Part shown: positions 1 through 64,000 of the stretch, piece by piece
Layout of the letters: each line of letters opens with the position of its first letter
Position numbering within the stretch: the stretch's first letter is position 1
Position numbers and translations under genes: made by a program
Notes under the pieces: generated by a model
What the model was told of the DNA's origin: nothing
Databases searched by the model: none
The model's input: the letters and a program-made list of their open reading frames with translations, nothing else
Assembly (NCBI GenBank): GCA_025266875.1
Contig: JALLLT010000009.1
Location: 620,001 to 684,000 of the forward strand
Direction: 5' to 3'
Length of the DNA stretch: 64,000 bases
Origin: Fennellomyces sp. T-0311
Taxonomy: Eukaryota > Mucoromycota > Mucoromycetes > Mucorales > Lichtheimiaceae

Positions 1-2
1 TT

Positions 3-32
3 GAGCGCAAGTACGCTGTCAAGGGTCTATGA
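3..32 (+). CDS. Possible 3' end of a gene cut by the left edge
   Basis: From base 3 the + strand reads ERKYAVKGL followed by a TGA at 30-32, a charged, protein-like tail that could be the last exon of a gene continuing outside the window. Only nine residues are visible, so this is a weak inference. Its orientation would make it convergent with the minus-strand gene that stops at 577, which is a common arrangement here. The family cannot be named. Confidence 0.2.
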   Translation, partial: ERKYAVKGL

Positions 33-576
33 ATAATGTTATTGTTAGGACCCTCTTGCGCCTGGTTTGAATTTGCATTCCAATTGTCGCGCTGACCCGC
101 CAAAAGGGGCGCAGAACCCGATGTTGGCAGGGTGTGATGGGGCAATCTCGATGCTTCTGCACGACGGAAGCCATCAGAAAGCATAGAGTTCATCTTTTTT
201 TATCCCAAGAGGGATGAGCTCGCAGATTTGCGTAACGAAGTATGTTTTGTTTACCTTTTGGAAGGCCATGGCAGAAAATGGATAGCCTGGTCGATCTGAA
301 TTGTTATTCATGACTACTGCAAACCCTGCTGTCTCCTTTGGAGGCACAGGTTTTACATCAAACGGTTTCTGATCACAAAGAGTGCATGATTAACTATTGG
401 CTTTTTTTGGGAAACATGTTTAGTAAAGCGGCTTACCTGCTGATTTGTCAAATCAGTGTAGATCATGTAGCTGATGTATGCGTGGAGAGCGTTTCGTCTT
501 ATCTTTGGGTTTTGCTTTTGCGAATCCTCGTAGTTCTCAAGATCAGTCATCGGCTCGCACTGACTGGATTTCATTA

Positions 577-1265
577 TTAGATGCTGCTTTGATGCAGGCT
601 TTTCGCAACATTAGTTAGTACGTTCTTTTCTAGCGTCATCAGCTGCACTATTACCGGTGAATGCAGCATCCTTTCGAGCATATTCATCGGCTGATATCCG
701 AGATTTGAATTGCTACAGAGACAACTCATTCATATCGTAGCAATCTACATGTTATAAAGAATAACTTACTTGCCGTTTTCTTTTGAACTGGGTCTGCCCG
801 AGCCACGCGCGAGAATATCATCGCGCCGATGTTCGTTCGTCGAAAACTCATAGTTAATGTTATTCAACTATATTTTTTGGGGCATACCGTTTAGAAACAA
901 CCTATTAAAGCACCTTCATTGAAAAGCATACCTCGTGCAGGGACGGTGATCTCTGCTGTTGCTCGGTTGTACCTATGGATGGATTTAATGGTGGAAAAAA
1001 AGGCTCTGTGTTTTGTCTACCGAGGAGGCTTTGGATTGACATCGAACGCTTTCGCTCAGCCTATCTCATGAATCAGTACAACAAAACACTTGAAAAATGC
1101 ACTCAGGTTCTTTACCGCGGGTCGCTCTTGACGATGGCCGGCCAAAGAAATTAAAATTGATCCGGCTTCAGCGTCGTCACGGTCGATATTCATGCGCCGT
1201 TGGTTATGCTGGTGTGGCTCTGACGAAGCCTGAGTGCGATCACCCCATCCGCCACCACCATTCAT
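577..1265 (-). CDS. Unrecognised small protein, at least five exons
   Basis: Not covered by any long open frame, but a consistent chain of exons can be read on the minus strand. Exon 1 starts with ATG at 1265 (MNGGGGWGDRTQ...DDAEAGSILISLAGH) and ends at a GTAAAG donor in phase 0. Later exons contain AERKRSMSIQSLLGRQN, then TTEQQQRSPSLHE, then STNEHRRDDILARGSGRP, and a last exon NMLERMLHSPVIVQLMTLE running to TAA at 577-579. Each junction has GT-AG borders and keeps frame. The protein of about 180 residues is polar, rich in Gln, Ser and Arg, with short hydrophobic helices (SILISLA, MSIQSLLG) of the kind that act as docking motifs. No domain or signal peptide is recognised. An upstream in-frame ATG at 1328 gives a less likely start. 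Function unknown. Confidence 0.55.
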
Positions 1266-2925
1266 TGTAGCGAATTCTGAGGGGAATCTTGACATTAGAA
1301 ACTGATCAAAAGAAAAAATTCCAAACAAGAACTAAATGTCTCTTTTTTCAACGAAGGGAACAAATTGTGAGAAGGGAAAAAGGTGTAAAAAAAAAGTTGG
1401 GCAAAGGGGACACAGTGTTGGGCTGCATGCTGAGTGACACAAGCGCAGGACGAACAATGTCTCATGAGTTAAAAACAGCAGAACCATCCCTTTCCGTAGA
1501 TAAACTCGCCTGTACGTTGTTCCCCTGGGGATCTAATGCTCCTTAATCTCAGCAGTTTTTTTTTTTGCAGCACTGCAAATGTTTGTCTAGTCGCATCTAT
1601 GTGATGGAGTGTTACACCGAACTATACAAGGGGTCATCTGTATCGGTTCATTCCAAAGTCGTCCGACTGTGTGCGCTATTATCTTTACAAGATCAATTGT
1701 TAAGCGCCTCGCTACTGAAAAGTGTGGGGCATCTCTTTTTTCTGCTTAGATCTGTCGCACACGCTCATTTTCTTAGGAAGGCTTATGTGGCAAGGACAAT
1801 CTCCACAAAGTTATTCCAAGAATAAACTAAACATTGCTATGCTCTTTGAGAGGTATTAATATCGGTCATGTCTCCATTCATTGAAACACGTTTTGCCAAG
1901 GAAACACATTCGTTGTTGACTGATTAATGCAACAAATAAACCCAGCATTCGACAATTACTCCGGATAATCTATCAAGAATGGTAGGAAAGATCGTGCCAA
2001 ACCATGTACAGAAGACATAGCCACTGTGTCGGTCAAAATTTGGCGATTATGCACCTTATTATCGCAAAACTGATCAACCAAAAGCGTATAATATGCCCTG
2101 CAAGATACATTTCGTATGTGACGATATATGCACTTACATGAATAATTGCTTGGAATAACAGTGTAGAAGCAAACGTTTTCTATTGTTTACTAGGTGTAGA
2201 GGTGATGAACATGATCTCCTTAAGTTGGAGAACATCCTGAATGATATGCAAACCCTCGTCAATGAATTCCAACAACTTTAAACTCTACTTTATACTACTA
2301 GCTTTAATTGTCGCTTTGAGATATCCAAGAGCACGCTTTCCACCAAGATTCATATATTCAGCAGTGTACAAACAGGATTGTGAATTATGCGCAGGTCTAT
2401 GACACTCTTTTCTCAGCTTTAATTGGAGCGCCTTGTTGAACGAAGGGATGTGCGCTGGTTATTCTCAGAAGGCGCAGTACCCGTTCAGTGGAGCCATGTG
2501 CTTTTTACATAGCATAATTTTCAAGCCTATTGAGTAACATAGAAACCCATTTTCTCTCTGGAGTATGTACATACCCTGTTCTTTGCATATACGCTATGCG
2601 TAATCTCAAAAGAAGTTCTATACCCTTAAGGGCGATATAAAGTTTCGGGAAGGAAGAGGAGCTCACCATCTGCGAGTAGCTCCTGAAACCCGAAACCATA
2701 TTACCAGGACGGCATATAAGCTGTGGCACGTTCCACTAACAATGTTGCATCCGAGATTATATGCCGATCTCCTTACTTTGATTCCACCCCTATATCCGAG
2801 AACCCAGGAAATATAAAAAAAGTCAAAGTAATTTCATGGAAAGCAACTATATAACTAATAGATATATTTATATGAAAGATATGTATAATCTGAACTATTG
2901 CGAACAAATTTACAAAAGAGCAACG
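1266..2925. other. Intergenic, no gene seen
   Basis: About 1.6 kb of AT-rich DNA between the two minus-strand genes. Frames are short, switch often, and lack the run of charged and polar residues with usable splice sites seen in neighbouring genes. The part next to 1265 should contain the promoter of the gene ending at 577. Confidence 0.5.
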
Positions 2926-4701
2926 TTAACCGCTGAACGATGTTGTGGGATGAAACCAAAATGCTAAAGCGATGATAGTATACGATGCCTGCAACAAGGA
3001 AAAAATTAATCCAAAGGGCTTTCATAAGTAAAAAGTTGAAGAAAACATACCAAAAGCAAAGTGCCTTCCAGCCAATTGGAGTGACCATCTTGAATGAGGT
3101 AGTTTACGATAAGTACACTAGAGAACAGGACAACGGTTTCAAAGTCTTCAAAGAAAAGACTCATGGGTTGTCCGAAGATCCATCCAGCAATGACAAGGAC
3201 AGGTGTTACAAACAGGCCAATTTGGAGAGAAGAGGAGATAGCAATGTTGATACTCAAGTTCATCTTGTTTTTCATAGCGAACGTGACGGAGCTGACGTGT
3301 TCGGCAGCACTGTTTGCAAAACAATAAGTAACGTGGTCAAAATTTGATAACACTGCATTGATACTTACTTTCCGATAATAGGAAGAAGGATGACACCAAC
3401 AAAGGTCTCGTTTACATTCCATGATTCTACGACACCTTCGATACTACCACACACAAGTTAGTACCCATGACTCTTTACCCAAATATTGTACCATTCACTT
3501 ACGCTCCTACAAGGAAGTCGGCATGGATAGACACAAGACCGGCAACCACCAACAACCTGGAATACCAGTAAGTAATCCATCCCAGCATATATCCATCATA
3601 ACTTACGAAAGGAAAGAGAACGTCATGGTAGTCTGTGGCTCTTCATCGTCGTCACCGCTTTCGTCACCATCATCGTACTAAACAGATGATTGTTTAGTTG
3701 CTGATACTCGGATAATCTCTCCCGTGAAACTTACCAGAGCACGATGCGTCTTGAGCTGATATGTACAAACAAAAAACAACATGTGAGCGGGGACCTTCCA
3801 TACTGAGCAAAAGTCGAAGCCTTACCTGGAATAGCAGTGAAAGCCCATAGACAACTAACAGCACCAAGGCGGTACCATGGCTGAGGTTTAAAATACCGAT
3901 CTCGGCGTCTTCAGCATTGTCAGCAGTGAGGCTGAAGGCGGCAGGAACAAGAAGCGAGAGCGTTGTGAGGGCGAGAAGGGAAGATGAAGTTTGGGCAGCT
4001 ATTTTGCAAAAGGTCACAGATCAGTTAAAACATGTCTTTTTTCAGTCCAATTAGCAACGTACCGGTCATACTAAACTGCTGGTCGATACGGCCGACACCA
4101 CCTAGTAAGAAACAAAAGCCGAGAACCTGTATACATTGTTTAATTGATGTCCTTTTAATTTGATCACTCGATTTAAACATACCAGCAATATATTGGATAA
4201 GATTGAGCCCATGACGGAAGCTAAATTTGGAAGCGTGTCAGCGTTTCTATTTTTCTACATTGAAGTCGTACGAACCCTGAACCACGCGAATCAAGCCATC
4301 TTTGAGTGCAATGACGCCGAGAATGAGTTCTACCACGTTTCCGAACGTGGCATTTAGCAAGGCACCAACAGTTGGACCTGACATGAGCGCCAATTCCTCA
4401 GTAGCTATTAAAGAAAAAAACCGAGTAAGCATTTTTTCGTCATGGGGACAAAATGTCAGCGTGAATATTTACCGAAACCGAGCAGCTTTGCCAAGGGCAT
4501 GATTGCGATAAAGTTAAGTGTAAATACAACAGTGGAAGGCGCGCCAGTAAACGAGAAAAACAGTGCAATAGGGATGAATATACAGACAACATTGAATTTG
4601 GACGACAGGACGAAGGCTTTGAAGGAAGATGTCATTGTCGGTTTTTCCTGGACAACATGCCCTGAAGTGTGACCTAACAGCGGGGCGTTTTCGTTGTTCA
4701 T
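2926..4701 (-). CDS. VCX1: Vacuolar Ca2+/H+ exchanger (CAX family)
   Basis: Multi-pass antiporter that would load Ca2+ into the vacuole in exchange for protons. Exon 1 begins MNNENAPLLGHTSGH at 4701, followed by two membrane segments. Exon 2 holds the first alpha-repeat signature GPTVGALLNATFGNVVELI, and exon 3 gives ASVMGSILSNILL. The second repeat reads NSAAEHVSSVTFAMKNKMN with SSSLQIGLFVTPVLV, the canonical CAX c-2 motif. Between the halves lies an acidic loop (DDGDESGDDDEE near 3645-3690), typical of fungal CAX proteins. About nine exons; one is only 21 nt (3735-3755, LKTHRAL). The last exon, past a TTGCAG acceptor, gives ASYTIIALAFWFHP and TAA at 2926-2928. Length about 400 residues, normal for the family. 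A role in the vacuole is inferred from VCX1 homology; no N-terminal regulatory extension like that of plant CAX is obvious. Confidence 0.9.
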
Positions 4702-7150
4702 TGTGATGAAGAAATGATAAAGGAGCGAAAGAAAAGATACGTTAGGTGTTTACATATACCCGTTGACACCAGTGAATAGAAGTTTCGGCCAAGAAGGCGT
4801 GTCTCGTGCCACCATTATTGAGCGTGGCGGGAACTCGTGCAACGCAAAGGTTGGCTGGTGGGACTACACCCGATTAGTATCTTTTTTTTTTCTTTTGCTT
4901 GGCTTACATATGGTAAGAGTTGTGTACCTCAGGCGTGTTTCTAAATTGTCCTATTAATAAATCGCAATTCGATTATTCTACCCTATCGTTCTTTCCACTG
5001 GAAAGTTCCTCGTGTAAAGATGTAGATAACGTAACCAGCTGTTTACTGGGTCAAACGTACAGGGAGAGCAAGTGTAGTATCAATAGAAAGATGGTTTCGG
5101 GTCTTGTTTCATAATATACATGCAAATAGAAGCTTATGCCGCAAACATCGTGTCACATGAATGCCTTCTCCTTTCTAGTAAATTACTATCTAATAAAAAA
5201 ATGTTACCGGCGCTATGGCATCATTTGATATTTTAAACTTGTTAAAAAATGTTCGATTAATATTAAAATCCGTTTTAGCCACATTGCGACGATCCCATGT
5301 TACTTGTTTCCATGTGCATTAGTGCAACCATTTTTTATATGTGTGTATAGCGGGCGTATTGCTGAGTAAAATCGTTTTTCCTCGCCCCAATGCGTAAGCT
5401 ATCGAAAGAGGGGGATTGCGTGACAAACATCGCCTCACTTTTAGTTTAGTTAGCGAACGCCTCTCCACTATATTTGTACAGAGCGCATAGGAATAAACAA
5501 ACCTGACTAAAAGAATGTTCTTGATACACGGTGCTTTCAGGGTAGGCGTCGATGTATATCCTTTATGCAGATTAACATTGCCCGCCGATGGCTTGGGCCC
5601 CTTTTTTTCCATGAAGGTCGTCTCAGCTGCCAAGAGTTTTACAACAATTGCTACTTTAGGAGTATCGAAGAATGCTGCTTCTCTCTTTCTCTCTCGCTTG
5701 CCTATACTTTAATCTAGTATAATGCAATGATCTGCACGAACTAAAACGATCAAGCTTCCACGACTTTATACACCTAATTTTTTAAAAAAAAAAACTTGAA
5801 AAGAGAATGCTATTTTTCATCGTACAGAATTTTGGGGAAGTTTGAGTATTAGCCCTGAAAGTGACCGATGATCGAGCCGACGATTAACATATATGCAGAT
5901 CGGCTCCAACCGCGCTACGACTATCCTAAAAATCTTATTTTTTTCTCCTGGTCCGAAACTTTAAACTATTCTTTTCTTCATACTGAAGTGTAATATACTG
6001 GTCTGAAACATGGAAAGCCGATATGCAAGGTTATCGTTTCCAATCGATATTTTAAGCTTGAGAAATAGCTGAGCTTACGTTTCATGTGATTTCTTTTCGG
6101 ATGATTTCGTTGTGTACTTTAATGGATTCACTGTGTAATGTTGTTCTCATGGATTAATCCTTATTATTACAAAAAAAATATCTTGGCGTTCTTCAATTAT
6201 ATGCACGCGATCTGTGATAATGTACGCATTTATTGTGTTTCTGAGTTACCACGAACCTCGATGTTTTCCTTCATGAGTAGGAGCTACGTACGTAAATGAG
6301 TAGTGCTAACGTCCATGCAGTATCTAAATTAGTGGAAAACGAGAAAAAACAATGAGTTACTGGAAGTCTAAAAGGTACATAGTATAGAATTCTTTTTCAA
6401 CCAACGTGCATAAAAGATATGTGCTAATATGTATTAGCCAGTATATCATCCAGGTCATTTTAGCAATCGCTTCGGAATCGCAAAAGTCGATGGCTCGTTT
6501 TTTCTCTAAAAAAAGGATCAGTTTTTTATACAGTAATCTAGCCCCGTAAAGCGATCGATGGCCTTTTTTTTCCAATATGCTCAAACCGGTCGCCAGATAT
6601 TTAACGCTACAAGGTACGTCAGATGCTATGCTCAGCCAAATGGCGATCTTTTATGGCCACGTGAACACAGGTTAAGCTATCAAGCTGCGAGGTGCAACAT
6701 GTCATATTCAGATTACTACCGCCGCCACACATGATGGACGAGTGCTTAGCGCCAATTTAAACAAACATCTATTTTCAATATGTTACCAAGGCTAGGTAAA
6801 AAATGATTACGTACTTAACTTTCTTACGCAGCCACTATGGCTCCTAGCTAGGACACGCCAAGTTTTATCAAACAAACGAAAGAAGAATCACAAATGTGTT
6901 TATACTTTGGCACCGTACATAACGCTGTGCTGAAGCCTTACTCTAATTTTTGCAGTGCATCTATGGGTAATTCAGCAGTATAATCACAGTCGTGAAATGG
7001 AGCTTTTTTCATATACAGTCTACGATGAACAAATTCCCTACCATAGAAGTGTGTGGACGGGTGATTAAAGGCTGGCTAGCAAGCCCAGTTGACAAATGGC
7101 GTATTACAATCTTTGCTGGAAAATGCTGCGGGTATTGTAGAGCATACCGT
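4702..7150. other. AT-rich gap, no gene seen
   Basis: Two and a half kilobases with no convincing exon chain. A minus-strand stretch at about 5700-5510 reads as a Lys-rich peptide (EAAFFDTPKVAIVVKLL...) but has no start codon, so it may be a gene remnant. The first hundred bases should hold the promoter of the Ca2+/H+ exchanger. Confidence 0.5.
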
Positions 7151-7151
7151 G

Positions 7152-7209
7152 GCTCTGGCCTTGATTGGGCCTAGCTAACATGCCTGGGGGTGGCCAGTCC
7201 CCAGACATG
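7152..7209 (-). ncRNA. Hairpin pair downstream of the Fanzor stop, candidate guide-RNA (omegaRNA) scaffold
   Basis: Bases 7079-7150 are unremarkable, but 7179-7209 form a strong stem-loop: CATG-C-CTGGGG pairs with CCCCAG-A-CATG (10 of 11 pairs) around a 9-nt loop. A second, weaker stem (GGCC/GGCC with GCT/AGC flanks) sits at 7152-7175. They begin 37 bases past the Fanzor stop at 7246, on the same transcript. In TnpB and Fanzor loci the guide RNA comes from the 3' end of the nuclease gene and the adjoining element end, so position and structure fit; the assignment itself is inference. A simple transcription or 3'-UTR structure is the alternative. Confidence 0.35.
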
Positions 7210-7245
7210 CGCCAGACGCAATAACTAAAGCTGTGGAATTCTTTA

Positions 7246-10200
7246 TTAATTCCTTTCATTTTCATGGGGTGGCCGTACAAGAGCATTTGGGCGGTAATTG
7301 GGGGCTCCATCCGTAAGCATGTATTGAATCCCAATGCGTCTCATATTGCACGCCGCGTTCTTGTCTCTGTCGATAAACTACAATAAGCGGCATCAGATTG
7401 AGCTTGATACAACTGTATCCCCACTTACAAGAACTCGCCCGTGAGCAAGCTCGTTCCTGCATTGCTTTATGGACCAAATTTCTGTATCTAAAAGTATGCG
7501 TAAGAAGAAAGCAGAATTCCAGATGCTTGAAACTTACTGCGCGCTTGTCCTTGTTCGCAATCTGCTTGTGGGTGCAGAAACACGCCGGCTTCATCGACAC
7601 ACCATTTGACCTTCCTGCCCCGATTTCCAGCAAGTGTCAAAGCGCGACGTCTCTTGATGCTAGTAATAACTTGTTAATTAATGGAACACCGAATAAAGTT
7701 CCTACCTTACATGTGAGGACAATGGATATAGGTCCCTTGGACCCGTTGGAGCCGTGTGTCGCATGAAGAGTGCACCTGACTAGTATTGTGCTCGTTGGTT
7801 AAAATAACCAAAGCGAATTTGGAAAGGAGTAAGATAAGTTCCTATTTAGTTGATAAGTTAGTAGTTATTATCGACAACGAGTTTAGGTGGACGTTATGGC
7901 TTACAACGTGAGGGATTGGGGCAAATCCGGGGATCAGAGGCATATCGCCCGCTCCATAGAAAGCGATTGTCGGCAGATCGTTTTGTTCCCAGCCTTGTTC
8001 TCGGGCAAAGGCGCGGCGATTGGCATGCCAACGCTTTCTTTGTCTTTTTGTTGTAACCTGGATGGGTAACAACTTCATTCCCTAAAAAGAATACGTTTGG
8101 TCAGGTCAGCAAGTTAAAAGCGTCCTAGATGGATATGGCATACTGGAGGAATTGGGGGGTTTACGCCTAGCACCTGATTTACTATCTGATGCTTTGTGCT
8201 CTGGCGAGCTGAAAACATAGTCCGACGGATCTCTCTATGTTTAAAATGTTCATTGAACATTTTCATGCTGTATCCTTTCTCAGTAATTATATACGTATCA
8301 ACACTTTTTGGATCAACGTACCGTGTGCGTATCATGCTGAGCACAAAGATATGCCTTGCAAAGTCTGCAGACTCGGATACATTCGCAGAATTATTTTTAA
8401 GTAGATCGTATTCCTGCTCAATTCGAAACTTCCGACGATTGACAAGCTCTTGCTTGTATTCCCAAAATACATTGGTTTTTGCGCTATAGATTTGTTTGTT
8501 ACCAAGGTTCAAATAATATGACCTCGAATTGCTTACTGGTAGTTTCGGGTTGGAACGGAGAATTGGTTCATCCACAACCCTGGTTGCGGTTCTTCCTCTT
8601 GCGTACTTGTGCCCGTGACCATTGCAGAGACACCTATTCATGTCTGATAAGAACCAGAATGATGCGATAATAGAGCATATCAGACCTACCTGGATCGATT
8701 CCCACAATCCGTGAGTTATTCAGTCGTTCCCCACCCAACCCTCTTGGCTCCTTGTCGAGAAGGTAAACACCTTTTGTCCATTCTCCCAAGTCAGCATTGT
8801 CAGCCATCTGTCGTATTTCTCGTCTTGTTGACGGTTGGGGTTCTGAACAAAATGATTAGCCAGACTCCCAAGTATCCTCTGCTATAATTACTCACCAATA
8901 TCGGCTAACATCGGCTTCTTGAAGTGCACGTGGGTAAAGGCTCCGTCGGTGCGAATGCTGTAGTCGAACGTTATTGGGTTCGTGTCCAACAGCTGGTTCA
9001 CTGCCGTACAAGATATGGGTTACTGTTGAGAATATCCTAGCAGCTGACGTCTTCTCGCACTTACCATCATCGCCTATCGCCCAACGATTCCGTTGGACAT
9101 GATCGATGTTGAAAACCTCTTCCCAAATTTCTTGACGGATGTTCATGTTTTGCGGGCCCGTGTCCCTGATGATCTCGTTGTTAGTCCGAAACTGGCCGTT
9201 CTTTTGTATATTGCAGTTAATATCTTGATTTGACTTTGCAAAGGTACTTACTGGTCTGAGAAGCAGATTCGGCACAGGTACGTGATTGTTGGCAAGCCAT
9301 GCCCGCCTAATTATGTATGCAAGTGTCCGGGTGCAGATTAAGAAGTGAGTGACCTGATGGCTCGCGACAGGAAGCAGTGACCACCGGTGCTGCTGCAGCG
9401 AGTGCTCTGACAGTGCCAGTAACCAACGACTGAACCGTAGTATTCTCTCGGCCAAGTCAAGTGTAATGTCTCTGGCGTAAAGATGAAACATGTTGGGAGC
9501 TTGAGCCAGCCAAAGCTCAAAAGCTTCGTGCATCATTCTTGTTTACGTTAATGATTATGTTGCTAAGCTTTGTCTTCCTAACCAGTCCGTGACACTTACT
9601 CATACTCCTCCACTATGTTCAGTGCTTCGACTTGTGGCGGTGGTTCTGGGATGTGGTTGATAATGTTGCTTGTAATCAGGCGTACGGCTCGTTTCAGCTC
9701 GTTTCTGTTGCGGATGAACCCTTCGAGACGCTGGCTCCAGAATTTCGATATGTACTTGGGCGTGTTTCGCAGATGTTCCTTGACATCTATCCGATAGTTA
9801 GCATATTTTTGCCTATGAGTCCAATGGAAGCCTTACTCTGAATTGCCTGGCGGGCGAAATTACTCCCCATGGCGTTGTTCAGTGTACCGTCACCAACAGT
9901 GTCTGGTTGGTACAAAGCTGTAGAAGAGTTTATATTTTAGCAGTTTACTTGCGTTGAATACTGATGTAATACCTTGGTTCGTATCGGGATCTCTTTGACA
10001 AATCCTGAAAAATGCAAAGGTCTGGCGGATGTCGTCGTCCTGCATAGGCGTTAGTATGCAATGCCCTACACTTGGATGCAGGAACACTCACGATATTCAG
10101 TCTGGTGGGAAATTGCTCTCCAATGTGCAGTCCTGCAAGCTTGTACACGTTCACCCAGAAAGTTTGGTTGAAAAGTGGCGGCATCGCTTGGAAGTGGCCT

Positions 10201-10460
10201 TCGAGGAACCTGCGCACATGAAGGTTCACAATATTCAACGCGTCTTTGCGGAGGGTTGAGTTGACATTCGCTAAAGCACGGAATTCGAGCTTCCCATTTA
10301 ATGAGCATCATGACGTAAGACAGCAGTGCATGCTTACGATCAAATAACGGTACTGCGGTCTGATCAAGGGCTTTAAGGCACAGTTCCGCGTAACTGTCCT
10401 TTGTTGTAGACCAAGGAAGCCATTAAATGGCACTCGTTGCGGGGGATCGTCAGGATTCAT
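7246..10460 (-). CDS. Fanzor-type (eukaryotic TnpB-like) nuclease gene, intron-containing, possibly degenerate
   Basis: TnpB-family RNA-guided nuclease of eukaryotic transposons, spread over roughly a dozen exons. The helical N-terminal part includes NVNSTLRKDALNIVNLHVRR, DDDIRQTFAFFRICQRDPD and RIDVKEHLRNTPKYISKFW. Next come a strand-rich part with FDYSIRTDGAFTHVHFKKP, the RuvC-I motif RIVGIDPG (near 8700), an exon with TMFSARQSTKHQIVNQVLG, then LPTIAFYGAGDMPLIPGF and KVKWCVDE (the RuvC-II region). The last exon (7377-7246) carries RuvC-III IDRDKNAACNMRRIG. These three acidic motifs in this order are diagnostic. Anomalies: the residues normally reading DEFRTS-C-x2-C are replaced by DEAGVFLHPQADC, while a cysteine pair (ACFC) appears only in another frame. 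The 5' end is also not resolved: the ATG at 10460 (MNPDDPPQR) needs a very short intron to join the next exon. It may be a decaying copy or a divergent one. Confidence 0.7.
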
Positions 10461-10593
10461 CGGGTTAAACAAAGAAAGAAGAACAAAGAAAGAAAACAGA
10501 CAGAACGCGTAACGAAGTTTTATTTTCTTTCCAAACACGTTTTATGACCACATGATTCACAGTGTCAATATTTTTTTCTATCATTATCCATGA

Positions 10594-11102
10594 GCTTTAT
10601 TCATCCTCGGCATGACATTGCTCGATACCATCCGTCTTGAGTAGCACAAGACGACAAGCGGCGATGCTTGCTTTACCATAAGCGGTAATCGCGTGCTCCT
10701 GACACAATGCAAATTTAAGGACTTTGTCGCTGCAAACAATCATTTAATGGACTTAATCGCTAGAACCCCTTCCATCCTTCCCCCCGACCAAAGGCTCATT
10801 TTCGCAAGACGTCTCGCGTTCATTGCGTAATTCATCCAAGTTATGCTCCTATGAATAACCACCATCTTTGCCTTTGATTTGGTTCTGAATATCCAAAAAG
10901 TATTTCGCGAGTATGCCGTATTTTTCCCCGCAGGCTTGATCGTCATCATTTAGAGTCTGTGCATCATCCGGAATGGGATCATCGTCGTCCTCAACACCAG
11001 TATTATCGCTGCCATTGTTTTCATCTTTCTCTTGCTCGTGCTTCCTGGAAGTCTGCCAGGACCTCGGCGCTTTTGTTTTGAAGGCTGATCAGGGTTATTC
11101 AT
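10594..11102 (-). pseudogene. Damaged AT-hook / acidic protein upstream of the Fanzor gene
   Basis: From an ATG at 11102 the minus strand reads MNNPDQPSKQKRRGPGRLPG, a basic AT-hook-like segment. In another frame it continues as DNTGVEDDDDPIPDDAQTLN and then GILAKYFLDIQNQIKGKDG, ending at an in-frame TAG. After the TAG the same frame goes on with EHNLDELRNERETSCENEP. A final stretch, VLKFALCQEHAITAYGKAS to IEQCHAEDE and TAA (10594), follows a TTTGCAG acceptor. A frame change and an internal stop suggest a broken gene, though unrecognised introns could explain part of it. It lies on the same strand as the Fanzor gene, about 130 bp before it, so it may be a companion gene or the original N-terminal part. 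No family is recognised. Confidence 0.35.
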
Positions 11103-11406
11103 ACGTGTATTGGTCGAATATGGAGGAAGTAGACCGAGTGAAAAAAAGTGCAAGGCAAAGAACCCATGTCAAAAATGTTATCGCCAGCAGTGACAATCTG
11201 CGCATATGCGCTACACAAGGGCAACACAAGGTACCCAGCCCCGACGTTAACTTCCAATATTATTGGACACTCGCTCCAAAGTACAGGTTGCTTAACTATT
11301 AATATCATTGGATGGGTGTCTACCCCAGTAGCTTTAACCCCGCCCTTGATTGATTTCCAGTCCTGCATAATTCTGACTTTGCTTGAGTTTCCTCAACTTG
11401 ATCACA

Positions 11407-12737
11407 ATGGAGCCCATCAATCCAAATGCTTGCTTAAATCACCTAATAATGCCATTAACGCGGTCTATAAATGAAATAAAGCCAACTGCAGATGTAGGCA
11501 TTCAACTTGCATGTCATTGACAACACGAGTTAACTTGGAATTATTTTTTAGACGCCTAACTTTGACACTGGTGATCTGAATGTTGTGCTGTCCTGTCACC
11601 ACCATAAAGCAATCAATATACCTGTACGAGTTGGTGCATATGCGATTGGGTGGATGAATTCAGACATGGAATCAATAGTTGAGACGTATACTGGATTTGT
11701 CAGAGGCTATATATTCCCTCACTTATTGGTACGTGAAGGCTTTGGTCCTCGTGAACAGCCCCACGATAACCAACACGACATTGTAGGGAATCAAAGCGAT
11801 ACTGAGCAGGTGCCCGCCCGAACGATCTGTCAACATTGTAGGTACCGATTGTCGTCTTCAGACGGGTAAGCTTTCCTTGAGCAGGCGCTCTTTCTTTTTT
11901 GATTAATAACAATAGCATAAGTATTCGACAAGCCTATACCGCTGAAGGAACGCCAACAAGGCGTGGATATCATGAAAGCTGAGGTGCAGAGAATGATTGA
12001 AGAGAGACCCGGCAGCGTGCATCTGGTAAGCTAAGCGTGCGAGGAAAACTATATACATGCTCACCGTGCATTGGAAAAGTATTCTCTGAAAACGTGCGAC
12101 TTGATATCACAGGAAATGGCGAAGAGTATCAACAATATTGCCTTGGCAGTTTGCTGGGCTAAACGGTTTGTACAGTTCTTGGCCCGCTACTATCAGTTTG
12201 GCTAATTGATTCTGTAGCCAAGAAGAACCGTTGCTATCCAACAATCTGTATGTGCCAGAGCCAATACCGTTTCCTTTAACAGAAGCTGAGATACGTGTAA
12301 CAGAACGACAACAAACCATTAAGCGCGAACGCCTCGCTCGACGACGCAAAGCGGAGGAGATCAAAAGACAACATCGTATTGAAAAGTACTATTTTGCAAC
12401 ATCTGCGAGGTATTATGCGGCCCAACCGGTTCAAAGAAGGTTACAACAACGCTCTGTGGCAGTGTCTACGGGAGACTCAGCTCCGCATATCCAAGAAAGG
12501 TCTCAAAGTGCTCACACACAATCACAGCTTACTATATCTTCTGCGAGACGCCCTGGTCAAGACGAGAACCCCTTTCTAAGAAACTTCCGGTTCAACCAGT
12601 ATGCTAGTATGGGTCCTTCCTCAGCAAGCCTTCAATATCAGCAAAGTCGTGAGTTTATGGTTAACAGGTGGGCACCGTTTGGGAGTCCTTGGGGCGAAGA
12701 ACAGCCAACCCGCCCAGACGACTCCTTGCAAAACTGA
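11407..12737 (+). CDS. Unrecognised protein with basic helix and Gln/Ser-rich tail
   Basis: Start ATG at 11407 (MEPINPNACLNHL), with a second in-frame ATG at 11449. Exons join in frame: ...SINEIKPTAD | TPNFDTGDLNVVLSCHHHKA...SIVETYTGFVRGYIFPHLL | GIKAILSRCPPERSVNIVG | VFDKPIPLKERQQGVDIMKA...ERPGSVHL | EMAKSINNIALAVCWAKR | QEEPLLSNN and on to TGA at 12737. The second half contains a long, highly charged helix (TERQQTIKRERLARRRKAEE and on to about IEKYYF), then a Gln, Ser and Arg-rich low-complexity tail ending PTRPDDSLQN. Length about 370 residues. No catalytic motif, signal peptide or known domain is seen, and the N-terminal Cys/His cluster (SCHHH) is too short to call a zinc finger. The intron choices fix the reading frame, so the gene is likely real; its job is unknown. 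Confidence 0.55.
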
Positions 12738-13112
12738 TGTCCTTCGTTACAAAAGTTATGTACACAGTCGGACCTTCTGCTTGCCCTCAAGTCCCTCTTG
12801 ACGCTGAGCTTATATCATCCTGAACATATCATCGTGTGGTAGTACCAAATCCACTTTATAACACATTCGAAATACATTGTCTATCGCATCCGGACGTCCA
12901 TCGCTGCTTTGCGACTTTCTGAAGATCTTTGGATAAGCGATGCTATACCAACCTCTGCCTTCCCCTAACTCTATGAGAGGTACACATGATGTGTTCTTTT
13001 TATGATATAGCGTAACCCGTTCAATAAGATGATGGTGCCAGAATCATATTCCGCGCGCAATTCACGCCATTTTAAATCAATCTTGCGCTTGTTTTTTTCA
13101 GCGTACAATCTC
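12738..13112. other. Intergenic, promoter of MDE1
   Basis: A 375-bp gap. An in-frame ATG at 13029 precedes the chosen MDE1 start, but the stretch between ends in a pyrimidine-rich TTTTTTTCAG, which looks like an intron acceptor or a leader sequence rather than coding DNA. Nothing else recognised. Confidence 0.4.
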
Positions 13113-13985
13113 ATGGCCGACAACCAGTTGATCCGATCTGACGATCCAAAGCACCCAGCCAACCTCATTCCCGAGCTTTGTCGATTGTTCTACAATCTCG
13201 GTTGGGTCACTGGCACAGGTGGTGGCATTAGCATTCGGAACGGGTAAAATAAAAAAAAAAGAAGCTGTCGTCAAGGCTCGTATTGTTTGACACTTGACAT
13301 TAGAGAACAAGTGTACATTGCTCCTTCAGGTGTCCAGAAAGAACGTATCGAGCCTCACCACCTGTTCGTAATGACTTTGGCCGATCGTACACTTTTGCGC
13401 AAACCCGAGGTTTTGAAACCTTCTGCTTGCACACCACTCTTTTACAACGCATATACGATGCGAGAGGCTGGTGCCTGTATCCACACTCATTCTCAGAACG
13501 CTGTCATGGCGACCCTGATCTACCCCGGAAAGACCTTTGAGATCTCGCATCAGGAAATGATCAAAGGTATCCGTCGAGGAACGTCCAAGACGAACTTGAG
13601 ATACTTTGACAAGCTGGTCGTTCCGATTGTTGAAAACACACCCGAGGAGGAGGATTTGACCGATCGCATGGCACAGGTAAGATGGCATGTTGCAATGCAG
13701 AAAGCATCGGTACTTAGACAACGGTTTATAGGCAATGGAAGAGTATCCCGAGACCAACGCTGTCCTTGTGCGTCGACATGGTGTCTATGTTTGGGGAGGT
13801 AAGGAACATAATGAACCACCCTTGCTCTGGAGAAACAACTGACTCGCTGTAATCGTGTAGAAAACTGGGAAAAGGCAAAAACCATGACCGAATGCTATGA
13901 CTACCTCTTTGAGATCGCCGTCAAGATGAAATCGATTGGTATCGATCCTGCTGCCAAGCCAGCAAGCGAACCCGATTACGAGTAA
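13113..13985 (+). CDS. MDE1: Methylthioribulose-1-phosphate dehydratase
   Basis: Methionine-salvage enzyme that dehydrates 5-methylthioribulose 1-phosphate; a cytosolic, zinc-dependent class II aldolase fold. Four exons: 13113-13243, 13304-13676, 13732-13798 and 13861-13985, all with GT-AG borders. Exon 1 ends in the substrate-binding signature [15 protein letters not shown]. Exon 2 has [12 protein letters not shown] and the metal-binding [18 protein letters not shown], with the general base region [12 protein letters not shown]. Exon 3 supplies the third metal histidine in [12 protein letters not shown]. Length about 230 residues, as expected for fungal Mde1/MtnB. Other salvage genes are not adjacent. 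Start chosen at the ATG just after the pyrimidine tract because [20 protein letters not shown] matches the start of family members. Confidence 0.93.
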
Positions 13986-15727
13986 AGATTGACTTGATTG
14001 ACACTCTACCCCGCTCTGTACATTGCATACATACACACGCACACAAATGTAACCTATACCATTGTCTAAAAGAGAAGGGGATGTTTTCGTTATACAAGCG
14101 CATCACGTATGGAATGGTGCTTTTTTTAATAAAGGCAACCATCCATTTTGCTTATATCGTAAGGCGTGGATCGTTTTCTGGAAAACATTGCAACTTGACT
14201 ATAACATTCTCGTTCCATGAGCAGGCACACGCGACTTTAGAGCAACCAGTTATCTCCTTTTATCGAATTCATCGCAGTAGGCCTGTTCATCCACCCAATT
14301 ACTCCTTTCACGAATTTTTTCGTCAAGAACAGCACGATTTCACCACCTATTGAGTTGTATCACTGAAAGAATACATGAGATGTCTTTGCTGAATTGTCAA
14401 GACCGTTCGCGCGAGATGTTATCACACACTTTCCCGTCATCCAGCATCTTACTTTCATAATCATTCCGTCCCACTGCTCAAGATGCCTCGCTCCTATTTG
14501 TCATACCGTGCCGTGTTCCTGGCATTCTTCAAAGATCATGACGGTAATGCTAGTCTTTGAATGGTATGAATCTGCGTAGTATTATCGAAATACTTTCAAT
14601 AATGATATGATTATACGAGGTGCGAAATACCTGTGAAAAGCTGGTTAATGCAAAAAAGCGCATAGCTACGCAGATGTTTATCGTTTCTGGCTTGCAAGAG
14701 TTGGTGCTCATTGAGTGTTCGTTACGCGACCACAAAGAAGATCACCCATACAACCATCGGTTCTATCATGCTACTCGAAAACTAGATAGTTGCCAGCAAG
14801 ATCATCTTCCAGTAATTTCGGAGGATTGGACTCTAGCGCATCACCAATACACTAACACTGACAACAATGGCATTAGCACCGAATGTAATTTTTATACACT
14901 TATGAAATCATTCATCAGTATTAGTGTCCACAAGCTTCTATCAACGTTCTAAATGCTTCCTTTACTCGGGCTTCCGGTATCGTTTTCGATAAATGTGTCT
15001 CTTCCTATAAGACCCTTTCAACAATATATCTTCCAACTACATCCTCGGAAAGTAACGTTCTATTAAATTCCGTTGAATGTGCTTTTGGGATTGCAGGTTG
15101 TTGTATGTATGTGATATGCTAGCATACATAATCTTTCTGTTATCATTCTGCGCTGGTGCTCCGATAGCTATTCTCGCTAACTTCGCTTCTCTTTTGAAAC
15201 TTAAAGAATGAAGGCTTACCGTTTAACATTTGAAATCGTCCTTTTATTACGCAACTGTTTCCCATATTGAATTGATCGTTTACGCCTGGCACCTCTCCAC
15301 TCGGCCTAATGATCTGCAAGCATAAATTTGGGCATTGGCCGAAGCAATGATTAAGAAACTGCCACATGTTAATATGCCCCAGTACCCGCTCTAAGCGTAT
15401 CAAAATTTCCTGAGGCTAAATAGAAACTGTGCCTTGTGTGCGCTCTGATTCATAATGCCGCGAACCTAGTTTATGATCTCTATTGGCGACGAAAAATGAA
15501 AACGTGACAGTACTGTATATACACCAGTTAAGGTGCAGAGTACCTTTCATTATTTGGTCTGTACGTAGATGATGATGCTTTTGTAGCAACTCGAAAACAA
15601 CTGTATATAGTACTTAAAAAATACAAAGTTATATTTTCTCTACTGGAACTAGGAGAGCAAGTCTGGGCATATATACGAATAAGGAGGAAGATGGTGCGTG
15701 TAAAGAATAAAAGTAGTACATGACGTT
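13986..15727. other. Intergenic, no gene seen
   Basis: About 1.7 kb between two convergent genes (MDE1 + and the acyl-CoA oxidase -). It should contain both 3' ends. Several 60-110 codon frames occur here, but none has flanking splice sites that extend it or a recognisable motif. Confidence 0.5.
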
Positions 15728-18276
15728 TTAAAGTTTAGCAGCCTTCAAGTAAGCAAGGTTGTCGCGGCGATGAAGAATGGTCTTCATGAGCTCCTAGATA
15801 AAAGAAAGAATATACATTAGAAAACAATGATCAATCCATATATGCAAGTTATACATACACCAAGCTTTTCTCTTCCTTCATCGCTGTTGAGTGGGTTGCT
15901 CTGGGCAGCTTCCCAAAGGGCACCATAAGGATTACCATCCTTCTTTCCGAGAGCCGTGTTCAGCTCAGCATCAGAGAATCCAAAGGCATCGGTAAGACCG
16001 ATAGCTTCGTCAGCAAGAGAGGCCAATGATTCACGGAAAACTTCTTGGACAAGCCCCACATCATTGACGCTCAATGCCTGAGTAGTCAAGGTAGTGGCAA
16101 GACCGTTGCCCGTAATAATTGAAAGGAAGAACTATTACAACAAACCACATAATTAACAAGGTGTACCAATGACATGTGCTTTTTTTAACATTACCAGATC
16201 GCTCAATCTCTTCAAAACAGGTGCCAGTGAAGCGTATTCGGGAGACTTTGCAAGTTTCTGAGTGGTTTCAATGAATTCCTTGATAAGGAGATATTCAGCA
16301 TGGGCGAAGCAAATATCCCAGCATTCCATGTTCACATCTTCCCATCGACGTCCGTTCTGAAGTTGACGGCCAAGGTTTGCCACCAGTCTAGCTGCGCGGT
16401 TACCGAAAATAGCCAACTGAACATCGGGTTGAAGAAGAGAAGCCTTGTCAACAGCAACAGGGCTAGTGTTGCTCAACAAAGTCAGATAGTTTGCGGTTTG
16501 CTGGGTCACGCCCTTTCCTTGGACAACATTCTGCAGCTGCTTCAACATGGCACGGCCAACCTGTTGGCAGAGCACAAAGTTGTCACCTTCGTAAGTGTTG
16601 GCGGGTACAAAAGTGGCAAAATGTTCGGAAACACCGCTGAAAATCGAATAACCGTGTCCACCCATTGCTTTACGACACTCTTCCAAACCTTCCGAGGATC
16701 GACGAGCACTCCATACTTTGAAAGCGCAGCTCGTGACGTGCATTTCGGGCAACAGACGAGCATCCTCTTGGGCCAATTGCTTGGTCATCAATTCAAAGGT
16801 GTTGTTGAGATTGATGCCGGATAAAATCAAGGCGTATGCGGTCGAAATCAATGGGTATAAGCGGTGACGAACGGACGAGTAGCTGATGACCTGAGATTCA
16901 AGTCCATCTCGGTCGGCGTTGAATTGACGACGAGAAGTGCAGTAGCGAGTGGCGATGGTTGTTGCGGTGGCAAGTCTCCAACCTGCATCCGAAAGAATCT
17001 TGACACGCAATTTCACCATACTACCGTATGACAACTTGGAGTGAACGGGCGGGGAGTATTCGCCAGTTTTCGATACCTTGGCAAACTTCATAAGCATGTT
17101 GTCGCGAGGAATTCGTACGTGATCGAAAAGCGCATCTAGTTTATAAAGAGTCAGTACTTGGTTGTGCATTAGTACTACCTTGATACTCACATCCATTATC
17201 AGTGGTGCTGAAGCCGCCGTATGCCTTTGGACCAATGTCACCAACAGTAACACCCTTGACAGGTTTATAATCGACTACAAATAAAACGTGTCAACAAACT
17301 GTAGAAATAGGCGCTGTCGAAGTGAGAAACTTACTTGGCGAACGAATAGGGACAATAAAAATATGGGGACCCATGTTCTTGCCCTTGAGGATCAATTGAG
17401 CCTGGAGCACAGAGTGAGTGGCGGCAACACCAAGACCACCGATCCACCATTTTGCAGCCTGTTGGATGATTAATATCAACAGCTTAAATCAGACGAGTAT
17501 ACATCATACCGTAATATCAGGGCTGTGGATAATGAATTCGTCGGTTTTTTCATCAAAAGTGGCAGTTGTTTGCAATGCAACGACGTTGGAACCATGGCTG
17601 CATAAAATGTGTCAAATGTGGTTGCCATGGTAATCGCTGTCACCCTATTACCTCAATTCCGTTTGAGCGTAACAACCAATAATGGCATGTCGCTTAGCAG
17701 CCTCCATCCACTTCTTTACTTGCTCCTCAGAACCCTGAGACTCAATGACGGGCCAGAAAGCTGAATTTTTTCGTAAGTATTTTGGTGTGTCAACACTGGC
17801 TTTGCATAATATTCACCTCCATAATTCAAACCAAGCTATATATATTGAGAGCATTCAGTATGAAAAAAATCTTTTTCTGTATGGCATATAATAATTACCG
17901 GTGTCATGAGAGCAGAAGCCTGAATGAGCTCTAAGAACTGCTCAGTGTTGAAGTTTTGCTCATCAGCAATTTCAATGAGTCGTCTAGCTGCAGCGATCGA
18001 GGCATACACTTGCTATTCAACAAAACAACTTTAGTTTTTCTTGTCTGTCGAGAATAAAGAGCGTGGCTTTTTCCTTACCTCCTGACGGCTTTGGAATGGA
18101 GCTTGCTTTGTGCTTATTTCGGGCTCATTAGCAAGAAGTGCACGGTACCGCTCGATCTTGTTGATTGCCTCCTTGCCACCACGGAGGTAGGTCGTCATGA
18201 GGTCGACGGGGACGGTCGACTTTTGTCTGGCGGCCTGGATATCGAGGGTGGATTGCTGCAGCTGTTTGGTTGCCAT
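15728..18276 (-). CDS. POX1: Acyl-CoA oxidase, peroxisomal
   Basis: First enzyme of peroxisomal beta-oxidation: an FAD enzyme that makes trans-2-enoyl-CoA and H2O2. Start ATG at 18276 ([20 protein letters not shown]). About ten exons cover the N-terminal alpha domain ([37 protein letters not shown]), the flavin-binding beta region ([20 protein letters not shown]) and the central domain ([34 protein letters not shown]). The C-terminal ACOX domain carries [15 protein letters not shown] and [20 protein letters not shown]. One exon is only 19 nt (17817-17835, LGLNYG). The protein ends KAAKL, and the last three residues AKL are an acceptable type 1 peroxisomal targeting signal. Length about 690 residues, typical. 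Downstream of it on the same strand is DGAT1, a triacylglycerol-synthesis gene. Confidence 0.95.
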
Positions 18277-18719
18277 GGTTTAGAGTTGAAAAAAGAAGAG
18301 TTAGGAGTTCAAAACTAGGCAGAATGACTTTATGGAAAACGGTAATGCGCCTTTTCATGTCATTTGGTATGAGTAAGCTCACACGCTCGTGCGAAAAGAC
18401 GATGAACTCGTACCATTTTCCACCTCCTTTCTTATTGATGATTGGAAGGAACAAAGATTCGCCCTGCATTTGTTGCCAACTAATATCCAAGTCTTTCGTT
18501 CACGCGATCGATTGACAGTTAACCCCCGTACTTTTGATGTTCCTGCATTACGAGATCTGGATCCTTCGGCTAAATTTTAGGCTTACAGCGTTTCCCCGCC
18601 CAATCCCGTTGCTGGGGTAATTCAATCTTCACGAGGAAAAATCGCACCGCAAATCAGATGAATATGCACTAGTACAGTATGCTTTCTTTTATTCAGTAGT
18701 TCAGAGTAAACAAGGGTGC
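18277..18719. other. Intergenic, POX1 promoter
   Basis: A 440-bp gap between the 3' end of the DGAT1-type gene and the start of acyl-CoA oxidase, both on the minus strand. It should hold the acyl-CoA oxidase promoter. No gene recognised. Confidence 0.4.
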
Positions 18720-20379
18720 TCATGGGGGAGACATTCCCTTATGGGTGGCTGCCCATTGGTAATAGTACAGTAAGGCAATCGTTGGTTGGCCAACAACGCA
18801 GAATGTAATCCTGTGGAGAAAGATGTGTTAGAGTATCTCTCTTGCATGTGCTTCCAATGATTTACCAGAAGATTGTATTTCCCAAAGCACTGTCCTTTCC
18901 ACGCCACTTCTCCAACGCCTTTGTAGCGGCAATCAGGGGGATCTGTCCAAACATTCCCCAGAAGGCAAATCCGGTGATAGCATGGGTGGGAATACCAACA
19001 AGCACCTCATGAAGCAGCGCTGATACCAAGAAAACCATCAATTGGCAAATGGCGGGAGACATGCCACGCTGCACACTGGGGATGTACACGTGGCGTTTGA
19101 AAAAGAGATATACTGGCCGGTTCCAGAGTCGCCAGTAGGTTGCCAGGTTACCAGAGTTCCACCAGGCCAGATAAAACGTTCTGTCGCCGAATCGGAGCAC
19201 TTCGCTGAGTGCATTCAGGAACGCATGAAACAATGCATAAAACATGAGCAGCCAGATAACCACCGCGGTGGTAGAGAGCTTCAAGACACGCTCCACAATC
19301 ACAACCAAGTTCTTCTCCTCGAGGGCCTGCAGCGAATTGGCCAATGTTGGCTTGGCATACTGCTCCATCAACACATACATCATGACCACACAGATAACAA
19401 ATTCACCAACGCGTTTCAGGAAGAAGGTTGAGCGGAATTCCGGGGAGCGAGGGTAGGATGGCTGGTAACAGAGCGTGGGTGCAAAGAAGAAATACATGAG
19501 GTTTCCGATGTTGATGTTATTCGGATAGCGTGCCTCTTCCTCGTGATATTCGTCGGTCTTGCCTGCCACGTAGAGCTGGCGCAATTCCCGATTGACAAGG
19601 ACAAAAGAGATAAGCTTCAGGAACGTGATGAGAGAAATGAACACTACTGCCGAGCCGACTGAAGTGGTATTGTTAGCAAGGAAAAAAAAGACATTCACAC
19701 ACGAACTAGTGAACACATACTGAGTGGATGGTAAATCTTGGTGTAGACTATGTATGACGGATATGATATGAGGAAAGTCAGGTGGGCCAGGTGTGCGGCC
19801 ACGGCAACACGTTCCAGGATAGCAACCTTGTTCCGGAAGTCAGGTTTTGCGTTCCGGGCCATGATAGCCAACTTGGCCATGCCGTATTCCACTAGTATGG
19901 TTATCGCCAAGCTGAACGGCACGCTCAGCCATGCAAGCACAAAGAGGCCATAATCCTGGTACGGAATATAGCTGTGTGGCAACCGAATAAGTAGTCCATA
20001 CTTCATCCAGTTTTCAATGACTAGCCGAATGTTACTTGCTCCAAGCACCAGCACTGGCGAGAGTCAATTCAAGTCAGCAATCTAATACAATTCAATCGCG
20101 ATCGTTGTGAGTTCGCTTACTTCCAAGTCTGATAAAGCCGCTGTAGTTCTCTGGCGGGGCCTCCTTGGAAAGGACAGACGCCTTGCTAAGAGTGTGAATG
20201 GGTATCGTGTGCTTGAAGCCTTGGTAACTGAGACGCTTCTTCTTGTCTTCCTGCTTGTCCTCATGAACGGTTGATATGCGACGACTTGTAATGTGAAAGT
20301 CACTGCGCTGTCGAATGTCCGATTGATCGTCTTCACTGTCCGTAACGACCTTTACAGGTCTACGGTTTAAGGTTGTCAT
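18720..20379 (-). CDS. DGAT1: DGAT1-type diacylglycerol (or sterol) O-acyltransferase, MBOAT family
   Basis: ER membrane enzyme that esterifies diacylglycerol (or sterol) with acyl-CoA for lipid droplets. Four exons from ATG 20379 to TGA 18720. The soluble, charged N-terminus (MTTLNRRPVKVVTDSEDDQS...) ends in the membrane-entry region YSGFIRLGMLVLGASNIRLV. Several transmembrane segments follow, then the family motifs EARYPNNINIGNLMYFFFAPTLCYQ with YPRSP, the FYxDWWN-like motif FYLAWWNSGNLATYWRLWN, and the active-site His region SALLHEVLVGIPTHAITG. The C-terminal exon gives ITFCVVGQPTIALLYYYQW. Length about 500 residues, matching DGAT1/ARE proteins. The usual Asp of FYxDWWN is Ala here. DGAT1 is favoured over a sterol acyltransferase because of the NI(N)IGNLMYFFFAPTLCYQ stretch. 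The start lies 115 bp from the divergent SDH assembly factor gene. Confidence 0.9.
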
Positions 20380-20494
20380 CTCACCGAGAAAAGGTGTGTG
20401 CCAACAAGCTGGGTTCCGCGTTTCAGATAATTAAAAAAGCGGGTTTGTTCTTGGTGCCACAGTTGACTTTTATTCAGCTATTCATATTATTCAC
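20380..20494. promoter_or_regulatory. Divergent promoter, DGAT1 / SDHAF4
   Basis: Only 115 bp separate the two start codons, so both genes must share this stretch for initiation. It contains pyrimidine-rich tracts but no motif I can name. Confidence 0.5.
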
Positions 20495-20776
20495 ATGCTT
20501 CGCCGTTCGCTTGTCCGCACCTACTCTTCGTTCAACAAACCTGGCCCAATCCCCCTGGGCAACAAGAAGCAGCACCAGGAAATGCTTGACCTGATTCGCA
20601 AGAAGCAAGAAGCAGACGCCCAGGCTGAAGGTGCTGTCCACGACGATGTCATTCCAAAAACTGCTCCGGAATTCGAAGGCGATGTGAATCCAAAGACTGG
20701 CGAGGTCAATGGCCCAAAAACAGAACCAACACGCCATGGTGATTGGAGCTTCGGAAGTCGTGTTACTGATTTTTAG
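20495..20776 (+). CDS. SDH8: Succinate dehydrogenase assembly factor 4
   Basis: Small mitochondrial chaperone that binds flavinylated Sdh1 and promotes complex II assembly. Single exon, 93 residues. An Arg-rich mitochondrial presequence (MLRRSLVRTYSSFNKPG) is followed by a polar linker. The diagnostic C-terminus is VNPKTGEVNGPKTEPTRHGD then WSFGSRVTDF, matching the conserved GE.(G)GPK.PEPTRYGDWE..GRVSDF box of the SDHAF4/Sdh8 family. Length and compactness fit the family. The gene is unusual here in lacking an intron. Confidence 0.93.
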   Translation: MLRRSLVRTYSSFNKPGPIPLGNKKQHQEMLDLIRKKQEADAQAEGAVHDDVIPKTAPEFEGDVNPKTGEVNGPKTEPTRHGDWSFGSRVTDF

Positions 20777-21356
20777 ACAGTTTGTATAGTCATTTAGAAA
20801 TTGTACTTTTTTATTGCTACGATCGCACTTTATCCTTCACAACACGAATTGCTTGGAAACAACGCTGTCAACATCTCTGCTCTATTATTAGCTTGCTGAT
20901 CGCCCAGAAAGCACATGCCTATCAATCGACACACCCAACATTGGATATTCTTAGAGCAACAGGCGCTTACTAATCTTCAAAGAAGGGAATCGTCTCATAA
21001 TGGTTCATACTCAATATAATTAGCCGGCAGAACGATCCATCGTTTTCGCTGGCAATAGAAAGTGTGGTGTGTATTTAAAGGAGCACTGGACATGCATAGA
21101 CCCCAACAAGGCTCGACTCGCAATTGCCAGCGCAGAGACGTTCCCCGGGATACTCGATTTTCGAGGCTGCCGCGGCGGTTAGCAATATGCAGATCAGCGG
21201 ATAGCTGACAGGCCACTCTAAGAAAAAACTTTTGTTGGGTACATCAATCAAAGCAAAACGCTCAAAGACTAGCCCAAATGACAGAGCGGAGTTGCCCCGT
21301 TTGGGTTGCGGGTGAAAGCGTCTTGGTTTTCTTTTCTCTTTCTTGAAACACGGACA

Positions 21357-22014
21357 ATGGACGCAACTACCCGACAAACATTGCATGCAGACCAAGCAAC
21401 GTATAGAGATTTAGTTATATTCGAGGAGCGATTGCGAGGAAACATGACTCGCTTACAACGACGGAAACGAAAGTATGAAGGTAATGCAGCCATTCACCAA
21501 GACGGCTGGGGCGAGGGCTCACGCACCACCCAATAGCTCTTCTTGGAGGTATCATAGTGCTGTTGGTATACTTTTTCTATGTAGTGTTTCTGACTCCAAG
21601 CAAGGTATGCGAAGGAGCCGTTTACTGTTCAGCATAACGTTTCGGACTGACCACACATATAGGACTTTGTAGTGCATCTGTTGAACACTGCAGCACTGTT
21701 GGTTGCGGCGGGTAGCCTGGTATTCATTTATCGTTCTGGAATATACTCGGAGAAGATTGTTTTCGCTGGAGAGTAAGTGATTTGGATTGTATGGGCCAAC
21801 TCTGACTAAAACTTTTTGGGGCACGCGCAGATTCATTCCCCACTGTAATCGAGTGCTTCGATCGTTCAATCTTCAGTTCAATAGGCGAGGAGAATCGGGC
21901 GTGTTGAGCTTTTATCGTAGAATACCCATCGAAATCCAGCAAGGCTTTGATGCATATCGGAGGCAGTATTACGCTCGAAAGAGGGCACGCCAAGCAAAAC
22001 AGAAGGTTACCTGA
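21357..22014 (+). CDS. SPO7: Spo7-like regulatory subunit of the Nem1-Spo7 lipin phosphatase
   Basis: Integral nuclear-envelope/ER protein that partners the Nem1 phosphatase to activate lipin (Pah1), steering phosphatidate toward diacylglycerol. Four exons. Exon 1 starts MDATTRQTLHADQATYRDLV and holds the coiled, basic RLRGNMTRLQRRKRKYE. Two membrane spans follow (LLLGGIIVLLVYFFYVVFL and LLNTAALLVAAGSLVFIY). The conserved Spo7 segment YRSGIYSEKIVFAGEFIPHC leads to NRVLRSFNLQFNRRGES and a Lys/Arg-rich tail ending RARQAKQKVT. About 165 residues, like the animal CNEP1R1/TMEM188 form rather than the longer yeast protein. It lies near DGAT1, which uses diacylglycerol. Confidence 0.9.
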
Positions 22015-24244
22015 TAACCATGTCACCCCATATTATATCTACAGCACTATTATTTAAGGTGAGTGTGCTGGGTCTGCTGGATACCTTTGCTGGGCTAATG
22101 GGATGTGCGATAGACACACCTATTCCCTCCCTCTCTCTGATCTGCGCACTTCACATTATCGTTAAAGCAATGTCCAATCAAGTAGCTTGCGAAACGAGGC
22201 AAACATTTACAAATGTGTGGCAGCGACACCTTGAAGTAATATGATACCAGCAAAGAGAGGATAACGGCAGCTATAGAGAAACTACGAACTGGTTACTTAC
22301 TGGTAGAAAGCTCTCATCCATATCTCAAGTATTCCTCTCTATCACGCACTGTCTGCTGAATAATGTTTCGTTTATCCCGCGCTTAATAATTCCTTCGATA
22401 TCAAAGCATGCAAAATCTAAAAGTAGCATACATGGAACTATTTATTCCGTTTTTCATGCAAGAGAGCGATCTCGGGATCCAACTGCCTATATCTCGATAT
22501 CTCCCCGCGTAATTTATATTGGACACAAGTTAATTTCTGACGCTTTGTCCTAGTATGGGGAGCGTATGATACCTTTTCGTCTTACGTTTCTAATATAATA
22601 TCCCTTTCAATCACCGTTGATTAATAACTTGGTCCCGTGGAGCTTATGTTTTATTTACTATGGTAACTGTATCGGTCCCTGTGGCGCAAGTCTCCGTTCT
22701 ATCGATAGTTGTGACCAGGCTTCAGATTCCTATTGTAGTCCACGCCACATCGAATAAACCTTAATTTTGAAGGAATGCTACCCAATGAGCAGTCGCTTTC
22801 AGTCAGGTCTCTGTGCTGAGCTACATCTACATGCATACCGGATATACTGCAGCTGCGGACCAGCATGCACCGCATCGCACGCATGTGTATATCACATAGT
22901 GTTCCTAACACTTCTGATCGAGCCAGCTGTTGTCAACGAGGCGGATGACCACAGTTAATAGATGCATCAAATGATATAGCAGTTACCCTCACACAACGTG
23001 TGCTGAAGCATCATTTTGATCCGGGTGCTTTATCTCTATATGTATCTAAGCCATGTAATATTTGAAATACATCCACTGCTTTAACCCACATTTTGAGCGT
23101 GCAGGATGCACTAAAAAATGAATTCACATGTATATAATAGTCAATCGATTGTGAACCAGTGGTCAAAGTGTATTCGATCGTACGCTTTTATTGTTACCAG
23201 CTTCCGTAGTATCCCATGCTGTGGCGTGATCGCTATGATTGCTGGATTTGATGATGGTACTGTTGTACTAATTAGACTTTGGTATTCGGATCATCGACTA
23301 AAAGCGGACATATCGAACGCGTTCCAGTTTGTACGTAATACAGAATCGGAGCGTCTTAATCAGGATGTTACAAGCCGTGGCAAGTGCTGTGATGAGGCTT
23401 GAAGGAACTTGGCATGGCGCGATGATAATAAATAATAATAAAAACAAATCGTGGTCCTCCTTGGCATGGCTTTGCTTATCGAGAAACATTCGGAAATGAA
23501 TAGAAATAGTGGAGCTAAACCAGATAGGTACGTGCTTGTAACATGCTTGTGACATGGAAGTTTATAATGTACCATGGGAGTCGCTGTTCATACGATCAAG
23601 CTGCCACCATCCATCATTGCTTAACCCTCGCACATAACTCCCATACACATATATAGCCTGCATAAATGAAAACATTGACAATCCAGTCTCGTGATGCGAT
23701 ATTCTTTACGGGATAGTTCCAAGTATTTTCACGTTCTGACATTTATTTACCGTTGCTTTGGCTGAGGACCTTGCGTCTTGGCGCTACACTTGTGTGCTTA
23801 CTAACCATTTTTGATACGATCGTCATGTTTATGAGATATTCCAGTAGGAGAAGGGAGCCCAAAGTATGGTGGTTACTTGCTTCCAATTATGTGGATTAGT
23901 TTTTAAGTTTCAGCTTATCATCGTCCTACAGCCGCTTTTGGGCTGGGTAAGTTGAATGGACTTTTCTGGTTGATGGATCGGCTATGGGATGCGATGTACC
24001 GTGTGTGTCACAAGTATGTGTTTTTCAAGTAACACATGACGGTTTAAAGTGCATCTGCAAGCTCAGCCCTTTTTCGGCGCGTTAGTTTAGAATAATTTTT
24101 TTTCTCGCATTTAAAAAAGGAAAAATCAAAGTCAAGGCACATCTCTTTTTCTTTTCATCCATTTTGTATATTTTATTCCTACTATGCATTTCGTTTTTGA
24201 AGCTTTTCATAGACGGGTAAGTTTTGTCGTCAACGAACGCGAAA
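22015..24244. other. Intergenic, no gene seen
   Basis: About 2.2 kb of AT-rich sequence. Open frames are short, and none shows a motif or plausible exon joins. The right-hand end should contain the promoter of the membrane protein that starts at 24245. Confidence 0.5.
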
Positions 24245-26125
24245 ATGTCGTCCAAAAAGCACCACTTATATGGTTTAGTAATGGTTGTAGCCTTTAGAAT
24301 CCATTTCACTGGCATATGTTCGCATAATTTCAGCCATCATTTTTGGCTTATTGTTTTTCGTTTATCTTGGGTATTTGATAAATCAGGTACATGGCAACTC
24401 GGCAAAACTCGTTCCTCCTTTTTATATATATTCTGATCCGAAATCATCAAGATCACATATGATAAACCATTGCTACGAATATCACGCGAGGATATGGATT
24501 CCAGTTATCCAGTACCAGAGATCGAAATATGCGCGCAAAACAGCACGTTGACGATTGCACGATGCGATTTAATGTATATGAACTGGACGTTTGCAACAAT
24601 ACCCGACTGTTATCACTATATCAAGATTGGCAACTTGTCCGCGGGTGACCCATCGCGATGCTACTTGTTTCAGTCCAATGGCACTTTTTCATACGGTGTT
24701 GTTGAGAATTACGAGCCCACATCACCCGATATTCGACGTATAGACATATACTGGAAAGTGGATGCCCTTCAAAATTTAACGTATGCGTCGATTTCTGTTC
24801 CTTCCATTGCTGTTGAATTGTACAACCCCGGATTCAGCCGATGGAACCCTCCCGATCCTGCAAGCATGATTCCGCAGCAGGTAATGCATTCATTTTTTTT
24901 CCAAACCACATGCATGTTTACCGACTCGACAATGAATATTTCAGGCACAATTTTCTAGAGATATGGTTCTTGGAAATTCTCGATCTACTACGACTCAAAA
25001 CACAACAACAACCATCTTTTTTGCGGCAAACAAGTATCGCGCCATTCGGCCGAGAGATGTACCATCGCTGTTAGGTTTTGTAAGCGAGCAAAAAAAGTGA
25101 CAAACGTGGTTGGGCATTTGAACTTATTCCAAATTTGTATAAAAAAAAGACTCCTAGCTTTGTAGATATCCCTACTTTGCAAACTAACCAGTTGGATTGG
25201 CCAATACAGAGGAGTAACGCTAATCTTACTAGAGGCGTAAGGAGTTTTATGCGTGTGCGACAAACAGATTTTAATTACGAATCTAAATGTAGGATTACCA
25301 CGGGCTTTTCTCTGTTCAATTGGCCAAGGCTACGCAAGAAGTCAGGGCAAGTTCTTTTTTTTTTCCACGTTTGAGGCTTTCACAAGCTAATTCTTTTTTC
25401 ACAACCTATAGACTGAACAACGGCAACACACTTTACTTGCCGCAGTAGCACTTGCTGGTGGTGCTTATGGTGTGTTAACAACGCTTTACATTCTCTTATT
25501 CGGTATGATCCGAATGGCACCTTTCGGTGCCGTCCATCAACTCCCACTCGCCACGATTCGCGGAGTGGAGAAAATCAAGAACCACCGAAGAAATAGCCGA
25601 GAGGGCGATAGCAATCACAAATTTGCAATACTTCACCGTTTTTTCCGACGGTCTCAGCCAGAGCATCTCTTGGATGACGTAGCTTCTTCGCCCGCGAAAT
25701 CAGACAGCGGCAGTGAGACAAAAGATTCGGTTGTTCAGCACCATAATATTCTAGTACCTCCGGCACTGGCGGCGAGTTCTGATGAAGGAAGTTCTCGTAT
25801 CCATGGTCCATGGGAACGAGATTATCATCCTTCAAGTGATCATGTTCCACCAGAACGCGTTGAAGGGCTTTTTGCCTTATGTGAACAACTTCAGCGCGAA
25901 CAACGAGATTCAGCTGCCAAGGCTGCTCAGTTGGAGCAACGCCTTTTTGAACTTCAAGAAGTGCTGCGCGCTTATTATATTAATATGGATTATTTGGATC
26001 AGCAACGTAATTTGCGACGTCGCGGTCGACAACGCTCAGTTTATTACACTCCACAACGATCTGGTAGTGCTGATGGGGGATGGCTTTTCGATGATGAAGC
26101 GTCAATACATAAAAATGCACAATAA
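24245..26125 (+). CDS. Unrecognised two-span membrane protein with coiled-coil tail
   Basis: Exon 1 is short (ATG 24245, MSSKKHHLY) and splices to a membrane anchor AIIFGLLFFVYLGYLINQ. A probable lumenal or extracellular domain follows with several N-glycosylation sequons (AQNSTLTIARCDLMYMNWTF, NGTFSYG, LQNLTYAS) and Cys residues in ARCDLMY and IPDCYHY. After two further exons comes a second membrane segment, TLLAAVALAGGAYGVLTTL with YILLFGM. A long polar cytoplasmic tail then contains a coiled coil (CEQLQREQRDSAAKAAQLEQ and on through RLFELQEVL) and a basic RNLRRRGRQRS. The stop is TAA at 26125. No enzyme motif; the topology suggests a surface or endomembrane scaffold. The join between the anchor and the sequon-rich domain is not fixed. 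Confidence 0.6.
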
Positions 26126-26150
26126 AGAACAAAAAAAATGAAAAAAAAAG

Positions 26151-26574
26151 TTAAAGAATGGTAGAACCCCATCGTTCAGAAGTCGATCTGTAAACACCAG
26201 TCATTCCTGAACATACGGGGCTACTAAATTCGTTTGCAGACTTGACAACCGATGTCGAATAACCGCCTGAGTTTGCATTGTAGTGCGCAAGAGTCATACC
26301 CAACGGGGGAGTTGTTGATCGTGGTGGAATACTTGATAGATTGGGGGGCATAAAGCATGGTTCAACGAATTCTGGCTGTTCCTGTTGGTCTGTTTGAATC
26401 GGCTGAGCATTGCCAGTCGCTCGTTTCGTAGCACTGGTATCCTAGCAACAACTTCTGTTGAATAAAAGAAGGGAAAGGGGGAAGGGTAGAGGATACGATA
26501 AATACCTCTTCCACTAATTCATCGTTCTTTCTCTTCTTTGTAGACGAAAAACAGTCAATGGGAGCGGGTGTCAT
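26151..26574 (-). CDS. Small unrecognised protein
   Basis: Two exons. The first, ATG 26574, is MTPAPIDCFSSTKKRKNDEL followed by VEE at a GTATTT donor. The second follows a GTTGCTAG acceptor: DTSATKRATGNAQPIQTD, then PPNLSSIPPRSTTPPLGMTL, ending ERWGSTIL at TAA 26151. About 120 residues; polar, Pro/Ser/Thr-rich, with a possible nuclear signal KKRKND. An alternative ATG at 26604 would add ten residues. The stop is 25 bp from the convergent + strand gene's stop, so their 3' ends almost certainly overlap. Function unknown. Confidence 0.55.
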
Positions 26575-26726
26575 AATAATGAAAGAGAAAAGCGGTTGGG
26601 CCAATGCGCTCCGTCGATGAATTTAAATAACCATGGAAACCGAATTAGGAAATCGCTCAATCGGAAAGGGAAACCCCGACATTCTTTTTTTTTTGTTTTT
26701 TCAGCCATTGCTGATTCCAAGTAGCC
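26575..26726. promoter_or_regulatory. Divergent promoter, small unknown / DIM1
   Basis: A 152-bp gap between divergent start codons, with a long T tract just before DIM1. The two genes probably share initiation sequences. Confidence 0.45.
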
Positions 26727-27930
<1,204 letters not shown>

Positions 27931-28624
27931 ATCCGTTTCTTGTAATTCTATTATAACATGTACTTATTGCATACACGTCTCTCTGTCGAGTGGAGCGCCC
28001 CGTCTGGGATACCAACAACCAATTAAAAAGGCATATTGCATACAGAGTTCCCATGGATACACGACGATGACGCTGGCAATGCAAGTCTTGCGAATGTTGG
28101 GTTGCACGAAACACATGAATTTCAGATTGGCTTGAACTTTGAAATGCGGCATTCAGAAGCGGGCATGTTCGATTAATATTACCAACGCAGCTGCAGGGAT
28201 TGCGCATTGTATTCAAATATAAGGGCATGATGCAAAGCAACGCAGGAGGCTATGAAGAGTGAGAGATATGGACAATGCGCTGGTGCAGTGTAATAAAGGC
28301 TCCCCTTCCATGTGACTCCAGATGGTGACTTTGCAGGACTTTACGCCTCCAAGTTTGCATAACAATCATGCAGAATAATTAGCGAGGCGTAAACGATCAT
28401 CGTCGACCAGAGCCGGTTCTAAGCTGTCTACCAAAGGGGCACACGCAGACACACAGAACGAGCGGGAAAAGAAAAAGAAGCATCGGTATCATAGCATCCA
28501 CGAGAGATAGTGAAACCGGTGCCTGCGGATCAATCAACGAGAGAGCTTTAGTGTATACAATTTATTCATTATTACTGCTTTAAGAGCGGGCGGTGTGGTT
28601 TATCAGATGACTTGTGGAACGTCG
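27931..28624. other. Intergenic, no gene seen
   Basis: About 700 bp between the convergent DIM1 gene and the Ser-rich gene. It should contain both 3' untranslated ends. No motif or exon recognised. Confidence 0.5.
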
Positions 28625-29725
28625 TTATGCACCATACCACGTTTCGACCCGCTTGCTCCCAGTATGGGCTGATATGAACGATCCGCCAAAGTCCATGTGC
28701 AAGTGTGAGCCGAACGGTAGGCAGCCCTCGTATGCAGCCTCAGACACCAGATTGGCGAATGTCTCGGAGGTGTTTGCGTCGTTTTCCAGCAGGTTGCTCG
28801 TTAGACGGCGAATTTGGTCCCAAATGGCCGATAGGACAGCTGCTGACGCTATTGTGCCGGGGATGGCCGGGTGATGACTTGGGATGCTACATATATGGGC
28901 CATAAGCAACCAAGGCGATAAAATCTACCCGACATGTCCAGCACTTCCTTACCTATCAAGATTGCGTCTTCGTCGTCTGGCAAACTTGACATTGTCGCTG
29001 AGACTTGCGTTATGACTGGCTGAGGTATCACTTTGACTACCGCTTTGTATGGGGGCATTTGGCACTGTGGGTCGGAAGGAAGGCAGCGACTGCTCGCTCG
29101 TTTCTTCTTCTTGTGCTGGCTGGTTTGTCGATGATGATGCGAAAGAAGGTACGGTGATCCCACCGTGCGGTAGCAATATGTTGGGCATACTCGCCGACTC
29201 TGGCACAAAGTCGTTTATGTTTGCACGCCAAGGCTGGCTATGCGAGCTTTGTCGATTGTCAAGCATACGATGGACGACTCGAGCAAATGCTGACGGTGAA
29301 TCTGCTTCATCTTGTGATCGATTCGTGCCGTCAGAAAAGTACCCGGGCTCGTCCAGAAAAGTGCCTGTTCCATCGTGCGCTGGTAACGTTGTGAACTCAT
29401 TTCGTACTGATGACGTTAGAGTGTCAATGTCACTAAAGGATTCTGTATCGGATTGACGTAATGACGAGGAAGTTTCGGAAGGTGCAAGAAATGAAGACTC
29501 TGAATCGCGCCGTGGTGCTGCTGAAGACCGTCGTGAGGCGGAGCTAATGACATGCCAGTCGTTATCTGAGTCGGATGCAGACGTTGTTGGCTGAGTTACT
29601 CTGGGCGATAGTATATGGCTGGTGGGTGCAAAGTCTTGGTTGTCGCTGATAAGCTCATCCGCGCTTGTTGAGAGGCTACGTTGATGTCGGTGCTGTGGTC
29701 GTCTATGTTGCTGAGCAAACGCCAT
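28625..29725 (-). CDS. Ser-rich disordered protein with candidate AIM/LIR motif
   Basis: Two exons: a 250-residue N-terminal exon from ATG 29725, and a C-terminal exon joined by an AG|GTAAGG donor and TATGTAG acceptor. The first is low complexity and Ser/Asp-rich, with a basic start (MAFAQQHRRPQHRHQRSLST). It includes SASDSDNDWHVISSASRRSS, a W-x-x-I core preceded by acidic and Ser residues, as in Atg8-interacting (AIM/LIR) motifs. It ends NVKFARRRRRNLD. The second exon is ordered: TIASAAVLSAIWDQIRRLTS, ANTSETFANLVSEAAYEGCL, GSHLHMDFGGSFISAHTG and a stop at 28625. The alternation of hydrophobic residues suggests a membrane-associated or helical C-terminal module. No known family. Autophagy involvement is speculation from one motif. 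Confidence 0.6.
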
Positions 29726-30559
29726 TTTTGATAATCAAGAGGAAGAATGACGAGCTCCTTCGCGCATGAACAAATGTCACTTCATACCGACCGTGACTGT
29801 CTCCCCAACCGTCGCTTTAGTTGTCCGCCGCTTGCCCACATCCCTGACTGTTGCCAGGGCTACGGCAACCCAAAAAAAAAGCTCCTAAGGTGGGATATAC
29901 TATTAAGTCCAATTAAACTATGTTTCGGCCGTCTATTGGTCCAAACACTGTTACCACTTGCAATAACCGTTATCAGCTCAAAGTGCGAAAGACCGGTATG
30001 ATAAACCTGTGCTAGGCCTGCATAATGCATGGTTGGGCATTTTTTAGTATCAGATCTTTAGGCCTTTTTATTGGTAGTAGCGGAGGTTTGGCTAATCCGT
30101 TGTCATACGGAAACACGCTACAAACTGATAAAATAAAGTTTGACGCACGATCGGCGTTCTTCCAAGTTCCAACATAGCAATAGTTGACAATAGACCATTA
30201 AAAAACTCACCACAGATTTTAGTGAATTCGAACCTCATGACCGTGGGCAACCGATCGTTGTTTCAAACTTGGAACTCTTGCATAGTATGGGGTTGATCAT
30301 CCACCCTTCACATTATTGGCTTTCTTTTATATGCGCATTGAACAAGTGACATCCTTAAATCCAAAAAGAAAATAAACCTTGTTAAAAATTGTTCCGCTGG
30401 GGTTAGGAGGCGGAGGTACTCTACCTACTGGTAAACTTTCTTAGCTTTCTCGTAAGCGGTGATTGGTGCCTGTGACTATTGAGGTTACTGATCTGAAAAA
30501 TCTAACGGAAGCCGAAGTACGGCTCTCCCTCTCTCTTCTTCTTCCAAAGTTTCGGAACT
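29726..30559. other. Intergenic, divergent promoters
   Basis: An 830-bp gap between a minus-strand gene and the + strand FAD oxidase, so it holds both promoters. No coding exon recognised. Confidence 0.5.
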
Positions 30560-32180
30560 ATGTCCAGGACGGGATACCAGCCACCAGCACCAGGCTCCAA
30601 GATTATCATCATCGGAGCTGGCAGCTTTGGTTTGTCCACAGCATATGCATTGTCTTTGAAAGACAAGAATTATGACATTTGGGTGTTTGAACGGCAATCT
30701 ATCCCTTCCCCGGATGCTGCATCTTGTGGTATGGTGCTAGTACTTTTTCCTATCATCATCAAGATAAAGGGTGTTAATCCATGCCATAGATATCAACAAG
30801 ATTGTGCGCATGGACTATGGTAAAGAAGAGCTCTACATGCACCTCATGGCGGAAGGTTTCCCCATGTGGGAGCAATGGAACAAGGAACGCGCTGTAAAGG
30901 GATTAAGCCCGGTGTTCCATAACACTGGTGTTATCTTGTTCTCTCAGAATGGCAAGTTCTCGCCCTTCGAAGTGGAGAGTATGAAGGCCATCCGTGAAGC
31001 TGGTTACGGACATGTTATTGAAGAGTTGCGCACTCCTACCAGCATTGCTGAACGATACCCTCAATTCAAAGAAGCCACGGAGAACGGTTTCGATATCGCC
31101 TATGTCAACAAAGCCGGAGGTGAGAAGGACACGAAAACGTGAAAGAGTTTGGCGCGCGTAAAATACTAATTGGCATTTTTGATAAAAGGCTGGTGCGACT
31201 CAAGTGAGGCTATCAAACACATTTACGGCAAGTGTGTCGAGAATGGTGTCCATTTCGTTGTTGGTCCCGAACAAGGTACCTTTGAAAAATTCCAATTTGA
31301 CCAAAAGAACGCGGCCAAAATCAACGGCATCCAGACAAAGGACGGAAAGATGCACCAGGGTGATTTGGTTATTCTGGCAACTGGTTCATGGACTCCTGGA
31401 ATAGTTGATCTTGGGGGCAGAATTGTAGCAACCGGACAAACTGTAATTCAATTTAAACTTCCGGATTATATGAGAAAGTCGTTCGAGGGTCAGCCTGTTT
31501 TTTGTGCTGATCTTTCGGTCACTGGCTACTATGGATTCCCAGTCAACTCTGAAGGCAAAATGAAGGTTGGCTATCATTCTAGTGGCTACATGAATTTGCG
31601 TGAAGACAAGGTATCCGTTCCTCGCACCCAAGTTACACATCCAACGGATAGTATTCCCGTCAAGGACCTGGCACAGTTCCGACAGTTTTTGGCTAAATTC
31701 ATCCCAGGCACTTCGGCGATGGACATAAGTTACGCTCGGGTCTGCTGGTAAATAATTTGCCCGATTCATTTGTGTCACTTGGTATTAACAACCAAAAAAA
31801 AAGGTACTGCGACTGTGTCGATGGACACTTCTTGGTAGCACCTCATCCTGAGTTTGATAATCTCATTATTGCGTCCGGAGACTCAGGACATGGCATGAAG
31901 TAAGTTTTTATAGCATTTGAAAGAATTATCAGCTCATGAGAATTTCGTTTTGCAAAACAGATTTGTCCCGAATTTGGGTTTCAAAATTTGCCACGTTATC
32001 GAAGGCATTGATTCCGAGTATAGCCGAGCATGGCGATGGCGTGATATGCCTCGAGACGCTACCTACGACGGTTTGCGCGCAGATACTGGCCCAAAGGTTC
32101 ATTTGGATTTGAATGTGGAGGATCAATACACACGAATGGCCACTCCCGAAGATCTAAAGGCAGCCAGACCAAGTCTGTAA
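30560..32180 (+). CDS. FAD-dependent amine oxidase (fructosyl-amino acid / saccharopine / sarcosine oxidase family)
   Basis: Flavoprotein that oxidises secondary amines (glycated amino acids, saccharopine, pipecolate or sarcosine) with H2O2 release. ATG 30560: MSRTGYQPPAPGSKIIIIGA, with the dinucleotide fold GAGSFGLSTAYALSLKDKNY and FERQSIPSPDAAS. Later DINKIVRMDYG, AEGFPMWEQWNKE and an ATG-like FAD motif VILATGSWTPGIVDL. The segment ARVCWYCDCVDGHFLVAPHP includes the Cys that in this family carries the covalent flavin. The end has ASGDSGHGMKFVPNLG and a C-terminal ARPSL. About five exons, 430 residues. The last residues (PSL) are not a good peroxisomal signal, unlike many relatives. Substrate cannot be set from sequence alone; S. 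pombe Fap2-type and fungal fructosyl-amine oxidases are the likely kin. Confidence 0.88.
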
Positions 32181-32229
32181 ATATCACTCGTATACATGTA
32201 CAAAATATCATTTTTTTTTATTTTCACAT

Positions 32230-33329
32230 TTATTTGGTCAAGACCTTCTTGAAAAAGTTGGCAGTCAACTGCACAGCTTCAGTAGCTCTCTTGTTGTTAT
32301 GTTCGTCGTTCCAGTTGCCACGCGATGCAGCGAAGCCGTGAACCATATCTAGGATAATAAACATTAGAGACACATATACCAATAGATCCAGAAACTTGGA
32401 TTCACATACCATCGAAACGGTGATGCTCACATTCGGCGCCGAAAGGCTTCTTGGCCAAGACGTTCATGTACTCGGTCTTTTAAATCGTTAGAACTTTCCC
32501 GCTCAAGCACCAAAAAAGAATCTATGCACTTACCATATCAGGTTCGTTCTTGCTTGGAATGGCCAAGACGGGAGCACCAGCTCCTTCTGCATCCTTGACT
32601 TCAACAAACGAGGGGTGGATCATAGAAACACCACCAAAGAACGAGTCAATAGCAGTAAGTTGGACACCGATCTAACTCTGACAATGAATATCATCGCTTC
32701 TGCATTACAATTTCTCTTATACAGTACCTTTGCACCCCAGCAGAAACCAACCAAACCACCCTGGACAACACCCTGTCCCTGAAGCCATTCACGAACGACT
32801 GTGACCTGGGGTTGAATCTAATAGAAAATTGGATCAGCTGCAATCCCCCGCAATATACTTTTTGTTTTAATACCGACCACTTCAATAGTACCCACTTTTG
32901 CGATCCATGCCAACAAAGCTTGCATATCACCCATCTGTTCCGGAGTCCAGGGCTTACCGTGGAAAAAGTCAGGCATGGCAACCTTATAGCCACAGTTCTT
33001 GGCGAGGATATCGCAGAATTGTTTGGTGTTGTCACTTTTTTAGTGGCAAATGAAAACGTTAGTTTCTGTTTACGTCTATGCATGTAAAAGAAACTTACTG
33101 GAAGCCAAAGATATCATAGATGACCAAGATGGCCTTCTTGGCATCCTGTACCCGAAAAATTTCATATAGTCAGCAAGAGTTACTTTTCGCGTCATACGCG
33201 CAATCTTTGTAATACCTTGGGACCAACGGTGTAAACATCGAGATCACCGACTTTCTCAACGGTACCGACGGGAGTGTAGGTGCTCTCGAAAGGAGGAATA
33301 GTGCAGCAAGCCTTGAGGGATGATGACAT
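32230..33329 (-). CDS. Dienelactone hydrolase family protein
   Basis: Alpha/beta hydrolase, probably cytosolic. Start ATG 33329 (MSSSLKACCTIPPFESTYTP, then VGTVEKVGDLDVYTVGPK), then exons with DAKKAILVIYDIFGF, QFCDILAKNCGYKVAMPDFF, HGKPWTPEQMGDM, the nucleophile elbow GGLVGFCWGAKV (Cys nucleophile), AIDSFFGGVSMIHPSFVEV, APVLAIPSKNEPDM and the catalytic His in DMVHGFAASRGNWN. The end is FFKKVLTK, TAA at 32230. About seven exons and 240 residues, a normal length. The C-W-G triad arrangement is typical of the DLH/Aim2 group. Its 3' end converges with the FAD oxidase, 49 bp apart. The true substrate in fungi is generally unknown. Confidence 0.9.
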
Positions 33330-34931
33330 TTTTTTTTTGTGTAAAGAGTGAAAGAAAAATAATGAACCCCAAAACAGCGCACAGTTTACCTTTAAAATTC
33401 AGCAATCTTTTCTCATTATCCATATCTCGCTCCCATGCGAATGTCAAGATACAGTAATATTTTGCGAACCATTTTCACACACCTTGCTGTATAGTATACT
33501 GTATGTGATGTAGCCTAGCAAATCTCATCGCCCGAGTGTTGCGTAGCGTCTAAGGGTATTTATTTCACTGGTATCAAAAGTTAGCGGTATACTGCACAGA
33601 TCCCCGATATAAGGTTACTGTTGCTGCAAGCTCCGATGCACTTTAAGGAAATACGTTTTCCCTGGCTTGTTACTTCAAAGGTTTTGGGGTACAGTATTAA
33701 ATTAGTCGACTAACTATAACTTGTGCATTTTCTACTGATATTTGCGATAGTTTAAATAGATTATTAGTAATGGTCGCGTTCCAAAGTCGTAGAAATAACA
33801 TAAATTTTTCTGTCGGTATAGTACATCCGTTAGCCGGAGGACCAGGACATATAAGCAATGTAGTGTGACACATTTCCGTGACAACCGCTATACCCAATCT
33901 TTGTAAGCTCACCTTATAGTAAACTGGTAACCCTTTTTTACCAAATCAATCAGGTTTTGTAGTAGTTGGTGATACGTACTGTCATGTGAATGAGCACCTG
34001 GTACACAGTGGAATAAATGGCAGTTTAATGCTTGTAAACGCAGCCATGCATTACTAATCAATATTTATCTGAAAAGCTGTGTATTATTAATCAAAGCTGT
34101 TTGGATAAGTAGCTGTGCATTATTAATCAAATGACATTGGATTGCGACCTATTATTAGTCAATGCTAAATAACATAAATGAATATATTTATTGCCGTACC
34201 TACGATGGATACCCGTGCCTTTATCGCCCGCCTTTTGACAGACAGGTGAGCACAAAAAGATGATGGGCACCATAATACTATAAATGCTCTACATGTATAA
34301 CTCGTCAACCATCCAAAGGGTGCTTAATTAAACACGCTTCTCTTTTCGCTACCTGATAATATATTAAAAATGTACAGCCAGCATAACCATAATTATACTG
34401 CCCTGCCTCGTCCAAGAATACAGCACACCGCTGATTCTCTTCAAGTCTCCCAATACTACAACTTTTGCCCTGGCTGTGGTGTCGATGTCTCGCAATTCTG
34501 TCATGAGGCACACTGTCCTTTCCATCACCATTAAGATGGGAACCACGCGTTGCACATTTATAGAGGCAACGACCTTATTTACCTGTCGTAGTATATACCA
34601 GCAAATGCATATTCAATCAATATAAATCCTTACTTCATTTCGTCTTTAACATTGTCATCCCTCTTCAACCACATTGCTGTATCATTTTCCAATATCATTG
34701 TCATCCTAGATATATTGCCTTTATTTATACAACAATTCATTAAACCGGGCTCCTCCTGAAGAAATAATATGTTACTGGAACCTTCGATGCTGTCAGTGCT
34801 ATCAATATAGTTATTGTGTACAGCGATGGCTACCGTCTTTAGGACGACAATCCGCAGTTGCCTGGCAACGGGGACTCCGCCAGAAAATTCATTTTTCGCT
34901 TGGCTTGATAGATCGGTTTAATCAAGACAGA
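33330..34931. other. Intergenic, contains a degenerate repeat
   Basis: 1.6 kb without a convincing exon chain. It holds the divergent promoters of the hydrolase (-) and NCS2 (+), and a run of ATTATTAATCAA-like repeats around 34048-34163. The short minus-strand frames at 34305-34555 are not extended by splice sites. Confidence 0.5.
34048..34163. repeat. Degenerate repeat of GCATTATTAATCAA
   Basis: Four related copies are visible: GCATTACTAATCAAT (34048), TGTATTATTAATCAAAG (34080), TGCATTATTAATCAAAT (34116) and CCTATTATTAGTCAATG (34149). They are separated by about 15-20 bp, and two also share a leading AGCTGTG. Spacing is near 32-36 bp, so the unit may be a decayed minisatellite. Confidence 0.6.
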
Positions 34932-36616
34932 ATGAAAGCAGAAAAGAAGTTTTGTTGCAAATGTAAAACAGCTCAGGCTACTGTGCTTATTCGACATGCA
35001 TTCTATTGTCAGTAAGTACTCGTTCGAATCATATAATGTTCCTTGGGCTAATTGTCAAAATAAAAAACCAGAGAATGCTTTCTCTACGCCATTGTTGGAA
35101 AGTACCGATCGATCCTTGTGAAATCTCGAGCGATCGCTCGTGTCAAAGGAAAGGTTATGCTTGCATGTTCAGGTGGACCAAGTTCCATGTAAGTCTTTCT
35201 ATCTATTAATGAGGTCAAGTTTGTTTTAATGAATGATTGCAGTGCAATGTTGAACATGACAAAGGACTTCATGCATGTTGCCCCACACGAAAAGAAGAAA
35301 ATACAAATGCTGGCTTCAGCTATGATATGTCATATCGATGAGTCTTCATTATTTGAAGAACAGGTAAAAGTATGGTTTGGAGAAGGAAGGAAATGTTTGC
35401 TAATGTAGTTTAAAAGCGCTCCACTGTTACGAAATTGACTGAAATGGCAAAACAAGAATTCCCCAAAATGGATTTTATGTCGAGTCGAATGGAAGATGTG
35501 TTTTCAGAACCTTTCTTGAAGGATCCAAGTTTTAGCAAGACGTTGAAGGCAGTTGGAGGATCGAGCGATTACGGTTAGTATTCGATGTAAATATATGTGT
35601 ATATGTGCAGAAGACTTACATGAGTGCTATCTACCCAGATTATCTGGCACAGATTGTAGAGGGTTCCACGACTAACTCAGAGTCAGAACGAGCAGAAAAG
35701 TTGAGAAAGTTATTCAGTGGGATCACAAAAAACACAGCAAAGGAGGATTTATATTGGCATATTAAGGTGGCAATGCTAGTGACGCTAGCTCAGAAGGAAG
35801 GGTAAGTACGGTGTATATATATACGCATGTTGTGGATTGGAAATAACAAAAGAGTATAGCTGCTCGTATATATTCATGGCAGATTCATCGACGCGACAGG
35901 CAATCAAAATGATAGCCATGACGAGCAAGGGGCGAGGATACAGTATTCCATTTGACATTGGCGTAGAGAATGATGCATGCTTTCCAGATTTGGCCATTCT
36001 GCGACCCATGAAGGACATGCTTTCGAAAGAAATTGGATTGTATAACCGATTCATGGGGTTCGAGCAGTATGTCATACCTCCAACTGATTTCAATACGGGA
36101 AAACCCGCAAAGACCTCCATCGAACGACTCACGGAAGGTAATAAGCGCAAGGCTTTATTATACAAGGTAGCTTACAATTGCAATCTAGAGTTCATCACTA
36201 CGTTGGACCGAGATTTTCCCTCGACCGTCAGCACGATTTCCAGAACTGCATCAAAGCTAACGCCGTTGAACGATATGGATATGAGTAAAAAGTGTGCCAT
36301 TTGTAGCATGTAAGCTGAGGAGGATATCCACAACACAGGGTCAGCCATTAATGAGTATCCTAGGCCGTATCAACCTGGTATCGAAGATTGGCGAAGACGG
36401 ATCACGGTGACCGATGTCAAAAATTCACGTGATACGACACCTGAGCCACAGAAAAAGGGATTGGATGGCTCGACGGTTGATATGAATCAGTATCTGTGCT
36501 ACAGTTGCCAGGTTGATATGAAGGATTACAAAGAAGATACCGTTTCGCTGTTACCACCTTACAGTGTTGAGGCAATTGTGGAATCTTGCCTGATCAAGGA
36601 CGACGATGATAATTAA
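34932..36616 (+). CDS. NCS2: Cytoplasmic tRNA 2-thiolation protein 2 (Ncs2/Ctu2)
   Basis: Partner of Ncs6 in the thiolation of wobble uridine (mcm5s2U) of cytosolic tRNAs. ATG 34932: MKAEKKFCCKCKTAQATVLI, with the N-terminal CxxC. Next come ECFLYAIVGKYRSILVKSRA (the family's typical FR..L-like segment), KVMLACSGGPSS (the PP-loop-like SGG), AMLNMTKDFMHVAPHEKKKI, LKDPSFSKTLKAVGGSSDYG, IFMADSSTRQAIKMIAMTSK, GRGYSIPFDIGVENDACFPD and ILRPMKDMLSKEIGLYNRFM. The C-terminal exon follows a GTAAGC...CCTAG intron to PYQPGIEDWRRRITVTDVKN and a final LCYSCQVDM cysteine pair. Stop TAA 36614-36616. Length about 430 residues; several introns. The weakened PP-loop fits Ncs2, in contrast to the catalytic Ncs6. 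Confidence 0.92.
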
Positions 36617-37007
36617 TAGGACTGTACGCATGAAAAGGACGATCGGCTTGTACATTAAAAGAAGCGTACGCGCAAATGTCTTTGTGCTTGCTCCGGACAT
36701 ATATTTACTGTTTTAATATTCGAGTTACAAACACCAATGTATAGGGCTTATCATTGTTTGGCATGCAGCTTGGTCTAGATCGAGTAATGCATTCATGGTG
36801 GTTATTAATAGAAGCAAAATAGACACGTCCAAGAGACCGACAACCGGCTGTATGCGGTGCGAGAGTATAATGAACCAAAGGCTATCCAGGAAACTCATAT
36901 GAATGAACGCATTTTTCATGCGAGTTGTGAAAGCGCCGTCACAGTCGATGAATAGGCGATCCTCAGCGTAGCTTACGCGTGCACCAAGCCTACAACACAG
37001 CCATTAC
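36617..37007. other. Intergenic, UBX gene promoter
   Basis: A 390-bp stretch between the NCS2 stop and the UBX-domain gene, same strand. No gene seen. Confidence 0.4.
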
Positions 37008-38515
37008 ATGATGGATGACCAAGAGCAAGCGATCGCGCACTTTTGTGCCGTAACCAATGCATCGACCGAAGTCGCAGAAAACTATTTACAAGTAACGATT
37101 CGATCGTATAGAAGGAAAGAAAGAGAGCTGGCAACTCACAATTTCCGGACAGGTTGCTGATGGCAATGTTGAGACGGCAGTAACTTTGTATCTTGAGAGC
37201 GGTGGCCAAGGAGAAATGCAGAGTGAATCACGAGCTGAATCGGGCAGCTCGTCACCTCGCTTGGACAATGCCCTGGCGGACGAAGAGTTTGCTCGACAAT
37301 TGCAACGTGAAGAACGACAGCGACAACAGCCTCAAGTGCGTTCACCAATAGCAGCACGACATGATATTCTGGCTGGAGGCGGGTCGTTGTTTAGCCACAC
37401 TTCATTATGGGACCAGGGCGGCGAAGGTATGATCTAATGTTTACGGGGCGGTTGTCGTGATTGTAACGAGCAATGTACCAACGCAGCGGCCATGATCCAC
37501 CGATCCGTGTTCAATCAAGGCGATTCGTCCAGTGGCAGCCCTGGACCCGACTTTGCGAATGCGCTGGGTATGTTGGACAACAAAGATTCTCCTGTTTTAT
37601 TCTGAAGGGAAAGTGTAGACAGGAGACAGGGGGCAGGGAATGGTGCTGCTGGGGTCGCCAGCACCCCCCGAACCAGACGGCTGGCTGACCTGTACCGGCC
37701 CCCCTTTGACATCATGTTCTCGGGTGGATTCGAGGAGGTAATTGGATTTGGGCAAATTCTCGCGGGGTGTGTCGGCTCATCAGTAAAAAAATGGGTGCCA
37801 CCCTACAGGCGCGCGCCTCTGCACGGGAACAAAACAAGTGGTTGCTCGTCAACGTGCAGACGCTCTCCGACTTTGCTTGCCAGACCCTGAACAGAGATGT
37901 CTGGAGCGACGCCACCGTAAAGGAGATCGTCCGCGAGTCGTTTGTCTTCTTACAGGTACGTCCGATCTTTGGGCTTGTCCAGCTGCTTGTTGACGCACAC
38001 CATGCAACCCAGTATGCAGGCGATACTCCAGAGGGCAAGCGGTTCACAACCTACTATCCCGTCAAAAAAAGCCCACACATTGCAGTGATAGATGCGCGCA
38101 CCGGTAAGACATGGCAGACGATGATGTGCATCCGCGACTGACATGCGTGCTAGGCGAACGCGTCAAGGTGTGGGAAGGCGGCGGCATCTCTGCATCGGAC
38201 TTTATCATGGAAGGTGAGTTTGGGGTGCGGCAGCAAAGAGGCCAGTCGTAACAGGATGAAACGGTAGTTACGGAATTTCTGGAACAGGGGACATCCGATA
38301 GCGCGCGGCTGTCCACGATGAAAAAGAAGCAAAAGACAGCAAAGGCAGGTCCACTCGCACGAAGATGATGCAGAGTTTGCTTATTTGTTTTGATTGGGGG
38401 TTTTGTAGAACGTTTCAGATATGAGCGAGGAAGAACAAATCAATGCCGCCATCGCCGCATCGCTGCACGGCGCACCGTCGACCGAGAAGGCTGAAGAAGA
38501 ACCAACACCGCAAGC

Positions 38516-38546
<31 letters not shown>

Positions 38547-38912
38547 CAACCCACAGAAAAGTCCGTATTAGATTCAATACAGCCCATCAAGCGAGACGAG
38601 CCGACAGACATGGCAAACTCGACGCGCATACAGCTACGATTACCGGATGGCAAGCGGATCATTCGGCGGTTCTTGAAGACAGACCCTGTCCGACATTTGT
38701 TTGAATTTGTCAAGGCAGAAGTGCCTGAAACACAAAGCAAACCTTTTGAGGTAAAGTCTCGCAAACCACCCCATGCGAACGCGTGGCGTAACTCTAATAT
38801 TCTCGTTTTCTCTCAGTTGGTCTTCAACCGCAAACAGTTGATCGAGTCACTTGACCAGCCGATCCAGGAGGCCGGACTGGTGAATGCGGCTGTAAACTTT
38901 GTGTTCACTTAG
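37008..38912 (+). CDS. UBX5: UBA-UAS-UIM-UBX protein (Ubx5/UBXD7-like Cdc48 cofactor)
   Basis: Adaptor linking ubiquitinated substrates and cullin ligases to the Cdc48/p97 segregase. ATG 37008: MMDDQEQAIAHFCAVTNAST, a UBA domain (ENYLQ | VADGNVETAVTLYLESG). Then ALADEEFARQLQREERQRQQ, the helix TRRLADLYRPPFDIMFSGGF, and the UAS thioredoxin-like domain (REQNKWLLVNVQTLSDFACQ, TLNRDVWSDATVKEIVRESF, PHIAVIDARTG). A ubiquitin-interacting motif follows (SEEEQINAAIAASLHG), then a 12-residue acidic run and a C-terminal UBX domain (TRIQLRLPDGKRIIRRFLKT, VRHLFEFVKAE, FNRKQLIESLDQPIQEAGLV). TAG at 38910-38912. About eight exons. All four modules in this order are the UBXN7/Ubx5 layout. The final residues AVNFVFT replace the usual end of the UBX fold. 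High certainty of family. Confidence 0.92.
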
Positions 38913-41900
38913 GCATGAAAAGATGGCGCAAAAAAATAAACCTGTGCAAAAAAAACATGGTACCCTGTTTTGTGTGTGTAAATGCTTATAAAAACCCATC
39001 CTTCCGGGCGAGAATGGCTTTTTGTTCTCTATCCGCATATATTTCTTGGGAGTCGCGTGTAAGTTTGGTTGTTTTCTCTCGTTTCTTTGCCCTTTTTTTT
39101 CTAACACGTTTGAAATAGTCTGCCTGCCCGCCCGCCTGGCGCGCCTGCTCTTTTCCCTGTCGCCTGGTGGGCGATTAGGTCGACACCTTTATACAGCCCC
39201 CTAAGTCCGACTCTGCCTCCTCCACCCGGCGGCGGGGTCGGCACCACCTTCCGCGTTTTGTTTCATGGTCGTGCTGGCCGCCTTGCGCTGGTGATTCCAT
39301 ATATCCTGGTCTGTGTTGTCCTCCGCTCCAAACTGCCACCAAAGCCACCAGGGTCCAGCGTACGCCCCTCAGTTTTTTTTTTGACAAATAAACCAGTTTT
39401 CTTTTATAAATATGCCTAAATGCTTCTATTTGTTTTGGATGTCAAACATCAATTGGAGTGTAACTATAATGCGTAGAATGACCGATTTAACATTTGTTTG
39501 TGCTATGGCTTCCATGTAGGCATGTGTCATACGTCTGGATATCAGTAAATTACTTCTTTCTGTATGACTGTGCATAACATACCTTCTTTCTACTCACGAA
39601 CAAACCTATGTGCATACTACGTCACAAGTATTCAAGATGCATGTGCTCTGAAGCAATTAATGTGCGCATTTGATCAGTTTGAATATCATACTACTCATGA
39701 GAATGAACAGCTTACCGCTTGGTTCTCGCTCATTGCAAAGGCCAAAGAAGAAAAAAGGAGCTACCCCACTTTTTGTTTCACATCTGCCAATTGCATGTTC
39801 ATATCAGTTGTCAGTGAAGTGATGAAAGAATAGCAGGTTGCTCCGTCTCCAGGTTGAGCCACTGCTATTAAAATAAAGCATTGTACATCTGGAAGCCGTT
39901 TATTACCCAACGCAAAGAATATCACACTTTTAAAGGCATATTGTACAACGTGGATCATCAGTTTCCGATGGTCAACGACCGTAGCGGATCATATTTCCCT
40001 CCAACGAAAAAAGGTTTCCCGTCGAACCCGGTCTTGCATTTCTTGATACGTACACGGGATGATCCATCAGGGTTAAAAGGAACGTTGACTAATCAATATA
40101 AAGCCTATAATAGCTAGCATCTACTTTATAAGAGTCGAAGGTCGCGGAAGCTTGCGTCGGAAGGATTATATCAAACTTTGCCTTGATGACATGGACGTAG
40201 CTGAACACTTCATAGGCTGATCTAGCTAAGACATGGTGAAACAATGAGCGTAGCTCAACATGTTATAGGTCGCTTCGGTGAGGCGAGGAGATTAGTTCGG
40301 TTGTTCATGCGCTTACATTCAGGCCCAACTCAGGCCTGCTTCCATGTAATAAATATTAGAATCTTCAATTTACGAGCACTCGCTTGACACTCCAATCAGG
40401 TGTTCAGTAGCTCGTTAGCTTTGATGTACCGCTCATGCAGCGAGAAATCACGCTTACGTTTAATATACCCACTTTCACCGTGGCGTTTTATATTTCTACT
40501 GGTTCTATACGTAACAGCGTACTCGTTAATATACCATCGCATTTCGCTTGGATTGCTCTACACTACGGATAAACAACGGTATACTAATAGGCCATAATTC
40601 AAAAGTTATAACCTTTATTTCTGGAATACTTTAGACATGCTCCTATAGCATTAGGCCTTGGACTTGCAGCCCTTATATCTTGCTTAAGCATTACAAAGTT
40701 ATAGATTCCATGCTTGAAGAAACCATAATGGTGAAAAAAGAGTAGGTCGGTGTCGTAGGAATAACCCATACAAAACATTGATGTGTATAATAGCAGCGTT
40801 GCCTTGAGATTGACCATCGAGAATAAACTACTTAACGTACATTATAGTATTAATACGATGTATTAACCAATAGACAATGTGTGGGGCTATCTAAAACATG
40901 TGGATATCCGAAACTGCAGGCATCATACATGCAGAATGAGCCGAATATTGCTCTTTGGGCGATGGAATGCGTGTTTAAAGTACCTCAACAGATATGACGT
41001 TAGACATCTTTATCACTCCCTTAATTATGTTCACGTACGTATCTATGGACTTACTGTTGACATATTATTGTTTATCAGTTGCATCAATCGATATAATTGG
41101 TATATATATGTACCTGGATCTCACAAAATGCATCCGTGCTTTAGCAGTAGTAACTAACTTGTCAATAGCAATACCTCGATACATGATCCTGGGGCAGCAC
41201 CCTTTCTTTCGTGTAAGTACAGAATGGGATTCCACACGTCCTGGCGGTTGCGTCACATAGGCTCTTTCAACTTTTCTTTTTTGCGCTCTAGTTTGAGCTC
41301 TCGCCCGGTATAACTATCGGAAGCGTCTGATGTAAAAGCGAAAGTTCCATATGAAGTGTTCATAACCAAAGTAACCCACTTTAAGTGTTGATCCGCATAT
41401 CTTTAGATTATTTAGATTTCAGCTCACTGTCATCTGTCACTCGTGCCATCGTTATTAGCTTAGTTCGAGGAAGTATCACGCATTTGATCTTAGTCAACAC
41501 ACGGGGCAATGTTTTACCGTACACTAACCGATTAGCCCAACTTGACGTTAAATCTCGGAGTCACTAACGATTGTACTTCCTTGGCGGCTATTGAATCCTT
41601 TAATATTAAAGTTGTATTCTAGCGATAACTTTTTTCTTTCCATTTGTCCGTCTTTGGGTTTATTGTATGAATCGAACGAAAACACTTAGCTCTACGCAAC
41701 ATACATAGAACAAGTTCCACGACGACAAGGGTGTTGTGAGTAGTATTATACACATGACGGTTTATAAGCAAAAACAACAATAGGTGTGGGAACCATTCCC
41801 TAATCGTTTTTTCACCATTAGCGGAAGAGTCATAATATATATTTCCCCAGCGCCGCCCCGTCAATTTCCTTTTTTTTCAACCTTTTATTGCTTTCTCCCT

Positions 41901-41913
41901 TTCCACTAACGAC
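38913..41913. other. Large AT-rich gap, no gene seen
   Basis: Three kilobases with many short frames and no consistent exon chain or motif on either strand. 41800-41913 should be the promoter of the cytochrome P450. Either a genuine non-coding island or sequence too decayed to read. Confidence 0.5.
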
Positions 41914-43820
41914 ATGAGCACCGACGCTTTATCTCCTTTGCAAACGCTTGGCCTTATTGGCGGTGTGACTCTTGCCGCTCTTTCGGCGAAATATCATGAT
42001 CGAGCTATTTTTGATGAGCATCGTGAAGGAATTCCCTACAGAAAGGGCTACCCACTTGTCGGTGCATTGCCAATTATTCTCGCCAATCGTTCTAACTCTC
42101 ACGACTTTTTCACATGGAATTTTGAAAATCTGGATAGTCTAACGACGTAGGTCGTACGAATCAACCCCACACAATGTGTTTACTGACAGCCCAAAAATAA
42201 TATGTAGTACCATGTCCAGTATTGGCATTGGTAGAAGAATCTCTACTATCGATCCTGCCAATATTGAGCACATTCTAAAGAGTATGTGATCATCGGCATG
42301 AAAAAAATAATGCGGGGAAGAAAATGCCAATCAATTTTCTTTTCTTAGATAACTTTCAAAATTATGCCAAAGGTCCAAAGTTTCAAGAGGCATTTATGGA
42401 GCTCTTTGGTCATGGCATCTTCAATGCCAACGGTGAACGATGGAAATATCAGCGGAAGGCGGCCAGTGTCATCTTTAATGTGATGAATTTCCGAGATCAT
42501 TTCACAGAGTATGCACAAATAGGAAGTGAGCAGCATGATAAGTCAATTATTTTTTCTAACCCCGGATTTTTTTCTCACCTAGCGTATTCGTCCAGGAATT
42601 GCGTTACATGACCAAGAATATCTTTGATGTTGCAGCAGACAATCGCCAACCAGTTGACTTCCATGATGTCATGTTCAAGTTTACTTTGGATTCGTTCGTC
42701 TTGTATGTCAATAGCACCGCATTTGTCAGGACTTTTCTTTTTTTCTCATGTGTAACGTAGACTTGGTTTCGGTGTCGAACTCAATGGTCTCCAGAAAAAG
42801 GAGAAGGTCCCCTTTGCGGAATCTTTTGATGCCATCCAGTTCAATTCGTCATGGAGAATGGTGTTCCCAGCCTGGAAACTTTCAGAGACCATTGGTCCTC
42901 TCCTGACACCATGGAAGATGCACGTGAAGGATCATATCAAAGTTGTTGATACGTTTGCATATGAAGTCATTGCTAAGCGCAAGAAGGAGGTGTCAGAAGG
43001 AAAAGAATTCAAGGACTTGTTGTCGCGCTTCATGGCCACACGTGACGAAAATGGTGACTTGCTCGATGACAAGACATTGCGCGATGTTATTTTGAATTTT
43101 ATTGGTAAGTAGCGTATATATTCATATTTTATAGTTTGTAACCAATATTCGGATACAGTGGCCGGTCGCGATACAACTGCCGTCGCATTGTCGTGGACCT
43201 TTTATTACCTTATGCTTCATCCGAGAGTTGAAGCTAAACTTCTCAAGGAGATTGAAAAGAATATCACTGATGAGATTGAAGAGAATTCACCAGCGCTTTA
43301 TGAAGTCATCAAGGGAATGCCTTATGCACATGCAGTGTAAGTTACTACTACTACCCCCCCCCAAAAAAAAAGGTACCTCATCTAATGATGCGTTAGATTC
43401 TATGAAATTCTGCGTCTGCAGCCTTCGGTCCCCGGTAACGTAAAATATGCCTTGAATGATGATGTGTTGCCTGATGGCACTCATATCCGTGCCGGTGACT
43501 ATGTTGCCTGGAGTCCATACGCACAAGGTCGGTCAGCGAAGGTTTGGGGCCCCAATGCTCGTGAATTTGTTCCGGAACGCTGGTTGACTCCTGAAGGTGA
43601 TGTGCGTCGTGAATCGCAAGGCAAATGGCCCGCATTCCATGCAGGTCCTCGTGTATGCCTCGGTCAGCAGCTCGCTACACTCGAGTCATTGGTGGCAATC
43701 GTAATGTTGCTGAGACGGTACAAGTTCAGCTTACTCCCTGACCAGGAAATCACCTATGTTACCACAGTAACTATGCCAATGAAGAACGGAATGAATGTTC
43801 TTGTGGAAAAACGTTATTAG
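41914..43820 (+). CDS. Cytochrome P450 monooxygenase, CYP52/CYP86/CYP704-like
   Basis: Haem-thiolate monooxygenase, microsomal, with an N-terminal membrane anchor ([20 protein letters not shown]) and the start [10 protein letters not shown]. Signatures: [40 protein letters not shown] (helix C WxxxR), I-helix [20 protein letters not shown], ExxR in [26 protein letters not shown], and the haem-binding [20 protein letters not shown] with the Cys ligand. TAG at 43820. About eight short introns. The RVCLGQ and AGRDTTA signatures plus [20 protein letters not shown] are typical of fatty-acid/alkane omega-hydroxylase-like P450s of plants and fungi. Substrate unknown. No reductase gene is seen nearby. 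Confidence 0.92.
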
Positions 43821-43994
43821 ACACGGACATGTGCCCCCGTCGTCTGCCACACACACATGGCTATACGTAATGTAATAAACAAAGTACCCCAGCTATGATA
43901 TCTTTTATGGAAACATATTCGTTCTCCCTTCGACACACGTTTTTTCTGCTATTAGAGTTCGATGATTCAAGAATGCTTTTTCGTATTAATCCAA

Positions 43995-45292
43995 TTATGC
44001 TGCCAATTGTGATTTTCGGTAAAGCCAGTAGTTCCGTCGAATTGCATCGAACTTTGTTGCCAGATCATCGCACATCTACAAATGTTCCGTCGTGTTATGA
44101 GACAAGGGTTGTGTTTCAAGATTGCGCATGAAGATTACCTGCAGAGCTGTTGCGTCGATCGGCGTGGAGCTTTTCTTTGCGTTCTCTTCATATACATCAA
44201 TATAGGTCGAATACAAATGCGGAGAATGGATATCCTTTGCCTGCAGTTCCTTGAGGAACGGTTCGATTTGGTTAAGCGGTGCCTGGGATGCTTCGAGTAG
44301 TCTTGCAAGTGGCAAAACAATTAGTAATGGAATATACCCAAGCGGTCAGGTGATATACCCATGAAGATAAGTCCATCCACTAGGATTGTTCGGCGCTTGT
44401 TGTATTTTCTTCTTTGCGAATCTAAAAAGAACATCAGTTTCTGCCTAGTTGTGGCATTTACGTGTCACGCACTCAATCTCACTGGCAATATCTTCCTGAG
44501 AAGCGCCCTGAGGTCGGTTAAACAGGACAAAATGACGATGATTCCACGCAGAGTTGTTTCGGATATCGAACACTAGCAAGTCATCGGTGTACTGGAACTC
44601 TTGATTCCACAGATCGAAGCGGGATACCACCCACTGACTACATACAACATATCAGTCATCCCGTATCCAATGGTTCTCGCAGTTATACTACCGATAGGAC
44701 CACGCATGGTAGTTTTTAGAATCCTCGTCCAAAATCCCATTGATAAAATCCAGCTCCTGCGATCCATCGCCCAGCTTGTCCACGATCACCTGTCGATGAT
44801 GCCTACACTTTGATGAATGGAGCGATCTTTTGAAAGAGAACGAAGAAATTTGTACCATATTTGATAATTTTTGGCTTGCTCCGAGGCGACTTCATCAATG
44901 TACCCGAGTTCTTGACGCAAGTCGGCATCGATAGCGAACAGGACCTCTTGACGGTATTGCCTAAATGGTCGAAAGTTGGTACATAAGCGCCGATCCTTTA
45001 TTAGAAAAAAGACTTACCATACAGTATAATGTGCTGGGTTCATATCAATGATATCGGCGAGCAATTCGAGCACGCGTTTTGACTTCTCTTGTGTTCGGCT
45101 TACGGCCCGAAAGTAGTCCATGGCATCTCTGTCTTTAAAGGCCATTTAGTTGCCCAATGGAAGCCTTATGACAATGCAAAGCTTACAATCGGAAGAATAG
45201 GCGATGGGTACCAAGGGATTGGGTCCGTCATCCTGGGCAATAGGAACTACATCGCTCCATTCAGGACGTTGGCTATATGGTAATTCAGACAT
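43995..45292 (-). CDS. RAM2: Protein farnesyl/geranylgeranyltransferase I alpha subunit
   Basis: Shared alpha subunit of the two CaaX prenyltransferases, cytosolic. Exon 1 from ATG 45292 is [20 protein letters not shown] with [14 protein letters not shown]. The tetratricopeptide-like prenyltransferase repeats follow: [100 protein letters not shown] and [21 protein letters not shown] short final exon after a TTTGTAG acceptor gives [20 protein letters not shown] and TAA at 43995. Each repeat has the family's W..R signature. About nine exons and 310 residues. It uses farnesyl or geranylgeranyl diphosphate, downstream of the MVD1 product encoded 10 kb away. Confidence 0.93.
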
Positions 45293-45327
45293 GTTGCTTA
45301 ACACGAAAAGGACGGAGTTGCTGGCCG

Positions 45328-45546
45328 TCAAAATAATAAAATAGGTGTACGCGTGCGCTTTCGTTGTTTTTCTTGAGCAGCTTTCGAGTTGTTCCAATGT
45401 TCACAATGATGATAACCATCCTTGTACTCAGAGCAGAGGAGTGCTCTTTTGAGCATCTGCTTCTGCGAGGCAGAAACCCTAGTGGCCGATGGACCCTGTC
45501 CGTCAATCTTTCTGAGTGAACACAATGCATCTCCATCTGGTTTCAT
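45328..45546 (-). CDS. 72-codon ORF just upstream of RAM2
   Basis: ATG 45546: MKPDGDALCSLRKIDGQGPS, followed by ATRVSASQKQMLKRALLCSE and YKDGYHHCEHWNNSKAAQEK, with TGA at 45328. The composition is protein-like and basic, with Cys/His residues (LCSEYKDGYHHCEHW) that could bind a metal. It is on the RAM2 strand and stops only 35 bp before the RAM2 start, leaving no room for a separate promoter, so it may be a small gene on a shared transcript, an upstream ORF, or a misread 5' exon. I could not find a splice that joins it in frame to RAM2. Not recognised. Confidence 0.4.
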   Translation of the reverse strand: MKPDGDALCSLRKIDGQGPSATRVSASQKQMLKRALLCSEYKDGYHHCEHWNNSKAAQEKQRKRTRTPILLF

Positions 45547-45822
45547 TGTAATAGAATGTATATATAGATTTAAAGAACATGTATAATAATAACACTGTGT
45601 ATAGCGAGGGGTTACAGTATGTTTTCTCGAACAGCTATATGGAACAATACAACAAAAGCTCTGTAGAATGTGTGTGTGTAATATTGGGCAGAGAAAGGAA
45701 GAAGATAGATACAGTATAGAAAAAATGACAAAACAAAGCAAATTTTCATGGATCAAAACGCAAACAAATGTTACAAGAAGTGATGATGGTATATATGCGG
45801 ATGATGATGAAGTATATATGAA

Positions 45823-48118
<2,296 letters not shown>

Positions 48119-48439
48119 TAGAATACCGTAAAGTATGTGAGTTGACAACAGGCGGCTTGAGAAAGAAAAGAAAGAAAGGAGATGGAGATATAAAAAGCAG
48201 ACGTTTGTTTTAAATGAACAGGCCCACACACGAAAGGGAGAGGAGTTGGTGGAAAGAAGGGGGGTGCGAAAGAGGTCAGGTGTTGCTATTGTGTTGAAAG
48301 TGGTTAGCGTGGACCCCTTTTCTGTTTGAAATCCTGTCGCTCTCGTCTGATTTCTTGGGTTATCGGGTGATGAATGCAACGGCATGCAGAGTGTGCCTCT
48401 TGGCGTTTGCACGGCTTGGATTGATCTGAAAGTTATAAG

Positions 48440-48988
48440 ATGGAACACTTCCGGGCGAACGTTGCCAATGAACTGCATGCGGCAAAACTCTATTTTGGCG
48501 CGGAAGTGCGTAGCGTCCCCCGACCGGAACGACCGTCCCGTCCCCCATCATTCCTTTGCTCTAATAACTCATTTTTTATGTGCTGAGTTGGTTTTTCTTG
48601 ATTTTGCGACAGTATAAACAAACTGGAACAAAAGTAGATCAGCGGAGTAGCCGAACCGGTCAGTAGCAAGCTAGGACTATAGACGAAAGTGAATTATCCC
48701 CCGAAAGTGCCGCTGTTATTGCCCAAAACAAAGATCTTCGATGAGAAGTGTTTCAACTATTATGGCCACCCCGAATATGGTCAGATGGATTACGCCATGC
48801 TGCCGTTGCAAAGTCAACCAGCCCACCTCAAGTCTGCAGATCGGGCTAGCTTTCCGGAGTGGTTTGGGGGTATCAATAAAAAGGTCCTGCTCTATTATTA
48901 TGATGATTATGCCGCACAACGTAAACACCTGTCAATGCCAGTTAAAAAAAGTAAACATAGAATACGCCTTTCTGCTGGTTCGGATTGA
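48440..48988 (+). CDS. Possible hidden two-exon gene
   Basis: Two protein-like stretches. The first from ATG 48440 reads [20 protein letters not shown] and continues to an [14 protein letters not shown] run. The second, after a GGACTATAG acceptor, reads [60 protein letters not shown] and [16 protein letters not shown], ending TGA at 48986-48988. A GAA|GTGCGTAGC donor would join them in frame over a roughly 180-bp intron. The Tyr-rich, ordered composition argues for real coding. It is divergent from the forkhead gene. No family recognised; the join is a guess. Confidence 0.35.
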
Positions 48989-49740
48989 CCGTTTTAGTCA
49001 ATTGTTCACCCCCAAATATCCACATGAGTTTCTTGCTTGCTGCAACGGTAAAACCGGGCCCCAATATTCCCCGTTTCAGTCCTTTTTTTTTCTAGCCTTT
49101 CCCTTCTGCCTTTTGCCTGCTGTCTCCTTGCTCCACTCCGCGCAAGCAAACCAAAAACGTAGAGCGTACATGGCAGGATAGCGCTGTGGCACTCGGATGG
49201 GCTAAAGTTAACTCGTACTTGGTCAATCGTTTGTTTCTCCGCCATCTCATTTTTTTCTCCTTTGCTCCCTGTCATATTAGGTGCCACCACGCTACTCTCT
49301 CACACTATTTCCAGCGTCATACGCCGAACCTTCCTAATGAGCCGAACAAGTTTTGTTTCGGTCAACTGACCCTGTGTCCGTCGGCTCATGCTTGTACCTT
49401 CCGAAGACCATACCATATAGTACACGAAGTGAGAGATCGGCAAGATGTGTACACACAACACACACACACATTATACACGCACAGGTGGTCAGTGCGAAGG
49501 AAAACATTTGCACTCACCCCCAACACCCTTTTCTTTTTCTCTTTTATTTTGCAAATAGATTTGAAGTTGTTGAATGTTTGTTAGGGAATACACATCCTTA
49601 TCTATTATATACTGGTAATACTCATGATCACTAATCGGATCGAGCATGCGTTTTGCTGTAGTACAAAAAAGCCTATTATGCCTAAAAAATAACTTATAGT
49701 TCTGTTTTCTTCTTTATTCTTACAAAAAAAAAAGTACAGC
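48989..49740. other. Intergenic, no gene seen
   Basis: About 750 bp with pyrimidine-rich tracts and a CA run (49456-49470). It holds the 3' end of PER1 on the right. No exon recognised. Confidence 0.45.
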
Positions 49741-50709
49741 TCATTCAAGATTCACGTCGCTTTGAGGCAAGACAGACCATGTGCTCTCATTTAGTGAATC
49801 CTGGATCACAAAATGATACCATAGTGGTGCAACAGCGATCGTTGATAAGTGCCATAAGCTATGCGCATCGAAAACTCGACCAATGGGTGGAAAATCAAAC
49901 ACTTCGAACATGACCGCCAGTGCATTTGCTACCGTTGCATATATCACCCAGTGACCGTACGACAAAGTCTGCTTATTCCGAGTATAATACGCAACAAGAT
50001 ACCACAAGACCCACATGGCACCTTGGATCACAGCAAAAATACCACATATGACCATGTTGTACACATAATGGAACGAAACGAATGACATGAACGACACGTG
50101 GGCAATAAATACGACCAGTAGCGCAGCACCGATAAGCTTTTGTTTTGAGCGCTCGTCGATACAAAAGATACGTAGAATAGCGTAATAGACCGAATAGAGG
50201 ATAACCAGGAATGCACTAAAATAGTCGAGTTTTTCCGTCAATGGTAAGTCGCGGGAATGGAAAATCGAGGATTGGACCCAGGTATTGATGTTGACAAGTG
50301 CATAGGCAATGATGAAAGGTCGCAGATAATAGCTGCTTGGAATCTTTTTGGAGATAATGCGCAGATATAGATAGTGCATGCACCCGTTAGCAACCGAGAA
50401 GAAGACGGACGCAGGTTCTTGAATGCCCCATAAGCGATAGAATGGCCACTTGCCATAGTATTGCACCATTAGCCCCGTGTCATCGACAGTTTTTATCATG
50501 CATTCATATTGACAGTTCTCGGGACATGTCCAGAACGCCAGCCGCAGATAGAGTGGGAGTGTCGTCATGTTATTGTTGCTGCACTGTTGTGAGGTGCATG
50601 TATCCAAGCAACTAATATACTCGGGCAACTCGTTGCCGTCCATGGCATTGGTGGGACTCGCACATATTACAGCTAGCAGCAATAATACAAGAGGCCAATG
50701 GCGATGCAT
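49741..50709 (-). CDS. PER1: GPI-anchor remodelling phospholipase Per1/PGAP3
   Basis: ER enzyme that removes the unsaturated sn-2 acyl chain from GPI-anchored proteins. Single exon, about 320 residues, with a cleavable signal peptide (MHRHWPLVLLLLAVICASPT). A Cys-rich lumenal part follows: PEYISCLDTCTSQQCSNNNM, FWTCPENCQYECMIKTVDD. The PGAP3 core is LMVQYYGKWPFYRLWGIQEP, ASVFFSVANGCMHYLYLRII, then seven membrane spans with the catalytic Ser/His/Asp of the CREST hydrolase superfamily: SSIFHSRDLPLTEKLDYFSA and DAHSLWHLSTIAVAPLWYHF. The C-terminus is cytosolic (SVLPQSDVNLE). An upstream ATG at 50724 would add a few residues; MHRHW is preferred because it opens the signal peptide. Divergent from the ING-type gene. 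Confidence 0.94.
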   Translation of the reverse strand: MHRHWPLVLLLLAVICASPTNAMDGNELPEYISCLDTCTSQQCSNNNMTTLPLYLRLAFWTCPENCQYECMIKTVDDTGLMVQYYGKWPFYRLWGIQEPASVFFSVANGCMHYLYLRIISKKIPSSYYLRPFIIAYALVNINTWVQSSIFHSRDLPLTEKLDYFSAFLVILYSVYYAILRIFCIDERSKQKLIGAALLVVFIAHVSFMSFVSFHYVYNMVICGIFAVIQGAMWVLWYLVAYYTRNKQTLSYGHWVIYATVANALAVMFEVFDFPPIGRVFDAHSLWHLSTIAVAPLWYHFVIQDSLNESTWSVLPQSDVNLE

Positions 50710-50886
50710 GGTGACCAGCAACATGCCGAATGTGCAAAAAAAAAAGTAACAGAAAAATGGTTGCTCTACACCGGGCCGACATGGTACTTCGCTTAAAACA
50801 TTTTGCCGATATTGAAAGCAAACGTGCCACACGCTTTAGGCGGAACTTGGTTGTTCTGTGTGCTCTTTCTCCTTTCCACGGCCAAA
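50710..50886. promoter_or_regulatory. Divergent promoter, PER1 / ING gene
   Basis: A 177-bp gap between the two divergent start codons. No specific motif recognised. Confidence 0.45.
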
Positions 50887-52178
50887 ATGAAGCCTCCGGT
50901 GACAGCCAAACATGTCGACAATTTAATGTACCTCGATGACTATATCGATAGTAAGCATTCGCGCATAACGAGTATATATGTGCATTGTTTCATTTATACA
51001 TGGTTTAGCCATTGAGGCCTTACCACTTGAACTGCAACGCAACTTTACATTGTTACGAGAACTTGACGGCTATGCACAAGGTTTGTTTTCTGGGAGGCAT
51101 CATATCAACAGTTTGACTAACTAAGCGTATTTCAGATCTTGTAGAGACGGTCGCAAAAGAGTCTATCGAACTAATCAACAACGTGCGCGAATTAGATCCA
51201 AACGATCGAATCGAACGACTCAAACATTTGGGCACTTTACTCACAGAAACATTGAAGCGTGGAGAAGAAAAGGTCGCCTTGGCGAAAACCACGTTTGATG
51301 CAGTAAGTTCAACCTTGCCATACGTTTGGACACGTTGATTGAGTTAAGAAAGGTGGAACGGCATTGCAACCGCCTTGATGCCGATTTGGTAAAGTTCGAG
51401 GAAGAAACGCCGTTGGGTCGAGACCGAATCACTGCACAGCCCGGATTATCCCCCTCAGCACGAAGCTTGTTGCGCGAAGTTGTCCGTGACAAGGCCAGCC
51501 GTGGCTATGATCGGGACCGTAAAGACGGTAAGACTGACAAACGAGGTTTGTTTGCTTGCTGTATAAATAATGTATGGTCGTACTGATCTCACTTAACATC
51601 TCACAGAGTCAGGATCCACAAAGAGTAAGTGTGCACTTATGACCAATGATAGTGGTGCTGATTCGATGTGTTAGAGCGCAAGATCAAGGATGCCGGGTCA
51701 CCGCCTCCTGGCACCATGCGTCAAACACTCAAAGAGGCCCGGACCGTCAAGCATGTCGATAAAAAGTCAGCTCTGGCTTCCGGTCAGTTGTTTGCATCTA
51801 ATGCTCCGCAATCTCCGTCTCTAATTTATTTACTCTTCACAGGAAAGAAAAGCAAGACGTGGGTTCGAAACTGGTGCGTTTTGACGCCGTTACTGACGCC
51901 TTTGTCCATGTAGAACCGTGCCAGCCGATCTTCCCATCGATCCGAACGAACCATTGTATTGCTACTGCCAACAGGTGTCGTATGGCGAAATGGTGGCATG
52001 CGACAATGCCGATGTATGTAGTACGAAGGTTATGTTGGATGCGCAACTGACGTTGGACCTTTGCTAGTGCGAAATCGAATGGTTCCATCTTGCCTGCGTT
52101 GACTTGAAGACAGTGCCCAAGGGCAAGTGGTACTGCAACAACTGCGTTTCAAAGATGAAGGGCAAGCACCGCAAGTAA
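50887..52178 (+). CDS. ING-family PHD-finger protein (NuA4/NuA3-type)
   Basis: Chromatin reader subunit of a histone acetyltransferase complex. ATG 50887: [20 protein letters not shown], then [20 protein letters not shown] and [20 protein letters not shown] with [20 protein letters not shown], the ING N-terminal helical domain. A basic linker ([26 protein letters not shown]) follows. The C-terminal PHD finger reads [20 protein letters not shown] then [20 protein letters not shown] and WYCNNC, the Cys4-His-Cys3 set complete. TAA at 52176-52178. About eight small exons, near 270 residues. The aromatic [17 protein letters not shown] pocket is that of H3K4me3-binding ING/Yng fingers. Whether it is Yng1- or Yng2-like cannot be settled here. 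Its neighbour PER1 shares the promoter. Confidence 0.93.
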
Positions 52179-52282
52179 GGGAGTTTGACCCCGCCTTGTC
52201 TTTCCAACTTTCACGAATGTACATACTTTAACACGTTTCCCTAATATACCAAAGTATCTTCACTTCTTTCTCTCTGCATGCA

Positions 52283-52804
52283 TCACAGCGCATTGACGTT
52301 TATTGGATTGCTATCGGTGTCACTCTCGTTCTCCGAACAGTACACGCCACCGCCGCCCTCTTCATCCGTCATAGGATCACATGTGGCTGTCGGCGGATAC
52401 CATGAGGCACCCATTGCGGGTAATGGAACTGGAGCCATTGTGTCGTGCTGGTTTTCGTGGAAGTGGCCAGAGGGAATTGGAAGCATGACGCAGATATCTT
52501 CTCCCATCTTCCTACTGCCTTCTTCGTTGAGTTCACCACCTTCATCACTCAATGCGAGGTCACACAGCTCCAATGCTTGATCCAGATCAATAGGTAGTCT
52601 GTAACCATACTTGGCCATCCATTCTTTTAGCCACTGCGCTGCCAGCTGCTCCGGTTCGAGATCGCTTTCTGCAATGTCGTCAAGACTATCGAGCAATGGC
52701 TGCTTCAAGTCGACGCAATGGTATAGCTCCAATAACTTGTCGACTTGTCGTTCAAGGGTGGCACAAGGAGAGTTGGCTGCTGCATGCGACTCTTCCATGA
52801 TCAC
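52283..52804 (-). CDS. Acidic unrecognised protein, single exon
   Basis: ATG 52804 (or 52798): MIMEESHAAANSPCATLERQ, then VDKLLELYHCVDLKQPLLDS, EPEQLAAQWLKEWMAKYGYR, IDLDQALELCDLALSDEGGE, an acidic Gly run (DEEGGGGVYCSEN) and a stop at 52283. 173 residues, strongly acidic, with amphipathic helices in the first half. No enzyme or membrane features. The second half is disordered and Pro/Thr-rich. The 3' end nearly meets the ING gene, which ends at 52178 on the other strand. Function unknown, though the clean frame and composition support a real gene. Confidence 0.6.
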   Translation of the reverse strand: MIMEESHAAANSPCATLERQVDKLLELYHCVDLKQPLLDSLDDIAESDLEPEQLAAQWLKEWMAKYGYRLPIDLDQALELCDLALSDEGGELNEEGSRKMGEDICVMLPIPSGHFHENQHDTMAPVPLPAMGASWYPPTATCDPMTDEEGGGGVYCSENESDTDSNPINVNAL

Positions 52805-55057
<2,253 letters not shown>

Positions 55058-55196
55058 ATTTAGGAGACAATGAAAACAGCATAGACTTGATCTTGTTACC
55101 ATGATACGCGTTACTGAAACCGGTTGCTCGCCGCCACTCTAATTAAAAATCCGCTTGACAGATAGCAACCTTTCTTTGTTTCCCTTTGCAACAAAC

Positions 55197-56484
55197 ATGA
55201 AAACAGTTACGTGCACTGCGCCAGTCAACATTGCCGTGAGTAGTCGTTCGCTATAGAATTGTATGGCATCTTGTATAAGTGTTTGCTAATCCACACCATC
55301 AGGTCATCAAATATTGGGGCAAGCGCGATACCGAACTCATCTTGCCTACCAATGACTCCCTCTCGGTAACCTTGTCGCAAGACATTCTACACAGCAAGAC
55401 GACCATCTCGGCCAGCCAAGATTATACCCAAGATCGCTTGTGGTTGAATGGCAAGGAGGAAGACATTACCAAGAACCGACGCATGCACAATTGTTTCCGC
55501 GAAACACGCGCTCTTCGTCAAAAGATGGAAGAAGCAGATGGCAGTTTGGAGAAGCTTTCGACATACAAGGTGCACGTATGCTCTGAAAACAACTTTCCCA
55601 CGGCTGCAGGTCTGGCGTCGTCTGCATCGGGTCTGGCTGCATTGGTCTACACCTTATCCAAGTTGTTCGATCTGAACGTCAGCGTTTCTGACTTGTCGCG
55701 CATCGCCCGTCAGGGATCTGGATCTGCCTGTCGCTCGCTGTTTGGTGGTTTTGTTGCATGGGAGAAGGGTGAAGCAAAGGACGGCTCGGATTCCAGAGCA
55801 GTACAGGTTGCCCCCGAAACTCACTGGCCGGAGCTCGAGGCCCTAGTGTGTGTCGTATCTGATGCCAAGAAGGGCACCTCGTCCACCGAAGGCATGCAGC
55901 ACACTGTTGAAACCTCCACCCTTATGCAGGAGCGCATCAACAAGGTTGTACCCGAGCGTATGGAAGCTATGAAGAAGGCCATCTTGAACCGCGACTTCCA
56001 GTCCTTTGCTGAGATCACCATGCGTGACTCCAACCAATTCCATGCCGTGTGTCTCGATACCTATCCTCCCATATTTTATCTCAACGATACCTCACGTGCC
56101 ATCATCCGTCTTATCCACGCCTATAACAGCACTTCACCTGATGGCAAGCTCAAGGCCGCATACACTTACGATGCTGGACCAAATGCTGTCATTTACGCTC
56201 CCAAGGAAAACATGCGCGAAATCATCCAACTCATCTCCCATTACTTCCCTGGTCAATCCTCTACTTACTTCACTGACCCTTACAACGTGATTGCCGGCGC
56301 TACTCTTGGTGAGGATTTTGTCCCCAAGGGCCATGCTGCCTTCAACGAGAATGTCATTCCTGTGTTTGCCCCAGGTAGCGTCAGCCGCTTATTGCATACC
56401 AAGACCCATGATGGTCCCCGTGTCCTGACCTCTGAAGAGGATTCCTTGTTGAATGCTGAGGGCTTGCCCAAGCGTACCGTATAG
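55197..56484 (+). CDS. MVD1: Diphosphomevalonate decarboxylase
   Basis: Last mevalonate-pathway step: ATP-dependent decarboxylation of mevalonate diphosphate to isopentenyl diphosphate. Exon 1 (55197-55235) is MKTVTCTAPVNIA; a GTGAGT intron leads to exon 2, VIKYWGKRDTELILPTNDSL. The GHMP-kinase glycine/serine loop reads NNFPTAAGLASSASGLAALV, with ARQGSGSACRSLFGGFVAWE following, then VVSDAKKGTSSTEGMQHTVE and AYTYDAGPNAVIYAPKE (catalytic Asp). TAG at 56482-56484. Two exons, about 410 residues. Codon use is strongly biased compared with neighbours (few rare codons), suggesting a well-expressed housekeeping gene. The product feeds sterols and the prenyl donors used by Ram2. Confidence 0.96.
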
Positions 56485-56767
56485 ATTAAAACCTTTACCG
56501 TTTTTATTTACTTTTTTTTTTATTAATTTACTTTGAATTAAAAAACATTGCTCACCATGTTTGTTTCTAATTTTACTGACCTTTCTTTTGGATGATTCTA
56601 AGATACCCATGATAGACAACGCGGTAGCAGACTCACTAACTATTGGTTGGAACCATTTTCAGACATATCCATGCGATATACATATGATGTACTACGACTC
56701 AAAAACTTGTAAGTGCCATTATAGAACTTAATGTCAACCTTTGGTATTAAGACCGTCGATGTCATTT

Positions 56768-57471
56768 TCAACACCGCTTCACTGCTCTATCCTGTAGATG
56801 TCGGGACACATATCTATCTGAAACGGGGTGCCTATGAGTGCTTGAAGGATAGTAAAGATTTCGAGCCAAGTGGTGCTGTAAAGGACAAAGTGCTGATTTT
56901 CGCATGACGGATGTCGAAAATAATTGACACTCGCATCTCCATGCCAAATGGAGAAAATAGCTAGCCACACAGACATAAAAGGAAGCGAGGAGCACATCGT
57001 CTTCGTACACTTCCATAAGCTTGTCGTCGTACCCGAGAATTGATACGAGCATAGGGACGCCAAGGATCATAAACTTATTGGATTTACAGCGCGTTTGGTC
57101 ACTTGAAGGAGATAGACGGGCTGGTCAAATATATACCAGTATGCTATCATAGCAATTGATTTTCGCAAAACCGTGATATCGTCGACCAGTCGCGCGTTGG
57201 ATATAGCTGCTGTTGCATCGAAATAAGTTTCGTTCACATATGACAGCATATATATGACGCTTATGATGGAAGTAAGCAATGCCACAAGCCATATCACGAT
57301 ATAACGAAGGCTCATTTTGGTCCTAATGAAGAAGGTAAAATTCACAAGTAATTCAAATGTGTTACATATAGCATGAAGAAATATCATTGTTCTTGGAAGT
57401 GAAGTAAGGAAGAAAGACGCAAAAATAAAGGTTTGGTGCTGAGCAACTGCATCTATACCGATAAATCCCAT
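56768..57471 (-). pseudogene. Frameshifted multi-pass membrane protein remnant
   Basis: From ATG 57471: MGFIGIDAVAQHQTFIFASF, then LPRTMIFLHAICNTFELLVN and RYIVIWLVALLTSIISVIYM. There are several hydrophobic spans, and then FDQPVYLLQVTKRAVNP runs into a stop. The next frame picks up at once with KFMILGVPMLVSILGYDDKL and MEVYEDDVLLASFYVCVAS. A third frame continues ENQHFVLYSTTWLEIFTILQ then ALIGTPFQI. No acceptable splice signals bridge the breaks, so frameshifts are the likely cause. Seven-helix-like topology. Unrecognised family; a sequencing error is possible. Confidence 0.45.
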
Positions 57472-58891
57472 TTGTGTAACAGATGTATTCCTTTCAAAGT
57501 GTATCTATTAGGCGCGCTAATAATATGCTAAACCACTACCAAGGTCACGGGTAGCGGTGTGTAGACGTCAGCTTCAGGATTAAATAAATGAACTATAACA
57601 CGACGCATAAAAGTGATGTTTGTTCTGAGCAAGCTAATATACGTAGTTAGATACCGTATTAAACGCTTCTTTACCTCAAACTTTCTCCATTCGCATAATG
57701 TTTTATAATAGAAGCACTTTATCTCCCTTACTATCATTGAGTAGACGCATGGCTCTACATTTTAATTAGTATTGACAATCGAATAAAATATATCATGCAA
57801 GGCACCACTTACCATGTTACTTGACTGCCTTAAGATCACGAATAGGGTACAGCTTGTACTTACATAATGATTGGGTATTTCAGGGTAGGAGCAAGGTTAC
57901 TAGTCACTACGATTTTCCACCCAATCTTCGGCAAATTGCTCGATACTTGACTCCGCCTCGTTGGGAATCGCTCTTTTTGCCTGGTAGTTTCATCCACTTC
58001 CTTGATATATTCGCCAGTATTGTCATTGTTGGGTTCAATTCCACTTAGAGGCTTACAGAAAGTGCCTTAGACACATGCGTGTCAGATCGTTTTAAACCTT
58101 CAAGGCCTATAGCTGGCGATGAGTGCGCGGAGGAAGAGCTCAAGCAAGTTGTGGTTGTTACCAATGCCAATATGCGAAAGAAAGTTGTACTTGTCGTCGC
58201 AGAGATAACTCTTTGGGGCTAGCTGTCACAGTTCGGACATTTACTGCACTTTTCCGGTGGATGTCCTTTGCGCCCCGCATTACCGAACAACATTGGTTAA
58301 TGTCAAAAAGATACATAAAGTCTGGTACGCGGGGACAGCACTAAGGTAGCGATGATCAAAACAGGGATCCATAATAATCATTATCAAATACTACAGGAAA
58401 TATGGGAAAAGTTGTTATCATGAACCCTGGCTAGTGTACATCAAGAAACCAGATTGCGAACGTGCACCCAGCATATTAATGGGAGTACATCTCGACGGTG
58501 TTTAATCAGAAACCAATCGTCATAGCCTTGGACCCATCCAATACAGACGAAACATCATATGTAAGGAATATGTATATGGGTTGTTAACTAAACATGTATG
58601 CACCCCTGGCAACCAAAACTCCTCTCCTTTGCCTGGATACTCCCGCACACCACGTTCTTTAATGACATCAGAATAAACGCATGGAAATATGACGTATGTC
58701 ACTCCCAGCCTCCTTTTTACAGCAGCTTATCTTAACCATCAAATGTTGGTGTGAAACACCACAGCTGCCTTGGTTTTATGGCGTTTGGAGATAGATTTTC
58801 ACGGTATCTGATTTGATTGACGGCATCAACGGCGGTTAAGGCAGAATTTTAAACCGCGGAGACATGCTTTCAGTGGTTACTCTCACGGATC
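57472..58891. other. Intergenic, no gene seen
   Basis: 1.4 kb without a recognisable gene. The right-hand end should be the promoter of the aminotransferase at 58892. Confidence 0.45.
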
Positions 58892-60348
58892 ATGATCAAC
58901 TTCTTGTTAGGTTTGCCATCACTAGATCTGCTGCCTGTTGATCGCGTTCAACGTGCATCGCAGCTTGCGCTTTCCGAGTCAAATGCTGCGCAAACATTGC
59001 TTCAAGTACGTTTAATACTTTCATCCACTGATTGTGATTGGGGTTCCTGAGAATTGCATAGTACAATGGATTCATCGGCGATAAGGTGTTCCTGTCAAAT
59101 CTGTCCAAGTTTCTAACTCGAGAGTACTGCGACCAAGTGGATATGTAAGGAACCGAAAAAGGGGGCCGAGCATAGTTTCTCATTTCCTATTGTAGAAAGA
59201 ATCTGTGCGCAACGCCGGGTGCCTCATTAATGATCCAACATATCCTCACCTTGCTGACACGGCCCCAGTCTGTAACACGGTTCGCATTTTTCCAGAACCC
59301 AACATACCTGTTTGTCTACGAGATATTCAAAGATTGTGGCTATTCCGTCGACCAATTCGTCAGTATTCCGGAGGATAGCGATGGGCTTGACGTTGATCAT
59401 CTCGAGACCTTTCTTAAGGAGAATTTTGGCGACGGCGGTGACGGTAACCATGAAAATAGCGACATTTATTCTGCTGTGGTATACTGTGTTCCCACACACG
59501 CCAACCCATCCTCTACAATTATGTCTGGAGAGCGCCGGGAAAAACTCGTGAAACTCGCAAAGCATTACAATGTGCTTGTGATATGCGACGACGTGTACGA
59601 TCTTTTGACGTACGAAGGCACCGCGCCAAAGAGACTCGTTGCCTACGACTTTGAATCAGAGTCGGACAAACCAGCCGTCATTAGCAACTGCTCGTTCTCC
59701 AAGATCTTGGCACCCGGTCTTCGTACAGGCTGGATCGAGGCTCGTGAGAGCATTATCAAGCGACTCGGTTTAAGGTACCTTTAATCTTCTGACCAATTAA
59801 ATTAAGTTAATGATTTCTATACAGTGGTTCGTTTCATTCTGGAAGCAACCCTTCTAACTATGGTGGGTGAATAGGAGAAAGGGGTTGGAGCACAGAAAAA
59901 GTTACTCCTAACTAACAAAAGCGTTAAAACAGCAAGTGGGATTGTTTCACAGATGCTATGCTCGCACGATCCGGAAGTCAGTTTGCGATCCAATATCGAG
60001 CGAGTCAAAACTATATTGCACGAAAGGCTTTTGGAGGGATTATGGAAGCCTTTTCAGGAACTGTTGGTTCCACTCGGTTGTACCGCAACGTTGCCCAAGG
60101 GTGGATATTTTCTTTGGGTACGGTTACCTGCAGGTGTCAACTGCACACGGGTAGATGAAGCTGTTAGCAAACATAAGCTGGAAATTGTGCTTGGTAACGG
60201 TAATCTCTTTGCGACCCCTCGAGCCGCGCCTTCGGACGAATTTTCGGATTACGTGCGACTTTGTTTTGCCCATCACCCAGTGAAGGACCTGCAGTCCGGC
60301 ATGAAACTACTCCAGAAAGCTATTCGAATAGCACAAGAAAAGCACTAG
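58892..60348 (+). CDS. PLP-dependent aminotransferase, class I/II
   Basis: Fold-type I aminotransferase, of the 2-aminoadipate/aromatic/kynurenine group. ATG 58892: MINFLLGLPSLDLLPVDRVQ, then YNGFIGDKVFLSNLSKFLTR, LCATPGASLMIQHILTLLTR, FFQNPTYLFVYEIFKDCGYS, YSAVVYCVPTHANPSSTIMS (the Asn that contacts PLP O3' is in THANPSS), VLVICDDVYDLLTYEGTAPK (the PLP Asp and Tyr) and the Schiff-base Lys in SNCSFSKILAPGLRTGWIEA. A later exon gives ASGIVSQMLCSHDPEVS and the C-terminal PKGGYFLWVRLPAGVN, CFAHHPVKDLQSGMKLLQKA. TAG at 60348. About six exons, 400 residues. It is followed 306 bp downstream by a cyclase-family gene on the same strand. Substrate not determinable. Confidence 0.88.
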
Positions 60349-60654
60349 ACTAAAACGCTCGCTCAACTAATACGATAAATGGCATTTGTATTTAATATAG
60401 CGTGTACTTTAATATCTAAAGATTTGCTTAAGTAACATTTTCTCATAATAAGTAGTGAAGCATGGGTGTTTTTATCTGTGACAAAGTGGATAGGAATCAG
60501 ATTAGACTACTAAAACGTCAGCGTGGTAAAAGAGATTATGAGATGTCGGAAGTAGGTGACACACGTGGGCCTGGATAACCCCGCTGCTGAGAGGCTTTAA
60601 ATGTGGGGGATATCCCACGGTTCCACATCTTTTGCTCCTTTATACCCAAAAAAA
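60349..60654. other. Intergenic, cyclase promoter
   Basis: A 306-bp AT-rich gap between two co-oriented genes. An in-frame ATG at 60601 lies upstream of the chosen cyclase start but is poorly placed. No gene seen. Confidence 0.4.
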
Positions 60655-61731
60655 ATGGCCAAGCTTCCATCTTTCGAAGAACTTCCAATCAATCCAGATT
60701 ACCCACCGCATTCTGCATGGGGAGTGTGGGGAGAAGACGACAATCTCGGTACTCTAAACCTGCTTACTGAAGAAGTTGTTCAAGAGGTAATGTCAAGCGG
60801 TTCAAAATTACGTACATTTGTAACACAGCGTCATTTTTGACAAACAGGCCAGCAAATGCATTAAGACTGGCAAGGTCTTTCCATTGAACTGGGCGTTGGA
60901 GAACCCCACACCGCCGCTGTTTGGCCGCCAAACAATCCAGCACAAAATGATCCCTCATACAGTGGACAACCTAGCGTTTGATGACTGTATCGACAATTTC
61001 AATCCCCAAGCAAGCACTCAATGGGATGGACTTCGTCACATTTCTTATGTTACGGTTGGAAAGTTCTACAATGGTATCACGCCCGAGGAGGTCACCGATG
61101 GTGTGTCTGGCCGCTTAGGTATCCATCATATGGCGCAACGCGGTATCGCAGGTCGCGCGGTCTTGCTGGACTTTGCCCGCTGGGCCGAAGAACACCGACC
61201 AGACTATAACCCGCTAGAGCGTCAAGAAATCACCGTCGAGGAACTCCAACAAGTTGCCGACGCCCAAGGTGTTACTTTCAAGCAGGGAGATATTCTTTTG
61301 GTTCGTGTCGGTTGGATCGCCGCTTATGAGAAGGAAGGCCATAAGCTTGCTGAGAAGATGGATTTGGCACACCCCGAATGTGCTGGTGTTAAGGCTTGCC
61401 CGGAAACTTTCAAGTGGGTCTGGGACAATCATTTTGCAGCTGTTTGTGCCGATAACTTTCCCTTTGAGGCATTCCCACCAAAGTGGGAAGAATCCTGCCG
61501 TAAGTTATTTACTTATTGCTTTTAATTCTTCACACGATATTTAACTGCTATGCGACTATAGATATTCATTTCCTTGGTGGTTTCGGTATGCCTATTGGTG
61601 AGATGTTTTTCCTTGAGAAGCTTGCTGAAGACTCGGCCAAGGATGGTGTTTACGAGTACTTCTTCACTAGCGCTCCCCTCAACAAATTCCGCGGCGTAGC
61701 TAGCCCCCCTAACGCTATTTGCATCAAATAA
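60655..61731 (+). CDS. Cyclase-family protein (kynurenine-formamidase-like)
   Basis: Metal-dependent hydrolase fold that includes bacterial arylformamidases; reaction probably opening of a formyl-amide or lactone. ATG 60655: MAKLPSFEELPINPDYPPHS, AWGVWGEDDNLGTLNLLTEE, an alternative ATG at 60601 being less likely. The body has GKVFPLNWALENPTPPLFGR, PQASTQWDGLRHISYVTVGK (the metal-site region, with H-containing QWDGLRH in place of the bacterial HxGTHxD), FARWAEEHRPDY, GDILLVRVGWIAAYEKEGHK and AAVCADNFPFEAFPPKWEES. The last exon gives LHxxxLGGFGMPIGEMFFLE-type HFLGGFGMPIGEMFFLEKLA. Stop 61731. Three exons, about 320 residues. Adjacent aminotransferase suggests amino-acid catabolism. Confidence 0.87.
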
Positions 61732-63380
61732 ATCGCTTGTACATATCTCTCAAGGCAAACCTTAATGCCTTACTCCCCAAAAATATTCTCAGCAATACTC
61801 TGATAGTGCGACAGGTGTACAGATAACCTATATAAAATAAGCTGATCAAGCATGAAATGTGTCACAAACAGAAAAGCTATACTCATTTGACATTGATAAA
61901 TGTTCATTTATAGGCAAGACCGTTGTTGTCTCCCTGGCCAACCACCGCGACCTTTCCTGGAACGGGACTGCCACTGCATCGCGTTGCGGTTGATGGGTGC
62001 AGTAGATGTTGAGAATATCGTGTAACGATTTTAATCTACGTTGTTCAATCCAAATGTCAACTCGCTTCTCTAAGAATCCTCGCAAACTAATCGTAGTCCT
62101 TATATCCTCCAAATTATGTATAATAAATTCGTTGCTTTTTGAGTACAATGATCGAAAGAGAATCTTACTATGCATTGCTACTTTCATCGCCGAATAAACT
62201 TTAAGGATCAACGCTATCTATATTTGGAGAAAAGTAGACCACTGCACTTTAGAATCTCCGTATTTCGGCTTTCAGTACCTTTAGGCGCCAGTGTCTTGTA
62301 AAACTATTAAGCGGTGAAACTTCTCATATCGTATTTTTTTTTAACAACGAGAGAATCTTCTCATGGATAGATATATATGTGTTCTTGCTACATGTGGGCT
62401 GTGCTACATTGATTACAGTAAATTATAAATCATAATCCATATTAAGGATATTCAAACCAGCTCACTGGGCTGCTTCGCATATTTGTACAATGTATAGTCC
62501 TGCAGTGCTGTTGAAATTGATGTAGGACAACACCGATACCGGCGATAAATATTAGTGAAGTTACCTATCCTGAGGAGTTCTTCTCCTTTGTTACGTACTT
62601 TAGAACTGACATCCTTACTTTTGCCGAACGTACTTGCTCTATTGTAAACCAAGTTGGTATTATTATACCACTCTCTGCTGTATAATAACGTCACTGTCAA
62701 CGCCGCTCTTCGCTAGGATGGTGTAGTATGAGATCCTCTTGATACTTACAGGTAAAATTACTCGTGTTTGTAATAATGCTCGTTAAGTATGAGTATTGCC
62801 ACAGTCACTGCTCAATATATAGTTGAAAATGTTGAAAATGTTGAGAATGTATATTTATTTGGTGGAAGATGATTGACCTGCTCCTATAGGCATAAGGTCA
62901 CTTCCTTGCGGTACGAAGAATAGTACAACCATGTCTGCTCAATATATAACTTCGCGCACCACAGTCTAGCTCTGGTTTTTTATTCGGGTTTCCAGTTCTA
63001 CATAGTTGAAAATAAAGCAAGTTTTGCAAAACATGGGAGCCAGTATGCATAATTCGCCGTTGATATTTCCAAGAAATGATACGAGAAATATAGATTAGGT
63101 TTCCTGAGACTGCAGAAAGCAGGAACTCACTGTATGTAATCCTATGACTATCCTAGAGAGGAGTACTTACGTATGCACATATATTGGGGCCGTTACTTTT
63201 CTTATGTACATAGCGGAACTACCTGGTGGGAATTCATTCATCATTTGACGATATTAAATATATGCGATGCACTTATGTAGCAGCAAATAGTAATTCGGAT
63301 TAAATCAACAGAGACTAACATATAGACTCTACAACGGGATGAAACGACACTAATTGACAACGTTGTGAAAACTGGGATCT
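61732..63380. other. Intergenic, no gene seen
   Basis: 1.6 kb AT-rich. A 9-bp repeat (GTTGAAAAT with one variant) occurs three times near 62823. Nothing else stands out. Confidence 0.5.
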
Positions 63381-63532
63381 AAAACAAAAAGCAAAAAGCA
63401 AAAAGCAAAAACAAAAAGCAAAAAGCAAAAACAAAAAGCAAAAAGCAAAAACAAAAAGCAAAAAGCAAAAACAAAAAGCAAAAAGCAAAAACAAATAGCA
63501 AAAACAAATAGCAAATAGCAAATAGCAATAGA
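63381..63532. repeat. 20-bp A/C/G tandem repeat
   Basis: The unit AAAAGCAAAAACAAAAAGCA recurs perfectly at 63401, 63421, 63441 and 63461. A fifth copy starting at 63481 carries an A-to-T change, after which the array decays to CAAATAGCAAATAGCAA. The unit is itself made of shorter AAAAGC/AAAAAC words, so it grew in two steps. On the minus strand it reads as a long hydrophobic frame (LLFAFCFC type), which is an artefact. Confidence 0.9.
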
Positions 63533-64000
63533 TAAGCTCAGTCGAAAGAAGCAGAGCAAGCTTATTAGAACAACTTGTCAAAATATAACGAAAAGTTAGG
63601 TTAGGTTGTCGCAACCTATTTGCTCTTTATTCTAGTAGACAATATGGGCTACTTGCTAAATACTCAATCTTAACGCATATTAAAGAATGTTAAATTTACG
63701 GATATAACAATATTGTAACTCCTTCAAGTGTTATGAAAGTTGCGTTCAAAACAACAGAGTAATTTATCGATTTATACATGTGAATGAATGATAAAGCAAC
63801 GATGATAGTACTATACTATCGCCCAGGATTATCTTGGGAAAGTGATGACAGACTAGGGTATTTTAATTCCTGGCAGAGTCGATTACGTGTGTGCGACGTG
63901 TGTACTTAACTTATTACGTGGTAAATGTCAGGAGTTTAGTTTCATGGGGTCAGCTGATAAAGCTCACGAGCAACATCCATTAAATTGAGATTAATCAAAA
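63533..64000. other. Right-edge intergenic, no gene seen
   Basis: Up to the window edge. It contains GTTAGGTTAGG at 63596-63606, too short to call telomeric. No gene recognised. Confidence 0.4.

Follow-up and report, generated by a model that had tools for sequence, protein, structure and literature searches.

A Fanzor1 transposon in the fungus Fennellomyces sp. T-0311 and an insertion motif that appears to follow the Fanzor clade

Introduction

Fanzors are eukaryotic relatives of the ancestors of CRISPR nucleases. According to the available text of two studies, known Fanzor1s use a right-end scaffold together with about 15 nt of flanking DNA as guide and need a target-adjacent motif (TAM) (PMC10432273, PMC11423790); one of them describes the functions of Fanzors in biology as still unknown (PMC10432273). 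Multicopy fungal Fanzor1s in DNA transposons, ghost elements, the logic of scaffold and TAM, and duplicated target bases within the guide scaffold are already published.

To judge from the accessible portions of the reports, the locus analyzed here has several counterparts. SpuFz1 of the Spu-1 elements in Spizellomyces punctatus (PMC10432273) shares with it a Fanzor1, many copies and ghost elements, a scaffold (~75 nt in Spu-1) between stop codon and right end, and fixed bases outside the left end, of which Spu-1 has two (CA). Spu-1 is described there as a ~2.1-kb locus with 30-nt inverted repeats, a single ORF and no transposase found, whereas our locus has no clear inverted repeats, 17 exons and a duplication of 8 bp, and its genome encodes a candidate transposase. 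For PpFz1 of Parasitella parasitica, likewise from the Mucorales, the TAM is 5'-ATN and there is an additional FRI domain (PMC11423790), while the TAM predicted here is TCAA. Fanzor1s also lie in the mucoralean transposons MCi-2, MCi-5, ROr-4, PBl-3 and MCi-4 (Bao and Jurka 2013, PMC3627910), and the half-fixed duplication of MCi-2, ATAATTNNNN(N), is a further likeness; as far as the available part of that source goes, the duplications of these elements measure 11-12, 6 or 9 bp, with links to Crypton, Harbinger or MuDR, in contrast to the 8-bp duplication and DUF6729/exonuclease protein seen here. The SfAV Fanzor1 likewise holds duplicated target bases within its guide scaffold, a constraint read as transposase-imposed in the text available (PMC10711439), but which in our case is mostly absent from transposase-bearing relatives. 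TnpB of IS200/IS605 and IS607, as portrayed in the accessible parts of PMC10432273 and PMC10711439, resembles our system in its left-flank motif, right-flank guide and proposed copy-back, but is bacterial, is associated with other transposases and mostly has the canonical RuvC-II glutamate.

Here we analyze a 64,000-nucleotide stretch of Fennellomyces sp. T-0311 (Mucorales, Lichtheimiaceae), referred to as the window (C172:620001-684000 of the 45.6-Mb assembly). The genome provides a natural comparison, in that transposons of one kind occur in it both without a Fanzor and with Fanzors of three clades. Should the motif at insertion sites track the nuclease, this would be genomic evidence for Fanzor action in transposon life; TAMs predicted from insertion sites are comparable with TAMs determined in vitro and so open to a direct bench test, for which the locus offers an intact natural Fanzor and its predicted RNA. 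The literature compared, mainly open-access, contained no DUF6729/exonuclease carrier, HxxC variant or nuclease-following insertion motifs, and a mainly open-access search returned nothing on Fennellomyces with Fanzor or with T-0311, and no DUF6729. We present the DUF6729/exonuclease carrier family and the clade-tracking insertion motif as new points, with no claim to priority.

Results

The interval 7246..10460 of the window holds, on the minus strand, a spliced, stop-free ORF of 779 amino acids encoding a Fanzor1, with 17 exons and 16 GT-AG introns of 48-64 nt in the final model, which was built by hand and by alignment to deposited proteins.

10460-10338, 10289-10092, 10039-9973, 9917-9837, 9786-9600, 9537-9252, minus strand: Fanzor1 exons 1-6
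9200-9065, 9000-8896, 8842-8690, 8633-8537, 8483-8322, 8267-8144, minus strand: Fanzor1 exons 7-12
8081-7905, 7841-7711, 7659-7538, 7487-7429, 7377-7246, minus strand: Fanzor1 exons 13-17

An initial hand model with GT-AG introns had 16 exons and 790 amino acids plus stop; alignment with deposited proteins of the same fungus added the intron 8321-8268 and placed a donor at 8143 rather than 8164. The 790-aa protein matched deposited proteins at E values of 1.1e-230 and 1.9e-225. The best protein matches of the window Fanzor are BJV82DRAFT "hypothetical proteins" of Fennellomyces sp. T-0311 at 45-50% identity, and none of the four deposited proteins listed as matches is the window's own product. 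These matches, and the preservation of the frame and of 16 splice-site pairs in two other genomic copies, argue that the ORF is not a product of chance. A sigma-70 promoter scan of the 5' region gave matches at chance level. The first-pass annotation had placed a minus-strand, multi-intron Fanzor gene here, which the ORF at exactly 10460..7246 and its Fanzor fingerprints bear out, although its "about a dozen" exons have become 17.

The fingerprints include the following residues.

8694..8696, minus strand: RuvC-I catalytic Asp444 (DPG; RIVGIDPG), from alignment with relatives
7791..7793, minus strand: alternative RuvC-II catalytic Glu649 (NEHNTSQ), aligning with the conserved E of VDEFRTS
7363..7365, minus strand: RuvC-III catalytic Asp741 (RD; DRDKNAACNM), from alignment with relatives
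7761..7772, minus strand: candidate zinc-ligand pair 1, HxxC (H656, C659), from alignment
7441..7461, minus strand: candidate zinc-ligand pair 2, CxxxxxH (C726, H732), from alignment

The DPG of RuvC-I is present (D444-P445-G446, with the G446 codon interrupted by an intron), and the alternative RuvC-II glutamate, E649, lies six residues before the zinc motif, whose first ligand is residue 656. The Fanzor1 spacing D-X(125,275)-[TS][TS]-XX-zinc finger-X(5,50)-RD is in range (D444, T652, S653, R740, D741), and the TDG motif of the WED domain was found by sequence at T377-D378-G379, its D and G being nearly invariant among relatives. In place of a strict four-cysteine finger, the Fennellomyces clade has HxxC...CxxxxxH, versus CxxC in relatives; as histidine can bind zinc, the site may nevertheless be kept. 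Three RuvC motifs had initially been read in order along the gene, and RIVGIDPG and DRDKNAACNM stand, but CVDE cannot be kept as RuvC-II, since alignment identifies the Fanzor-type glutamate as E649; residues 696-699 (7601-7590) align instead with a KCLDEEG-like stretch within the zinc-finger insertion of mucoralean relatives. The earlier suggestion of a possible nuclease is supported by the ORF and catalytic residues, which are intact in the window copy.

Modeling supports a Fanzor RuvC/NUC fold for the relative P0012, and this protein matches guided_TnpB in NCBIfam. An AF2 model of the Fennellomyces proteins had a pLDDT of 32.6 and was left out of the fold search. Many helical-bundle structures in the fold-match list of P0012 fit its N-terminal helices only and were dismissed as meaningless. 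The NCBIfam search with five members of A1 gave nothing of use, a sequence search of the PDB did not find the known Fanzors, and the PHROGs matches were weak and scattered, led by a function-unknown family at 3.6e-4, with "transposase" at 0.021. Separately, one of 14 members, not P0012, matched transpos_IS256 in NCBIfam at 2e-6.

The gene is enclosed in a mobile element with sharp ends and a target-site duplication.

7168..11344, minus strand (Fanzor sense): whole mobile element, 4,177 bp, from sharp homology ends and end alignments
11345..11352, minus strand: left copy of the 8-bp target-site duplication CAATCAAG
7160..7167, minus strand: right copy of the duplication CAATCAAG, whose CAA (7165-7167) closes the predicted guide-RNA stem

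In Fanzor sense, on the minus strand, the element begins with GGCGGGGTTAAAGCTACTGGGG and ends with TTAGCTAGGCC. Homology breaks off at 7168/7167 and at GGCGGGGTT (11344), the same bases across copies, and the duplication, CAATCAAG, is perfect over 8 of 8 bp, not the 9 bp of MuDR-type mucoralean Fanzor elements. No inverted pairs of at least 20 nt were found at the element ends, and no pre-insertion paralogue of the site was found in the genome.

Eight fetched loci match closely, with main pieces 88-99% identical to the window element. The C109 copy is 98.8% identical over 4.19 kb, introns included, and has its own 8-bp duplication, CAAATTAC. The presence of introns in the copies implies spread at the DNA level and, because introns travel with the element, intron content is uninformative on domestication; the earlier view of a host-type gene of long residence is therefore not supported. 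Perfect 8-bp duplications also flank elements at C172:545954 (CAAACTCA), C114 (CAAACTAG), C46 (CAAAGTAG), C2:822823 (CAAAGCAG), C2:205 kb (CAATTACA), C95:193 kb (CAAACATT), C106 (CAATCCTG), C138:148 kb (CAATTAAT), C13 (CATTTAAG) and C57:388 kb (CAAATATA); duplications are imperfect in C102 and C133 (7/8) and in C110 (L028) and C160 (L013) (6/8), and the ends do not match in C57:921 kb (L010), C95:1347 kb (L014), C139 (L015) and C57:615 kb (L020). All 779 codons and all splice sites are intact in three of nine clade-1 copies (window, C109 and C57), the other six (C114, C172:545 kb, C95, C160, C139 and C90) being broken or incomplete. Among the intact copies dN/dS is 0.18 (window-C109), 0.32 (window-C57) and 0.33 (C109-C57), from small counts of 7-9 non-synonymous and 7-11 synonymous changes, and between the window and the remaining clade-1 copies it is 0.22-0.43, with 0.62 for the poorly aligned C90 copy. 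C118 (L040), where a worn left end precedes the start of a clade-1-like Fanzor, was excluded from all counts. Judged by its sequence, the window gene is a Fanzor1 carried by a recently active eukaryotic DNA transposon other than IS607.

The left end of this element leads to a wider transposon family.

11290..11344, minus strand: left end of ~55 bp, common to transposase-bearing elements
10843..11037, minus strand: transposase N-terminus remnant (tblastn, 64% identity over 66 aa to the L030 protein)

A 105-nt left-end query found 30 places in the genome, including the window and its close copies, which account for eight. The other 22 mostly match over the first ~53 bp only, and at least three belong with other Fanzors (C118, and C102:255 kb and C57:388 kb, both upstream of clade-3 Fanzors). 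With up to three mismatches allowed, the 22-base left-end core occurred 41 times, versus 0 for a reversed control; twelve left-end loci were read. The C123 element, complete at ~5.03 kb with GTAGATCC at both ends, codes for a large protein that matches both DUF6729 (E 4.9e-11) and a 3'-5' exonuclease (E 1.8e-13). The DUF6729/exonuclease core was found by tblastn on C154 (in an element with AAAAAATT at both ends), C128 and C139 and partially on C79; a genome search also located it behind two left ends, at C151:79276 and C160:24801. In C95:532 kb and C172:121 kb, similarity to the transposase unit is limited to its initial 0.7-0.9 kb. We infer that this protein is the likely transposase of the carrier family; among the ORF pieces of the candidate that were tried, no Pfam DDE family matched.

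The window element has the shared left end, 8-bp duplication and transposase remnant of this family. Its first ~490 bp are homologous to the transposase unit, and the right tips of the two kinds of element agree at 16 of 22 bases, so that, with the N-terminus remnant, the Fanzor element resembles a transposon in which most of the transposase has been swapped for a Fanzor and guide RNA. The clade-2 5' region also contains a transposase N-terminal piece, and four further clade-2 5' ORFs showed no credible Pfam domain.

At the opposite end, conservation points to an RNA.

7165..7245, minus strand: predicted guide-RNA scaffold, a conserved hairpin of ~81 nt from stop codon to duplicated CAA (alignment, covariation, folding)
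7145..7164, minus strand: predicted guide segment, flanking DNA (length borrowed from published Fanzor1s; variable sequence behind the scaffold)

A 72-nt right-tip query found 22 places in the genome, each aligned through the last base. Clades 1 and 2 are 75-78% identical over the last 87-91 nt, compared with 66-72% in other matching pieces of 68-164 nt and 80% in one 40-nt coding piece. The hairpin alignment, from stop codon to CAA, holds 22 of 27 listed copies (L010, L012, L023, L076 and L077 are absent). Pairing is kept in 93.2% of cells versus 90.9% in shuffles and 20-46% with partners slid, the covariation score is 0.233 versus 0.192 +- 0.009 in shuffles, and two pairs, columns 34-82 and 43-71, show two-sided changes; the count of double-change pairs and the count of pair types in the hairpin did not exceed shuffles. 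A fixed UUG is the partner of the terminal CAA, and these pairs are so nearly invariant that they prove nothing on their own. Single-sequence folding against shuffles gave z -2.97 for the window (-3.58 with flank), a weak -1.06 for L022 and no signal for L017 (0.22), and an Rfam search with the hairpin had no match. On these comparisons, we predict that the right-end hairpin is a guide-RNA scaffold and the adjoining flank DNA the guide.

The left flank carries a predicted recognition motif.

11350..11353, minus strand: predicted target-adjacent motif TCAA, left flank (TCAA at 8/8 clade-1 left ends)

In clade 1, TCAA stands at all eight left ends, once a one-base shift is allowed in L014 and L015. 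For clade 2, which is delimited by its left-end type and takes in the C46/C133 sub-clade, CAA is present at 10 of 11 left ends, with GCA directly outside in 9 of 11. In clade 3 left ends read ATGC/CA (3/3) and right ends TGCC/CA (3/3); the left end at C102:235887 (L058), of unread content, is also ATGC/CA. Within the window, there is one TCAA per 177 positions, one GCACAA per 3,556 and one ATGCCA per 2,723. In the fetched Fanzor loci, 20 right ends were located with a CAA-free pattern, and CAA comes next in 20/20; two further matches of the pattern lie in the shared flank of L010/L012 and are not ends, and L026 and L027 gave none. Altogether 26 distinct right flanks begin with CAA, 24/24 as valid tests, L076 and L077 being left aside because their search pattern itself ends in CCAA; duplicates were dropped (L010, flank of L012; L019, flank of L016). 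The motif is one-sided, with TTG at duplication positions 6-8 in 1 of 26. In the three Fanzor clades, a single type of left end and a constant duplication length of 8 bp go together with three different one-sided left-flank motifs that reach 1-4 bases beyond the duplication.

Transposase-bearing left ends behave differently. CAA is absent from GTAGATCC, TCATGGTT, AAAAAGGG, AAAAAATT, CTAATCTC, GGAAAAAG and GGGGCTGT, and is present in 2/9 with a shift allowed (C128, C151) and 0/9 unshifted. The difference from Fanzor left ends is 18/19 versus 2/9 (Fisher, p 2e-4), or 15/19 versus 0/9 unshifted (1e-4). Adding C117 (L050, CAATCATG), a doubtful member whose transposase match lies 3.3 kb behind versus the usual ~1.1 kb, gives 3/10 (p 5e-4). 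Left ends whose content was unread or unclear were excluded, with CAA directly before the core in L037, L039 and one in L041, and only by shift in L048, L046 and L060; excluded ends without CAA are the other in L041, L051, both in L052, L054, L056, L062, L064, and the pair L079 and L080, whose flanks are nearly identical. Both ghosts carry the motif (L038, CAAGTCAC; C117:1118560, CAAGCTAA). These patterns suggest an insertion motif that follows the Fanzor clade (TCAA; GCACAA; ATGCCA), is mostly absent in transposase-bearing relatives and fits a nuclease TAM.

Discussion

We propose that the locus is a non-autonomous transposon with an intact Fanzor1 and a guide-RNA template at its right end, whose motif-side insertions are retained by copy-back, and we consider this quite probable. 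The ends, 8-bp duplication, recent copies, intact ORF, fingerprints, CAA-ending hairpin, shared left end and transposase remnant can be read directly from the DNA. In the proposed cycle, the DUF6729/exonuclease protein would move the Fanzor element in trans, and Fanzor would bind the hairpin RNA, whose 3' extension would correspond to the DNA flanking the insertion; in the window the scaffold would end ...GGCCCAA and the guide would read TCAAGGCCAGAGCC.... Fanzor would then recognize and cut the empty site (T)CAA-TCAAGGCCAGAGCC... restored by excision, the predicted empty allele at this locus being TCAATCAAGGCCAGAG. Repair of the cut site from a filled copy would restore the element, following the copy-back logic put forward for TnpB, and motif-side insertions would thereby persist. 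The duplicated CAA would have a double role, as TAM on the left and scaffold closure on the right. Copy-back retention would explain the motif pattern provided that other insertions are lost fast. TAM-less insertions may be lost rapidly, as no copy-back is possible for them, or Fanzor may help in site choice, a role that we regard as possible.

Because transposase-bearing relatives mostly lack the motif and it changes with the Fanzor clade, it points to the nuclease and not the transposase; that the RNA-guided nuclease sets where elements are found is a reading to which we give a little less than even odds. The main rival, rather unlikely in our judgment but deserving real weight, is that the motif reflects where the transposase prefers to insert, each clade having its own unseen transposase to which Fanzor scaffold and TAM have adapted (the "recoding" view). 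Duplicated target bases recoded into a Fanzor1 guide scaffold are described in the available part of PMC10711439. The transposase elements seen here are ~66-77% identical to the window element in long stretches, the true partner may differ, and the genome has many further DUF6729-type genes (38-54%), one of them 3.3 kb behind the C117 left end with CAATCATG. Against this, transposase-bearing (C123, C95, C79) and clade-1 Fanzor elements have an identical 22-nt left-end core and the same duplication length of 8 bp, yet both transposase-bearing copies with two-end duplications (GTAGATCC, AAAAAATT) lack the motif, and C160:24801, with a clade-2-type left end and the transposase core 1 kb behind, sits at GGGGCTGT. 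A one-sided left-end motif would also be unexpected from a two-fold symmetric DDE transpososome.

Two further explanations concern the gene itself. It could be an inert passenger, Fanzor and hairpin being carried along inactive, as the six broken or incomplete copies among nine in clade 1 might suggest; the 779-codon frame kept in three copies with mutual dN/dS of 0.18-0.33 (small counts), and a hairpin that ranks among the best-conserved inter-clade stretches and has paired changes, make this improbable. Still harder to credit is an immobile, long-resident Fanzor gene domesticated by the host: many introns, an intact ORF and dN/dS below 1 against other copies would agree with it, but the perfect duplication, the sharp ends, the existence of nearly identical copies that share its introns and the failure to find a pre-insertion paralogue in the genome leave it very little probability.

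As a minor observation on the predicted guides, three copy pairs share 5 bases at the guide start (p 0.01, uncorrected), with mixed results at other lengths, which we record as a hint.

Putative transposase genes and nested or reduced elements

A complete element of ~5 kb at C123:322247-327277 (L030 and L042; C numbers are contigs of the Fennellomyces sp. T-0311 assembly, L numbers loci fetched from them) encodes DUF6729 with a DNA_pol_A_exo1-type exonuclease, the putative transposase, and carries an 8-bp target-site duplication. About a hundred matches to its core were found genome-wide, many at 38-54% identity, and the family is therefore large.

At C160:24680-34288 (L065, L013), within a clade-1 Fanzor element, a clade-2-type left end, whose site is GGGGCTGT, is followed by a transposase core, a nested insertion. 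At C2:800813-804583, a single stretch contains a clade-2-type left end and a Fanzor right end, together with the following:

C2:802605-802925, transposase piece
C2:803189-804340, Fanzor pieces

This stretch is possibly a relic that held both genes, transposase and Fanzor.

A 766-bp ghost element (L038:71-836) has the left end, a Fanzor-type right hairpin and a perfect duplication, CAAGTCAC, and no Fanzor open reading frame was seen in it. The Fanzor element at C117:1118560-1118887 (L083, L073) has an internal deletion that leaves about 330 bp, flanked by the duplication CAAGCTAA.

Flanking sequences

Over 3.7 kb, the right flanks of the clade-1 copies L010 (C57:921-926 kb) and L012 (C114:115-120 kb) are 99.8% identical, and comparison of their left flanks gave no match. 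The two loci look as if ectopic recombination through the element had joined them.

After the right end, CAAACTAG occurs in three separate insertions (L012, L014 and L074); for 5-base sharing among guides, the uncorrected p is 0.01. These shared flanks could hint at seed-directed insertion, or they may reflect chance.

Other features of the window

At 63381-63528, a 7-nt unit, AAAGCAA, is repeated 22 times in tandem within A+T-rich surroundings. The bin at 46001-48000 has a strong GC skew (0.209) and the highest GC content of the window's 2-kb bins (0.522).
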